Shown one piece after another: positions 1 through 41,216 of a stretch of 41,216 bases of DNA. Origin of the DNA: a virus; the IMG/VR virus record IMGVR_UViG_3300020274_000010, positions 1 to 41,216 of that record; one strand, given 5' to 3'. Under the pieces are notes generated by a model, which saw only the letters and a list, made by a program, of their open reading frames with translations, searched no databases and had not been told where the DNA came from. A program made the position numbers and the translations under genes. Every line of letters begins with the position of its first letter. The stretch's first letter is position 1.

Positions 1-97
1 CTCCTTGTTCTCCCCTTCCAATACGATAAAGTTTGCGGTTCTCTTCAAGTGAAAAATCAAGTTGTTTGTAATCGAGTTCATAATCAAATTCCTTCAT
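1..97 (-). CDS. DUF4385-like protein, 5' part only (runs off the window)
   Basis: The first 32 codons of a minus-strand gene that leaves the window at base 1. The ATG at 95-97 overlaps the stop of the upstream gene as ATGA. The visible part contains NRKLYRIGRGEQG, the N-terminal signature I associate with DUF4385, a family of unknown function common in T4-like cyanophages. Only the N-terminus is visible, so length and integrity cannot be judged. The family assignment is from memory. Confidence 0.7.
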   Translation of the reverse strand, partial: MKEFDYELDYKQLDFSLEENRKLYRIGRGEQG

Positions 98-642
98 GAT
101 GTAAGATAGTTCATCCAAACTGGTTTACGAGATGGGTCGCGAAGATAGTTTGTTGGTGCCCATGGTTTGCTAGAGATATACAACTTATATGCAGTTATCG
201 TATCAATCTTATCATCATACTTCCATTTCTCTGGCATTGCACGAGTAAAATCTTCTACTTGTTTCCAGATGATAATTGCTTCTTTAGTAAACCTGTGAAA
301 TGTTTTCTTTGCCTCAAACAATGTGTGTGCACAACCATGTTCTTTGCCATATCGATGAGTGTATTCAGTCGATAAAGCACAACCATGTTGAATCAACCAT
401 GCACAGTTGGCAAGAGATTTACCTGCCCATTGTGTACAAGGATGATTACGAAATGCACCATGCTTTGTTTTGTATGGTGTGCCATCAATCTTCTTTACTA
501 GGTCATCGCCCCAGTCGAAGTACCAATGTGAGTAAATTATAGAAAGCATTTGACAAGTTTCAAGTGGCATCTTGACCACATGCTTGTCTGGTAAAGATTG
601 TGCCGAGATCTTAGGATCACGGTCAGTCACGAAGATGTTCAT
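94..642 (-). CDS. Conserved phage protein of unknown function (182 aa)
   Basis: The open frame extends to 693, but I place the start at the internal ATG at 642 (MNIFVTDRDP). Conserved-looking sequence begins there, and the longer version would overlap the upstream gene by a further 51 bases. The protein has several Cys/His/Trp-rich blocks: DKHVVKMPLE near residue 20, HPCTQW, NCAWLIQHG and EYTHRYGKEHG. I recall this pattern as a family found in many tailed phages with no assigned reaction. It has no signal peptide or membrane segment. It overlaps the gene on each side and ends ATGA into the DUF4385-like gene, so it is probably translated in the same operon. Function unknown. Confidence 0.75.
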   Translation of the reverse strand: MNIFVTDRDPKISAQSLPDKHVVKMPLETCQMLSIIYSHWYFDWGDDLVKKIDGTPYKTKHGAFRNHPCTQWAGKSLANCAWLIQHGCALSTEYTHRYGKEHGCAHTLFEAKKTFHRFTKEAIIIWKQVEDFTRAMPEKWKYDDKIDTITAYKLYISSKPWAPTNYLRDPSRKPVWMNYLTS

Positions 643-823
643 AATGTGGTGGTGTGTAATGATCGTTCCAGTGTCTGATGTTACCTGCAACAATAAAACA
701 GTTGGTGACTATAAGTTGGAGAAAGATGAGTGTACGAATGATGGCAATGAAGTCTGCTTCATTATCAGATTTACCTGATTTGTCTCCGAGTGCTTTTGCC
801 CAGATTCGCCATAACTTTTTCAA
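623..823 (-). CDS. Small single-span membrane protein with TTG start (66 aa)
   Basis: The first codon is TTG at 821-823, preceded by a GAGGAG ribosome binding site near 831-836, which supports this start. The TTG overlaps the TGA of the gene upstream (TTGA). The N-terminus (MKKLWRIWAKALGDKSG) is basic and amphipathic, followed by one hydrophobic segment at about residues 27-47 (IIRTLIFLQLIVTNCFIVAG) and a polar His-rich tail. I recall similar small proteins in other cyanomyoviruses but know no function. It lies in the tail of the gp43-gp41 operon. Confidence 0.7.
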   Translation of the reverse strand: MKKLWRIWAKALGDKSGKSDNEADFIAIIRTLIFLQLIVTNCFIVAGNIRHWNDHYTPPHYEHLRD

Positions 824-999
824 CCTTTAGTCTCCTCTACATGGTATTCTATCTCAACGATCTTGCTTTGCCTACCCATGCTGTTACACTTTGTCTTCTG
901 GCACATAGTACCACCAAGTGACTTGGCGATATAGTCCAGTTCTTCTAGACACTTGCGTTCGAGATCCTCATAGGGATCATAGTACCTGTCAACTTTCAT
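820..999 (-). CDS. Small soluble hypothetical protein (59 aa)
   Basis: A short frame filling an otherwise empty gap. ATG at 997-999 directly follows the stop of the upstream membrane-protein gene (1000-1002), and its TGA at 820-822 overlaps the TTG start of the next gene. It encodes an acidic/basic soluble protein beginning MKVDRYYDPYEDLE with two cysteines in CQKTKC (residues 33-38). The exact tiling between neighbours and the complete frame argue that it is real. Family unknown. The CxxxxC pair could bind a metal, but two cysteines alone are weak evidence. Confidence 0.65.
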   Translation of the reverse strand: MKVDRYYDPYEDLERKCLEELDYIAKSLGGTMCQKTKCNSMGRQSKIVEIEYHVEETKG

Positions 1000-1221
1000 T
1001 TACCACTGTTTAGGATGTGTTACTACATCGCCATGGTCAATATCAACATGACCTTCAACGATCTTTACTTTATATACGATCTGAGATTGCTTCTTTGCAA
1101 ACTTAAGATCGATCCATTTCTTAGTCCAGTACAACGCAAAAAGACAGATGCAAAATGGAACTGCATCTGCCCATGAAATATTGTTCCAGGCGTCTACTGG
1201 GTTGATTGCGAATAAAATCAT
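1000..1221 (-). CDS. Small membrane protein (73 aa)
   Basis: I start this gene at the ATG at 1219-1221 (MILFAINPVD), which forms an ATGA overlap with the stop of the hydrolase gene; an upstream TTG at 1230 is possible but less likely. One hydrophobic stretch (about residues 20-35, ADAVPFCICLFALYW) is followed by KKW and a polar, His-containing tail. It lies immediately downstream of the SleB-type hydrolase, so a part in lysis (a spanin or regulator) is conceivable, but nothing in the sequence shows it. Confidence 0.65.
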   Translation of the reverse strand: MILFAINPVDAWNNISWADAVPFCICLFALYWTKKWIDLKFAKKQSQIVYKVKIVEGHVDIDHGDVVTHPKQW

Positions 1222-1616
1222 GTTTGCCAATAATAATGATAGAAGTTTCCTCTATTATCGCACATTGGGTCTTGAGATGCAACCCTGTATCTTAACATAC
1301 TTTGACCTTTGAAGTCTGTTCTGTCTCCGATAATGCTATATGCTTTGAGAAGTTTTTGTTTTCCTGCTTCTGATTGCAGTTCACTCACTAGTTTTTGATC
1401 TGCTGATGGTCTCCATCTAGTGAAACCTTCATACTGACCTGGAGCGTATACAACGTCAGCAACAGTATTAGGATACTTAGGTGACCTGACACGATTAAGA
1501 ACAGATACTGCTACACAATATCCATCAAAACTATTCTTGTAAGTTTCAACTTGAATCGTCCTTGCAAGATGATCGTAGTCAACTGGCGTGAGTGCTAGGA
1601 TAGTTTCTAAAATCAT
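1218..1616 (-). CDS. SleB-type cell wall hydrolase, putative endolysin (132 aa)
   Basis: This resembles the Hydrolase_2/SleB family, which cleaves peptidoglycan glycan strands. Visible family features are the catalytic-type glutamate in RTIQVETY (about residues 19-26), the helix VAVSVLNRVRS, PNTVADVVYAPGQYEGF, and an aromatic C-terminus with FYHYYWQT. The length of 132 aa is close to a bare catalytic domain; there is no wall-binding domain and no convincing signal peptide, so export would need a holin. ATGA overlaps link it to both neighbours. Its place at the end of the replication operon, away from structural genes, is unusual for an endolysin, so tail-associated or other wall-modifying roles remain open. 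Confidence 0.75.
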   Translation of the reverse strand: MILETILALTPVDYDHLARTIQVETYKNSFDGYCVAVSVLNRVRSPKYPNTVADVVYAPGQYEGFTRWRPSADQKLVSELQSEAGKQKLLKAYSIIGDRTDFKGQSMLRYRVASQDPMCDNRGNFYHYYWQT

Positions 1617-1921
1617 GCGTTGTCTCCTGTCAGGTTTTTGAATTCACCTTTTTCGTAGTCAAAGTTAGGATGAGGTGCAGATGGTTTCCATGGTTTCTTA
1701 GACCTGTTATGAATTACAATGAATTTATCAGCAGCAAATGTTCCTGCTAAAGAGATTTCATATTCATCGGTTGTTAACCAGTTGTAAGTGCCATCTTTCT
1801 TTGTATGTGCCAACAACTCGTTGATCTCACTAATCATATTAGGAGTAAGTTGAATGGGTTGTTCTCCGAGATCTACCTTTTCAGATAGAACTCTTTCATC
1901 AGCATCTAGTTTGCCAATCAT
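1613..1921 (-). CDS. Hypothetical protein (102 aa)
   Basis: An unrecognised soluble protein coupled by ATGA to the hydrolase gene downstream and by a similar overlap to mazG upstream. The N-terminal half is acidic and helical (MIGKLDADERVLSEKVD); the C-terminal half has many aromatics and prolines (KKPWKPSAPHPNFDYEKGE). No signal peptide, membrane span or catalytic motif is evident. The complete frame and tight packing support translation. Confidence 0.65.
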   Translation of the reverse strand: MIGKLDADERVLSEKVDLGEQPIQLTPNMISEINELLAHTKKDGTYNWLTTDEYEISLAGTFAADKFIVIHNRSKKPWKPSAPHPNFDYEKGEFKNLTGDNA

Positions 1922-2328
1922 AGGTCGCCTTCTTTACGGTTTTCAGAATAATGTACATCAAACTCACCGCCAGGATAACGTGACTTAAGTTTGTCTACAT
2001 TCATTTCAATGATCTCCTCAGGAGATACATCAAGTGCCATACATGCTTGCATAAAATACCACATGATGTCACCAAGTTCACGTTTCATATGAAACATGTT
2101 TTCTTCAGAAACTGGTTTACCTTGGAAGGTAATCTTTTTCACCACTTCTGTAAACTCACCCGCTTCAGCACATAGACCTAGTGCAGCAGTGAGCATTCTC
2201 TCCAATGGAAAGTTTTCATAGTATAGGTCTGCAACTTTGTTTGCAAACGCTTCTGGGTCTTTACTTTCTTTTGAAGTCACAGCATTTACAAACTGTGCAT
2301 ACTTGAGAAAGTCAACGCGACTAGTCAT
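1918..2328 (-). CDS. mazG: MazG-like nucleotide pyrophosphohydrolase (136 aa)
   Basis: All-alpha NTP pyrophosphohydrolase. The metal-binding pattern is visible as E55, E58 and E61 in CAEAGEFTEVV and E84/D87 in KRELGDIMWYF, that is ExxE followed by ExxD, which binds the magnesium ions that hydrolyse (d)NTPs to (d)NMPs. The frame runs upstream to 2412, but that part lies inside gp41; the ATG at 2328 (MTSRVDFLKYAQF) overlaps the gp41 stop by 8 bases and gives a normal family length. Cyanophage MazG proteins are a known signature gene, proposed to act on nucleotide pools or alarmone signalling; the substrate cannot be read from sequence. Confidence 0.88.
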   Translation of the reverse strand: MTSRVDFLKYAQFVNAVTSKESKDPEAFANKVADLYYENFPLERMLTAALGLCAEAGEFTEVVKKITFQGKPVSEENMFHMKRELGDIMWYFMQACMALDVSPEEIIEMNVDKLKSRYPGGEFDVHYSENRKEGDL

Positions 2329-3706
2329 ATTTAAGTTCATCGAATGGTTTCTTTTGGGTGGTAAAGTGTTTAACCAGATCCTTTTCAGCGAGGGTATTTT
2401 GACCAGAGTCAATAAGGTCAGTTTGTGCTGACTCCTCTACATCATACAGTCTCATCTTCGCTCTGTCAATACCAACACAAAAACGTTTGTTCAGTGTTGG
2501 ATCATTGTATCTATTCTTCAACTGCTTGACCATGATTTGATTCATCCCTTCAAGTTCTTCGGTAGAAATAAGAGCGAACATGAGGTCAGCAGTAGCAGGA
2601 AGACCGAAGGACTCACTGGTATCGGTAAGATCAACGTCAGTAGAACCAAACCCTGAGCGAGTAGTCTGAGTAGCAGTAACGATTGGTACGTTGCACTCGA
2701 CTGCGAGACCCCTAAGTTCTTCAGCGATTGCTTTGACATAGGTGTAACTGTTTACAATGGATCCTTTGTACCTTTGAGAGGCACAAATATTTAAGTAGTC
2801 TACAAAGATAATGTCAGGTTTGATACTTCTCTTCATAGCAAGGTCAGCAATCAAAGACTTAAAGTGTCCTACATGTGCTTGAGCAGTAGGATATTCTTTA
2901 ATGATTAACTTACCCTGTGTCTTTTTCCCCAGTTGCAGAATCTTCTTTTCAAACATCATGCGAGGTAATTCAGAGAGTTTCTGAATATTGATGTTCATAA
3001 GATTAGCATCAATCCTCTCTGCAATCTTTTCTTCTGCCATCTCACAAGTGATGTATAAAACATTCTTACCTTGTAGAAGCATACTTGATGCAACGTGACA
3101 CATAAACAGGGACTTACCAACCCCTGTACCTGCCAATGCTACATTCAAAGATTTGTTTACTAGTCCACCCTTAGTAATCTTGTTAAAGAATTCTAGATCA
3201 AAAGGAATCTTATCTTCCTTACGATGATAGTATTCAAAACGATCACCTGCATTGTCTAGGTAATCATGACCAACATTCTGATCGAAAGATACACCTAGTG
3301 CGTCTGAAAGAATTTGAGGAATGGCACCCTTATCCTTCTCGGAATCTTGACCGTCAGCAATCTTGACACTCTCCATAAGAGATAGGTAGATCGCACGCTC
3401 TTGACACCACTTTTCCGTAGTATCAACGATCCAATCATAGTCTGAGGGATCATCGGAAAGGACATTTAAAATCTCCAGAACAGATTTGAATTGCTCATCA
3501 GATAGATCATTCCTTTCCTGACACTCAATAGACAAAGCATTGAGAGAAGGTAGATTATCATACTGACTGATATACTCATGGATTTCCAGAAAGATAACCT
3601 TATGAGGTTTTTCAGTAAAGTATTCTACCTTAAGGAAAGGAAGAACCTTACGAGCGTACTTCTCATTATAAACGAGATTAGATAAAATCGTGAGTTCGAG
3701 TGACAT
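2321..3706 (-). CDS. 41: gp41-like replicative DNA helicase (461 aa)
   Basis: DnaB-family helicase that would unwind the fork ahead of gp43. The N-terminal domain (residues 1-150) is helical; the RecA-like core has Walker A GTGVGKS at 193-199, Walker B DIIFVDYL near 298-305, and the helicase motif ATQTTRSGFGS with its conserved Gln. Length matches T4 gp41 (475 aa). The start ATG overlaps the stop of the upstream oxygenase gene as TAATG. Its place beside uvsX and gp43 fits the cyanophage replication block. I see no separate gp61 primase or gp59 loader in the window. Confidence 0.93.
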   Translation of the reverse strand: MSLELTILSNLVYNEKYARKVLPFLKVEYFTEKPHKVIFLEIHEYISQYDNLPSLNALSIECQERNDLSDEQFKSVLEILNVLSDDPSDYDWIVDTTEKWCQERAIYLSLMESVKIADGQDSEKDKGAIPQILSDALGVSFDQNVGHDYLDNAGDRFEYYHRKEDKIPFDLEFFNKITKGGLVNKSLNVALAGTGVGKSLFMCHVASSMLLQGKNVLYITCEMAEEKIAERIDANLMNINIQKLSELPRMMFEKKILQLGKKTQGKLIIKEYPTAQAHVGHFKSLIADLAMKRSIKPDIIFVDYLNICASQRYKGSIVNSYTYVKAIAEELRGLAVECNVPIVTATQTTRSGFGSTDVDLTDTSESFGLPATADLMFALISTEELEGMNQIMVKQLKNRYNDPTLNKRFCVGIDRAKMRLYDVEESAQTDLIDSGQNTLAEKDLVKHFTTQKKPFDELKYD

Positions 3707-4272
3707 TAGAGATAGTGCAAATAGGTGCCAACGATGTACTTTTTATTGGACTGAGGTGGTAATCCCGCATGTCTATACATCCAAGTAGGAGGGAACAGGA
3801 GTATTCTACCACATCTGGGTTCAACTGTCACGTCCAATTTTGGAAAGTATGTTTCACCACCCCTTCCGACATCGTTTAGATACAAGAAACAAACAAGGAA
3901 ACGACGTGCACTGTTGTAGTCTTGTACATCAACATGATCTTTAAACTGATCATGTCCATTGTTTTGATAATACTTTAATCGTAATTCTTCAAAGCAATAC
4001 TTTGCAGGAAAGTCTGGACCTAACTCCAGTTCATCCATATACAATGATACTGCATCTACAAAGTAATCCTCTAGTTTGACATGAATGTCAGACCAAAGAG
4101 GATCTTTTGCTTTAAGTCTGTTTGTTAGGTTTAGTTGCGTGAAGGAAGGTCGCTGCTCTCTATCAATATACTCGCTGTTGGATTTTCCAAACGCTTCAAG
4201 TATCCTCTTACAAAGATCAGAGTCAACCAAGTTATCATACGATCTAACATAGTCTTTTAAATTAGTTGCCAT
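3706..4272 (-). CDS. 2OG-Fe(II) oxygenase, prolyl 4-hydroxylase type (188 aa)
   Basis: A jelly-roll dioxygenase of the P4H superfamily. The iron site is complete: H113 and D115 in KDHVDVQ, and the distal H168 in MYRHAG. K177/K178 in NKKYIVG is in position to bind the 2-oxoglutarate carboxylate. The core [16 protein letters not shown] is typical. The protein is single-domain with no signal peptide. It sits between uvsX and gp41, overlapping both, in the replication operon, unlike the other two oxygenases in the window. The substrate is unknown; such phage enzymes are often guessed to hydroxylate proteins or modify virion or host targets. Confidence 0.85.
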
Positions 4273-5269
4273 AACGAAACTCTTTTGCTGCTGCTTCGTC
4301 TAGTTTTTCCATTATCTCTTCGGTGAAATACTTCTCAGGATCGGCAAGAACAACAGAAGGAAAAACGGAAGATTCGCCAATAACGACACGATTCCCCTTG
4401 CGTTGGAAGACTCCATGCTTCTCACCCAACTCCAGTAGTCCGTAATACCTGTCAAGTCCACGGTCGTAATAAAGACGTGTTTCAACTGTGCTGTTCTCCT
4501 TTGTTAAACGTGATTTAGCATTCTTACATTTAATGATATTACCAACTACTTCTTTCCCATCTTTCTCTTTCTTCTTCGAGAGATAGATGATACTCGATGC
4601 TGCATATTTAAGTCCACTACCACCACCCATTTCCTTGGTAGGAATATAGGCACCCACTACATCATATGTATGATTTGTAACTAGCATTGGAACATTCGCT
4701 TTACCCAACTTGAGAGTTAGAACTCGGAAGATAGACTTCACAACTTGTGCACGAGTCATGTCACGAGTCTCTTTACCTGCTTCACTATCTTCTACTTCTT
4801 TAGAAGTTGATAACATACCAAGAGAATCGAGGACAAACATCATGGGTTTCTTTTCATCAAGTGCCAGATACTTGTCAATGATCTTGATAGATTGATATCG
4901 AAACTCTTGTACTGTAGTTACAGGTACAATCATCATGCGACTGGAATCAATGCCCCTGTCTTCAATCATCTGCTTAGAGATAGCAGATTCAGATTCAAAG
5001 TAGATCACTCCTGCGTCTGGATTAGACTCAAGAAAATGTTGAACAATGCCAAGGCAAAAGAAAGTTTTACCAGTGCTTGACTCACCTGCGATAGCAGTGA
5101 TCTTATTCCCTGGTACACCCCCATAGATGCTTCCAGAGCAGAGAGCATTAAAGATATAAGAACCAGTGTCAATGTAACCGCTAGTATCTCCTGCCGAAAC
5201 ACCATCAGAGACGAGACTGGCATATTCATTACCAATTTCACTTGCAACATCCTTAAGAAATGAGTTCAC
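4262..5269 (-). CDS. uvsX: UvsX, RecA-like recombinase (335 aa)
   Basis: Strand-exchange ATPase for recombination-dependent replication. Walker A GESSTGKT at residues 62-69, Walker [12 protein letters not shown] around 141-151 and a VTNHTYDV motif like that of RecA/UvsX are present. The first codon is GTG at 5267-5269, overlapping the TGA of the small upstream gene (GTGA), so translation is probably coupled. The length is somewhat below T4 UvsX (391 aa), as in other cyanophages. Partners UvsY and UvsW are encoded at 27.0-27.4 kb and 25.5-27.0 kb. Confidence 0.93.
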
Positions 5270-5418
5270 TCTTTGACCTCCGTCATAGTTGTAATAAAGT
5301 TGGAACGTTTCATGGCACGTTCAAACCATTTTGCTTCTGATTCTTCGTTGAAGGATTGTTCCCTCTTATCAGGAATACCAAATGCCTTCTGATATGATAC
5401 CACATATTTAGTTGTCAT
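5266..5418 (-). CDS. Small hypothetical protein between uvsX and gp43 (50 aa)
   Basis: This frame exactly fills the gap between the polymerase and recombinase genes. ATG at 5416-5418 overlaps the gp43 stop (ATGA) and its TGA overlaps the uvsX GTG start. The product is charged and soluble, starting [14 protein letters not shown], with a helical [15 protein letters not shown] segment. Overlaps on both sides indicate a genuine translated gene. It may mainly couple uvsX translation to gp43, or be a small replication accessory protein. No family recognised. Confidence 0.65.
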
Positions 5419-7916
5419 GCAAATAAAAACTCCAGAGATGCGACTTTTTCATGTTTCCACCCGATAGTTTCTAAGATGACCTTTACAGGTTCAAGGAACG
5501 ACTTAGAGAATTGTAGATCATAGTCTACATGATTGTTCAATCCAAACTCTTTAGGGAACGTGTTCAGATAACTGATCACATTCTCGTTGATCTTGTTTGG
5601 GGTCTTCATATACACAAACTTGACCTTCTCACCATCTTGAATCAGAGGATACTTATGGGTCAGTTTGTTCTTCTTGTTGTAGAAGTTGTACAGCAGGGCA
5701 CCTCTTACATGAATGGGTGTGCCTTTGCTGTATATAGTGGTCGGGTTTGCCCACTTATTTATCCCATTACATCCCCTAGGGAATGAGATGTCTTCGACTG
5801 GTAATGAAGAAAACTCTTTCTTGAAATCTGCAATAAACTTCTGTGCTTCCTCTTCTGTCTCGTTCATGATAACAGTGAAGCATTTACGAATCGCTTCACG
5901 ACATGCCATAGGAGTAGAAGACTTGACTGCCTCCAGTCCCATGATCTTGAGTTTGGGTTTTTCATAACGAACACCTTCGCTATCCCACACGTTGAGAATG
6001 TATCGCTTCTTAGCAGTCCATAGACCCTTTTCAGCAATGTTCTCACGCTTCATGATCATTTTCTGTTCGTAAGCGTTAACATACTTGGCGAGCGTTTCAT
6101 AAGAACTCGTAATATACTTTTCAAGTTCCATCTCACACACCTTATTAAGGAACGTGACAACGCTCGAAGCATTCTTCTCTCTACCTTTGTATACACCTTG
6201 AACCAGAGGACCCAGATTGAGGTAGATAGAATCAGTATCAGAGGCAATAACATAATCTTCTCCATCAGTTTTAAGTACCTTGTTAAGGTACTTGTTCATT
6301 TTGTTTTCAATCCAACGAATCGAGACTTGCCCTGAGAGAGTAATCGCCTCAGCATTTGCCAGATTGTAGTATCGGAAGTATTGATTTCCGATTGCTCCAT
6401 AGGCAGAGTTGAGTTGGATCTTCCTTGCCATTTGGATGTTGTTGAACTTTGATATATCTTTTTGTAGTGCCACGGTTTCTGCAGGTGTGGTGGCATGTTC
6501 AAGGGATTGCTTTGCTTGTAGCATCCGCTTCTTGTAAATGGTACGTTCATCGTAGATCTTCTGCATGATTTCTGGTAGGAACCCATGGATATCTTTGCGA
6601 TACTGAGCACCATTGGCGCATGTGCAATACTTCTCATCGAAACTTACTGTCTCTTCAAGGATCTTATCAACTGTAACCGTTGGATGTCTTTGTTCAACGA
6701 GGGTCTCTGGGGAGATATTGTACTGCATGATAAGATGAGGGTAAAGAGAGTTAAGGTCAAAAGAGACCACCCAATCATAGCATCCTGGAATCGGTTCCTT
6801 GACATAGGCACCTGCATACTTTTCGTTTTTCTTTGCACCCTTCTTAGGGGGTACTACAACCTTTCTATCTGTAAGATAATTGTAGATGATTGTGTCCCAC
6901 ATGCGAACTTGTGAGTACACATCTTCAAAGTTTGCTTTGGCATCATAGGACATTGTGATTGCCAATTCAAGCAACTTCATCTTGTCTTCCAATCGGTCGA
7001 TCAACTCAACGTCTTGGATGTTGTATTCCATGAACTTCTGCCAATCTTTTGTATAGAAGTCCTTGAAGTTTTCGTACTCATCATGATTGACTTTCCGTTG
7101 TCCTAACTCGACAAAGGCAATATGGTCGAGTCGATATGACTCCTGGTTACTATAAGTAAACTTACGGTAAAGATCAAGATAGTCAAGGATATTGATCCCA
7201 CTAAGGTCATAAGCATAGTTCTTCCTTCCTTGGACATAAACCTCTCGTTCGTTAGCACGGTTCCAAGGGGACAAAGACTTCATCCACTTTTCACCTAGTA
7301 TTCTATTTACACGACGAGCAATGTACGGAACGTCATATAGGTTGACATTCCATCCTGTCAAGATATCGGGAGTATTCTGTGCCCACCATGTAAGAAAGTC
7401 AGTAAGCATTTCATTTTCTGTCCAGAAAATCTTTGCTTTGACTCCCTTCGGGGGATCAAACTCACGCATTGCCCAACAGTAATATTGCTTTGTCACCATG
7501 TCTTTGATGGTGATAGACAGCATTTCTTCTGCTGCCTCTTCTACTGAAGGGAAACCGTTATCGCATTGAACCTCAATGTCCAATGCATACATTTTCATCT
7601 GTTTGATATCGTAATCTACATCGTTAGGAAACTCACGACGGATGTACTGATAAACAAACCTTTCATAACCATGCACCTCGAAACCTTCGACCTCATTATA
7701 GGTCTTGATAAAGTCTCGTGCCTCTCTTGCAGTTTGAAACTGCATCGGTGCTACGGGACGACCATCAAGGGTCTTGTATTCCTCAGTTGCATTCTTAGAT
7801 AAAACATACAGAGTAGGAGAAAACTGTGTACGAAATTGGACGGGTTCACCGTCTTCATAACCTCGATAGAGGATTGTGTCTCCTGCTAGTTGAATGTTCG
7901 TATAGAATGAACTCAT
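5415..7916 (-). CDS. 43: gp43-like family B DNA polymerase (833 aa)
   Basis: Replicative polymerase with proofreading. Exonuclease motifs: Exo I DIE at 113-115, Exo II TGWNVNLYD at 187-195, Exo III YNIQDVELID at 298-307. Polymerase motifs: A DLNSLYP at 387-393, B KIQLNSAYGAIGNQ at 499-512, C ASDTDSIY at 558-565. All catalytic aspartates are present and the gene is unbroken, with no intron or split as in some T4-like relatives. ATGA overlaps occur at both ends. The processivity partners gp45, gp44 and gp62 are encoded at 14.1-17.4 kb under a separate promoter. Confidence 0.96.
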   Translation of the reverse strand: MSSFYTNIQLAGDTILYRGYEDGEPVQFRTQFSPTLYVLSKNATEEYKTLDGRPVAPMQFQTAREARDFIKTYNEVEGFEVHGYERFVYQYIRREFPNDVDYDIKQMKMYALDIEVQCDNGFPSVEEAAEEMLSITIKDMVTKQYYCWAMREFDPPKGVKAKIFWTENEMLTDFLTWWAQNTPDILTGWNVNLYDVPYIARRVNRILGEKWMKSLSPWNRANEREVYVQGRKNYAYDLSGINILDYLDLYRKFTYSNQESYRLDHIAFVELGQRKVNHDEYENFKDFYTKDWQKFMEYNIQDVELIDRLEDKMKLLELAITMSYDAKANFEDVYSQVRMWDTIIYNYLTDRKVVVPPKKGAKKNEKYAGAYVKEPIPGCYDWVVSFDLNSLYPHLIMQYNISPETLVEQRHPTVTVDKILEETVSFDEKYCTCANGAQYRKDIHGFLPEIMQKIYDERTIYKKRMLQAKQSLEHATTPAETVALQKDISKFNNIQMARKIQLNSAYGAIGNQYFRYYNLANAEAITLSGQVSIRWIENKMNKYLNKVLKTDGEDYVIASDTDSIYLNLGPLVQGVYKGREKNASSVVTFLNKVCEMELEKYITSSYETLAKYVNAYEQKMIMKRENIAEKGLWTAKKRYILNVWDSEGVRYEKPKLKIMGLEAVKSSTPMACREAIRKCFTVIMNETEEEAQKFIADFKKEFSSLPVEDISFPRGCNGINKWANPTTIYSKGTPIHVRGALLYNFYNKKNKLTHKYPLIQDGEKVKFVYMKTPNKINENVISYLNTFPKEFGLNNHVDYDLQFSKSFLEPVKVILETIGWKHEKVASLEFLFA

Positions 7917-8158
7917 TTAGATTTGTAGATTTCTACAAGTTTGGAACTCGGTTCCAGTATAGTAAAGATCTGGTCACTTGTCAAGAACAAGTCACGTTGA
8001 TCTGTGTACTTGGGGAAAGGAGTGATCTCCTCATCACCAAGGACTTCATAGCATTTTTCAATTAGAATGCTAGGTTCTTCGTCTAGTTCAGTTATCTGAC
8101 CCAACAGATACTGGGGTCGATCCTTGAGGAGGATCAAACGAAGCTCCTGTTGCAGCAT
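7913..8158 (-). CDS. Small conserved protein, possibly Sm-like (81 aa)
   Basis: The frame can start at GTG 8170 or ATG 8158; I chose ATG because the conserved-looking part begins soon after (LILLKDRPQYLLGQI). It overlaps the upstream gene by about 70 bases in another frame, which is unusually long here. Pattern: short beta-rich blocks (YLLGQITELDEEPSILIEKCYEV), then QRDLFLTSDQIFTILEPS. The alternation of strands with a central acidic turn resembles an Sm fold and loosely the neighbouring gene product, but this is inference. It is coupled by ATGA to gp43. Confidence 0.7.
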   Translation of the reverse strand: MLQQELRLILLKDRPQYLLGQITELDEEPSILIEKCYEVLGDEEITPFPKYTDQRDLFLTSDQIFTILEPSSKLVEIYKSK

Positions 8159-8504
8159 TTCCTCTTCCACTTTCTGCCTCCACGATTTTGTTGTACTTTT
8201 CTTCTACCTCAGGGTAAGTTTCGTATGCACTCACAACTTCATCAAGTTTAATCATGATACTTCTATCCTTTGATAGGGGTGCCCAAGGTTCAAATCGAAT
8301 ATTGGGATTGGTGTTTTTGTTGAGACTTTCTTGACCCTCAACTTCCATGAGCAACTCAGGTTCCTCACGGTTTTCCAACCATACATTATAAGGATAACGT
8401 AGTTGAAATGCTACAGGTTTCTCAGGATCTTCTTTAGTAGTTACCTCGAACAGATCAGCGATGATATCCTCACCGTTTTTTGTTCTTACGATTCTTACGC
8501 TCAT
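8088..8504 (-). CDS. Conserved cyanophage protein, possible Sm-like domain (138 aa)
   Basis: Start at ATG 8502-8504, preceded by AAAGGA at good spacing; the frame extends to 8573 but that part is promoter. The N-terminal half carries NGEDIIADLFEV, then YPYNVWLE and WAPLSKDRSIMIKLDEVV, strand-like blocks that match in order those of the gene at 25079-25522 (NGEEVLAKAI, QDPVMVQV, WQQLSDEEFFVVREKDVV). The C-terminal 35 residues are Gly/Ser/Pro-rich and probably disordered. It is the first gene of the operon that carries gp43, uvsX and gp41. A nucleic-acid-binding role is plausible but unproven. Confidence 0.75.
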   Translation of the reverse strand: MSVRIVRTKNGEDIIADLFEVTTKEDPEKPVAFQLRYPYNVWLENREEPELLMEVEGQESLNKNTNPNIRFEPWAPLSKDRSIMIKLDEVVSAYETYPEVEEKYNKIVEAESGRGNAATGASFDPPQGSTPVSVGSDN

Positions 8505-8537
8505 AGTTCCTTTAGAAATAGTATAACACACAAACGG

Positions 8538-8566
8538 ATTATAGCACCCATCTGCGTTTTTTGCAA
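8538..8566 (-). promoter_or_regulatory. Host-type promoter of the gp43 replication operon
   Basis: On the minus strand a TTGCAA -35 box (8561-8566) is separated by exactly 17 bases from a TATAAT -10 box (8538-8543), with an extended TGC before it. The predicted start near 8531 gives a leader of about 27 bases with AAAGGA before the ATG at 8504. It lies just past the terminator that closes the hsp20 unit, so it opens an independent early operon. Confidence 0.8.
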
Positions 8567-8571
8567 CAATC

Positions 8572-8601
8572 AAAAAAGAGACCCTTTACAGAGTCTCTTT
8601 T
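8572..8601 (-). terminator. Intrinsic terminator downstream of hsp20
   Basis: A nine-base-pair stem AAAAGAGAC (8574-8582) / GTCTCTTTT (8593-8601) with a 10-base loop. On the minus strand it is followed by a run of six T, so it ends transcripts coming from hsp20 just before the gp43-operon promoter. The plus-strand side has four T, so weak bidirectional action is possible. Confidence 0.75.
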
Positions 8602-8639
8602 GTGACCTAGTATATAGTGTATAACTTTTGACACTCTTG

Positions 8640-8807
8640 ATGAAGTATCTTTTCCATCCTGTCACCGTATTAAATCTTTTAATTTGTGGCACTCTTGGCA
8701 TGATTCAAGTCATACACACTCACGCACACTATAAGATGGAAGTAGATGTTCATGCATATTGTTTAAACAATGCCGAACATCAAGATAGACTCAACAGTGA
8801 TTATTGA
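8640..8807 (+). CDS. Putative small membrane or secreted protein, plus strand (55 aa)
   Basis: An uninterrupted ATG-to-TGA frame fills the gap between the terminator and hsp20. The product starts MKYLFHPVTVLNLLICG, hydrophobic to about residue 25, followed by a His-rich polar tail (HTHAHYK) with one cysteine. It ends 7 bases inside the convergent hsp20 gene. No good ribosome binding site or clear promoter precedes it, which keeps confidence modest. Plus-strand genes do occur nearby (9.4-11.1 kb). It could instead be a chance frame. Confidence 0.45.
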   Translation: MKYLFHPVTVLNLLICGTLGMIQVIHTHAHYKMEVDVHAYCLNNAEHQDRLNSDY

Positions 8808-9250
8808 ATCTCATACACTTTAAGTTTTTGGTGTTCTGGAATAACCTTTTGTAAATCGATAGTCAATAAACCATTAACAAACTCAACCTTTCCAATCTCT
8901 ACATCATCTGAAAGATTGAATCCTCTAGCAAATGTTCTTGCTGCTACACCTCTATGCATATACTCTTCGGAATCTTCCTTGCCTTCTTGGTTCTTTGATT
9001 TAACCAATAGGACATTTGATTCTGTAGATACCTCTACATCTTCTGGTCCAAATCCTGCTAGTGCAATTTCGATACGCCACTTGATGTTTGATTCTTTGAC
9101 GATGTTATATGGAGGGTATGCTCCACCTGGTGATCCCACTCCGTATGAATGTAATCTGTAGAATAGATCGTCGAATCCTACACTGTAGCGATTTGCTGCA
9201 TCAAAAATTGCGTTGACATCCTTAGATGTCCACTTCTGTAAATTAGTCAT
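8801..9250 (-). CDS. hsp20: Hsp20 small heat-shock protein (149 aa)
   Basis: Alpha-crystallin-type holdase chaperone. The N-terminal arm (1-45) contains FDDLFYRLHSYG; the alpha-crystallin domain spans about 50-145 with WRIEIALAGFGPEDVEVSTESNVL's beta strands split by VKSKNQEGKEDSEEYMHRGVAARTF, and the typical GLLTIDL motif near 128-134. AAAGGAG precedes the ATG. Hsp20 is a hallmark of T4-like cyanophages and is thought to protect host or virion proteins during infection. It is a monocistronic unit bounded by the terminator at 8572-8601. Confidence 0.92.
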   Translation of the reverse strand: MTNLQKWTSKDVNAIFDAANRYSVGFDDLFYRLHSYGVGSPGGAYPPYNIVKESNIKWRIEIALAGFGPEDVEVSTESNVLLVKSKNQEGKEDSEEYMHRGVAARTFARGFNLSDDVEIGKVEFVNGLLTIDLQKVIPEHQKLKVYEIQ

Positions 9251-9301
9251 AGTGCTCCTTTAATAAGCGAGTTTAAATTGTTGTCCCCGAAGGCGACACT
9301 A

Positions 9302-9309
9302 CTATTTAA
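9302..9309 (-). promoter_or_regulatory. Possible late promoter of hsp20
   Basis: The minus strand reads TTAAATAG about 50 bases before the hsp20 start, one base from the CTAAATAG box seen at 33476-33483. No host-type promoter is visible here, so late expression is the best reading, but the match is imperfect. Confidence 0.35.
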
Positions 9310-9400
9310 CCATAAGTCAGTCATAGACTAAATGGTACAGACCGAACTCATTTGTAAGGAATACCAAACCTATATAGTGGTAGTACTCATGTGAGAAAAA

Positions 9401-9913
9401 ATGAAAAAGTTTTTACCTCTCATTATGTTGGTCATGGCAGGTATTCCTGCACATGCAGGTGGAATCGTTACGAAACATCAGTCGAGTTTACAACACACCG
9501 TAGATGCGGGTTACAATTCTTACAATAGAGTAGGCAACTCATATTCTATTTCTGGTACGAATGTAACTACGACACATACTCCTGATGGAGGTAGTGCTGT
9601 GTCTGGTGGCATTGGTGTCAACACTTATAGTTCATCTACAGGTGTAGGAAGCATCGGAGCAATTACAGGAACACAAACTGGATCGGGATCATTCTCATTC
9701 AGTCAGTCATTCACTCAAGGTGATGCTGCAGGATCAGGTTCCGATGAAGCATTATTCGGTAGTCAAACCCACTACGCAGGTGGTACTGCATCAGGGTCTG
9801 CAAATGCACCAGGTACAGTTACCAATGGACATGCTGTTACTCTAACAGGTACAGGTCTAGCAGGTACTACAACTACTGGTCAGTTTGTTAGTGAGATCTC
9901 AGTTTTTGACTAA
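9401..9913 (+). CDS. Secreted Gly/Ser/Thr-rich protein of unknown function (170 aa)
   Basis: A classical signal peptide covers residues 1-19 (MKKFLPLIMLVMAGIPAHA, AxA-type cleavage). The mature part is poor in charge and made of Ser/Thr/Gly-rich segments with alternating hydrophobics, suggesting an extended beta structure. There is no cysteine or catalytic motif. It is the first of three plus-strand genes in a region where neighbours run minus. A possible late-like box CTAAATGG lies at 9328-9335; the ribosome binding site is weak. Possible roles include a cell-surface or periplasmic protein of the infected cell or a virion surface protein; I cannot choose. Confidence 0.75.
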   Translation: MKKFLPLIMLVMAGIPAHAGGIVTKHQSSLQHTVDAGYNSYNRVGNSYSISGTNVTTTHTPDGGSAVSGGIGVNTYSSSTGVGSIGAITGTQTGSGSFSFSQSFTQGDAAGSGSDEALFGSQTHYAGGTASGSANAPGTVTNGHAVTLTGTGLAGTTTTGQFVSEISVFD

Positions 9914-9928
9914 TGAAGGAGGAAGACC

Positions 9929-10381
9929 TTGGCGAACCTTTCATATATACTAACGAAGAAGACATATGCCCTAGGTGCGGTTATTGCTATTGCCATCACT
10001 GCACCTGTGAAGGCGGTCCCCGTGGTGCCAAACTTCCAACAGGGATCGATGACGTCCCACACGGAAACGACCTCAAAAGTGACAGAAACGATAAACAGCA
10101 TGGATTACAATACTGGGTATCAATTTTCGGTAACTGGGTCAGGGATCACAGCAAATGGTAATTTATCTCCTACTACGGAGAAAGCAAACGTGACTATTGA
10201 AGGAGTGACTTCGACATGGACAGGAATAGGAACGAAACCAACGTTCACACAAACAACACCAGGGGCAGCGTTTCAGTTCACCGAGACGTATCAATCCCCA
10301 GGTCTAGCAAATCATACGGTAATCCAGAGGGTAACCGAGGTTACAAGCGTAACCGACACAACAAGTATTTTCTCCCAGTAA
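9929..10381 (+). CDS. Secreted Thr-rich protein with TTG start (150 aa)
   Basis: Start TTG at 9929-9931, placed by a near-perfect AAGGAGG (9915-9921) eight bases upstream. A competing frame beginning ATG at 9913 uses the same bases but gives an unlikely Cys-rich sequence with no Shine-Dalgarno. Residues 1-29 form a signal peptide (KKTYALGAVIAIAITAPVKA). The mature part is Thr/Ser-rich with few charges, like the product of the previous gene. Its 3' third overlaps the next gene in another frame by 166 bases. Function unknown; probably the same surface system as its neighbours. Confidence 0.7.
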   Translation: MANLSYILTKKTYALGAVIAIAITAPVKAVPVVPNFQQGSMTSHTETTSKVTETINSMDYNTGYQFSVTGSGITANGNLSPTTEKANVTIEGVTSTWTGIGTKPTFTQTTPGAAFQFTETYQSPGLANHTVIQRVTEVTSVTDTTSIFSQ

Positions 10382-11070
10382 TCTTATGTCTATCACAATT
10401 CACCAGTGCTCCACATGCGGTTGCGGAAACTGTAGGGGGAGTAAGTGCGACTGCTGCTCCCGTTGCCAATAGTTCGGGCTCAGTCACCAATCAGGCAATA
10501 CAAGTTTTACAAGGTCCTTACATAACTAACACTTATGGGGGTGGTATACAGTGTCAGGGTAGTACTATGAACGTAACACCCTATGTCACTGGTGCTGCAT
10601 CAGCACAAAAACCATTTGAAGACTGGTGGGATTCACCAGTGTATGACATGAGAGATTTAAATGAAGACGGTGCACCAGACAATCCTGGTGCGATTTTATA
10701 TCATGTTCCAACAAGAACAGGACAAAAAGATAACTATAACTTAAGCGTAGGTATATCTGCTACATGGTCTAGACCACTAGATAAGAAACTACAAGATCAA
10801 TGTAAAGAAGCAGTTGATACTCAGATAGCATTACAAAAGCAACTGACTGCCAATAAACGCCTAGACTTTGAGATCGCGAGACTCAAAAATTGCGGTAATT
10901 TAATGAAAGAGGGTATATCATTCCACCCCAAGAGTCCATACTATAGTGTATGTGCTGACGTTGTTGTGCAGAATGTTAATGTAATTCCTCCACATATACA
11001 CGAGATTATACCTAACGAGGTTTCTTTGGACGCTTCACCTTTAGGGGAGGTAAACCTCTCTTTGCCCTAA
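10216..11070 (+). CDS. Secreted or membrane-anchored protein with long basic N-terminus (284 aa)
   Basis: The only usable start in frame is ATG 10216, with AAGGAG about 10 bases upstream inside the previous gene. This gives about 50 polar, Arg/Asn-rich residues before a signal-like hydrophobic segment (YFLPVILCLSQF, residues 51-62) ending SAPHAVA. No ATG, GTG or TTG lies between that region and the hydrophobic segment. The mature part has an acidic Asp/Pro segment near 140-155, four spaced cysteines and a helical QDQCKEAVDTQIALQKQL region. Its 3' end overlaps a convergent gene by 59 bases. Possible alternatives are a non-standard start near 10370 or coupling to the previous gene. Confidence 0.65.
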   Translation: MDRNRNETNVHTNNTRGSVSVHRDVSIPRSSKSYGNPEGNRGYKRNRHNKYFLPVILCLSQFTSAPHAVAETVGGVSATAAPVANSSGSVTNQAIQVLQGPYITNTYGGGIQCQGSTMNVTPYVTGAASAQKPFEDWWDSPVYDMRDLNEDGAPDNPGAILYHVPTRTGQKDNYNLSVGISATWSRPLDKKLQDQCKEAVDTQIALQKQLTANKRLDFEIARLKNCGNLMKEGISFHPKSPYYSVCADVVVQNVNVIPPHIHEIIPNEVSLDASPLGEVNLSLP

Positions 11071-11794
11071 TAGCATTTGCTTTTATCTCTAATCTACTAG
11101 GTGCAGGAGGTTCTTTACCTAAGAACTTTTGAATCCTTTTAATTATTTGTTTAACAATAGGTTTAACAACCTTCAATAATAATGGAGTTGCTGCAGCAGC
11201 AGCGGTTGCAACTACTGCGATAGATGCTGTAGTGCTGACTTGATTTGCAGTAGGCAGATACTTTTGGACTGGAGATGTGTCTTCATATAATACTACACAG
11301 GTTTTTCCATCTTCACTTAGTTCGTGACCAATAACTCTTTCATCTCCACTTGCAGTTAGGTCACCAACTCTAGGTTGATTAGGTGCAGGACACTCTGTTT
11401 CTTTTGGAGTTTTAACTGGGGGTACTTCAGTCTCTGGTGTTACTTCGTCTGGTGGGGATTCTACTGGAGGAACTGGTGCAACATATTCATACTTCAAACT
11501 TTCTGGTGAGTAGTCTATAGGATTGAACGAAGGCATACCTGCGTCACAAAAGATCTTTGATCCTTTGGGATCATCACCAACAAGATTATCGTTTTTATCA
11601 CTACCTTCATGTGCCTCAACACACCCAGGCATGTCAATAACAGGCACACCAATTTGTTGTGTGACAGGAGGATATATAGGAATTGCCTGAGGTGGACTAG
11701 AAGTCAACCACTCAGGCACATCCTGTATAAACGTTCTAGGGATATTGATACTTCTAATATCAAGATTCTTTATCTGAATCTGTGGTATTTCCAT
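11012..11794 (-). CDS. Proline-rich protein with hydrophobic segment and basic C-terminus (260 aa)
   Basis: Four zones are visible: residues 1-55 with repeated short Ile/Pro motifs (IPQIQIKN, IPIYPPV); a Cys-containing acidic region; a Pro/Glu/Val-rich linker (about 105-140); and an Ala-rich hydrophobic segment near 190-207 (ASIAVVATAAAAATPLLL) followed by a strongly basic tail ending KVKRPKKPR. This looks like an extended protein with one membrane or coiled anchor and a nucleic-acid- or lipid-binding tail. It is the last gene of a minus-strand run of membrane proteins and overlaps the convergent secreted-protein gene by 59 bases. No family recognised. Confidence 0.7.
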   Translation of the reverse strand: MEIPQIQIKNLDIRSINIPRTFIQDVPEWLTSSPPQAIPIYPPVTQQIGVPVIDMPGCVEAHEGSDKNDNLVGDDPKGSKIFCDAGMPSFNPIDYSPESLKYEYVAPVPPVESPPDEVTPETEVPPVKTPKETECPAPNQPRVGDLTASGDERVIGHELSEDGKTCVVLYEDTSPVQKYLPTANQVSTTASIAVVATAAAAATPLLLKVVKPIVKQIIKRIQKFLGKEPPAPSRLEIKANAIRAKRGLPPLKVKRPKKPR

Positions 11795-12377
11795 CGTCTA
11801 CCTCACAGTTAGCATTAAGATCATTCACCATATTGCCACCTAGTTCTGCTCCTTGTTCTCCACCGAACATCGCAATCCAACCTGCAGCAATCCAACCAAC
11901 AAAGGGGATAGAGGAAACAGCAGGAGCAGCAGCAGCACCAATACTAGTCCCAACAAGTCGCCCCGTTTGCTTTCCACCACCGACCGCCTCGATGCACGCG
12001 ACAGACTTTTTTGAGATCCCTTGCCTCCCACCTGCACTCCCATCCTGCCATGAGCGAGGGTTGGATACAGGTCCACCTTGATTAGTTGATCCGTCCATGA
12101 CGTACTCTTCAGTAACTTGAGTCTTGGTTCTCCCAAATCCCAGAAATCCAGACGGTCTTACAACATCCTTAGTGATGAACATTGTCTTAGGATCGTTTGC
12201 AGTATAGTTAATCTTATATCCATCCTCATCTGCTACTGCAGTATAAGAAGTATAAGGTCCTACTGGTACATTTAGTGCGGGTAGTTTCATTTTATTATTG
12301 GTGGCGATCATACCGATCATACCAATATGTGAAATACCAACAATGGTACCTAAACTAATTCCTACCCACTTATTCAT
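11760..12377 (-). CDS. Membrane protein with glycine-zipper C-terminal region (205 aa)
   Basis: An N-terminal hydrophobic segment (residues 5-25, VGISLGTIVGISHIGMIGMIA) acts as anchor or uncleaved signal. A second region (about 138-180) is rich in Gly/Ala with small-residue spacing (GTSIGAAAAPAVSS, GWIAAGWIAMFGGEQGAELGG), resembling glycine-zipper membrane insertion motifs. It overlaps the next gene by 35 bases and the previous one by 4 (ATGA). Tight packing suggests one envelope-associated cassette. Membrane-permeabilising or channel-like activity is a possibility only. Confidence 0.65.
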   Translation of the reverse strand: MNKWVGISLGTIVGISHIGMIGMIATNNKMKLPALNVPVGPYTSYTAVADEDGYKINYTANDPKTMFITKDVVRPSGFLGFGRTKTQVTEEYVMDGSTNQGGPVSNPRSWQDGSAGGRQGISKKSVACIEAVGGGKQTGRLVGTSIGAAAAPAVSSIPFVGWIAAGWIAMFGGEQGAELGGNMVNDLNANCEVDDGNTTDSDKES

Positions 12378-12616
12378 AGTCCTAGACCTGGTGTAATTGG
12401 TAAAGCAGGAATTGCTGCACCTGTGACCTTAGGCATTTGACCTGCAGTAATATCTGGAAGTGCGTCAGTGATATTACCTGTAAGTGATCCTAGTGCTTTC
12501 TCTTTGATGTTCTCTATAATGGCATCCTTTTGTACATATAGATACACACCACCGCCAACAACGGAAAGAGATACAACGAAAGACGAAAGAGCGAGTACAT
12601 TAATAATTTTTTGCAT
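12374..12616 (-). CDS. Small membrane-anchored protein (80 aa)
   Basis: One N-terminal membrane segment (residues 5-27, INVLALSSFVVSLSVVGGGVYL), then a charged helix (KDAIIENIKEKALG) and a Pro/Gly/Ile-rich tail ending ITPGLGL. The protein could be a type I-like anchor with an external helix. Its ATG is 6 bases after the upstream stop and its TGA overlaps the next start. It belongs to the same cassette as the glycine-zipper and holin-like genes. No known family. Confidence 0.65.
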   Translation of the reverse strand: MQKIINVLALSSFVVSLSVVGGGVYLYVQKDAIIENIKEKALGSLTGNITDALPDITAGQMPKVTGAAIPALPITPGLGL

Positions 12617-12621
12617 GATAG

Positions 12622-13035
12622 TTACTTAGTGTCAGGAACGATTTTAACAGGACCAGATTCGATCCTTATGGTTTGTGCAGGGGCAGTTTCAGATGCTTTC
12701 TGAATAAGAAACTCCATGTCCTTTTTAGATATAGGAGCAGGTTCATTACCACCATTAGCACCATTCTTTTTCTTACCTGCTGCCTGGACACCAAAAGTAG
12801 CTAACGTCCCTGTAAAAACGCTGGCTATGAAAGTCGGATCCAGTTTCTGTTCAGGTATTTTTAATGCTTCAGGCAACTTAACATATGCTAACGTCAAGAT
12901 CCCTGCGGACCAAAGAAGCACCGCCAATCTCACAAATGTAGAGAGAATTGCTAGTTGCTCTTCCTTGTCCTCAGCATGTTCTTTTAGTTTTCCTAGAAGA
13001 CCTTTTTCTTTGTCGTCTGGTTTTTTATCTACCAT
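12622..13035 (-). CDS. Two-span membrane protein, holin-like topology (137 aa)
   Basis: A charged N-terminus (residues 1-28, Lys/Asp/Glu-rich) precedes two hydrophobic segments: about 33-51 (FVRLAVLLWSAGILTLAYV) and 67-85 (FIASVFTGTLATFGVQAAG), then a basic KKK and a polar tail. Size, two spans and charged ends fit a class II holin, and several phage holins have a similar TGTLA-type second span. I have no direct evidence of lysis function, and the SleB-type hydrolase is 11 kb away in another operon. No Shine-Dalgarno precedes the ATG. Confidence 0.65.
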   Translation of the reverse strand: MVDKKPDDKEKGLLGKLKEHAEDKEEQLAILSTFVRLAVLLWSAGILTLAYVKLPEALKIPEQKLDPTFIASVFTGTLATFGVQAAGKKKNGANGGNEPAPISKKDMEFLIQKASETAPAQTIRIESGPVKIVPDTK

Positions 13036-13050
13036 TTATAATACAAAAAC

Positions 13051-13692
13051 TCACACACTATCTATACAATATAAATTTCCAGAAATAGATATACGATGTT
13101 CATCTGATGTATAGAAAGGATTGACACCGTGATTAAGTCTTGCGGGGAAGAATGCTATCTTCCATTCAAAGGATTTGTCTATGTGTAGATACTCTGTGTC
13201 TAGTCCACCTAGTGCTGTATTGTATTGGAACATGAATGCTGCTGTTTCATCTCCATTTGTTTTATATCTCTCTCGTTCTTTTTGTAAATCATATGGGACT
13301 TGTACCCAGATTACAAATGAAAACAACCCACTGTGTATATGCAGAGGGTTGAAGTCATATTTACTTTGAAAGTTTACCCAAAGTCTTTGTAGTTTAAAAT
13401 CACTATGATCAATATCTCGCATTCTCTCTGCAATACCCATGGCAGGTTGAATACCAAACTGCTTGATATACTCAAAACCAAGGCACCTAGTAAAGGCACA
13501 TACCTCCTTTGTTAGAGGTAGATGCCACTCTTCTTCTAGATGACCCCTCAGAGTGTCCCTAGCGTCCGTCTCAGGGGTCTTAGAGAGCGTGTTGATGCTT
13601 TGCTTTAGTTCTTCAACTACTGGAGAGGGAACCTCTGCTAGTAGGTATCCAGGTGATTTGAACCACTGGACATGATAATTAAAGTCGCTCAT
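13051..13692 (-). CDS. Putative 2OG-Fe(II) oxygenase, variant family (213 aa)
   Basis: The C-terminal half fits the putative 2OG-Fe(II) oxygenase family with a WVNFQSKYDFNPLHIHSG core, an IWVQVPYD strand, and the distal FFPARLNHGVNPF...HRISISGNLY block with His (residue 189) and Arg for 2-oxoglutarate. The usual HxD motif is replaced by HIHS, so the metal site is His-based or degenerate. It follows regA with an ATGA overlap. Substrate unknown. This is one of three different oxygenases in the window. Confidence 0.72.
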   Translation of the reverse strand: MSDFNYHVQWFKSPGYLLAEVPSPVVEELKQSINTLSKTPETDARDTLRGHLEEEWHLPLTKEVCAFTRCLGFEYIKQFGIQPAMGIAERMRDIDHSDFKLQRLWVNFQSKYDFNPLHIHSGLFSFVIWVQVPYDLQKERERYKTNGDETAAFMFQYNTALGGLDTEYLHIDKSFEWKIAFFPARLNHGVNPFYTSDEHRISISGNLYCIDSV

Positions 13693-14111
13693 TCGGTGAT
13701 GCGTTTTTTACCAATATTGTATTTAGATTCCAGAGTCCAATCTCCTTTCTCTTTATACGCAATAACTTTAATCTGACTTAGTGGTGCTACACCTTTAATT
13801 GTATCATCCTTTACGATCTCTACTAGACCCCAATCAGATAATAGTTTAATAATTCTGTTCCTTCTTTGTACATCATTATCTGATAAGTTTGCTTTCTTAC
13901 CATCTAGTGCGAATAGTTCTTTAAAATGTACAATGTAGTATTGTCCTTTTTTGTGTAGGATGTGACAAGACTGATAGAGTTTCTTTTCTTTACGAGAGGC
14001 AACTCCAATACGAGTGAGTGTTTCGCGAACCTTCAAGAAATCATCTGGTTCCTTGAGAGTCACCTCAATCATATCATCTTTAGTCCACTGGACTTCATTA
14101 ACTTCACTCAT
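13689..14111 (-). CDS. regA: RegA translational repressor (140 aa)
   Basis: RNA-binding protein that in T4 represses translation of early mRNAs by binding near their start codons. The diagnostic N-terminal block MIEVTLKEPDDFLKVRETLTRIGVA's parts, the segment KKLYQSCHILHKKGQYYIVHFKEL in pieces, and FALDGKKANLSDND are all present. The N-terminus carries 13 extra residues before MIEV compared with T4 RegA, so the internal ATG at about 14075 could be the true start. ATGA overlaps join it to gp62 and the oxygenase gene. Repression of the clamp operon would be autogenous. Confidence 0.9.
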   Translation of the reverse strand: MSEVNEVQWTKDDMIEVTLKEPDDFLKVRETLTRIGVASRKEKKLYQSCHILHKKGQYYIVHFKELFALDGKKANLSDNDVQRRNRIIKLLSDWGLVEIVKDDTIKGVAPLSQIKVIAYKEKGDWTLESKYNIGKKRITE

Positions 14112-14512
14112 CTTTTCTTACCCCCTTTGTTCAGTTTGTCTTTAATGTAATCTAGATGTGTAGGAGATAGGATTCTCAATGCTTGTTTTGCCTTTTCATT
14201 ACTATAACCATAGTATTCCTTGACAACTTCAAGATCATTCACCTTATCCTTCTTACCCCAAGGAGAAAATCTCTTACGGGGTCTCACGATATTTATAAAG
14301 AAATCATATTGCAAACGGTTTGGTAGATGAGAACACATATTCATCTCATTCGCATACAGAACTGTATCCATGTGATGTGACATACATTTGTTGATTACAA
14401 ATGCAGGATAGTTCTTTTCCCATGCAGGGTCTTCACTGTCCATCAAGTTCTCTTTGTTGAGATTGATAGAGTTTAGATAATCCTTGAGAGGATACCTATC
14501 ATCATATTTCAT
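14108..14512 (-). CDS. 62: gp62-like clamp loader small subunit (134 aa)
   Basis: Non-ATPase partner of gp44 in loading the gp45 clamp. Recognisable cyanophage gp62 features: FVINKCMSHHMDTVLYANEMN, then LQYDFFINIVRPRKRFSPW and a C-terminal VVKEYYGYSNEKAKQALRIL region. The length of 134 aa is shorter than T4 gp62 (187 aa), as usual in this group. It is separated from gp44 by three genes including Dam, whereas in T4 they are adjacent. The start overlaps Dam by 11 bases and the end overlaps regA by ATGA. Confidence 0.85.
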   Translation of the reverse strand: MKYDDRYPLKDYLNSINLNKENLMDSEDPAWEKNYPAFVINKCMSHHMDTVLYANEMNMCSHLPNRLQYDFFINIVRPRKRFSPWGKKDKVNDLEVVKEYYGYSNEKAKQALRILSPTHLDYIKDKLNKGGKKR

Positions 14513-15344
14513 AATTTAGAAGAAGTAGTTCTTTACGTTCTTGTTGGTCTTTCATATAATCACCAACAGATCTCATAGTATATGTATGATCATACTCTTG
14601 TGCATTCCAACCCTTAAATCTTTCTTTGATTAGATTGTCAGAGTTGTATGAGATCATTTGATCAGAAGACATCCTTGAACAAGTCTTATGAAATGTTTCA
14701 TGAGAGAATGTACTATGCATTGTACCCTTCTTTCCATACAAATTATCTTTGATGGAGTATGGAGGATCTAGATATAGGAATACTGCCTGATCATCACTCA
14801 TCAATTTCTCATACGACAAGTTAGTGATATGCCATCTTTGAATGAGTCGGGAATAGTCGGGGAGTTTTTCGATTCCTCGCATTGAAAAGTTTTGGTCGGA
14901 CGCCTGGGCAGAAAAGGATGAGGACTCAGTGAGACCAGAAAAAGAGCACTTGTTAACAACATAAAAACTACAGGCACGATGAAAGGGTTCACTACTAGCG
15001 AGGGGTAGGTCGAGATATTGTCTTGATTCGAGGAAGAGTCCTCTTGCTGATTCTCTGTCGGGGTATCTTGATTTGAGTTGGATGAGTTCATTGGTTAGTT
15101 TTTGACCAGAGATTTGTAACTGTTTCCAAAATGTATATAATGGTTCATACAAGTCATTTACCCAGATACTGATATGAGGATACTGTTGTGCAACATACAA
15201 TGCAACAGAACCGCCACCTAAAAATGGTTCACGATACTCTGCATAATCACCTAGTGGAGGGAAGTAAGGTGCCATCTTCTTAACAGCACGAGACTTTCCA
15301 CCAGGATAACGAAGGGGAGTTTTTAATGATGTTGCTACAGGCAT
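14502..15344 (-). CDS. dam: DNA adenine methylase, D12 class (280 aa)
   Basis: N6-adenine methyltransferase of the Dam/D12 family, the probable GATC type. Motif order is alpha-class: N-terminal TPLRYPGGKSRAV (9-21), the AdoMet site PFLGGGSVA (40-48), and the catalytic DPPY at 193-196 in FLYLDPPYS. ATG 15342-15344 is read as TGATG with the previous stop; a GTG one codon earlier is an alternative. Length matches E. coli Dam (278 aa). It is a lone methylase with no cognate nuclease in view, so protection against host restriction or regulation is likely. It sits between clamp-loader genes. Confidence 0.9.
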   Translation of the reverse strand: MPVATSLKTPLRYPGGKSRAVKKMAPYFPPLGDYAEYREPFLGGGSVALYVAQQYPHISIWVNDLYEPLYTFWKQLQISGQKLTNELIQLKSRYPDRESARGLFLESRQYLDLPLASSEPFHRACSFYVVNKCSFSGLTESSSFSAQASDQNFSMRGIEKLPDYSRLIQRWHITNLSYEKLMSDDQAVFLYLDPPYSIKDNLYGKKGTMHSTFSHETFHKTCSRMSSDQMISYNSDNLIKERFKGWNAQEYDHTYTMRSVGDYMKDQQERKELLLLNYEI

Positions 15345-15619
15345 CACTGAATAATCATAGGAATTGCTTTTGGGTCAAAACCGCCACCGTACCCTGGACC
15401 TACTGGATACTTAGGGTTAAAATACTCAGGTGGAATCAAATCAGGGATTTCAATCATAAGTGGAGCATCTAAAACTCTTTGAACAGATTCTGCCATACGT
15501 CGGAAACCAGTTCCAACATAAATTTGTCCTGCAACAACTGCAATAGTAGCAGTGCCCCAGAACATGTAGTAGAACCTACTCTTTACTTGTGCTCTTACTT
15601 TTTCTTTCTTAGTCGTCAT
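15344..15619 (-). CDS. Small membrane protein (91 aa)
   Basis: The start is taken at ATG 15619 (MTTKKEKVRAQV); upstream sequence belongs to the previous gene, which it overlaps by 11 bases, and an ATG two codons earlier is equally possible. A basic N-terminus is followed by one membrane span at about residues 17-36 (YYMFWGTATIAVVAGQIYVG) and a tail rich in Pro/Tyr/Gly (PPEYFNPKYPVGPGYGGG). Coupled to dam. No family function known; its position inside the clamp-loader operon suggests early or middle expression. Confidence 0.7.
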   Translation of the reverse strand: MTTKKEKVRAQVKSRFYYMFWGTATIAVVAGQIYVGTGFRRMAESVQRVLDAPLMIEIPDLIPPEYFNPKYPVGPGYGGGFDPKAIPMIIQ

Positions 15620-15845
15620 GGTCATCAAATGGGTCCTCCAACCCTTCATTAGCAAAGAATCCTCTATAGATTCCATACAAGATAAAAATTACTGTGATCA
15701 CTGCGATACTAATACCGAGAGTGATGTTTGGATCTGCATTGTAATGTGGGATAATCGCATTACACTTCGTCCAAGTACCAGGCAATGTATAGACTGGTGG
15801 GCAAGATGCCAATAGTTCGCGTATAGCGATCATTTCTGTTCCCAT
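15609..15845 (-). CDS. Small membrane protein with acidic tail (78 aa)
   Basis: The ATG overlaps the gp44 stop as TAATG. The N-terminal half is polar with two cysteines (residues 15 and 28), followed by one strong membrane span (about 42-62, LGISIAVITVIFILYGIYRGFF) and an acidic tail ending DPFDDHDD. Likely paired with the next membrane protein, since the two genes overlap and have opposite tail charges. Function unknown. Confidence 0.7.
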   Translation of the reverse strand: MGTEMIAIRELLASCPPVYTLPGTWTKCNAIIPHYNADPNITLGISIAVITVIFILYGIYRGFFANEGLEDPFDDHDD

Positions 15846-16789
15846 TAATTAAAGTTACACTCCATCATTAATTGTGTTAAACATGCTAAAAGATTTATCT
15901 CCTGATCTGCAACGAATGCAGACTTGTATTGATAATCTGCAATAATCATTACAGCAGCAGCGACGGATGGACCGTCCATCAATGTAGAAAGATTGTCATA
16001 CATCTGACGTAGGATAGCAGCAGGATCTGAATCTAGATTCTGTTGTACCCATTTCTTAACATCATTGAATTTCTTTTGCTTCATAGCAGAAACAAGTGTA
16101 TCAATATTGGCATCACCTAGAGTTGCTAGGATACCAGTATCAATACTACCTGTAGATGCATATCTTTGAAGTTCATTCAAAGTGCGTCGGAAGTCAGGAT
16201 AGTATTTCTGTACAACCTCAGCAACAACCTTATCGGAGAAGGTTACATCTTCTGCGGTAAGAATGCCTTTACACCTTGCAAAGAATGCTGCAGCAAGTTC
16301 TTGTTTGACCTTACCACGAGCATTGAAATCGATAACAGTTGTTCGACTATGTAGGGGTTCAATAATCTTATTCTTGAAATTACAAGTAAAGATAAATCGA
16401 CAGTTCTTTTGGAATGTTTCTATCGATGCACGAAGTAAGAGTTGTACATCTGGGGTAGTGTTGTCTGCTTCATCAATGATAAGGATCTTGTGTTTTGATC
16501 CTGCTGTAAGTGAAACAGTTGCAGCAAAGTTTTGTGCTTGGTTTCTGACCGTATCGAGGAATCGACCTTCGTCCGATCCATTGATGACATAAAAGTCTGC
16601 TCCTAATTCATTACAAAGTGCTTTCGCGATTGTTGTTTTACCTACACCTGCTGTGCCAGACAAAAGGAGATTAGGAATCTCCCCTTGCTCAACAAAACTG
16701 GAGAAGGTATCTTTCACATTCTGAGGTAAGATGCACTGTTCGATATTCTTCGGACGGTACTTCTCAACCCAGAGAAAATCATCAGGCAT
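15845..16789 (-). CDS. 44: gp44-like clamp loader ATPase (314 aa)
   Basis: AAA+ subunit that loads gp45 onto DNA. The frame continues upstream to 16879, but the real N-terminus is MPDDFLWVEKYRP at 16789, matching the WVEKYRP start of RFC/gp44 proteins; the extension lies in gp45. Walker A GTAGVGKT is at 45-52, Walker B LIIDEAD at 103-109, sensor 1 FIFTCNFKNK, and the SRC-like HSRTTVIDF follows. Length fits T4 gp44 (319 aa). The 8-base overlap with gp45 indicates coupled translation. Confidence 0.94.
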   Translation of the reverse strand: MPDDFLWVEKYRPKNIEQCILPQNVKDTFSSFVEQGEIPNLLLSGTAGVGKTTIAKALCNELGADFYVINGSDEGRFLDTVRNQAQNFAATVSLTAGSKHKILIIDEADNTTPDVQLLLRASIETFQKNCRFIFTCNFKNKIIEPLHSRTTVIDFNARGKVKQELAAAFFARCKGILTAEDVTFSDKVVAEVVQKYYPDFRRTLNELQRYASTGSIDTGILATLGDANIDTLVSAMKQKKFNDVKKWVQQNLDSDPAAILRQMYDNLSTLMDGPSVAAAVMIIADYQYKSAFVADQEINLLACLTQLMMECNFN

Positions 16790-17441
16790 TAGGTTCAAGT
16801 GCAATAAAGTATTTGATGCCCTTTCCAATGAAGAGAGCAACGTTTTTGCTGCTGATAGATACGTCGTACGCACCTGCAAGCAGTTTCAGATTCTCAACTC
16901 GGAAACAGTAACAGAAGTTTTGATCTGTGTCTCCAACCTTGACTGAGAAATTATTAGAGGTTTCGTTCTTTTTGTCAGTGACACAAAGATTCATTTCTTC
17001 TCCATCACCAAACAGACAAAGGTCTGGGAGTTGATAGATAGATGCTGCCTTGTTCAGTTGCTTCAGTGTTTCAGCATCCAAATGGAACTGAACATCAGTG
17101 CTAGGAAGTTTGATCTCTTCCTCAGGTGCCTGAGTAATGATATCAGGATCAGCATAGAAGTATCGAGTCTTAGACCGACCAACCTGATCACTGACAGTTA
17201 CAAAACTCTTGCTTGTAGTATCGATCTTTGGTTGATCGAAAAGAGACAGACCTCCAAGAAAAACACCTAGGTCATAAATGCTGATCTGGGAATCAAACTG
17301 TTCTTCAACCTCAGCAATGGCAAGAATGTTTTTGTTGATGCTAAGAGTAGCAATCTTGTTACCTGGATTGATAACAATAGATTTGTTGATCGTACAAAAG
17401 TTCTTAAGGACTTCAACTGTTTGTGGAGTGATTACTGTCAT
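16782..17441 (-). CDS. 45: gp45-like sliding clamp (219 aa)
   Basis: Trimeric DNA clamp that tethers gp43 and, in T4, also activates gp55-dependent late transcription. The sequence shows the cyanophage gp45 pattern: N-terminal LKNFCTINKSIVINPGNKI, the central EEEIKLP region, and a C-terminal LKLLAGAYDVSIS with GIKYFIAL. Length is close to T4 gp45 (228 aa). It is joined by ATGA to the DUF3310-like gene before it and by overlap to gp44 after it. Confidence 0.92.
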   Translation of the reverse strand: MTVITPQTVEVLKNFCTINKSIVINPGNKIATLSINKNILAIAEVEEQFDSQISIYDLGVFLGGLSLFDQPKIDTTSKSFVTVSDQVGRSKTRYFYADPDIITQAPEEEIKLPSTDVQFHLDAETLKQLNKAASIYQLPDLCLFGDGEEMNLCVTDKKNETSNNFSVKVGDTDQNFCYCFRVENLKLLAGAYDVSISSKNVALFIGKGIKYFIALEPNA

Positions 17442-17719
17442 TGAGGATAGATTTCGGTGTCTTTGTCTTTTTGATTGAAATGGTAAAGGAGTACAGCATA
17501 GTGCATGATCTTCAAAAGATCCATCTTTGCGGATCCCTTTCTGTCATAGCGTGAAGCGTACTTAAGAATATTACTACGACAGAATGCTTCAGCGTCCCCA
17601 CATGCTTGAATCAAATCGAGAGTTTGAATACTGTCGTTTCCCGAAGAATAATGCCGACCATACGTCGAACTGATGTATGATCGGAGTTCTTCGATAATCG
17701 TATCTTCTTGATACTTCAT
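17438..17719 (-). CDS. DUF3310-like (SaV) small protein (93 aa)
   Basis: The block IQTLDLIQACGDAEAFCR followed by NILKYASRYDRKG and DLLKIMHYAVLLYHF follows the DUF3310 pattern (a helix, KY-x-x-R, then D-L-x-K), a family of nucleotide-metabolism-like phage proteins whose role is unsettled. It is the first gene of the gp45-gp44 operon, 12 bases after cobS, with its own promoter inside cobS. No Shine-Dalgarno is visible; a hairpin spans the cobS stop just before the ATG. Other possibility: an unrelated all-helical protein. Confidence 0.72.
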   Translation of the reverse strand: MKYQEDTIIEELRSYISSTYGRHYSSGNDSIQTLDLIQACGDAEAFCRSNILKYASRYDRKGSAKMDLLKIMHYAVLLYHFNQKDKDTEIYPQ

Positions 17720-17731
17720 AATAAAGAGGGT

Positions 17732-18802
17732 TTAGTCCTCTTCATTATACTCTGTATCTTCTCCTGCGTCAACCTTTGTATAAAGATCGAGGAAAGATTG
17801 CTTGGTGTCGTTGTCGAAACGATTCACACAATGTGTGACTGCTTGAAGACGATCGCCAAAGATAGCGTATGCCCTAGCAATGTGGACTAGACGACGAGTA
17901 GTGATAACTTCATCAACACCACCATCATAGAAAGTCTTACGGATAACTCCTGCCCACTTGATGAGGTTCTCAGTGAAGTCTTTGTCGCACTTGTTAGCAA
18001 GAAGAATCTTGGTCTCGATAGCAGCAGAAGGATACTCTTGCTCGATAGTGATCGGGAAACGCTCAAGGAATGCTTCGTTCAGTACATTAGTACCAACGAA
18101 CCTACCATCGTCAGATCCTTTACCCTTAGTGTTTGCAGTTGCGATTACAGTGAATCCTGCAGCAGGGCGAACATACTTACCGATCTTCTTCAGATACACA
18201 CCTTTGCCTTCAAGAACGGATTGTAGGCAGAGAATCTTGTTACTAGCAAGGTCAATCTCGTCGAGTAGCAGGACTGCACCTCTTTCGAGTGCTTCAACGA
18301 CAGGTCCGTTATGCCAAACAGTTGACCCATCAACAAGACGGAACCCACCAATAAGATCATCTTCATCAGTTTCAATAGTAATGTTTACACGAATCAGTTC
18401 GCGACCAAGGTCAGCGCAAACTTGCTCAACGGACATTGTTTTACCGTTTCCAGAAAGACCTGTGATGAATGCAGGATAGAAGAGTTTAGACTTGATAATT
18501 TTTTTAATCGGTGCATAAGTACCAAACTGGACATAGGAATCATCTTTCTCTGGGATGTAGGATGGTTCTACTGCAGGTTGAGCAGCAGGTGCTTCGTAAA
18601 GTTTTTCAATCTGTTGGGTAGTAAGATTCCACTTACCAACACCAATCTTATAGTCCTTAAGACGCTTGCATGCAGTTGCATATGCAAGACCAAGAACCTT
18701 CGCAGCAGAGCGAATATCAGAGCACCCGACATCAGTACCTACCTTGTCAGAAAGATAGTCAACGAGTTGTTCAGTAGTAACTGGGTTTGGAGCGAAGGTC
18801 AT
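17732..18802 (-). CDS. cobS: CobS-like AAA+ ATPase (356 aa)
   Basis: MoxR/CobS-type AAA+ protein, named in cyanophages after the cobaltochelatase subunit of aerobic B12 synthesis. Residues 1-70 form a helical DNA-binding-like or adaptor domain; the ATPase core has Walker A GLSGNGKT at 115-122, Walker B AVLLLDEIDL at 176-185, sensor 1 TVIATANTKGKG and an arginine finger region (FLERFPITI). Length is close to bacterial CobS. No cobN is in view. The neighbour upstream encodes a vWA protein, the usual CobT/MoxR-partner type, so a two-component ATPase-adaptor machine is likely; its substrate is not established. Confidence 0.92.
   Translation of the reverse strand: MTFAPNPVTTEQLVDYLSDKVGTDVGCSDIRSAAKVLGLAYATACKRLKDYKIGVGKWNLTTQQIEKLYEAPAAQPAVEPSYIPEKDDSYVQFGTYAPIKKIIKSKLFYPAFITGLSGNGKTMSVEQVCADLGRELIRVNITIETDEDDLIGGFRLVDGSTVWHNGPVVEALERGAVLLLDEIDLASNKILCLQSVLEGKGVYLKKIGKYVRPAAGFTVIATANTKGKGSDDGRFVGTNVLNEAFLERFPITIEQEYPSAAIETKILLANKCDKDFTENLIKWAGVIRKTFYDGGVDEVITTRRLVHIARAYAIFGDRLQAVTHCVNRFDNDTKQSFLDLYTKVDAGEDTEYNEED
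17744..17772 (-). promoter_or_regulatory. Host-type promoter of the gp45 clamp operon, inside cobS
   Basis: The minus strand has TTGACG (17767-17772), 17 bases, then TATAAT (17744-17749) within the last codons of cobS. The expected start near 17737 leaves a leader of about 18 bases before the ATG at 17719. Spacing and both boxes are close to consensus, although the site lies in coding sequence. Confidence 0.65.
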
Positions 18803-18837
18803 AGTATTAAAAGGATTGTTTTGTTTGTTATGTACTT

Positions 18838-18866
18838 ATTATAGCAGGTACATCTGCTGTGTGCAA
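18838..18866 (-). promoter_or_regulatory. Host-type promoter of cobS
   Basis: The minus strand reads TTGCAC (18861-18866), 17 bases, TATAAT (18838-18843), with an extended TGC before the -10 box. The start near 18831 gives a 28-base leader. A copy of AAGTGGCAC sits 7 bases upstream of the -35 box (18874-18882). Confidence 0.78.
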
Positions 18867-18881
18867 TGTGTGTGTGCCACT

Positions 18882-18956
18882 TTACGGATCGAACACTCCG
18901 AACATCAGGAGAAGACATAGGAAGATGGTCAGGTAAACCGCAAAGTGATAGATCAT
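18882..18956 (-). CDS. 24-residue membrane peptide between vWA gene and cobS
   Basis: ATG at 18954-18956 overlaps the stop of the vWA gene as ATGA and the frame ends TAA at 18882-18884. Nearly the whole product is one hydrophobic helix (YHFAVYLTIFLCLLLMFGVF) with a short polar end. The start overlap and the perfect membrane-helix composition make a real micro-gene plausible, and co-expression with the vWA protein likely. At this length, chance cannot be excluded. Confidence 0.5.
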   Translation of the reverse strand: MIYHFAVYLTIFLCLLLMFGVFDP

Positions 18957-21151
18957 GCAATCTGTTCGATAAATTTGTTGAGGACAGTTTTGTTTGTCAT
19001 CTTAGATCCCATGTGCTTTTTGAATGCACGTTGTAGTTCTGCTTTGGTGGCAACTTCACCCTTCTGATTGACAGAAAGATCTTCAGTTTCATCACCAAGA
19101 TTTTTGTTGGGGATAAAGATTGACTCACTAAATCCTGCTTGCTTTGAGATTGAGAAGAACTTCTCTCTCTTCCACTTCTTGTCAAGATCTAGAGGAGTAT
19201 ACTCAAGGTTAGCACGAACTGCACGTCCTAGATCACTCTTTGAGCAAATGCGAATACCGATCCAGTTGTAATCAGTAATCTCTCTGTGGAAACCTACAAT
19301 CTCTCTAGTTGTAGTGTATGGACTATGATTGATTTTCTTAGAGAAACCAGTCTTAGGATCGCGAAGATAGAAGACTTTACCATGTGAGTGACAAAGAGAT
19401 ACCCTTCTCATGTATCCTTCCATGCCCTCATAGTCTGGGTCATAGAAGTCATTGTATGCCATAGGGTTTGCTTCACCATCAGTAAGGCAAACAACATTTA
19501 CCTTCTGGATGTTCTCTTCTTTCTTCATCTTCTCAACAAGTTGACGAGTGCAAAGAACTGCTTCAGCAAGTGGAGTACCACCAAGACCATACTTGTATGA
19601 TGCTTGAAGGTTGCTACCGTAGCACATGCTAGAAACCTGACACCAGATCATGAACATAGATCTTTCAAGAGACTGTTTGTTCTGCTTTGAACTGAAGAAC
19701 TCAAGAAGTCTGAATGAAGAATGAATGTTCAAATCGCCTTGCTTACCTTTGTTCTTTTCACGCTCACTAGAGTATGAATCTTGGAAAGCAAGAACACGGA
19801 ATGGAATACCTGCTTTTCTGCAGAACCAGATAAGATTGTAAGTCTGCTTCAAAGTATCCAAAAGAATGTGAGACATAGAACCAGACCAGTCAATGTGCAT
19901 TACAAGACCATGATTCTTACCATCAGGAATAACTGTGATCTTCTTGAAGATGTCATCAGTCAACTTGTACTTGTACAGTGAGTTGGTATCGATAACACCA
20001 GTGCGAGAAGTAGACTGACGCTTGTAATCATCAGCAGACTTTTTCATTTCAAACTGCTTCACAAGATAGTTAACAGATTTCTGTGCTGATTTTTTGTAAC
20101 TCTCGTACTTAGTACGAACTTTTGATACCTCTGATACAACGTAGTTTTTGTACTCTACTTCATCCTCAGGCATCCATCCTGAGTAACGATCAACCTGACG
20201 CTCACCATGAATGTAAACTTTCTCAAGATCTTCTTGAATCTCTTTGTGACCAACAACAATCTCATCAAGATTTACAGTAGGAAGATTGATGTATACCCAT
20301 TCCTTAGCATTGTCATCAATCAAAGTTTCTAGTGCTTGATTGAATGCTTCCTGAGTAATACTCAAGGTCTCATCATGATCTGTTTGACCAAATGATTGTT
20401 GACCAGTAGTGATCTTTGCATTCTCACCACCAACACCTGATCCAGATTCAGTTTCTCCAGGTTGTTGCTCATTAGAAATTTCTGGAGAACCAGACTGATC
20501 ACCATCTTCACCATCTTCAGATGCTTGGTTGTTGGTGTTAGGTGTAACTTCTACATCACCATCACCTGCATCAGGAGATTCTAGTGACTCCATCTCTAGA
20601 GGAATATCCATTTTCTTATCTTCGATATCTTCTGCACGACCATAAAGATCTTCTGCAAGTTTTAGAACATCTTCAAATGTTTTAGTGTTAGCAGCACGAT
20701 CTACATATACTTGCTCTTCATCAGTAAACTCAATCTCAGGATTACCTTTGTAGAAAAGGTTGATACGATCAATGAAAGGAAGTTTAGTGATATCTTCTTC
20801 ATTCACACCAAAGAAATCATCTTGCCATAGTTCAGTGTAACCTTGGAAGAAAGATTTACGAAGACCAGGGTATGTCTCCTTCATCATCTTCTCAATACGA
20901 ACATCCTCAAGGACATTCACAAATGCTTTGTTGATACCATCAAGACCCTTGTTAGGAGTGTAGAGAGCATGACCAACCTCATGACCAACCAAAAGGTCAT
21001 ACACTGTGTTGGATGCAGTCTTCCAGATAGGCAGACAAAGGATACGCTTCTCCACGTCGAAATATGCTGTAGATACTTTACGGTGCTCTACAGTAAGGTT
21101 TTCGGTTGCGAGTAGTTTTGCGAGTGTGCCTTTGACTTCTGGATTGATCAT
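18953..21151 (-). CDS. vWA protein with HExxH metallopeptidase-like domain, CobT/MoxR-partner type (732 aa)
   Basis: N-terminal domain: HEVGH at 57-61 in LLVGHEVGHALYTP, followed by NVLEDVRIEKMM (79-90) that could supply the third zinc ligand, the layout of gluzincin-like peptidases linked to vWA proteins. Residues 190-260 form an acidic Gly/Ser/Gln-rich linker. The C-terminal vWA domain has the MIDAS DWSGS at 421-425, the middle Thr region GLGGTPLAEAV and the third motif CLTDGEANP. GGAG lies 5 bases before the ATG. It precedes cobS, suggesting the vWA protein is the adaptor or effector of the CobS ATPase. Whether it is an active protease is unknown. Confidence 0.85.
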   Translation of the reverse strand: MINPEVKGTLAKLLATENLTVEHRKVSTAYFDVEKRILCLPIWKTASNTVYDLLVGHEVGHALYTPNKGLDGINKAFVNVLEDVRIEKMMKETYPGLRKSFFQGYTELWQDDFFGVNEEDITKLPFIDRINLFYKGNPEIEFTDEEQVYVDRAANTKTFEDVLKLAEDLYGRAEDIEDKKMDIPLEMESLESPDAGDGDVEVTPNTNNQASEDGEDGDQSGSPEISNEQQPGETESGSGVGGENAKITTGQQSFGQTDHDETLSITQEAFNQALETLIDDNAKEWVYINLPTVNLDEIVVGHKEIQEDLEKVYIHGERQVDRYSGWMPEDEVEYKNYVVSEVSKVRTKYESYKKSAQKSVNYLVKQFEMKKSADDYKRQSTSRTGVIDTNSLYKYKLTDDIFKKITVIPDGKNHGLVMHIDWSGSMSHILLDTLKQTYNLIWFCRKAGIPFRVLAFQDSYSSEREKNKGKQGDLNIHSSFRLLEFFSSKQNKQSLERSMFMIWCQVSSMCYGSNLQASYKYGLGGTPLAEAVLCTRQLVEKMKKEENIQKVNVVCLTDGEANPMAYNDFYDPDYEGMEGYMRRVSLCHSHGKVFYLRDPKTGFSKKINHSPYTTTREIVGFHREITDYNWIGIRICSKSDLGRAVRANLEYTPLDLDKKWKREKFFSISKQAGFSESIFIPNKNLGDETEDLSVNQKGEVATKAELQRAFKKHMGSKMTNKTVLNKFIEQIA

Positions 21152-21172
21152 GTATCTCCTGTTGATATACCT

Positions 21173-21201
21173 ATTATAACAGACTGATCAAGCATGTGCC
21201 A
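21173..21201 (-). promoter_or_regulatory. Promoter of the vWA gene
   Basis: A TATAAT box (21173-21178) lies 22 bases before the ATG. At 17 bases further up the -35 position is TGGCAC, a poor match, but it is part of an AAGTGGCAC repeat. The promoter may depend on an activator bound there. Confidence 0.55.
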
Positions 21202-21219
21202 CTTATTGTGCCACTTATT
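21196..21219 (-). repeat. Direct repeat of AATAAGTGGCAC (two adjacent copies)
   Basis: Plus-strand GTGCCACTTATT occurs twice in tandem (21196-21207 and 21208-21219) at and above the -35 position of the vWA promoter. A related AAGTGGCAC lies at 18874-18882 above the cobS promoter. The position suggests an operator or activator site. Confidence 0.7.
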
Positions 21220-21225
21220 CAACTG

Positions 21226-21366
21226 TCACATGACCGCAGTTACACTCATTACCTGTGCTCCAGGGTTTCTAGCGAGTGCTACTTGCTTTGCATCTTGGTA
21301 ATCAATAGCGATTACTTCTTCATCCCAAACTTTTCCTGCTTTGAACAGAGTAACTTTACATACCAT
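21226..21366 (-). CDS. Small conserved cyanophage protein (46 aa)
   Basis: ATG at 21364-21366 overlaps the gp46 stop as TAATG. The product begins MVCKVTLFKAGKVWDEEV and contains YQDAKQVALARNPGAQV, a compact beta-alpha-beta pattern. I recall near-identical small proteins in other cyanomyoviruses. Function unknown; it ends the gp55-gp47-gp46 run just before the vWA promoter. Confidence 0.72.
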   Translation of the reverse strand: MVCKVTLFKAGKVWDEEVIAIDYQDAKQVALARNPGAQVMSVTAVM

Positions 21367-23087
21367 TAGGAATCATCCGACATTTTACTGAAATCATTAA
21401 TCTTTTCAAACCTCAAAGTCCTCAAGAACTTATCAACTAGGATATCACCCTTATGTGATATGACAAATAAGTTAGTTGTTGCTCCTAGAGACCGTAAAAT
21501 TTGAAGTAACTCAGAGGTTGCACCTGCATCAAGGGATGAATCAAACACCTCATCTAGAATTAGCAGGTTAGTTGCTACACTGTTCTTCATTCTAGCAACT
21601 TCTCTCCAAGTAAACAGAAGTGCTAGGTCAATCTTTTGCTTTTCACCCTCTGAGAATGAACAGTATGTAAACTCATCCCTAAATCTGCTCTTCAATGTTT
21701 CATTAAACTCTTCATCAAGAGTAAAATTAACAAAGAAGTCCATGTTGTTGAGGTATTTATTAATTAGTTTGTTAAAAACTGGCACATACTTCTTAATGAT
21801 TTGACTTTTGATGCCTCCATCACGCAATAAATGTGATACAACTTGGAACTCATCCAGTTTTTCACTAACTTTAGCACAACTTTTGAGTGTCTCATCAAGT
21901 TCTTCTTGAACTTTTTGTAATTCTTGCTCTTCTTTTACAATATTAGGACGGTTGTCTCTAAGATTAATCAATTCATCTTGGATCTTAAGAGTTTCCATCT
22001 CAATTCTAACAATATCACGCTCACTCTGATTAATATCACTTCTAATTTCATGACATTGCATAGAAATATCGTCTGCCTCAGCAATAATCTTGAGCATATC
22101 CGTGATGTCACCCTTAATCTTATCTAATTTCCTAGAAAGTTTCTTACCTTTTCCTTGTAGAACACCAATTCTTGCGTCTCTAAATGCTCTTTCAATATTC
22201 TGATTGCATGTAGGACAGTCCTCATGAGTTTCTAAAAACTTAATATCTTTCTTTGCCAGTTTTAGTTCTGCACTGATTTCTGCCTTGTCAGTTTTAAGAT
22301 CTGACATGGAATTTCTCTTATCTTCAACGTCAACCATCCTACTTTCTAGTTCAGATAGTTCTTCTTTCTTATTATCCTTTTCTTTTTCAAGACCTTCGAT
22401 CATCACTCGATTATCTCTGATCTTCTTTTGCCTTTCATCCTGACGAGATTGATTAATTTCGTTGAGATTCTTTAGCAGTTTTTCTTGTGATGATACTTTT
22501 TGATTTGCTACTGTGAGTAAGTGATCGCAATCTTTACTTTGTGCCATGGTTGCTCGGACTCTATCCCTGAGCAACAGATTCATTTGTGAGAAGATCTTGA
22601 TGTCAAGTAAATCTTCAATAACTTCTCTCCTGTGAGGTCCTTTGAGTTGCATGAAGGGGACAAAAGTGGATGAACCCAAGATGACGACTTGTGTAAAGGA
22701 CTTGTAGTTGAGTTTGAGAACTGATTGTTCGAGATATTTCTGCGTGTCTTTTGTCGCAGCATCTTGATCAACCATTTTGTTGTTCTTGTAAAGTTCAAAA
22801 ACATTAGGTTTTGCTCCTCGGAATACGCGATATTCGTCTCGTCCAATAGAGAATGTCACCTCTACTTTGAGACCTTTTTCATTGATACTGTTTACTAATT
22901 GACCTCTAGTAATTTTCCTAAAAGGTTTATTAAACAATGCAAAACAAAGTGCATCGAGCATAGTCGATTTACCACTTCCATTTGCACCAACAATTAATGT
23001 AGAAGGACTTCCATCTAAATCGATTTCTGTCCATTGGTCACCTGTTGAAAGAAAATTCTTCCAACGAAGTGTTTCAAAAGTAATCAT
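21366..23087 (-). CDS. 46: gp46-like recombination nuclease ATPase subunit (573 aa)
   Basis: SbcC/Rad50-type ATPase that with gp47 resects DNA ends for recombination-dependent replication. Walker A GANGSGKS is at 34-41; a long coiled coil (about 180-440) carries a zinc hook CPTC at 291-294; the ABC signature FSEGEKQKIDLAL and Walker B LLILDEVFDSSLD lie in the C-terminal lobe. Length matches T4 gp46 (560 aa). It is coupled by ATGA to the DUF3110 gene. Confidence 0.95.
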   Translation of the reverse strand: MITFETLRWKNFLSTGDQWTEIDLDGSPSTLIVGANGSGKSTMLDALCFALFNKPFRKITRGQLVNSINEKGLKVEVTFSIGRDEYRVFRGAKPNVFELYKNNKMVDQDAATKDTQKYLEQSVLKLNYKSFTQVVILGSSTFVPFMQLKGPHRREVIEDLLDIKIFSQMNLLLRDRVRATMAQSKDCDHLLTVANQKVSSQEKLLKNLNEINQSRQDERQKKIRDNRVMIEGLEKEKDNKKEELSELESRMVDVEDKRNSMSDLKTDKAEISAELKLAKKDIKFLETHEDCPTCNQNIERAFRDARIGVLQGKGKKLSRKLDKIKGDITDMLKIIAEADDISMQCHEIRSDINQSERDIVRIEMETLKIQDELINLRDNRPNIVKEEQELQKVQEELDETLKSCAKVSEKLDEFQVVSHLLRDGGIKSQIIKKYVPVFNKLINKYLNNMDFFVNFTLDEEFNETLKSRFRDEFTYCSFSEGEKQKIDLALLFTWREVARMKNSVATNLLILDEVFDSSLDAGATSELLQILRSLGATTNLFVISHKGDILVDKFLRTLRFEKINDFSKMSDDS

Positions 23088-23347
23088 TCTTTAGGTTTAA
23101 TCAAGGGTATGATAAGGTCGTTAGATTTGATGATGGTAAACTTGTAGTTGTAATTAACACAGTTCATTGCAATGATCTCAGGATCAACTTCCATGAGTTC
23201 AAGATCCTTGTGATAATCATTTGCCTCTAGAAGACCTGCGTACCGTTCTGCATCGTCTTCTTGTTCAAAGACTGCGACGGTTTTTTGCTTCTTTGCATTG
23301 TTAATTGCATAGACACCACCAGTACCAACTTCGGTTAAAACAAACAT
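23084..23347 (-). CDS. DUF3110-like cyanobacterial protein (87 aa)
   Basis: The core VAVFEQEDDAERYAGLLEAN followed by LELMEVDPEIIAMNC matches the DUF3110 pattern of a beta-alpha domain found across cyanobacteria and their plastid-bearing relatives. It sits between the gp47 and gp46 genes and overlaps both (TAATG and ATGA), so it is expressed with the nuclease. Its presence here points to host gene capture. No function is known to me for the family. Confidence 0.75.
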   Translation of the reverse strand: MFVLTEVGTGGVYAINNAKKQKTVAVFEQEDDAERYAGLLEANDYHKDLELMEVDPEIIAMNCVNYNYKFTIIKSNDLIIPLIKPKE

Positions 23348-24378
23348 TATAGTTCAGACGCTTCGACGTATAAAGATCTCATTACAGATTTGATATTAGT
23401 CTTATTGACTTTGAGTTCTATCTCATCTATGTATGATTCAAGTAACGTCATAGTGTCTTCCGTTTCAAGGGTAGTATCCGAACATTCCAGTTCAGCACTA
23501 AGGTCTTCGACAATCTTAAGATCGCCTAAACCAATACTTTGGAGTTGTTTTACTGCGTAGTCAAACTTTTGATAATCGCCTTTTTCTTCAACGATTAGTT
23601 TGACGAATCCTCCTTGAATTTCGTCTGCATTCGGTATGCTAACTCCATTATTATAATACAACTTATGAAAAGTGTCAAAGGGATTTCGGTAAAAAGTAAC
23701 TTTGAGAGTTTCTGTGTCAAAGACATGGAATCCTCTTTTTGTTCCGTAGTCATTCCAATAAAGTTGATAAGGATTACCTAGGTAACTAACATTACCTTTG
23801 GTAGATTTTTGATGATAGTGTCCACTGAACACTCTTTTAAATTTATCAAAGATACTAGAATCCATGCCACTCTCCATGACATGACCTGGGTGTGCTTCAA
23901 ATCCATTAAGTTCTAAGTGTCCCATACACACTTTTGCTTTACTAGTTGCTACCTGAGTAAAGATCTCATCACGATTATCATCACATATCCAAGGCAACAT
24001 TAGAATGTCACAACCATCATAAGTTAGAGTGGTAGGTTTATCAATGATCTTAAAATCATAATCACTTAAGACTTGATCAGGAGCATTGACCCTCAGAGTA
24101 TTTTTGTAATAGATATCATGATTACCAATAAGCATGGTCATTCGACACCCTAGTTGATCTAGGGGATCAAACCACATCTCCTTTGCTTCATCGAGAGACA
24201 TGAAGTTAATAGATCTACGCTTATCAAACGTATCTCCAAGATTAATGATTTCCTTAATACCTGATGCCTTAAGAAAAGGAATCACCACCTTACCATAAAA
24301 CTTTTTATAGTGATTGATAAAGTGTTGATTGTCTCCTCTGACACCAAAATGTTGATCAGTTATCAGGAGTATTTTCAT
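23347..24378 (-). CDS. 47: gp47-like recombination endonuclease subunit (343 aa)
   Basis: SbcD/Mre11-type metallophosphoesterase. All metal-site motifs are visible: DQH at 8-10, GDTFDKRR at 48-55, GNHD at 85-88, CMGHLELNG and FSGHYHQKS. Length equals T4 gp47 (339 aa). The start lies 23 bases inside the preceding small gene. It works with gp46 in end resection and, in T4, host DNA turnover. Confidence 0.95.
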   Translation of the reverse strand: MKILLITDQHFGVRGDNQHFINHYKKFYGKVVIPFLKASGIKEIINLGDTFDKRRSINFMSLDEAKEMWFDPLDQLGCRMTMLIGNHDIYYKNTLRVNAPDQVLSDYDFKIIDKPTTLTYDGCDILMLPWICDDNRDEIFTQVATSKAKVCMGHLELNGFEAHPGHVMESGMDSSIFDKFKRVFSGHYHQKSTKGNVSYLGNPYQLYWNDYGTKRGFHVFDTETLKVTFYRNPFDTFHKLYYNNGVSIPNADEIQGGFVKLIVEEKGDYQKFDYAVKQLQSIGLGDLKIVEDLSAELECSDTTLETEDTMTLLESYIDEIELKVNKTNIKSVMRSLYVEASEL

Positions 24379-24529
24379 AGGTAAGCATGATACGGTGTTT
24401 CAACGAACCATTAGTATCGATGATTTGTTGATAATGAAACTCTGCATTGAGTTCCTCTTCTGCAATCTTTTTGATTTGTTCTACAGGTTTGCCAGTTTTA
24501 CCTGACCAATAACGAGTAATAAAGGACAT
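24356..24529 (-). CDS. Small hypothetical protein between gp55 and gp47 (57 aa)
   Basis: ATG at 24527-24529 overlaps the gp55 stop as TGATG and the frame runs 23 bases into gp47. The product is soluble: MSFITRYWSGKTGKPVEQ, then a helix KKIAEEELNAEFHYQQII and a short beta end. The tiling supports a translated gene. No family recognised. Given the position, it might modify gp55, but nothing in the sequence shows that. Confidence 0.62.
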   Translation of the reverse strand: MSFITRYWSGKTGKPVEQIKKIAEEELNAEFHYQQIIDTNGSLKHRIMLTYENTPDN

Positions 24530-25002
24530 CATTGCCGACGAGTTTTAACTTGGATATTCGATTTGATACTATTATAGTCTGTTGTTGCCGATCCGTCAAC
24601 CGAAAAGACATCTGAATATCCATACTTGTCAATAATCTTGTCTTTGATATCCATTTGACGTTTCTCTTTTGCGATACGTCTCAAGAAAGCATAGTAAACA
24701 ATTTGTGTAAAATATGCGAAAGGGTTCTTAGATTTCTCTGGATTAAAATTATCGATGTACTGAATACAGTTTTCAATGCCATCACAAATCATGTCATCCT
24801 TATACATGTAGTTAATAAAGTTGGGACGGAATGACAAGTGATTAGCAATCTTCAGAAAGCAACCGCCAATATAATCGTTGACACGAGGTTTCTCTAGTCC
24901 CTTCTCTTCAGCAACTTGCACTCGACGTTTGTATTCGATGATTGCTGCTAGGAACTTTTGGTTATCAACGTAGTGTTGTTTCTTTTTGGCGACTCGCTTC
25001 AT
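24529..25002 (-). CDS. 55: gp55-like late transcription sigma factor (157 aa)
   Basis: Phage sigma that directs host RNA polymerase to TATAAATA-type late promoters. Conserved features: basic N-terminus (KRVAKKKQHYV), then YIGGCFLKIANHLS, FINYMYKDDMICDGIENC and the sigma region 2-like FNPEKSKNPFAYFTQIVYYAFLRRI. Length is slightly below T4 gp55 (185 aa). Late boxes matching its expected target are seen before gp18, gp19, gp20, gp22 and others. It has its own host-type promoter. Confidence 0.93.
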   Translation of the reverse strand: MKRVAKKKQHYVDNQKFLAAIIEYKRRVQVAEEKGLEKPRVNDYIGGCFLKIANHLSFRPNFINYMYKDDMICDGIENCIQYIDNFNPEKSKNPFAYFTQIVYYAFLRRIAKEKRQMDIKDKIIDKYGYSDVFSVDGSATTDYNSIKSNIQVKTRRQ

Positions 25003-25023
25003 ATGTGTTTAAGTGCTGTTGAT

Positions 25024-25051
25024 ATTATAGCACACTTGACAAGATTGTCAA
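25024..25051 (-). promoter_or_regulatory. Host-type promoter of gp55 with dyad over the -35 box
   Basis: TTGACA (25046-25051), 16 bases, TATAAT (25024-25029) with extended TGC. The -35 box is one arm of the perfect inverted repeat TTGACA-ATCT-TGTCAA (25036-25051). Predicted leader about 15 bases, no Shine-Dalgarno. Confidence 0.82.
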
Positions 25052-25078
25052 ATGCATGTACAATAACACTGTAAGGGT

Positions 25079-25522
25079 TCAAGGGTTGTTCTTAGCTTTA
25101 AAGATCTTCTCAAAGAGTTTCCTATAGTCTTCAGTGTTACCAATATATCCGATTGATTTATCTGCCTTAATATGGTATCCTGCTTGCGGACCTGAGGGGT
25201 TGTAACCGTTTTCAGTCATGAGATAAGATTCATACAATAGTTGAACTTCTCTACTCATGGTTGCAATACATACCACATCTTTTTCTCTCACCACAAAAAA
25301 CTCCTCATCAGAGAGTTGCTGCCACTTCACAAAACCTACCCCACGCATGACTTTGTTTTCATTCATGGGTTTGTTTATTACTTGAACCATTACTGGATCT
25401 TGTAAAAATGTTAGTGACTCATTCTCGTCGGACGTGATGATTGCCTTGGCGAGCACTTCTTCTCCATTAGTAAGTTTGAAAATGCCAAAAAAATCTTCGT
25501 CGTGTTTGATGTGATTAATCAT
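25079..25522 (-). CDS. Conserved cyanophage protein, possible Sm-like domain (147 aa)
   Basis: It shares block order with the gene at 8088-8504: FKLTNGEEVLAKAI, LQDPVMVQV, KWQQLSDEEFFVVREKDVVCIA and a REVQLLYESYL helix against PEVEEKYNKI. The N-terminal 100 residues look like five short beta strands, the C-terminal part like an extra tail with GYHIKADKSIGYIGN. ATGA links it to uvsW. I read the pair as diverged paralogues of an Sm-like fold, possibly RNA-binding; this is inference. Confidence 0.72.
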   Translation of the reverse strand: MINHIKHDEDFFGIFKLTNGEEVLAKAIITSDENESLTFLQDPVMVQVINKPMNENKVMRGVGFVKWQQLSDEEFFVVREKDVVCIATMSREVQLLYESYLMTENGYNPSGPQAGYHIKADKSIGYIGNTEDYRKLFEKIFKAKNNP

Positions 25523-26982
25523 TTTAATTTTACGTTTATGATCTCATAATGAAATTTTTCTTGACTGTATACTTTAACTCTTTCTAATAAATGATTCAAA
25601 GTATAGTTATTTCCACGGTCTGTAGAAATGTCATCCGCAATGTCATATAAAGTCGCTTGTGATTTGTTTTCTCCCTTTCTTAATACACGCCCAATGGACT
25701 GTAAGTTTCTAATTCTTGATTTAGAAGGAGAAGCAAAAATTACATTATGCAAGTTTTTGATGTTAATCCCTGTAGAGAACGTTCCGTAAGAGGCAATGAT
25801 GATAGCATCGTCAGATACTTCAGTAAGTTGTCGAATCTCTTCTCGATCATCAACGTCTACACCGCCATGTACGAAATATACTGGACGTCCTGTGAAACTA
25901 TTTATCATGTTGTAAAGAGGTTCTCCGTGACGCTCTACATAGTTGAAGAGGATAAGTGTATTACCTTCTAGATCATTTGCGAGATTGCGAATAAATTTGT
26001 TTCGCCCCTCATGCTCTACGAGGTAAGTCATTTCATCCTGATACCCCTCAAATAGTTTTTCTTGATGTTTTAAGAGTATAATCTTAACCTTAAGTTTTGC
26101 AATATAACCTTGTTTCATTAACTCGTTTGTTCTTGTTACTTGAGTACATCTTCCGAACAACCCTTCCAGAACTAATTGATTTACATTTGTACCATCTAGT
26201 GTTCCTGTAAATCCATATCTATACTTACAGTTATGCAACTTAGACATCAAAGAGGTAAGAGATTTAGCTTTGAATTGGTGCGCCTCGTCACCGATCACGA
26301 CATCAAACTTGCTAAACCATTGACTCGGTTCCTTATAAATCGATTGCCAAGTGGTGATTATTACATCAGCATCCGTATATTTATCTTGCCCCGAATATAC
26401 CTTGTGGCAATAGTCAGACGCCCTCCATCCATAGGATTCAAAATCTTTGTACATTTGCTCCACAAGAGACGTCGTGGGAACTACAATAAGAACTCTTCTA
26501 TCTAAACCATTATGATACCTAACCAATGAATAGATCATCAAGGATTTCCCACTGGCAGTTGGCGACAATAGGAGTCGTCTGTTGTATCTCAGGCATTCGT
26601 ATATTGCTTGGTATTGGTAATCACGCACCTTCACAGGAAGACGTAAGGATTTCACATATCCTGCAACTGCCTCAGGAGTCACAAACTTATTTACATCTTC
26701 GGGGTGACCAAAATTTTCATCGGTCTCCGTCTCATACTCGTATCCCTTCTTCTTTGCGTAGTCAACCAAATAATCATAGAGACCACAAAAGATCTCCCCT
26801 GTAGCAGGAGAGAATAATCTTATCTTTCCATCCCATCCTCTCCACCTTTTTTGTTTCTGCATGAACTTTGCAGACTCAACCTCAAAGGTAAAGAAATCTG
26901 ATAACTCGTAATTGATATGAGGTTCTGCTTGAACCTTAAGATACACCTCGTTCTTCTTCTTAATCTTAAGGTCCATACTCAT
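25519..26982 (-). CDS. uvsW: UvsW-like helicase (487 aa)
   Basis: SF2 helicase that unwinds branched DNA and R-loops and ends origin-dependent replication in T4. The N-terminal domain (1-110) has the UvsW RWRGWDGKIRLF block; Walker A SPTASGKS at 140-147, DEAH at 232-235, motif III FTGTLDG, and motif VI SIGRVLRKG are present. Length fits T4 UvsW (502 aa). The start may be ATG 26982 or 26976. It lies downstream of UvsY. Confidence 0.94.
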   Translation of the reverse strand: MSMDLKIKKKNEVYLKVQAEPHINYELSDFFTFEVESAKFMQKQKRWRGWDGKIRLFSPATGEIFCGLYDYLVDYAKKKGYEYETETDENFGHPEDVNKFVTPEAVAGYVKSLRLPVKVRDYQYQAIYECLRYNRRLLLSPTASGKSLMIYSLVRYHNGLDRRVLIVVPTTSLVEQMYKDFESYGWRASDYCHKVYSGQDKYTDADVIITTWQSIYKEPSQWFSKFDVVIGDEAHQFKAKSLTSLMSKLHNCKYRYGFTGTLDGTNVNQLVLEGLFGRCTQVTRTNELMKQGYIAKLKVKIILLKHQEKLFEGYQDEMTYLVEHEGRNKFIRNLANDLEGNTLILFNYVERHGEPLYNMINSFTGRPVYFVHGGVDVDDREEIRQLTEVSDDAIIIASYGTFSTGINIKNLHNVIFASPSKSRIRNLQSIGRVLRKGENKSQATLYDIADDISTDRGNNYTLNHLLERVKVYSQEKFHYEIINVKLK

Positions 26983-27015
26983 AGTGCAATCGTCACTACA
27001 CTATGTATCAGGAAA

Positions 27016-27444
27016 TCAAGACCCTTCTTTCCACTTAGTCCATTCGATAGCGTTTTTGATTTGGAAGTTTCTGGTATTGATTTGTTTCAGAACATTCTCT
27101 AAGAAATATAATACTTGCTCAATATAATCAATCTTATAACGTAACTTACGGATCTCTTCATCAGCATCGATGAACATCCAAATTTCTTCTTTAGTAGTAA
27201 GTTTTAAATCAAATGGCATCTCTTTGTAGATTTGAGATGGTGCTTTACCTTTATAGTAAATCCATTTGTCTTTCTTAAGTGCATTTAACTCACCCTCTTT
27301 CTCTTTCTTCATAAGAGAGTAAGTATTGTAAAATTCCAGATACCTTTGATGTAACTGAGGAATCTTAATTGACTCCTCACAATACAAATCACTATCAATC
27401 ACACAGTCCTGTTTCCAGAGTTCCTGTAGTTTATCTAAGTTCAT
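27016..27444 (-). CDS. uvsY: UvsY-like recombination mediator (142 aa)
   Basis: Loads UvsX onto gp32-covered single strands. Typical features: LDKLQELWKQDCVIDSDL near the start, IPQLHQRYLEFYNTY, WIYYKGKAP with basic residues, and a C-terminal VLKQINTRNFQIKNAIEW. Length matches T4 UvsY (137 aa). It overlaps the upstream gene by 14 bases and precedes uvsW, as in T4. Confidence 0.92.
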   Translation of the reverse strand: MNLDKLQELWKQDCVIDSDLYCEESIKIPQLHQRYLEFYNTYSLMKKEKEGELNALKKDKWIYYKGKAPSQIYKEMPFDLKLTTKEEIWMFIDADEEIRKLRYKIDYIEQVLYFLENVLKQINTRNFQIKNAIEWTKWKEGS

Positions 27445-27625
27445 TTAAGTAATCTTTTTCATTTTGATAGATGTGTTCTTGTCCTTGCCAGATTTTATAT
27501 CCTTGGACAAGTTCGGGTACTAACCATTCATGTACTGGTAAGCAGTACTTCCAGTTTACAGGTTGAATACAATTCAACACGACCACTTCATAGAATGCTA
27601 CCAAGTGAATCCAGAACGTTAGCAT
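27431..27625 (-). CDS. Small Trp-rich protein upstream of uvsY (64 aa)
   Basis: ATG at 27623-27625 overlaps the previous stop as TAATG; the frame extends further up but only through the other gene. The N-terminus is hydrophobic (MLTFWIHLVAFYEVVVLN) and could be a membrane anchor; the rest has many Trp/Tyr/Gln residues. It overlaps uvsY by 14 bases. No family recognised. Confidence 0.6.
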   Translation of the reverse strand: MLTFWIHLVAFYEVVVLNCIQPVNWKYCLPVHEWLVPELVQGYKIWQGQEHIYQNEKDYLNELR

Positions 27626-27870
27626 TAGACACCTTGCTCTTTGTTCTGTTCCAACCACTCTTTCATTGTTGTCTGATATCCAGACTCACGAGAGGGAGGT
27701 TCCTTGATCCCCTTGATCTTCTTGTAGTCTTGATGCATCGCTCCCAGTAACCAACTTTGAGAAAGACTTGTCGGTCCTTCTTTCAACAATCGGATTTGTG
27801 ATTTGGAGAGACCACTTTTCATCTCCAAATACTCCTGTCTCCACGATGTGTGGGGTGATTTGTCTGTCAT
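27625..27870 (-). CDS. Small hypothetical protein (81 aa)
   Basis: ATG at 27868-27870 follows GGGAGG by 3-4 bases, a strong Shine-Dalgarno. The product is charged and helical: TSWRQEYLEMKSGLSKSQIRLL near the N-terminus and TTMKEWLEQNKE at the end. It shares 185 bases in another frame with the gene at 27686-28087. The ribosome site and conserved-looking ends make this frame the more certain of the two. I recall similar proteins beside UvsY in other cyanophages. Confidence 0.65.
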   Translation of the reverse strand: MTDKSPHTSWRQEYLEMKSGLSKSQIRLLKEGPTSLSQSWLLGAMHQDYKKIKGIKEPPSRESGYQTTMKEWLEQNKEQGV

Positions 27871-28087
27871 TTTCCTCCCATAGGGAATGTATCTGGTCTA
27901 CTTGACGATCAACGTCGTCCATGACCATCAGTATTTTACCATCAATCCATAATTTATGCAACCATTCAATACATATTTCTGCAATTAATGATAGCGGTGG
28001 TTTCTGTTTTGCTGCCCACCTTTTAGATTTAGTATACCAATTATCTTCACCACCCCAGGTATGTTCAAACTTGTGTTCAAACTTCAT
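27686..28087 (-). CDS. Hypothetical protein with C-terminus overlapping another frame (133 aa)
   Basis: ATG at 28087 is joined by ATGA to the tail gene stop. Residues 1-73 look like a normal protein (basic KSKRWAAKQKPP, then helix LIAEICIEWLHKLWIDG and VDRQVDQIHSLWEEN). From about residue 73 the frame runs across the next gene to 27686 and its composition becomes less protein-like. Either the long overlap is real, or a base was lost and the true gene ended near 27870. Unknown function. Confidence 0.5.
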   Translation of the reverse strand: MKFEHKFEHTWGGEDNWYTKSKRWAAKQKPPLSLIAEICIEWLHKLWIDGKILMVMDDVDRQVDQIHSLWEENDRQITPHIVETGVFGDEKWSLQITNPIVERRTDKSFSKLVTGSDASRLQEDQGDQGTSLS

Positions 28088-28638
28088 CGTCTTGTCTGTG
28101 TGTTAACATTTCTGATTTCATAAATCAGATACTTGAAAGTAACACTCGCAGTTAAGTAATCTGTATCTGTATTAGTAACGTTAAAGTCCAGTGTACTCAA
28201 TGATACTGGAAACATATCTCTAAAAACAACGTCAAAGTTTGCTCCGTTGTTATTGTTTAATACTTGTAGTGTACCATCAGATGTTTTTGCAGAATTCTCA
28301 TTGATACCTATTTCACTGTTATTACGCATCCATTCAGTTCTTTCATTGGCATTATCAGGAGTACCTAGTGCACGAACCCAGTTATGGATTTCCATGTAGT
28401 TCCTTAGATCTTCATCTACAACAAAGTCTAGAGTCAGTTCACTGTAGTTCATGTTTCCTTCGATAGGAATAGGCACAAAACCTCTGGTAGGAATGTTGAC
28501 CTCTCCAAGTCTTATCTCAGGGATATTTGCTTTTTGACACAAGAACGAAACCTTCCGTGCTTTCTCCAAGAGGAATACAAATCCTATGGGAGACAGATAG
28601 TTTTTATTCGTTAGTTGGTCTTGATACCAGTTTGCCAT
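28084..28638 (-). CDS. Tail-tube-like structural protein, position of gene 3 (184 aa)
   Basis: It has the N-terminal WYQDQLTNKNYLSP block, then KVSFLCQKANIPEIRLGEV, a LTLDFVVDEDLRNYMEIHNW core and a C-terminal VTFKYLIYEI. This resembles the gp19/gp54 tube-type beta fold but is a different protein from gp19 at 35135-35734. In cyanomyoviruses the slot between gp23 and uvsY is usually annotated gp3 (tail completion and sheath stabiliser); I infer a tube terminator or completion role but cannot settle which. Confidence 0.72.
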   Translation of the reverse strand: MANWYQDQLTNKNYLSPIGFVFLLEKARKVSFLCQKANIPEIRLGEVNIPTRGFVPIPIEGNMNYSELTLDFVVDEDLRNYMEIHNWVRALGTPDNANERTEWMRNNSEIGINENSAKTSDGTLQVLNNNNGANFDVVFRDMFPVSLSTLDFNVTNTDTDYLTASVTFKYLIYEIRNVNTQTRR

Positions 28639-28639
28639 G

Positions 28640-29230
28640 TTATGCGTTTATGTTTTCTAACCATGATGTAGCAATGTACTTATCACCAGATAGAGGAGGA
28701 TTACCTCTATGTACATGGGTAAAACCTGCAGGCCAAATCATAAACTGACCACGAGTAGGTTTAAATCTTTTAGACTGATATAAAAACTCAGTCTCTCCAC
28801 CTTCATTTACATCATTGAGATACATCATAGTTGCAAGAATCCGACGATTACACCCTAAGGATCCGTCTTCAGAATGCCAAGAGTGATATCCCTCTTGCGG
28901 TAAAGTCTTCTGTACATTTAGATATACTTGTTGATATCTATAATGTAGGAGATGTTCAAACTTATCGATATACTCTTCGAGACATCGACCAGTAACCTCA
29001 TTATATTCTCGCATCCATTGATAACCGCAGTTCTGATCCAACATAAAGTCTTCAGTAGCAAGACATGTGTCTTTGCGAGCATGTGCTTTACGTTCTCTAC
29101 CAAATAAACCTTTACGTTTAAAGGTGGAACCTACGTTATTCTGATATTCCCAGTAATCAATCAACGGTTGGGTATTATATTCAGTATCAAAAATACCTAT
29201 AAACCCATCATATCTGATGTCAGTAATCAT
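28640..29230 (-). CDS. 2OG-Fe(II) oxygenase (196 aa)
   Basis: A dioxygenase of the P4H-like type common in T4-like cyanophages. Iron ligands appear as H119 and E121 in YHSWHSEDG (an HxE variant instead of HxD) and the distal His in FTHVHRGN (H172 or H174); K184 in GDKYIATSW may bind 2-oxoglutarate. The core ATMMYLNDVNEGGETEFL is complete. Located just downstream of the small membrane gene and before the tail gene in the late region, so it may act on virion or surface proteins. Substrate unknown. Confidence 0.82.
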   Translation of the reverse strand: MITDIRYDGFIGIFDTEYNTQPLIDYWEYQNNVGSTFKRKGLFGRERKAHARKDTCLATEDFMLDQNCGYQWMREYNEVTGRCLEEYIDKFEHLLHYRYQQVYLNVQKTLPQEGYHSWHSEDGSLGCNRRILATMMYLNDVNEGGETEFLYQSKRFKPTRGQFMIWPAGFTHVHRGNPPLSGDKYIATSWLENINA

Positions 29231-29249
29231 AATGAATCATTGTGTTTAG

Positions 29250-29257
29250 TTATTTAG
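29250..29257 (-). promoter_or_regulatory. Late-type promoter before the oxygenase gene
   Basis: The minus strand reads CTAAATAA, overlapping the stop of the small membrane gene, 20 bases before the oxygenase ATG. The same box precedes gp19 and gp20. Confidence 0.5.
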
Positions 29258-29396
29258 TCTCTTTTTCTAAGAGAACATTGTGTGCTGTGCCATGCCCTTT
29301 ATAATTATCAGTGTCATAGTAACCTCCTCTAGTACCAAAGTATAGAGTGGCAGCAACAAATGGGATAGCACTAAACAGTAATGCAGTTGCTAACAT
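29250..29396 (-). CDS. Small membrane protein (48 aa)
   Basis: ATG at 29394-29396 follows the previous stop directly (TAAATG). One N-terminal membrane helix (residues 2-20, LATALLFSAIPFVAATLYF) is followed by a Gly/Tyr/His-rich polar tail (TRGGYYDTDNYKGHGTAHN). The size and helix resemble small thylakoid or phage membrane proteins, but I recognise no photosystem subunit. No Shine-Dalgarno is evident. Confidence 0.65.
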   Translation of the reverse strand: MLATALLFSAIPFVAATLYFGTRGGYYDTDNYKGHGTAHNVLLEKETK

Positions 29397-29696
29397 TTAA
29401 TCTCTCTGCCTCCAGTCATCGCTACGTTCTTGATGAAACCAATCTACAATTTCGTCTGGTCCATTGAAACCCCTTTTGTGATTACTTGAATCGGGGTCTC
29501 CAATATTCAAGTGATTAAGAAAAGAATCGTCAGGATTCGTATTCATTCTTCTTGCTGTGTTTAACATTCCTCTCGCACTTGTATTTGCCTTTGCTAATTT
29601 TTGTGCCCAGATCATGTCTTCTATAGAAACATCTTGACCTGCTGCGATTGATTTACAAATTCCTTCTAAACGAAGACGATACTGAGTAGATAACAT
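29397..29696 (-). CDS. Conserved hypothetical protein (99 aa)
   Basis: A charged helical protein: an N-terminal YRLRLEGICKSIAAGQDVS, a middle ARGMLNTARRMN, and a C-terminal PDEIVDWFHQERSDDWRQRD with several Trp. The gene starts 16 bases after the terminator that closes the candidate ncRNA, with no clear promoter or Shine-Dalgarno of its own, so it depends on read-through or an unseen promoter. Unknown function. Confidence 0.68.
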   Translation of the reverse strand: MLSTQYRLRLEGICKSIAAGQDVSIEDMIWAQKLAKANTSARGMLNTARRMNTNPDDSFLNHLNIGDPDSSNHKRGFNGPDEIVDWFHQERSDDWRQRD

Positions 29697-29711
29697 ACAA
29701 AAAATGGTATT

Positions 29712-29736
29712 AAAAAAGGACTAACTCCTTAGTCCT
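29712..29736 (-). terminator. Intrinsic terminator closing the candidate ncRNA
   Basis: Perfect 8-base-pair stem AGGACTAA/TTAGTCCT (29717-29724 and 29729-29736) with a 4-base loop, followed on the minus strand by six T. No gene ends just before it; the nearest transcript upstream is the ncRNA region. Confidence 0.85.
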
Positions 29737-29954
29737 ACTACTTATAATATTAAGAAGGGAGGGTGATTGGATTACTTCATACCAACATAACCAGGGAATC
29801 GCTAAAGCGAAATTTAATACTGGTTAACTAGACACCTCTTGGTCAGAGTTCAATCCTTTAGGGATTGCGAGCACCACCTCTGAGTCTATACATTACCCCG
29901 CCTATTTCCAACAGGGTTGTTCTGTCACACCCGTGTCAATTCCGTCGAATCAAC
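29737..29954 (-). ncRNA. Candidate structured non-coding RNA downstream of gp23
   Basis: The 322-base gap between gp23 and the next gene has no plausible protein frame. It holds, on the minus strand, a promoter, about 220 bases of structure and a terminator. Two nested hairpins are clear: TCAGAG/CTCTGA (29878-29883 with 29843-29848) enclosing CAATCC/GGATTG; and TAACCAG/CTGGTTA (29820-29826 with 29788-29794) enclosing TCGCT/AGCGA. The 5' part can form GGGT/ACCC with an overlapping ACAG/CTGT pairing, a possible pseudoknot. The 5' end carries ATTCGACGG. No tRNA fold with CCA is seen. Confidence 0.62.
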
Positions 29955-29960
29955 ATTTAT

Positions 29961-29989
29961 AATATAACATAAAAAAAGAGGGACGTCAA
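29961..29989 (-). promoter_or_regulatory. Host-type promoter of the candidate ncRNA
   Basis: TTGACG (29984-29989) lies in the loop of the gp23 terminator; 17 bases further is TATATT (29961-29966). Predicted RNA start near 29954. A late-like TATAAATG overlaps the end of the -10 region. Confidence 0.6.
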
Positions 29990-29997
29990 GTCCCTCT
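29971..29997 (-). terminator. Intrinsic terminator of gp23
   Basis: Stem AGAGGGAC/GTCCCTCT (29990-29997 with 29977-29984), five-base loop, then a T tract (seven T in all, the first pairing at the stem base). It begins 21 bases after the gp23 stop and ends the capsid transcript. Confidence 0.9.
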
Positions 29998-30018
29998 GTG
30001 TTGGTATGTAAATATGAA

Positions 30019-31398
30019 TTACATGAGGTTGGCAACTTGTACACGTCTGTAGTACTTGTTAGCATTCGCTGTAAGTGCACCAGAACCTTGAGTAAGTCCG
30101 CCTGAGAATGGGTTAGAGACCATGCCGTAACGAGTCTTGAAACCAATTTTTGGTTGGAAGGTGTTAGGGTTGATTGCTCTAACTTGCTGCAATGGAACGT
30201 AAGGGCAGTAGAATAATCCTGCGTCATAAGGAGAAGTACCCTTATAACCTGCAACATAGAAGTGCTTATCAGCAACGTTAGCAGAGTAAGGATCAACGTA
30301 AACCTTGATGCGTCCGTTAAGAGTACCAACAAGAGTAGAGGAAGTATCGTCTACACCAGTTAAGGCGTTGTTACCCTGTAAACCAGGAGCATAGTCAAGG
30401 ACACCTGCCATACCGAGAGCAGAAGCAACGTCTGCAGAGCAGATCAAGATGTTGCCCTTCCCGCGACGAGTTTGCTGACCGATAGCGTTAGCATCTCTTT
30501 CGATCTGGAACAGAAGTCCTTTGAACTTCTCAACAGACCATCTACCGTTTGAGTCAACATCGAGGTCGAAGATACCACCGTTAGCAGTATTGTTCTGAGC
30601 ACCTGCAACAGCGTTAGTGTAGATGGTACGAACAACTTCACGGTTGATTTCAGCAAGGATCTCAGTTGAGAGAATGTTGCTCAACTCTTGCTCTGCATCA
30701 AGACCGTGAATTGCTTTCAAGTCTTGAGCAAGTTCGATGCTGTACTCTGCTTTCAACGCTCTTGCCTTGGCAGTTACAGTCACCTTCTCGATGGAGAAAC
30801 CCATCTCTCTGAACGCAGTGTTAGATGCACTGTCGTCTAAACCTTCAACGGTTGAAGTAGACATGCCTTGAGCATCGCCTGTTAGTTCGTAAGTTCCAGG
30901 AGAACCATCGTTAAGAACAGCAGGGTTGTTGCCTTCAGCGTCGTTGTTTGCAGAACTGGAAGCACCAGGATCGTAAGAAGAACCTGCACCACCAGAGAAA
31001 CCTGCGTTAGGCTCATTGAAGAATGCTTCGTCGTAACCAGATGCGTTAGGATCTCTTTCGCTACCGTAGTTAGTACGCATCGCAAAGATAAGTCCAGTAG
31101 GACCTGTCATTGGTTGAACACCCGCGATGTCATAGGCGATCAACTGAGGCATTGATCTTCTGATCAATGAAATGAGCACTGGGTCGAAACCTGCAACAGG
31201 ACCTGTGGCGGTGCTGCTACCAGTGTAACCAGTGGTTTGAAGAGTTTCAGAAAGAATCTGACCTTCTTCGATTTGTGCTTTTTCTTGGTTTTCTAAGAGT
31301 TGAGCGACAACACCTTTCTTATAAGAGTCACCGATCTCAGGGAGAGCGTCGTGATTAAGAACGGGTGCCCACTTCTCTTGTAGTTTTTGAACGGTCAT
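30019..31398 (-). CDS. 23: gp23-like major capsid protein (459 aa)
   Basis: HK97-fold capsid subunit. The N-terminal 50-60 residues are helical, probably the part removed by gp21 during maturation; then FDPVLISLIRRSMPQLIAYDIAGVQP in pieces, GLIFAMRTNYGS, and the C-terminal GFKTRYGMVSNPF typical of cyanophage gp23. AAAGGT precedes the ATG. Length is shorter than T4 gp23 (521 aa), as in its relatives. It is followed by a strong terminator, as expected of the most expressed late gene. Confidence 0.96.
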   Translation of the reverse strand: MTVQKLQEKWAPVLNHDALPEIGDSYKKGVVAQLLENQEKAQIEEGQILSETLQTTGYTGSSTATGPVAGFDPVLISLIRRSMPQLIAYDIAGVQPMTGPTGLIFAMRTNYGSERDPNASGYDEAFFNEPNAGFSGGAGSSYDPGASSSANNDAEGNNPAVLNDGSPGTYELTGDAQGMSTSTVEGLDDSASNTAFREMGFSIEKVTVTAKARALKAEYSIELAQDLKAIHGLDAEQELSNILSTEILAEINREVVRTIYTNAVAGAQNNTANGGIFDLDVDSNGRWSVEKFKGLLFQIERDANAIGQQTRRGKGNILICSADVASALGMAGVLDYAPGLQGNNALTGVDDTSSTLVGTLNGRIKVYVDPYSANVADKHFYVAGYKGTSPYDAGLFYCPYVPLQQVRAINPNTFQPKIGFKTRYGMVSNPFSGGLTQGSGALTANANKYYRRVQVANLM

Positions 31399-31435
31399 TC
31401 GTTTTTACCTTTTAGAGTAGTAGTTTAATTTACAA

Positions 31436-32467
31436 TTATTTGGACCAACGAGCAATAGCGTCAACGTATTTCGACATTGTGCCACTCGCTGTAGATTCTA
31501 CAAGGGGTTCAGATGCTTCTTCGGTGGGTTCGCTTGCAGATTCTGCAATCTCAGCCTTCCTAGTGAAGTATGATTCCTTGATAGTTTCGACTTTCTTACG
31601 AAAATCTTCTTCATTTTCAAACTCAACACCCTCTGCTAATGATGCTAACTTCTCCTTTTGGGTTTCAGCAAGACCAGTAGCACACTCGTACACGATTTCC
31701 ATTTTAATAAAGTCACCAATCTGCTTGTTCAATGCAACATTGGTTTCGATTGTTTCGTTGAGTTTCGCTTCCATATCATCTAACTCTCCAACCATACCGT
31801 CAAGTAAGTTGAATTTTTCCTCAGGCACGCTAAAGTTGTGCTCAAGGAAAAGACTTTTTAGACCATTGAAGAATGACTCACTCATCTCAGTCTTAATACC
31901 GTGCTCGACCTGGAGTGCATTTTCCTTCATCCAGTTGTCAGCAGCATAAGATAAGTAATCATCAACCTTCTCGGCTAATTCTGTTTTGATTTTTTCGACT
32001 TCTTCAGTCAGAGACTCTTCAAATGCCTCTTGCAACGCTTGGACTTCTGCATTAACCTTTTCGGTTACGACTGCCTCGAAGATTGTTGCTGCTCTGTTTC
32101 TGAACTCTTCTGAGAGTTCTTCACCAGCGACAAGAGCGTCAACATCTTGACTAAAGTCGTACTTGGTTTCAGAGATCGCTTCTTCGCCATCTTCGGTTTC
32201 CTCCATTTTAGCGGATGCGTCAGAAGGTTTCGTGCTAGGAACAGGTGCTTTCTTCACCGAACCCGAAGCAGATGCTCCTGCGTTCTTAGTTCCTTTCGCT
32301 CCTTCTTCTGAATCAGTGTTAACATCGATCACCTTAGGTGCACCACCTTTCGACGTGTCGATAGGGTCACCAGGTTTTGCTTTCGCGTTAACTGCTGTTT
32401 TGGATTGGGTAGCACCTTCGGTCACTTCCTCCATGTTATCAAGATTTTTTTCGAGGGTCTCAGCCAT
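31436..32467 (-). CDS. 22: gp22-like prohead core scaffold (343 aa)
   Basis: Internal scaffold digested by gp21. The protein is highly acidic and helical, with long Glu/Lys-rich coiled coils (about 130-300) and a disordered Ser/Pro/Ala N-terminal third. GGAG lies 8 bases before the ATG and a perfect TATAAATA late box 39 bases upstream. Position between gp21 and gp23 is that of T4. The C-terminus TMSKYVDAIARWSK is typical of cyanophage gp22. Confidence 0.9.
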   Translation of the reverse strand: MAETLEKNLDNMEEVTEGATQSKTAVNAKAKPGDPIDTSKGGAPKVIDVNTDSEEGAKGTKNAGASASGSVKKAPVPSTKPSDASAKMEETEDGEEAISETKYDFSQDVDALVAGEELSEEFRNRAATIFEAVVTEKVNAEVQALQEAFEESLTEEVEKIKTELAEKVDDYLSYAADNWMKENALQVEHGIKTEMSESFFNGLKSLFLEHNFSVPEEKFNLLDGMVGELDDMEAKLNETIETNVALNKQIGDFIKMEIVYECATGLAETQKEKLASLAEGVEFENEEDFRKKVETIKESYFTRKAEIAESASEPTEEASEPLVESTASGTMSKYVDAIARWSK

Positions 32468-32505
32468 TTGTTTAAACTCCGTTATGCATTAGCGTTGTCT
32501 GTATT

Positions 32506-32513
32506 TATTTATA
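32506..32513 (-). promoter_or_regulatory. Late promoter of gp22
   Basis: TATAAATA, a perfect T4-late box, 39 bases before the gp22 ATG and just after the gp21 stop. Confidence 0.75.
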
Positions 32514-32515
32514 AA

Positions 32516-33160
32516 TCACAAACTCTTTAAAAACGACTCAAACGCGGAAACTTTGCGTTCTTGTAAGTTGATAAGGGTTGCGTGATCAATTTCTGTTTTA
32601 ATTTGAGCAACAGTAGACTCTTTTAGAACTCCATTATCCCAAACCCACTCCTTACCTTCCATAATTCCATCAACAAAAGCATCAGGTGCAGAAGGATCAG
32701 CAACAATATCTGCTGCTGTAGCGAGCATGAAGTCATCCATAACAACATTGCAGTTCTCTTCCTTACGGATAGAACCCATCCCACGGGATGAAACACCGAG
32801 TTTTACACCCTCGTCTAGTAATGACTTGGCGACTTTACCCATAGGTGTGTCAAGTAGTTTCGCTTTACCAATGAAGTTGTTTCCATCTTCTTTGAGCGAC
32901 ATGATTTTATGTGATACCCTATCCAAGTTAATAGACGGACCATCAGGATGACCTAATTCTCCAAGGGCACGCCCTTTTTGAATGTAGTTCTCATCATATT
33001 TAGCGACTTCTTTAGATAAAGTCTTGAGTGGATACATCCTATTGTTACGGTTTTTCAGTTCCGCTTGTAAGAAGATTCCCTCAATGAAGTAATTCTTCTT
33101 GCCTTCATTCTCTTCACAGAGAAAATCGACATTGTTAATCTCTTCAGCGATCAGTCTCAT
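32516..33160 (-). CDS. 21: gp21-like prohead protease (214 aa)
   Basis: Serine protease that matures the prohead. The catalytic His is in ALGELGHPDG (H71) and the Ser in LGVSSRGMGS (S124 or S125); the surrounding GKAKLLDTPMGKV strand fits the herpesvirus-like fold of gp21. Length equals T4 gp21 (212 aa). It overlaps the preceding core protein gene by 17 bases. Confidence 0.93.
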   Translation of the reverse strand: MRLIAEEINNVDFLCEENEGKKNYFIEGIFLQAELKNRNNRMYPLKTLSKEVAKYDENYIQKGRALGELGHPDGPSINLDRVSHKIMSLKEDGNNFIGKAKLLDTPMGKVAKSLLDEGVKLGVSSRGMGSIRKEENCNVVMDDFMLATAADIVADPSAPDAFVDGIMEGKEWVWDNGVLKESTVAQIKTEIDHATLINLQERKVSAFESFLKSL

Positions 33161-33458
33161 CTGTTTGTTCCTCAGTTTCGGGTTGTTCTTCGTCGGTTAC
33201 CTCAGGGGTTTCGACGTTTCCTTGTGTAGGTTCTGGGATTTCTTCTGTATTATCAGGAAGTTCATCTGCGATTTCATCCGCAGCATCCTGAGCAGTGTCA
33301 TCCAATTCAAAACCCATACTCTGTGCAAATTCAAGTTTTCGTGCTTGAACAGCATCGTATGCAGCAGCAGATAAGGCATCGTTTACCGAATCAACTGCTT
33401 TCGCTTTTTCGTCACCAAAAATTTGATTGACGATCTGTTGTGCGATTTCGCTAGGCAT
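33144..33458 (-). CDS. gp67/gp68-like prohead core protein (104 aa)
   Basis: Located between gp20 and gp21 where T4 has genes 67 and 68. The N-terminal 50 residues are helical (IAQQIVNQIFGDEKAKAV), the C-terminal half is extremely acidic and disordered (Glu/Asp/Pro/Thr). This suits an internal core protein that is cleaved and lost or packed with DNA. Cyanophages often annotate it gp67. GGAG lies before the ATG, with a late box 18 bases upstream. Confidence 0.75.
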   Translation of the reverse strand: MPSEIAQQIVNQIFGDEKAKAVDSVNDALSAAAYDAVQARKLEFAQSMGFELDDTAQDAADEIADELPDNTEEIPEPTQGNVETPEVTDEEQPETEEQTDETDR

Positions 33459-33475
33459 AATAACTCCTACTGTAT

Positions 33476-33483
33476 CTATTTAG
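33476..33483 (-). promoter_or_regulatory. Late promoter before the core protein gene
   Basis: CTAAATAG on the minus strand, between the gp20 stop and the core protein ATG. Confidence 0.6.
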
Positions 33484-33487
33484 TAAC

Positions 33488-35080
33488 TTAGAACTCTCCT
33501 CTGCGTAAATCACCTGGATCTACCTGCGGAGGTTGTTCTCCACCCTGATCGGGAGGGGCAGCATTAGGGTCCATAGCAGGATCCATTTCCGCTGCAGGAT
33601 CAGCAATAACACCAGATTCCATCTCAGATTCAACCTGTTTGTCAATTTCTTTTTGCTCCTGTGCAGTTTGCTTAAGGATCTGTGTTCTGATATACTCCAC
33701 GGAGAAGTATTTACCAACATAAGGATCCATTACATTAACCATGTTCATCCTTTCATTACGGATCTCAATCTCCTTGAGTTCTGTAAAGTAGTTGTCAGCA
33801 ATGTAATCATATTGGATATGTTCTTTCATATCCTCCCACTCTTCAAGTGTTACCACACCTTTTAGAATGAGTTGTGTTTTTAAGAGATCGTGGAATAATT
33901 CTGAGAATCTCTTACGGAGACGTGCAATAAACTTTTGGAACTTAACTTCATCACGAGTGATTTCCGCTGCGCGACCAATGTTGAATGTAGTCTCTGTTTC
34001 TAATCTTGATGATGGAACGTTGAGTGCTTTGTACAACTTCTTCTGGAAGTACTTGACGTCCTCAAGTTCTCCAAGATTTTGTCCACCTGGGAGCGTAGTG
34101 ATTTCAGTTCCTCTACCGCCTTCCCTTCTGGGTAACCAGAAGTCTTCGAGCATAGACATGAACTTCTTATCATCTTTGATTTCTCCTGTGTTTGCATCAT
34201 ACACTAACTTGTTACGATACCTACCCATAACTTCACGGAGGTATTGCTCCGCTTTGTTCTTAGGTAAGTTACCAACGTCAATATAGAAGATACGACGTTC
34301 TGGTGCTCTACTCAAACGGTAGATAACCAGAGAGTCTTCAATCATTCGCAGTTGGTTTACTGCTTTGATTGCTTTATGTAGGTGCGATAGCACCATGTTC
34401 TTATTGAGATCCTGGATACCAGAATGACAATAAGTGATTGAGTCAGGTGCAATCTTCATGCCCTGATTAGTAGAATTCTTTAAACCCTTAGGGTTGTAGA
34501 GATAGTAACTTGCTGATTGCTGTGTAAGTTGTTGATTAAGATCAACACCGCGAAGTTGGTCTGGTTTCTTTTGTTCGTACTCAGTTACTTTGCGAATCTT
34601 ACGAGGGTCAATATATCTAAGTTCTACAAGTCCGTCACTGGGATTCTTGGGGTCAATCACCTTATGATAGAATAATCTACCGTCAACGTACCAACGACGG
34701 AAAATTTCATAAGAGCGATTATCAAAATCTAACAGACGAAGAATTTCTTGAAACTCTTCTCTGATTAACTTCTTAATCTTATCTGACTGCTTTAAGTTGC
34801 TTAATTCAACCTCAACAGGTACATCATCAAAGTTACCACAAATCGTCTCGTTGACGACATCATCTACAGCACTATCCGCTTCTGGTTGAAGAACCATCTC
34901 TCTATAACGAGTGATTAGTTCATATTCATTACGAATAGTCCCATCAAAATCTACAGAGTATCCATAGTAACCGCCACCGACAATCGGTTGCGATCCATCC
35001 ATACTATCCTTCTGAACAAAAGAAGGTCCCTTAGGAACCTTCTTTGCTCTTTGGAGTGAAAATCCAAAAAGTTGAGACAT
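33488..35080 (-). CDS. 20: gp20-like portal protein (530 aa)
   Basis: Dodecameric portal at the head vertex through which DNA is packed. Diagnostic blocks are YRDMVLQPE-like YREMVLQPEADSAVDDVVNE split by the family, the DGRLFYHKVID region, NMVLSHLHKAIKAVNQL, and RAPERRIFYIDVGNLPK, all known from cyanophage g20 diversity surveys. Length matches T4 gp20 (524 aa). The C-terminus is Pro/Gln/Asp-rich and flexible. Confidence 0.96.
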   Translation of the reverse strand: MSQLFGFSLQRAKKVPKGPSFVQKDSMDGSQPIVGGGYYGYSVDFDGTIRNEYELITRYREMVLQPEADSAVDDVVNETICGNFDDVPVEVELSNLKQSDKIKKLIREEFQEILRLLDFDNRSYEIFRRWYVDGRLFYHKVIDPKNPSDGLVELRYIDPRKIRKVTEYEQKKPDQLRGVDLNQQLTQQSASYYLYNPKGLKNSTNQGMKIAPDSITYCHSGIQDLNKNMVLSHLHKAIKAVNQLRMIEDSLVIYRLSRAPERRIFYIDVGNLPKNKAEQYLREVMGRYRNKLVYDANTGEIKDDKKFMSMLEDFWLPRREGGRGTEITTLPGGQNLGELEDVKYFQKKLYKALNVPSSRLETETTFNIGRAAEITRDEVKFQKFIARLRKRFSELFHDLLKTQLILKGVVTLEEWEDMKEHIQYDYIADNYFTELKEIEIRNERMNMVNVMDPYVGKYFSVEYIRTQILKQTAQEQKEIDKQVESEMESGVIADPAAEMDPAMDPNAAPPDQGGEQPPQVDPGDLRRGEF

Positions 35081-35096
35081 TTTTTAAGATCATTAA

Positions 35097-35118
35097 TGTT
35101 CCTGTTTTATTTAGGAAC
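35097..35118 (-). promoter_or_regulatory. Late promoter of gp20, within a small hairpin
   Basis: CTAAATAA (35107-35114) on the minus strand, 27 bases before the gp20 ATG. The flanking GTTCCT/AGGAAC (35098-35103 and 35113-35118) can pair around it, giving a short hairpin. Confidence 0.6.
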
Positions 35119-35134
35119 TTTCTAAAAGTTGTTT

Positions 35135-35734
35135 TTAATTGTCAGTTTTGATTTCGCCTTTCGTTGGAGTCCAGTACTGTACTTGAAGTTCTACGGTAAA
35201 CTCGGAGATGGCATCATTACTTCCGTAATCAAGATCGATAGCAGAAATATTAGTTGGGAAGCAATCGTAGAAACGATACTTAGCAATGGGTTTGTGCTTC
35301 TTCTCTGCAAGAGGGTTACCAGTGTTACCATCCGCATCGGTTGGAGCAAATCTATCAAACTGAGTGACATACATGTCTTTGAAATAAGCAGTATCATCAG
35401 AAGCGGAAGTAACGTTCTGAGTGTATGCTTGAATCTTTTCTGCCCATGACTCAAACGCATTACGGAGAACGAAATTACTATCGTTCATAACTGTAATAGT
35501 CCAAGGTTCAAAGGTTCTGTCTCCTGCAATCTTAAGAACACGACCTCTGTAAGGAACTTCAACAACACCTACCTGAGTTGCGGGTAAGTTTGCTGCCCTC
35601 ACGGTAAACGATCCAAGACTTGCTGCTGCATCACCGCCAGTTACCCCAGTAGGAAAACTCACGTCGCATTGGAAAAGATTAGGTCTAGAAAAGTCACCTC
35701 TGACTCTTGATTTAAAAGTTTGAATTCCTGCCAT
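35135..35734 (-). CDS. 19: gp19-like tail tube protein (199 aa)
   Basis: Inner tail tube subunit. The N-terminal FKSRVRGDFSRPNLFQCDVSFP, VRAANLPATQVGVVEVPYRGR and the C-terminal FTVELQVQYW are typical of T4-like tubes. Length is near T4 gp19 (163 aa) with an extra loop. It is placed between gp18 and gp20 as in all relatives. It is transcribed from a late box inside the hairpin upstream. Confidence 0.93.
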   Translation of the reverse strand: MAGIQTFKSRVRGDFSRPNLFQCDVSFPTGVTGGDAAASLGSFTVRAANLPATQVGVVEVPYRGRVLKIAGDRTFEPWTITVMNDSNFVLRNAFESWAEKIQAYTQNVTSASDDTAYFKDMYVTQFDRFAPTDADGNTGNPLAEKKHKPIAKYRFYDCFPTNISAIDLDYGSNDAISEFTVELQVQYWTPTKGEIKTDN

Positions 35735-35747
35735 GATAGGTTAATAT

Positions 35748-35784
35748 AAAACGCTTTGTCCTATTATTTAGAACAAAGCGTTTT
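35748..35784 (-). terminator. gp18 terminator with a late promoter in its loop
   Basis: Twelve-base-pair stem AAAACGCTTTGT/ACAAAGCGTTTT (35748-35759 and 35773-35784) with a 13-base loop. The loop holds the late box CTAAATAA (35764-35771) that would start gp19. The T tract on the minus strand is short (TTTT, then ATATT), so termination may be partial. A second CTAAATAA lies at 35796-35803. Confidence 0.6.
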
Positions 35785-35805
35785 TTCAGAGGTTTTTATT
35801 TAGTT

Positions 35806-38058
35806 TTAACTTGCGACTTCGCTGAAGGAAACTCCAGTTCTAGTAGCAACGAAGGTTAGAGTAATGTAGTTGATAGTTCTAGTTGGTTTCACGAAGATCT
35901 CAGCATTGAACTCTCCTCTATCTACTGCCTCAGGTGGGTTGTTAGATGCATCGCACTTAACTAAGAAGTCAGTTACACCACGACGACCTTGTACATCTCT
36001 CAAGAATGGTTCAACAATGTTGAGGAAGAGTCCTCTTTGTTGCTCATCATTCTGTTCAAAGAGTTGTGACTTAGCAGCAGTAGCAATCACTCTTTCGATT
36101 ACAAGGAACAGACGTCTAACATTGATTCTGTCGAAGGCAGAAGCGAATGATTGTGCAGTCTTGTCTCCGAAGAGTACGATACCTTGACCAGGGAAAGAAA
36201 CGATTGGGTTAACTCTTGCAGAGTAAAGTCTATCACGCTGAGTCTTGTTAGGAGTGAATGCAAGTTTGATTGCATTTCTAACTTGACCGCGAGCAAAACC
36301 TGCAGGTGAGAACCAAGGTTCAGAAGTTTCAGTAGTCTGTAAGCAAAGACCTGCAACGTCACCATTACAAGGGATGTAACGATATACGTCGTTGTACTTA
36401 TCATAGATGTACTTGTAACCAGAATCAAACACCATGTAGTTACTTGAAGGTAACTGATCAAAGAAGTTGATAATGTTGTTAGTTTGTAATGCTGCGCTGC
36501 TAACACCAATCACGTTTCCTCTACGAGGAGAAACGAATAGCATGCAATCTCTACGCTCTTCAATGATACTTACAAGAGAAGCAATTTTAGCAATAGCACC
36601 TGCATCATCAGCACCAGAAGGACCTGCTAAGATGAAATCGATTGTCTGTGACTCTGGGTCATCAACCAATCCATATGCAGTCGAAAGTTCAGATGAAGTA
36701 ACAGTATACTCACCACCAGAAAGTGCATAGTCAGCACCGCTTCCGAGGCGATAGTAGAAAGTAGAGTTTTCATCCGTTCCAAGAGTAACGTCTCCTTGAG
36801 GATAGTTTGTAACACCTGCAGTTGAACGAAGTACGTTAAAGTTTCTACTTGCTGCTGCAAAACCCCAGTCACCTGCAGAGGCAGATGCGCCTACAGCAAA
36901 TGTTCCAGTTTCATGTGAACCCCAGAAGATATAAGCAGACTTTTGCTTAATGACTTCAACATAGTAGTTTGCTTCACCAAGAGAAGATCTACCATCAGAT
37001 GCTTTAGAAACACCGATGAAACGCTCAAGAACTGCACCAGGTGTACCAGTGATTTTTCCGTCAACGTCAGTAACTAAGATGTGAAGTTCATCTCTGAATG
37101 CTCCTTGAGCAGTTCCGAATGCTGAAGTTCCAGGTCTAGGAGCAACATTCACCCACTTTTGGTTTGGAAGATACTCACGCTCATCATACTCAACTCTTAC
37201 TGAACCGATTGAAACAGCAGTAGAGTTTGTATCAGAGATGCTGTCTGCTGCAGCAAAGTCAATACTTCCTTTGTCTTTTACGATATAAACACGTCTCTCA
37301 ATACCACCATTTGAAATGATAGCAGTGTTAGAACCCTGAGTAATAGTTTGACCATCGGCAAGAATACCAGTGATACCACCAGAAGGAAGACCAATCTCAA
37401 GTTTCTTATTACCTGCATCCCATGCTAAAACAGTAACTGTTTGTGCAGAACCAGAAATACTAATAGTAGTTGTAGTACCAGGTACGAAGGTTCCAACAAC
37501 AGTGTTGACTGAAAGAACAATGCTGTACTTAAATACTTTACCCGCAGCACCAGATGCTGCACTTAATGCTTCGGAAGATACGAATTCGTGATCGTTACCT
37601 GATCCAGGAGCAGGAACAACAGCAATTTGATCAGCACCTGCGTCTGTTACGAACACACCGATTGAGTTACCCTTTGCACCAGGAGTTCTTGCTCCCCAGT
37701 TCCAGTTGTTACTTGCTGCTTCGTAACTAGTTTCGTAGTCTTGTAAATTCTTAATTTTAGGTGCAGTACCTGCGTTTACTGCGTTCTTTAAGTTAGTGCT
37801 ATCAGCACGGATGGTTTTAAGAACACCACCATATGCTAAGAACTGTGCTGCAGTATACCAGTACTCGAAGTTATTGTCATTTGGTTCACCAAACTGTGCT
37901 ACCAGTTCTCTTTCAGAACCAATTTGAATTACCTCTTCAACAGGACCTAACTCAAAAGGTGCTGCGATCACACCGACATTCGCGGTAGATAAGGTTGAAA
38001 TTGTTGTCAGATCTCTTTCCTGGACTACAACTCCAGGTGAGGATTGATTACTTGCCAT
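35806..38058 (-). CDS. 18: gp18-like contractile tail sheath protein (750 aa)
   Basis: Sheath subunit that contracts during infection. The N-terminal block SPGVVVQERDLTTISTLSTANVGV in pieces, GPVEEVIQIGSERELV and the C-terminal GQGIVLFGDKTAQSFASAFDRINVRRLFL region are those of T4 sheath. The middle (about 180-500) is variable. Length is somewhat above T4 gp18 (659 aa). GGAG lies before the ATG and a TATAAATA box at 38105-38112. Confidence 0.95.
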   Translation of the reverse strand: MASNQSSPGVVVQERDLTTISTLSTANVGVIAAPFELGPVEEVIQIGSERELVAQFGEPNDNNFEYWYTAAQFLAYGGVLKTIRADSTNLKNAVNAGTAPKIKNLQDYETSYEAASNNWNWGARTPGAKGNSIGVFVTDAGADQIAVVPAPGSGNDHEFVSSEALSAASGAAGKVFKYSIVLSVNTVVGTFVPGTTTTISISGSAQTVTVLAWDAGNKKLEIGLPSGGITGILADGQTITQGSNTAIISNGGIERRVYIVKDKGSIDFAAADSISDTNSTAVSIGSVRVEYDEREYLPNQKWVNVAPRPGTSAFGTAQGAFRDELHILVTDVDGKITGTPGAVLERFIGVSKASDGRSSLGEANYYVEVIKQKSAYIFWGSHETGTFAVGASASAGDWGFAAASRNFNVLRSTAGVTNYPQGDVTLGTDENSTFYYRLGSGADYALSGGEYTVTSSELSTAYGLVDDPESQTIDFILAGPSGADDAGAIAKIASLVSIIEERRDCMLFVSPRRGNVIGVSSAALQTNNIINFFDQLPSSNYMVFDSGYKYIYDKYNDVYRYIPCNGDVAGLCLQTTETSEPWFSPAGFARGQVRNAIKLAFTPNKTQRDRLYSARVNPIVSFPGQGIVLFGDKTAQSFASAFDRINVRRLFLVIERVIATAAKSQLFEQNDEQQRGLFLNIVEPFLRDVQGRRGVTDFLVKCDASNNPPEAVDRGEFNAEIFVKPTRTINYITLTFVATRTGVSFSEVAS

Positions 38059-38104
38059 TGTTTAAAACTCCTAGATTAGGTCCGTACGTCGGGTTGTCTA
38101 GGAT

Positions 38105-38112
38105 TATTTATA
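38105..38112 (-). promoter_or_regulatory. Late promoter of gp18
   Basis: Perfect TATAAATA, 47 bases before the gp18 ATG. The leader after it can fold CCTAGA (38097-38102)/TCTAGG (38070-38075) with an inner CCG/CGG, covering part of the Shine-Dalgarno. Confidence 0.78.
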
Positions 38113-38123
38113 AAAAACGAACT

Positions 38124-39776
38124 CTATCTAAACTCCCACATGTACGACTTGTCTCCATACTCCGCGACTTTCCAGACATCGCCCTGAGCGTCTGCGAAGT
38201 ACTCGTCATCCATACCATCAGAAACGAATCCGAAGGGTGACATATCCTGCTCGATTGCATCTCTTTGATCTGCATAGATCCGCGCACGCACATCGTTATC
38301 GTGCATCTCTTTGAAGTAAGGTTGTGTTGCCATCCATGAGAATATAACCAAACACATTGCTAGGTCATCGTTACAACCATCCTCCGCTTGGAATGTTTGA
38401 CCCTTTGCAATGAATGTAGTTAGTTCTGCAATAGTATCGTAGTCTGGAATGACTAGTTTATCTTCTTCGATTAATGCTTTAAGGTTTGAACATCCAACTT
38501 GCTTTGTGGCAGTTGACATCTTGATACCCAGTTGAGTCTTCTTACCAGAGAATCCTTGACCTAATTGTTGTCCTGCTCTACCACGCATAGATGCCATGAG
38601 TAAATTCTCATACTCCAGATCATATTGAATGATATCCGCAACCTGTCCACCAATATCATTTACCTCACATAGAATGTATGCGTTATTGTAATTCTTTGCC
38701 ACGTCTACTACAATGTTTGGTAAGACGATGGGTTTTACTTCATTATTCTTATATCTAGCAACTAATCTATATGGTAACTCTGACGTATCAAATACTGTAA
38801 ATGCTGAATAGTCATGTCCTACACCACGAGACACGTCTACAGTTAATATGTAATCATGCTCTGGTATAACCTGTTCAAACAGTGCAAGACCTCTATTCTC
38901 TTTGATAGGATCATGATATGCCATGGTCCTGAGTTTACTAGGACTAATCAATGTATCAACAGATCCTAAGAACTCACACTCAAACTCAACTTTAAACTGT
39001 GCTTCAGATGTGTTCTTGATTGTTTGTTCTTTCCAAACCTCATCTCTTCCAGGAACTTGTGACCAATGAACCTCTGTAGGAACGTATTCATTTTGATTAC
39101 GCTCTGCATCGTGCCACAATTTATAGAACATATTCATCCCGTGAGGGGTAGAAATGATAATAACCTTTGTGGACTTACCAGAAGAAATAGTAGGATAGAC
39201 AGAACTGAAAAACTGGTCAGCAATATGATTCGGAACGAACGCGAATTCGTCCAGAAATATAACGTTAAAGGACATACCCCGAACAGCACTAGCAGAAGTA
39301 GAAGCAGCGAGGATTTTACTTCCGTTCTCCAGTTCGAGTGACCCTTTGTTCCAACCGAGAATACCTTGTTGCAACCATTTAGGGAGATTCTCATAAGAAA
39401 GTTGTAAGCGTCCCAACATCTCTCTTGCAGTTGCTGCTTTGTTTGCGAGGATTGCGACATTTACGTTATCATTGAATAGTACATACCATAGTAGATATGC
39501 TGTAACGATTGTAGATTTACCTGACTGTCTTGGTAACTTAGCAATATTAAATCTATTATCATGGAACTTTGATACCATGTCCTCTTGGAAGTCATACATT
39601 TTAAATGGTATGACACCTTCATCAAGAGAAACGATTTTGATATACTTTCGGATAAAGTAAACAGGATTCTCAGCGCACTTCAAATACTCAGCAATCTGTT
39701 TCTTCGTAAAGTTCGTAGAAACATTTGCCTTTTTAAGATTAGGATTACCTAAGTAGATTTCCTGTTTAACTGCCAT
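38124..39776 (-). CDS. 17: gp17-like terminase large subunit (550 aa)
   Basis: Packaging ATPase and nuclease. Walker A LPRQSGKST at 81-89, Walker B VIFLDE at 172-177, coupling motif IISTPHGMN, and a C-terminal RNase H-like nuclease starting TVDVSRGVGHDYSAF, with CEVNDIG and DDLAMCLVI supplying further acidic residues. Length is slightly below T4 gp17 (610 aa). TAATG overlap with the gene upstream. No obvious small subunit gp16 is recognised. Confidence 0.96.
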   Translation of the reverse strand: MAVKQEIYLGNPNLKKANVSTNFTKKQIAEYLKCAENPVYFIRKYIKIVSLDEGVIPFKMYDFQEDMVSKFHDNRFNIAKLPRQSGKSTIVTAYLLWYVLFNDNVNVAILANKAATAREMLGRLQLSYENLPKWLQQGILGWNKGSLELENGSKILAASTSASAVRGMSFNVIFLDEFAFVPNHIADQFFSSVYPTISSGKSTKVIIISTPHGMNMFYKLWHDAERNQNEYVPTEVHWSQVPGRDEVWKEQTIKNTSEAQFKVEFECEFLGSVDTLISPSKLRTMAYHDPIKENRGLALFEQVIPEHDYILTVDVSRGVGHDYSAFTVFDTSELPYRLVARYKNNEVKPIVLPNIVVDVAKNYNNAYILCEVNDIGGQVADIIQYDLEYENLLMASMRGRAGQQLGQGFSGKKTQLGIKMSTATKQVGCSNLKALIEEDKLVIPDYDTIAELTTFIAKGQTFQAEDGCNDDLAMCLVIFSWMATQPYFKEMHDNDVRARIYADQRDAIEQDMSPFGFVSDGMDDEYFADAQGDVWKVAEYGDKSYMWEFR

Positions 39777-40000
39777 TAATCTCTGTCAATATTCAACTGG
39801 TGGTATTGGTGTTCCAATAAACCTTTATAAAGAATGTCTCTCATTACAAACATTGCTTGCTGTTCCTCAGGATCACCACCTGCCCAGTTTTGCAATGATT
39901 TTTCTACACAACTGTGGAGTAACCTAAGGTCTTGATGATATAGTTTCAAATGGTAATCATGATCATCTAGTTCATCAAATTCTGGTTGATCGTCAATCAT
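39776..40000 (-). CDS. Small acidic protein upstream of gp17 (74 aa)
   Basis: ATG at 40000 is coupled to the upstream gene stop (39997) and its stop overlaps gp17. The product is acidic and helical: PEFDELDDHDYHLKLYHQDLRLL, then WAGGDPEEQQAMFVMRDILYKGLLEH. A conserved cyanophage family that I remember next to gp17. It is too short for T4 gp16 (164 aa), but its place makes a packaging accessory role possible. Confidence 0.7.
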   Translation of the reverse strand: MIDDQPEFDELDDHDYHLKLYHQDLRLLHSCVEKSLQNWAGGDPEEQQAMFVMRDILYKGLLEHQYHQLNIDRD

Positions 40001-40209
40001 TGATTCTTTTTGTTAAAGTACTTGTTTATGACGTCTATCTGATCTTGGTATTTTGCAATTATATTCAATTCAGTTTCAATCGCTTCTGTAATATCCGAGT
40101 GTTCTCCGATACCTGCAGGATTGGTTAAATAAACTTCTACGTTTGCAACATGCTTTTGAATATCTCCATGTGCATGTGCAAGTAATGCTTTAATTAATTG
40201 CTCCCTCAT
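39997..40209 (-). CDS. Conserved small helical protein (70 aa)
   Basis: The ATG at 40207-40209 overlaps the pcyA stop (ATGA); the open frame extends upstream but only through pcyA. The sequence REQLIKALLAHAHGDI, VANVEVYLTNPAGIGEHSD and ETELNIIAKYQDQIDV is the pattern of a conserved cyanophage protein. It is all-helical and without a known reaction. Position before gp17 raises the possibility of a terminase small subunit, unproven. Confidence 0.72.
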   Translation of the reverse strand: MREQLIKALLAHAHGDIQKHVANVEVYLTNPAGIGEHSDITEAIETELNIIAKYQDQIDVINKYFNKKNQ

Positions 40210-40937
40210 AATTTTGGTTTGTCGAATAATACCTGTTCTATATAGGTATTTGCCCAAGAGGTATCAAACCACTGGGATAACACTGCTCTTGTTTTAGTGT
40301 TCTTTCTTTGTTGATTTACATAATAAAGTTGGTCATCATAACGTCTCAGTACATCCAACCACTCCATGTCTTCCTGAGATTCTCTGACCATCTGAGTGTA
40401 TATCTTTATGTATTCCTTAGTACACTCATAGAACTTGTCAATTTCGCTACCGTTTTTCAATCTTTGAAATTTGCAGTACGGTGAAAAGACATCACCCCAC
40501 TCTGGTAAATGCCTTGGTTCAAAGTTATATTGATTACTTACATCACGAATGTCATCGTACATGTAGTCTAATTGTTTATGAAAGGGAGAGATATCTACAA
40601 TAGCAGCAGTGACATTACCATTTGCAACTACAATATCACACCCAAAGACAGGTAGATCATATGAAGGATCTGGCCAAAAGACAGAGTGAAGTATCTCTAC
40701 ATTAGGTGTGATTGCTCGTTCTAAATGTATGCGTCTCAATCCTTGACAAGTCCATAGACGATTGACTATAGTCACACCATCTTTATGAACCTCAGAGTAA
40801 TCTGAAACAACTTCCTCACATTTGGGAAGACCAATAGTTGCTGCTTTGATTAGAAGATCAAGTTTATAGCATGGTCCCGTGCTGTCTTCTAATCTCTCTA
40901 AGTTCGTCAAAGTTTTTTTGTTTGGTACCACCATCAT
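40206..40937 (-). CDS. pcyA: PcyA-like ferredoxin-dependent bilin reductase (about 243 aa)
   Basis: Reduces biliverdin IX-alpha with electrons from ferredoxin; PcyA makes phycocyanobilin. The core LHSVFWPDPSYDLPVFGCDIV has a His and an Asp 17 residues apart (H92 and D109 counted from 40961), the spacing of the catalytic pair in cyanobacterial PcyA. The C-terminal NQQRKNTKTRAVLSQWF and YIEQVLFD also fit PcyA better than PebS. The start is uncertain: ATG 40937, with ATG 40949, ATG 40934 and TTG 40961 as alternatives; all overlap the nuclease gene. A photosynthesis-related host-derived gene of cyanophages. No heme oxygenase is in view. Confidence 0.85.
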   Translation of the reverse strand: MMVVPNKKTLTNLERLEDSTGPCYKLDLLIKAATIGLPKCEEVVSDYSEVHKDGVTIVNRLWTCQGLRRIHLERAITPNVEILHSVFWPDPSYDLPVFGCDIVVANGNVTAAIVDISPFHKQLDYMYDDIRDVSNQYNFEPRHLPEWGDVFSPYCKFQRLKNGSEIDKFYECTKEYIKIYTQMVRESQEDMEWLDVLRRYDDQLYYVNQQRKNTKTRAVLSQWFDTSWANTYIEQVLFDKPKL

Positions 40938-41216
40938 ATTCCCAGGCATAACCTTCGTCAATCATTTGTTCGTTTAGAGACATTTCTGCATCTCCAATAT
41001 ATAACCAACCTAGCAACCTACCATATTTACCGACACCACCTTTTAATTCTGTTCTAATTGAGAGTTCATCTTCTCCGTCTATTGCCCCCTCAAGTTTCTC
41101 CTTAAGCCAGTTAGTTGCATCGATGCCCAGTTCTTTTTCTTCGAGGTCTCTTGTCCTTTTTTCTGGCGTATCAACTCCTGCAACTCTAACTCTTTCTTTC
41201 TTGTATAAGTCAAACC
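40864..41216 (-). CDS. Staphylococcal nuclease-like protein, 3' part (runs off the window)
   Basis: The last 117 codons of a gene whose start lies beyond 41216. RVRVAGVDTPE near its visible start matches the SNase active-site strand (catalytic Arg and the metal-binding Asp); VGKYGRLLGWLYIG, SLNEQMIDEGYAW and a short C-terminal helix complete the fold. Its 3' end runs 74-98 bases into the N-terminal part of pcyA in another frame. A role in DNA turnover is likely but the missing N-terminus prevents a complete check. Confidence 0.78.
   Translation of the reverse strand, partial: FDLYKKERVRVAGVDTPEKRTRDLEEKELGIDATNWLKEKLEGAIDGEDELSIRTELKGGVGKYGRLLGWLYIGDAEMSLNEQMIDEGYAWEYDGGTKQKNFDELREIRRQHGTML

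Follow-up and report, generated by a model that had tools for sequence, protein, structure and literature searches.

The stretch behind the major capsid gene gp23 in a 41-kb viral contig of a T4-like cyanophage (the window, the whole 41,216 nucleotides that were analysed) raises the question of whether it carries a free-standing RNA gene or the leader of the gene that follows. Read along the minus strand from 30019 to 29696, the region comprises the gp23 stop, a terminator, a promoter, a 200-base RNA, a second terminator and the start of a gene for a 99-aa protein (Table 1). The original prediction placed a host-type transcription unit without a protein here, with a TTGACG-17-TATATT promoter and an 8-bp second terminator; both are found on the minus strand, and the predicted transcript ends, 29954 and 29712, agree with the ends of the unit to within about a base. 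The −35 box of the promoter sits within the loop of the gp23 terminator. The gp23 protein of the window is 97.4% identical to that of phage P-RSM1, and a Pfam search of the 99-aa downstream protein returned no match.

Table 1. Features of the gp23–manA region of the window; all positions are those of the window.
Feature	Position	Strand	Basis
gp23, major capsid protein, upstream neighbour	30019..31398	minus	phrog_138, E 6e-178
gp23 terminator, 8-pair stem AGAGGGAC/GTCCCTCT, loop TTGAC (stem-loop 29997-29977), then T-run	29971..29997	minus	sequence
Sigma-70-type promoter TTGACG-17-TATATT (TTGACG 29989-29984, spacer 17 bases, TATATT 29966-29961)	29961..29989	minus	same promoter, same place in 107/114 unique manA loci
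manA RNA (RF01745), full length; start expected near 29955	29756..29955	minus	Rfam model 1-192; covariation
5′ hairpin of manA (UGUUGA/UUGACA)	29934..29955	minus	Rfam alignment; 6/6 pairs covary (helix 1)
Closing helix of multibranched core, 5′ strand GGGUG	29928..29932	minus	pairs with 29761-29765
Closing helix of multibranched core, 3′ strand CACCC	29761..29765	minus	Rfam alignment and covariation
manA-unit terminator, 8-pair stem AGGACTAA/TTAGTCCT, loop GGAG (stem-loop 29736-29717), then T-run	29711..29736	minus	pair probability
Next gene, 99-aa protein, behind terminator	29397..29696	minus	phrog_507, E 4e-47

The RNA belongs to a described family. The original prediction knew of no described RNA at this site and proposed an Rfam search; the search matched RF01745, manA, with 123.6 bits (cut-off 55.2, E 6.7e-32), and the statement that the RNA was undescribed has to be withdrawn. 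Judged by this match, the window RNA is a full-length manA and not a new RNA. The family was found in marine metagenomes and T4-like cyanophages and published as a riboswitch candidate, entered in the authors’ table as cis-regulatory ‘Y’ and riboswitch ‘y’ (Weinberg et al. 2010, PMC2864571); the Rfam type of RF01745 is Cis-reg. On the plus strand, a hit to STnc50 was dismissed as a chance match (20.7 bits against an Rfam cut-off of 55).

The window alone is not decisive, because its single-sequence fold reaches a z-score of only −2.1 and the promoter count in the region (11 found) is close to the shuffled mean (8.9 expected). The unit is judged real because the score of the manA covariance model and the covariation among homologues settle the matter. 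In an alignment of 82 homologues, which was fitted to the structure and is hence biased towards it, 92.2% of the pair cells are standard and changes on both sides occur at 36 of 52 pairs; neither value was reached in any of 500 shuffles. The covariation score is 0.417 versus 0.127 in the shuffles, none of the 500 being as high, and sliding the pair partners by 1–3 columns lowers the paired cells to 39–48%. The closing helix (helix 2) is 100% paired, with an A-U to U-A change observed, and the weakly kept parts are the middle of helix 4, and helix 10. Conservation and compensatory changes, for which a covariation analysis had been suggested at the outset, are thus present among these homologues. 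The claim of a structured RNA stands on both the covariation and the Rfam match, but the two nested hairpins then proposed give way to a 5′ hairpin and a five-pair closing helix round a multibranched core.

The loop–loop pseudoknot drawn for manA carries a question mark from its authors (Weinberg et al. 2010, PMC2864571), and the pairing in question is probably that of UGGU with ACCA. Both candidate loops are nearly invariant, which leaves no covariation to score, and the search motif fixed one of them.

Whole-record searches with RF01745 found manA in 12 of 27 named phage genomes, with exactly one copy in each: P-RSM1, P-RSM4, P-TIM40, S-SSM7, S-SSM4, metaG-MbCM1, P-RSM6, P-HM1, P-SSM2, P-SSM4, ACG-2014f and Mosig. 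The same searches found none in the 15 other named phages, including Syn9 and S-PM2. The sites in the named genomes are unrelated, lying behind gp23, pstS, regA, hypothetical genes or tRNAs. A strict motif derived from the RNA alone retrieved at least 120 stretches in IMG/VR and five in genome assemblies, and a covariance model built from nine sequences confirmed manA in every motif locus searched. The working set comprises 122 full copies with 118 distinct sequences; many of the IMG/VR loci are related to one another, so the counts are not independent, and a few loci entered the set through gp23 or DNA similarity to the window, the rest through the RNA motif. A first, loose motif scan (L002–L121) was discarded, as it gave chance matches only, with manA in 0 of the 50 records tested; the stricter motif returned real loci only.

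Several individual records deserve mention. Contig L298 carries manA at 116–315 and 3636–3836, within 4 kb, and is the sole two-copy contig in the sample. The Pelagibacter phage Mosig (L367, 108164–108371, minus) has a weak match above the cut-off (64 bits) upstream of a putative rubrerythrin gene. Two contigs of bacterial assemblies, L338 (NZ_RMVE01000006.1, Nonlabens xiamenensis; 188 kb) and L340 (Prochlorococcus AG-418-C09; 189 kb), also contain manA; the Nonlabens contig has a copy matching the one in phage P-TIM40 (188.6 kb), and both contigs are probably cyanophage genomes. Three hypothetical proteins in GenBank overlap manA, namely SSSM7_180 (S-SSM7, 151441–151572), PHM1_121 (P-HM1, 112705–112881) and PSSM4_169.1 (P-SSM4, 164884–165057), and are probably not genes. 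Two loci have a glutamine riboswitch (RF01739) a short distance downstream of manA, at L297:1194–1242 (minus) and L315:3679–3763 (minus).

A sigma-70 promoter with at least 10 of the 12 consensus bases and a spacer of 16–18 precedes manA in 107 of the 114 unique loci that have at least 60 bases upstream. Mononucleotide shuffles attain this score in 0.35%, and the region 61–120 bases upstream never does. The consensus of the 114 loci is TTGACA, 16–18 bases, TATAAT and then ATATT, and the gap between the −10 box and the manA start is exactly 5 bases in most of them. Loci L253 and L317 have the same promoter shifted by a few bases, which we ascribe to the model having placed the RNA start differently. 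At L335 a tRNA-Thr ends at the base before manA, in place of the promoter, and at L279 a tRNA-like end, seen by eye and not called by ARAGORN, lies directly upstream. The promoter accompanies manA away from gp23 as well (S-SSM7, S-SSM4, P-TIM40); promoter, RNA start and fold recur together in more than 100 phage loci, which bears out the host-type unit first proposed. Early expression of manA can soundly be inferred from a promoter of the sigma-70 type.

A T4-type late promoter, TATAAATG at 29956–29963, would instead make the RNA a late product. TATAAAT does stand just upstream of the window RNA, and TATAAATA occurs in 8 of 114 loci. However, the closest relative, P-RSM1, has TATATCTG at this place, and the consensus of the 114 loci has the TATAAT and ATATT given above, with TTGACA 16–18 bases upstream. 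The late promoter was rejected on these two comparisons and is considered highly improbable.

In the window, the sigma-70-type promoter is fused with the gp23 terminator. A scan detected a terminator behind gp23 in 96 of 97 gp23 loci, the first survey of gp23 relatives having consisted of the best 80 matches. Among gp23 loci without manA, 90 of 91 have no TTGAC downstream, and the usual terminator loop is TTCG; the exception, S-SM1, has TTGAC behind an ordinary TTCG terminator, outside the loop. By comparison, TTGAC is at the place of the terminator loop in all six gp23 loci with manA, the window being the seventh; in metaG-MbCM1 it lies within an imperfect hairpin that was missed by the scan. 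The sharing of bases between terminator loop and −35 box, to which the original prediction drew attention, is therefore present, and TTGAC in the gp23 terminator loop is specific to gp23 loci bearing manA. Over all sites, 50 of 114 manA loci have TTGAC within a hairpin, in either its loop or its arm, with a T-run behind it.

The composite of terminator and −35 box also occurs elsewhere in cyanophages, at 25 sites in 28 records versus one for the reversed pattern, and several of these sites are in phages without manA. Examples, each followed by a −10 box, are W08:37529, W18:176429, W22:55527 and L377–L392. The genes behind some composites looked by eye like high-light-inducible, helicase-like or glutaredoxin-like ORFs. 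Judged by its distribution in these records, the terminator whose loop holds a −35 box is general among cyanomyoviruses and stands upstream of other genes too. Such a fusion explains how an early unit fits inside a late gene cluster.

On the published reading, manA lies in the 5′ UTR of the gene that follows and acts on it in cis, probably as a riboswitch; in the window the terminator at 29717–29736 would be the expression platform for the 99-aa gene. This is the original view of the family (Weinberg et al. 2010, PMC2864571) and agrees with its Rfam type, and the highly conserved loops resemble an aptamer. In about half of the loci manA runs into an ORF without a terminator or tRNA; in many the ORF is gp32 or talC and begins 6–45 bases behind manA. 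From their first residues, these ORFs often resemble gp32 or transaldolase, and thyX and purS also occur, all the names (gp32, talC, thyX, purS) being assigned by eye, without a statistical test. Judged in this way, the favourite downstream genes are non-random, as they would be for a cis-regulator. The promoter at the RNA start does not decide between the readings, as it would be expected of a leader as well.

The riboswitch reading fits less well with what follows manA at the other loci. A hairpin with a T-run is present within about 95 bases behind manA in 45 of 117 loci, versus 3–5 in dinucleotide shuffles. In 7 of 113 loci a tRNA instead of an ORF follows directly (the tRNAs were confirmed for these seven), and a terminator or tRNA lies directly behind manA in 49 of 113. 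In S-SSM7 a tRNA-Gly starts at the last base of manA. In ACG-2014f (L366:1426–1784) tRNAs stand on both sides: a tRNA-Arg ends at 1499, manA (a divergent copy of 90.1 bits) occupies 1501–1711 and a tRNA-Asn starts at 1713. With gaps of one base, both ends of this RNA would come from tRNA processing, and no ORF lies directly behind it to be regulated. As to position, the place of a 5′ UTR leader is not the one occupied, as a terminator intervenes in the window and tRNAs follow elsewhere.

Nor does the terminator behave as an expression platform. In full transcripts the terminators behind manA form with a mean pair probability of 0.90, and that of the window with 0.96, no antiterminator being favoured and no sign being seen of a terminator that excludes the aptamer fold. 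Pairing of the 5′ arm of the terminator with manA was significant at the 5% level in 4 of 45 loci versus 2.25 expected, with no excess over shuffled arms, and an attenuator with an antiterminator is unsupported, the pairing being no better than in shuffles. Moreover, the downstream genes vary, each named genome has a single copy, and the gene behind the window manA is without a known metabolic function. A riboswitch acting on the next gene is, in our estimate, unlikely.

A slightly better, though still doubtful, alternative is dual use, with manA a stand-alone product where a terminator or tRNA follows and otherwise a leader for gp32, talC or other early genes. Both kinds of site coexist in the sample, and TATAAATA, found in the promoter region of 8 loci that all lie upstream of gp32-like ORFs, could add a second promoter class. 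However, an RNA gene from which transcription simply reads through into an early operon would explain the ORF class equally well. We keep a dual role open for the loci leading into ORFs, where manA may act in cis.

What favours an RNA gene over a switch is that tRNAs adjoin manA at some loci and terminators follow it at others, that each named genome has a single copy and that the neighbouring genes change. In the window, manA is likely to be an independent RNA gene, an ‘RNA moron’ between late structural genes. A promoter and a 3′ end of its own, which define a stand-alone small RNA gene, are found in the window and in about half of the loci, and the sequences suggest that, at most loci, manA is organised as a small RNA gene in its own right, with a separate promoter and, in many cases, a separate stop signal. 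In the window, gp23 transcripts would stop at the terminator that holds the −35 box in its loop. Host RNA polymerase with a sigma-70 factor would start at the strong promoter, with the opening base of the 5′ hairpin, near 29955, as the first base of the RNA. Transcription would end near 29711, at the terminator belonging to the unit, and the product would be a compact RNA of about 200–245 bases. The second terminator would keep the next gene out of the early transcript, and in other phages the same RNA would be trimmed out between tRNAs.

Directly behind manA, about a fifth of the loci carry a further conserved element, RACCUAAGAUGCAACU-loop-AGUsGGGCAGAUGGUy (L393–L490 and at least 20 manA loci, e.g., L410:1875–1930, plus strand); the window is without it. 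A scan for this element alone returned 118 viral stretches. The manA closing helix lies upstream of it in 82 of 83 distinct copies, nearly always 6–18 bases away; the lone copy without this helix is probably that of L437, a locus truncated by the contig end. Among the newly listed element loci, the covariance model found manA in 59 of 60. The outer pair of the element is G-C in 62 copies and A-U in 21, with no mismatch. A mere terminator was rejected as an explanation, since a T-run follows only 38 of the 83 copies, and five loci carrying the element gave no Rfam match for it. By its sequence and placement the hairpin is probably an unlisted 3′ domain of manA, new here.

Family membership, fold, the promoter and its position, the terminators, the tRNA junctions and the single copy per genome, as read from the sequences, are consistent with a stable stand-alone RNA that would be made early and act in trans, its partner being, for example, a metabolite or a protein of the host or the phage. 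No transcript data for manA came up in the literature; the accessible portion of the P-HM2 RNA-seq paper counts intergenic reads and does not report this locus (PMC5082946). For the family as a whole, we see about an even chance that manA is not a riboswitch but an RNA gene of marine T4-like phages that is mobile, expressed early and active in trans: a moron-like unit with its own promoter and often its own 3′ end, which in many phages is extended by a second conserved hairpin absent from databases. Since 2010 manA has counted as an orphan riboswitch candidate; should it prove to be a free RNA, experiments that look for a ligand controlling the downstream gene would be misdirected. T4-like phages abound in the sea, and an RNA that is made early and occurs once per genome, at sites that differ between phages, could plausibly serve in host takeover.

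The window RNA and the RF01745 family are alike in their helices, in the T4-like cyanophage group and in the full-length match above the cut-off. They differ in that manA has been described as a putative 5′ UTR element, whereas the unit in the window brings a promoter and a terminator of its own and is not linked to an mRNA. The estuarine T4-like cyanophage S-CREM1 carries manA at 100.6 bits, the same family as the window RNA, but its published description labels it a cis-regulatory gene (PMC9964418). The wcaG, PhotoRC-II and glnA (glutamine) RNAs are, like manA, structured RNAs of cyanophages, but their models and folds differ from manA, with no overlap with the window RNA. As cited via PMC12197685, CfrI of phage S-PM2 is an antisense RNA tied to psbA, not manA, and the S-PM2 genome is without manA; it is nevertheless, like the window RNA, a non-coding RNA gene of a T4-like cyanophage.
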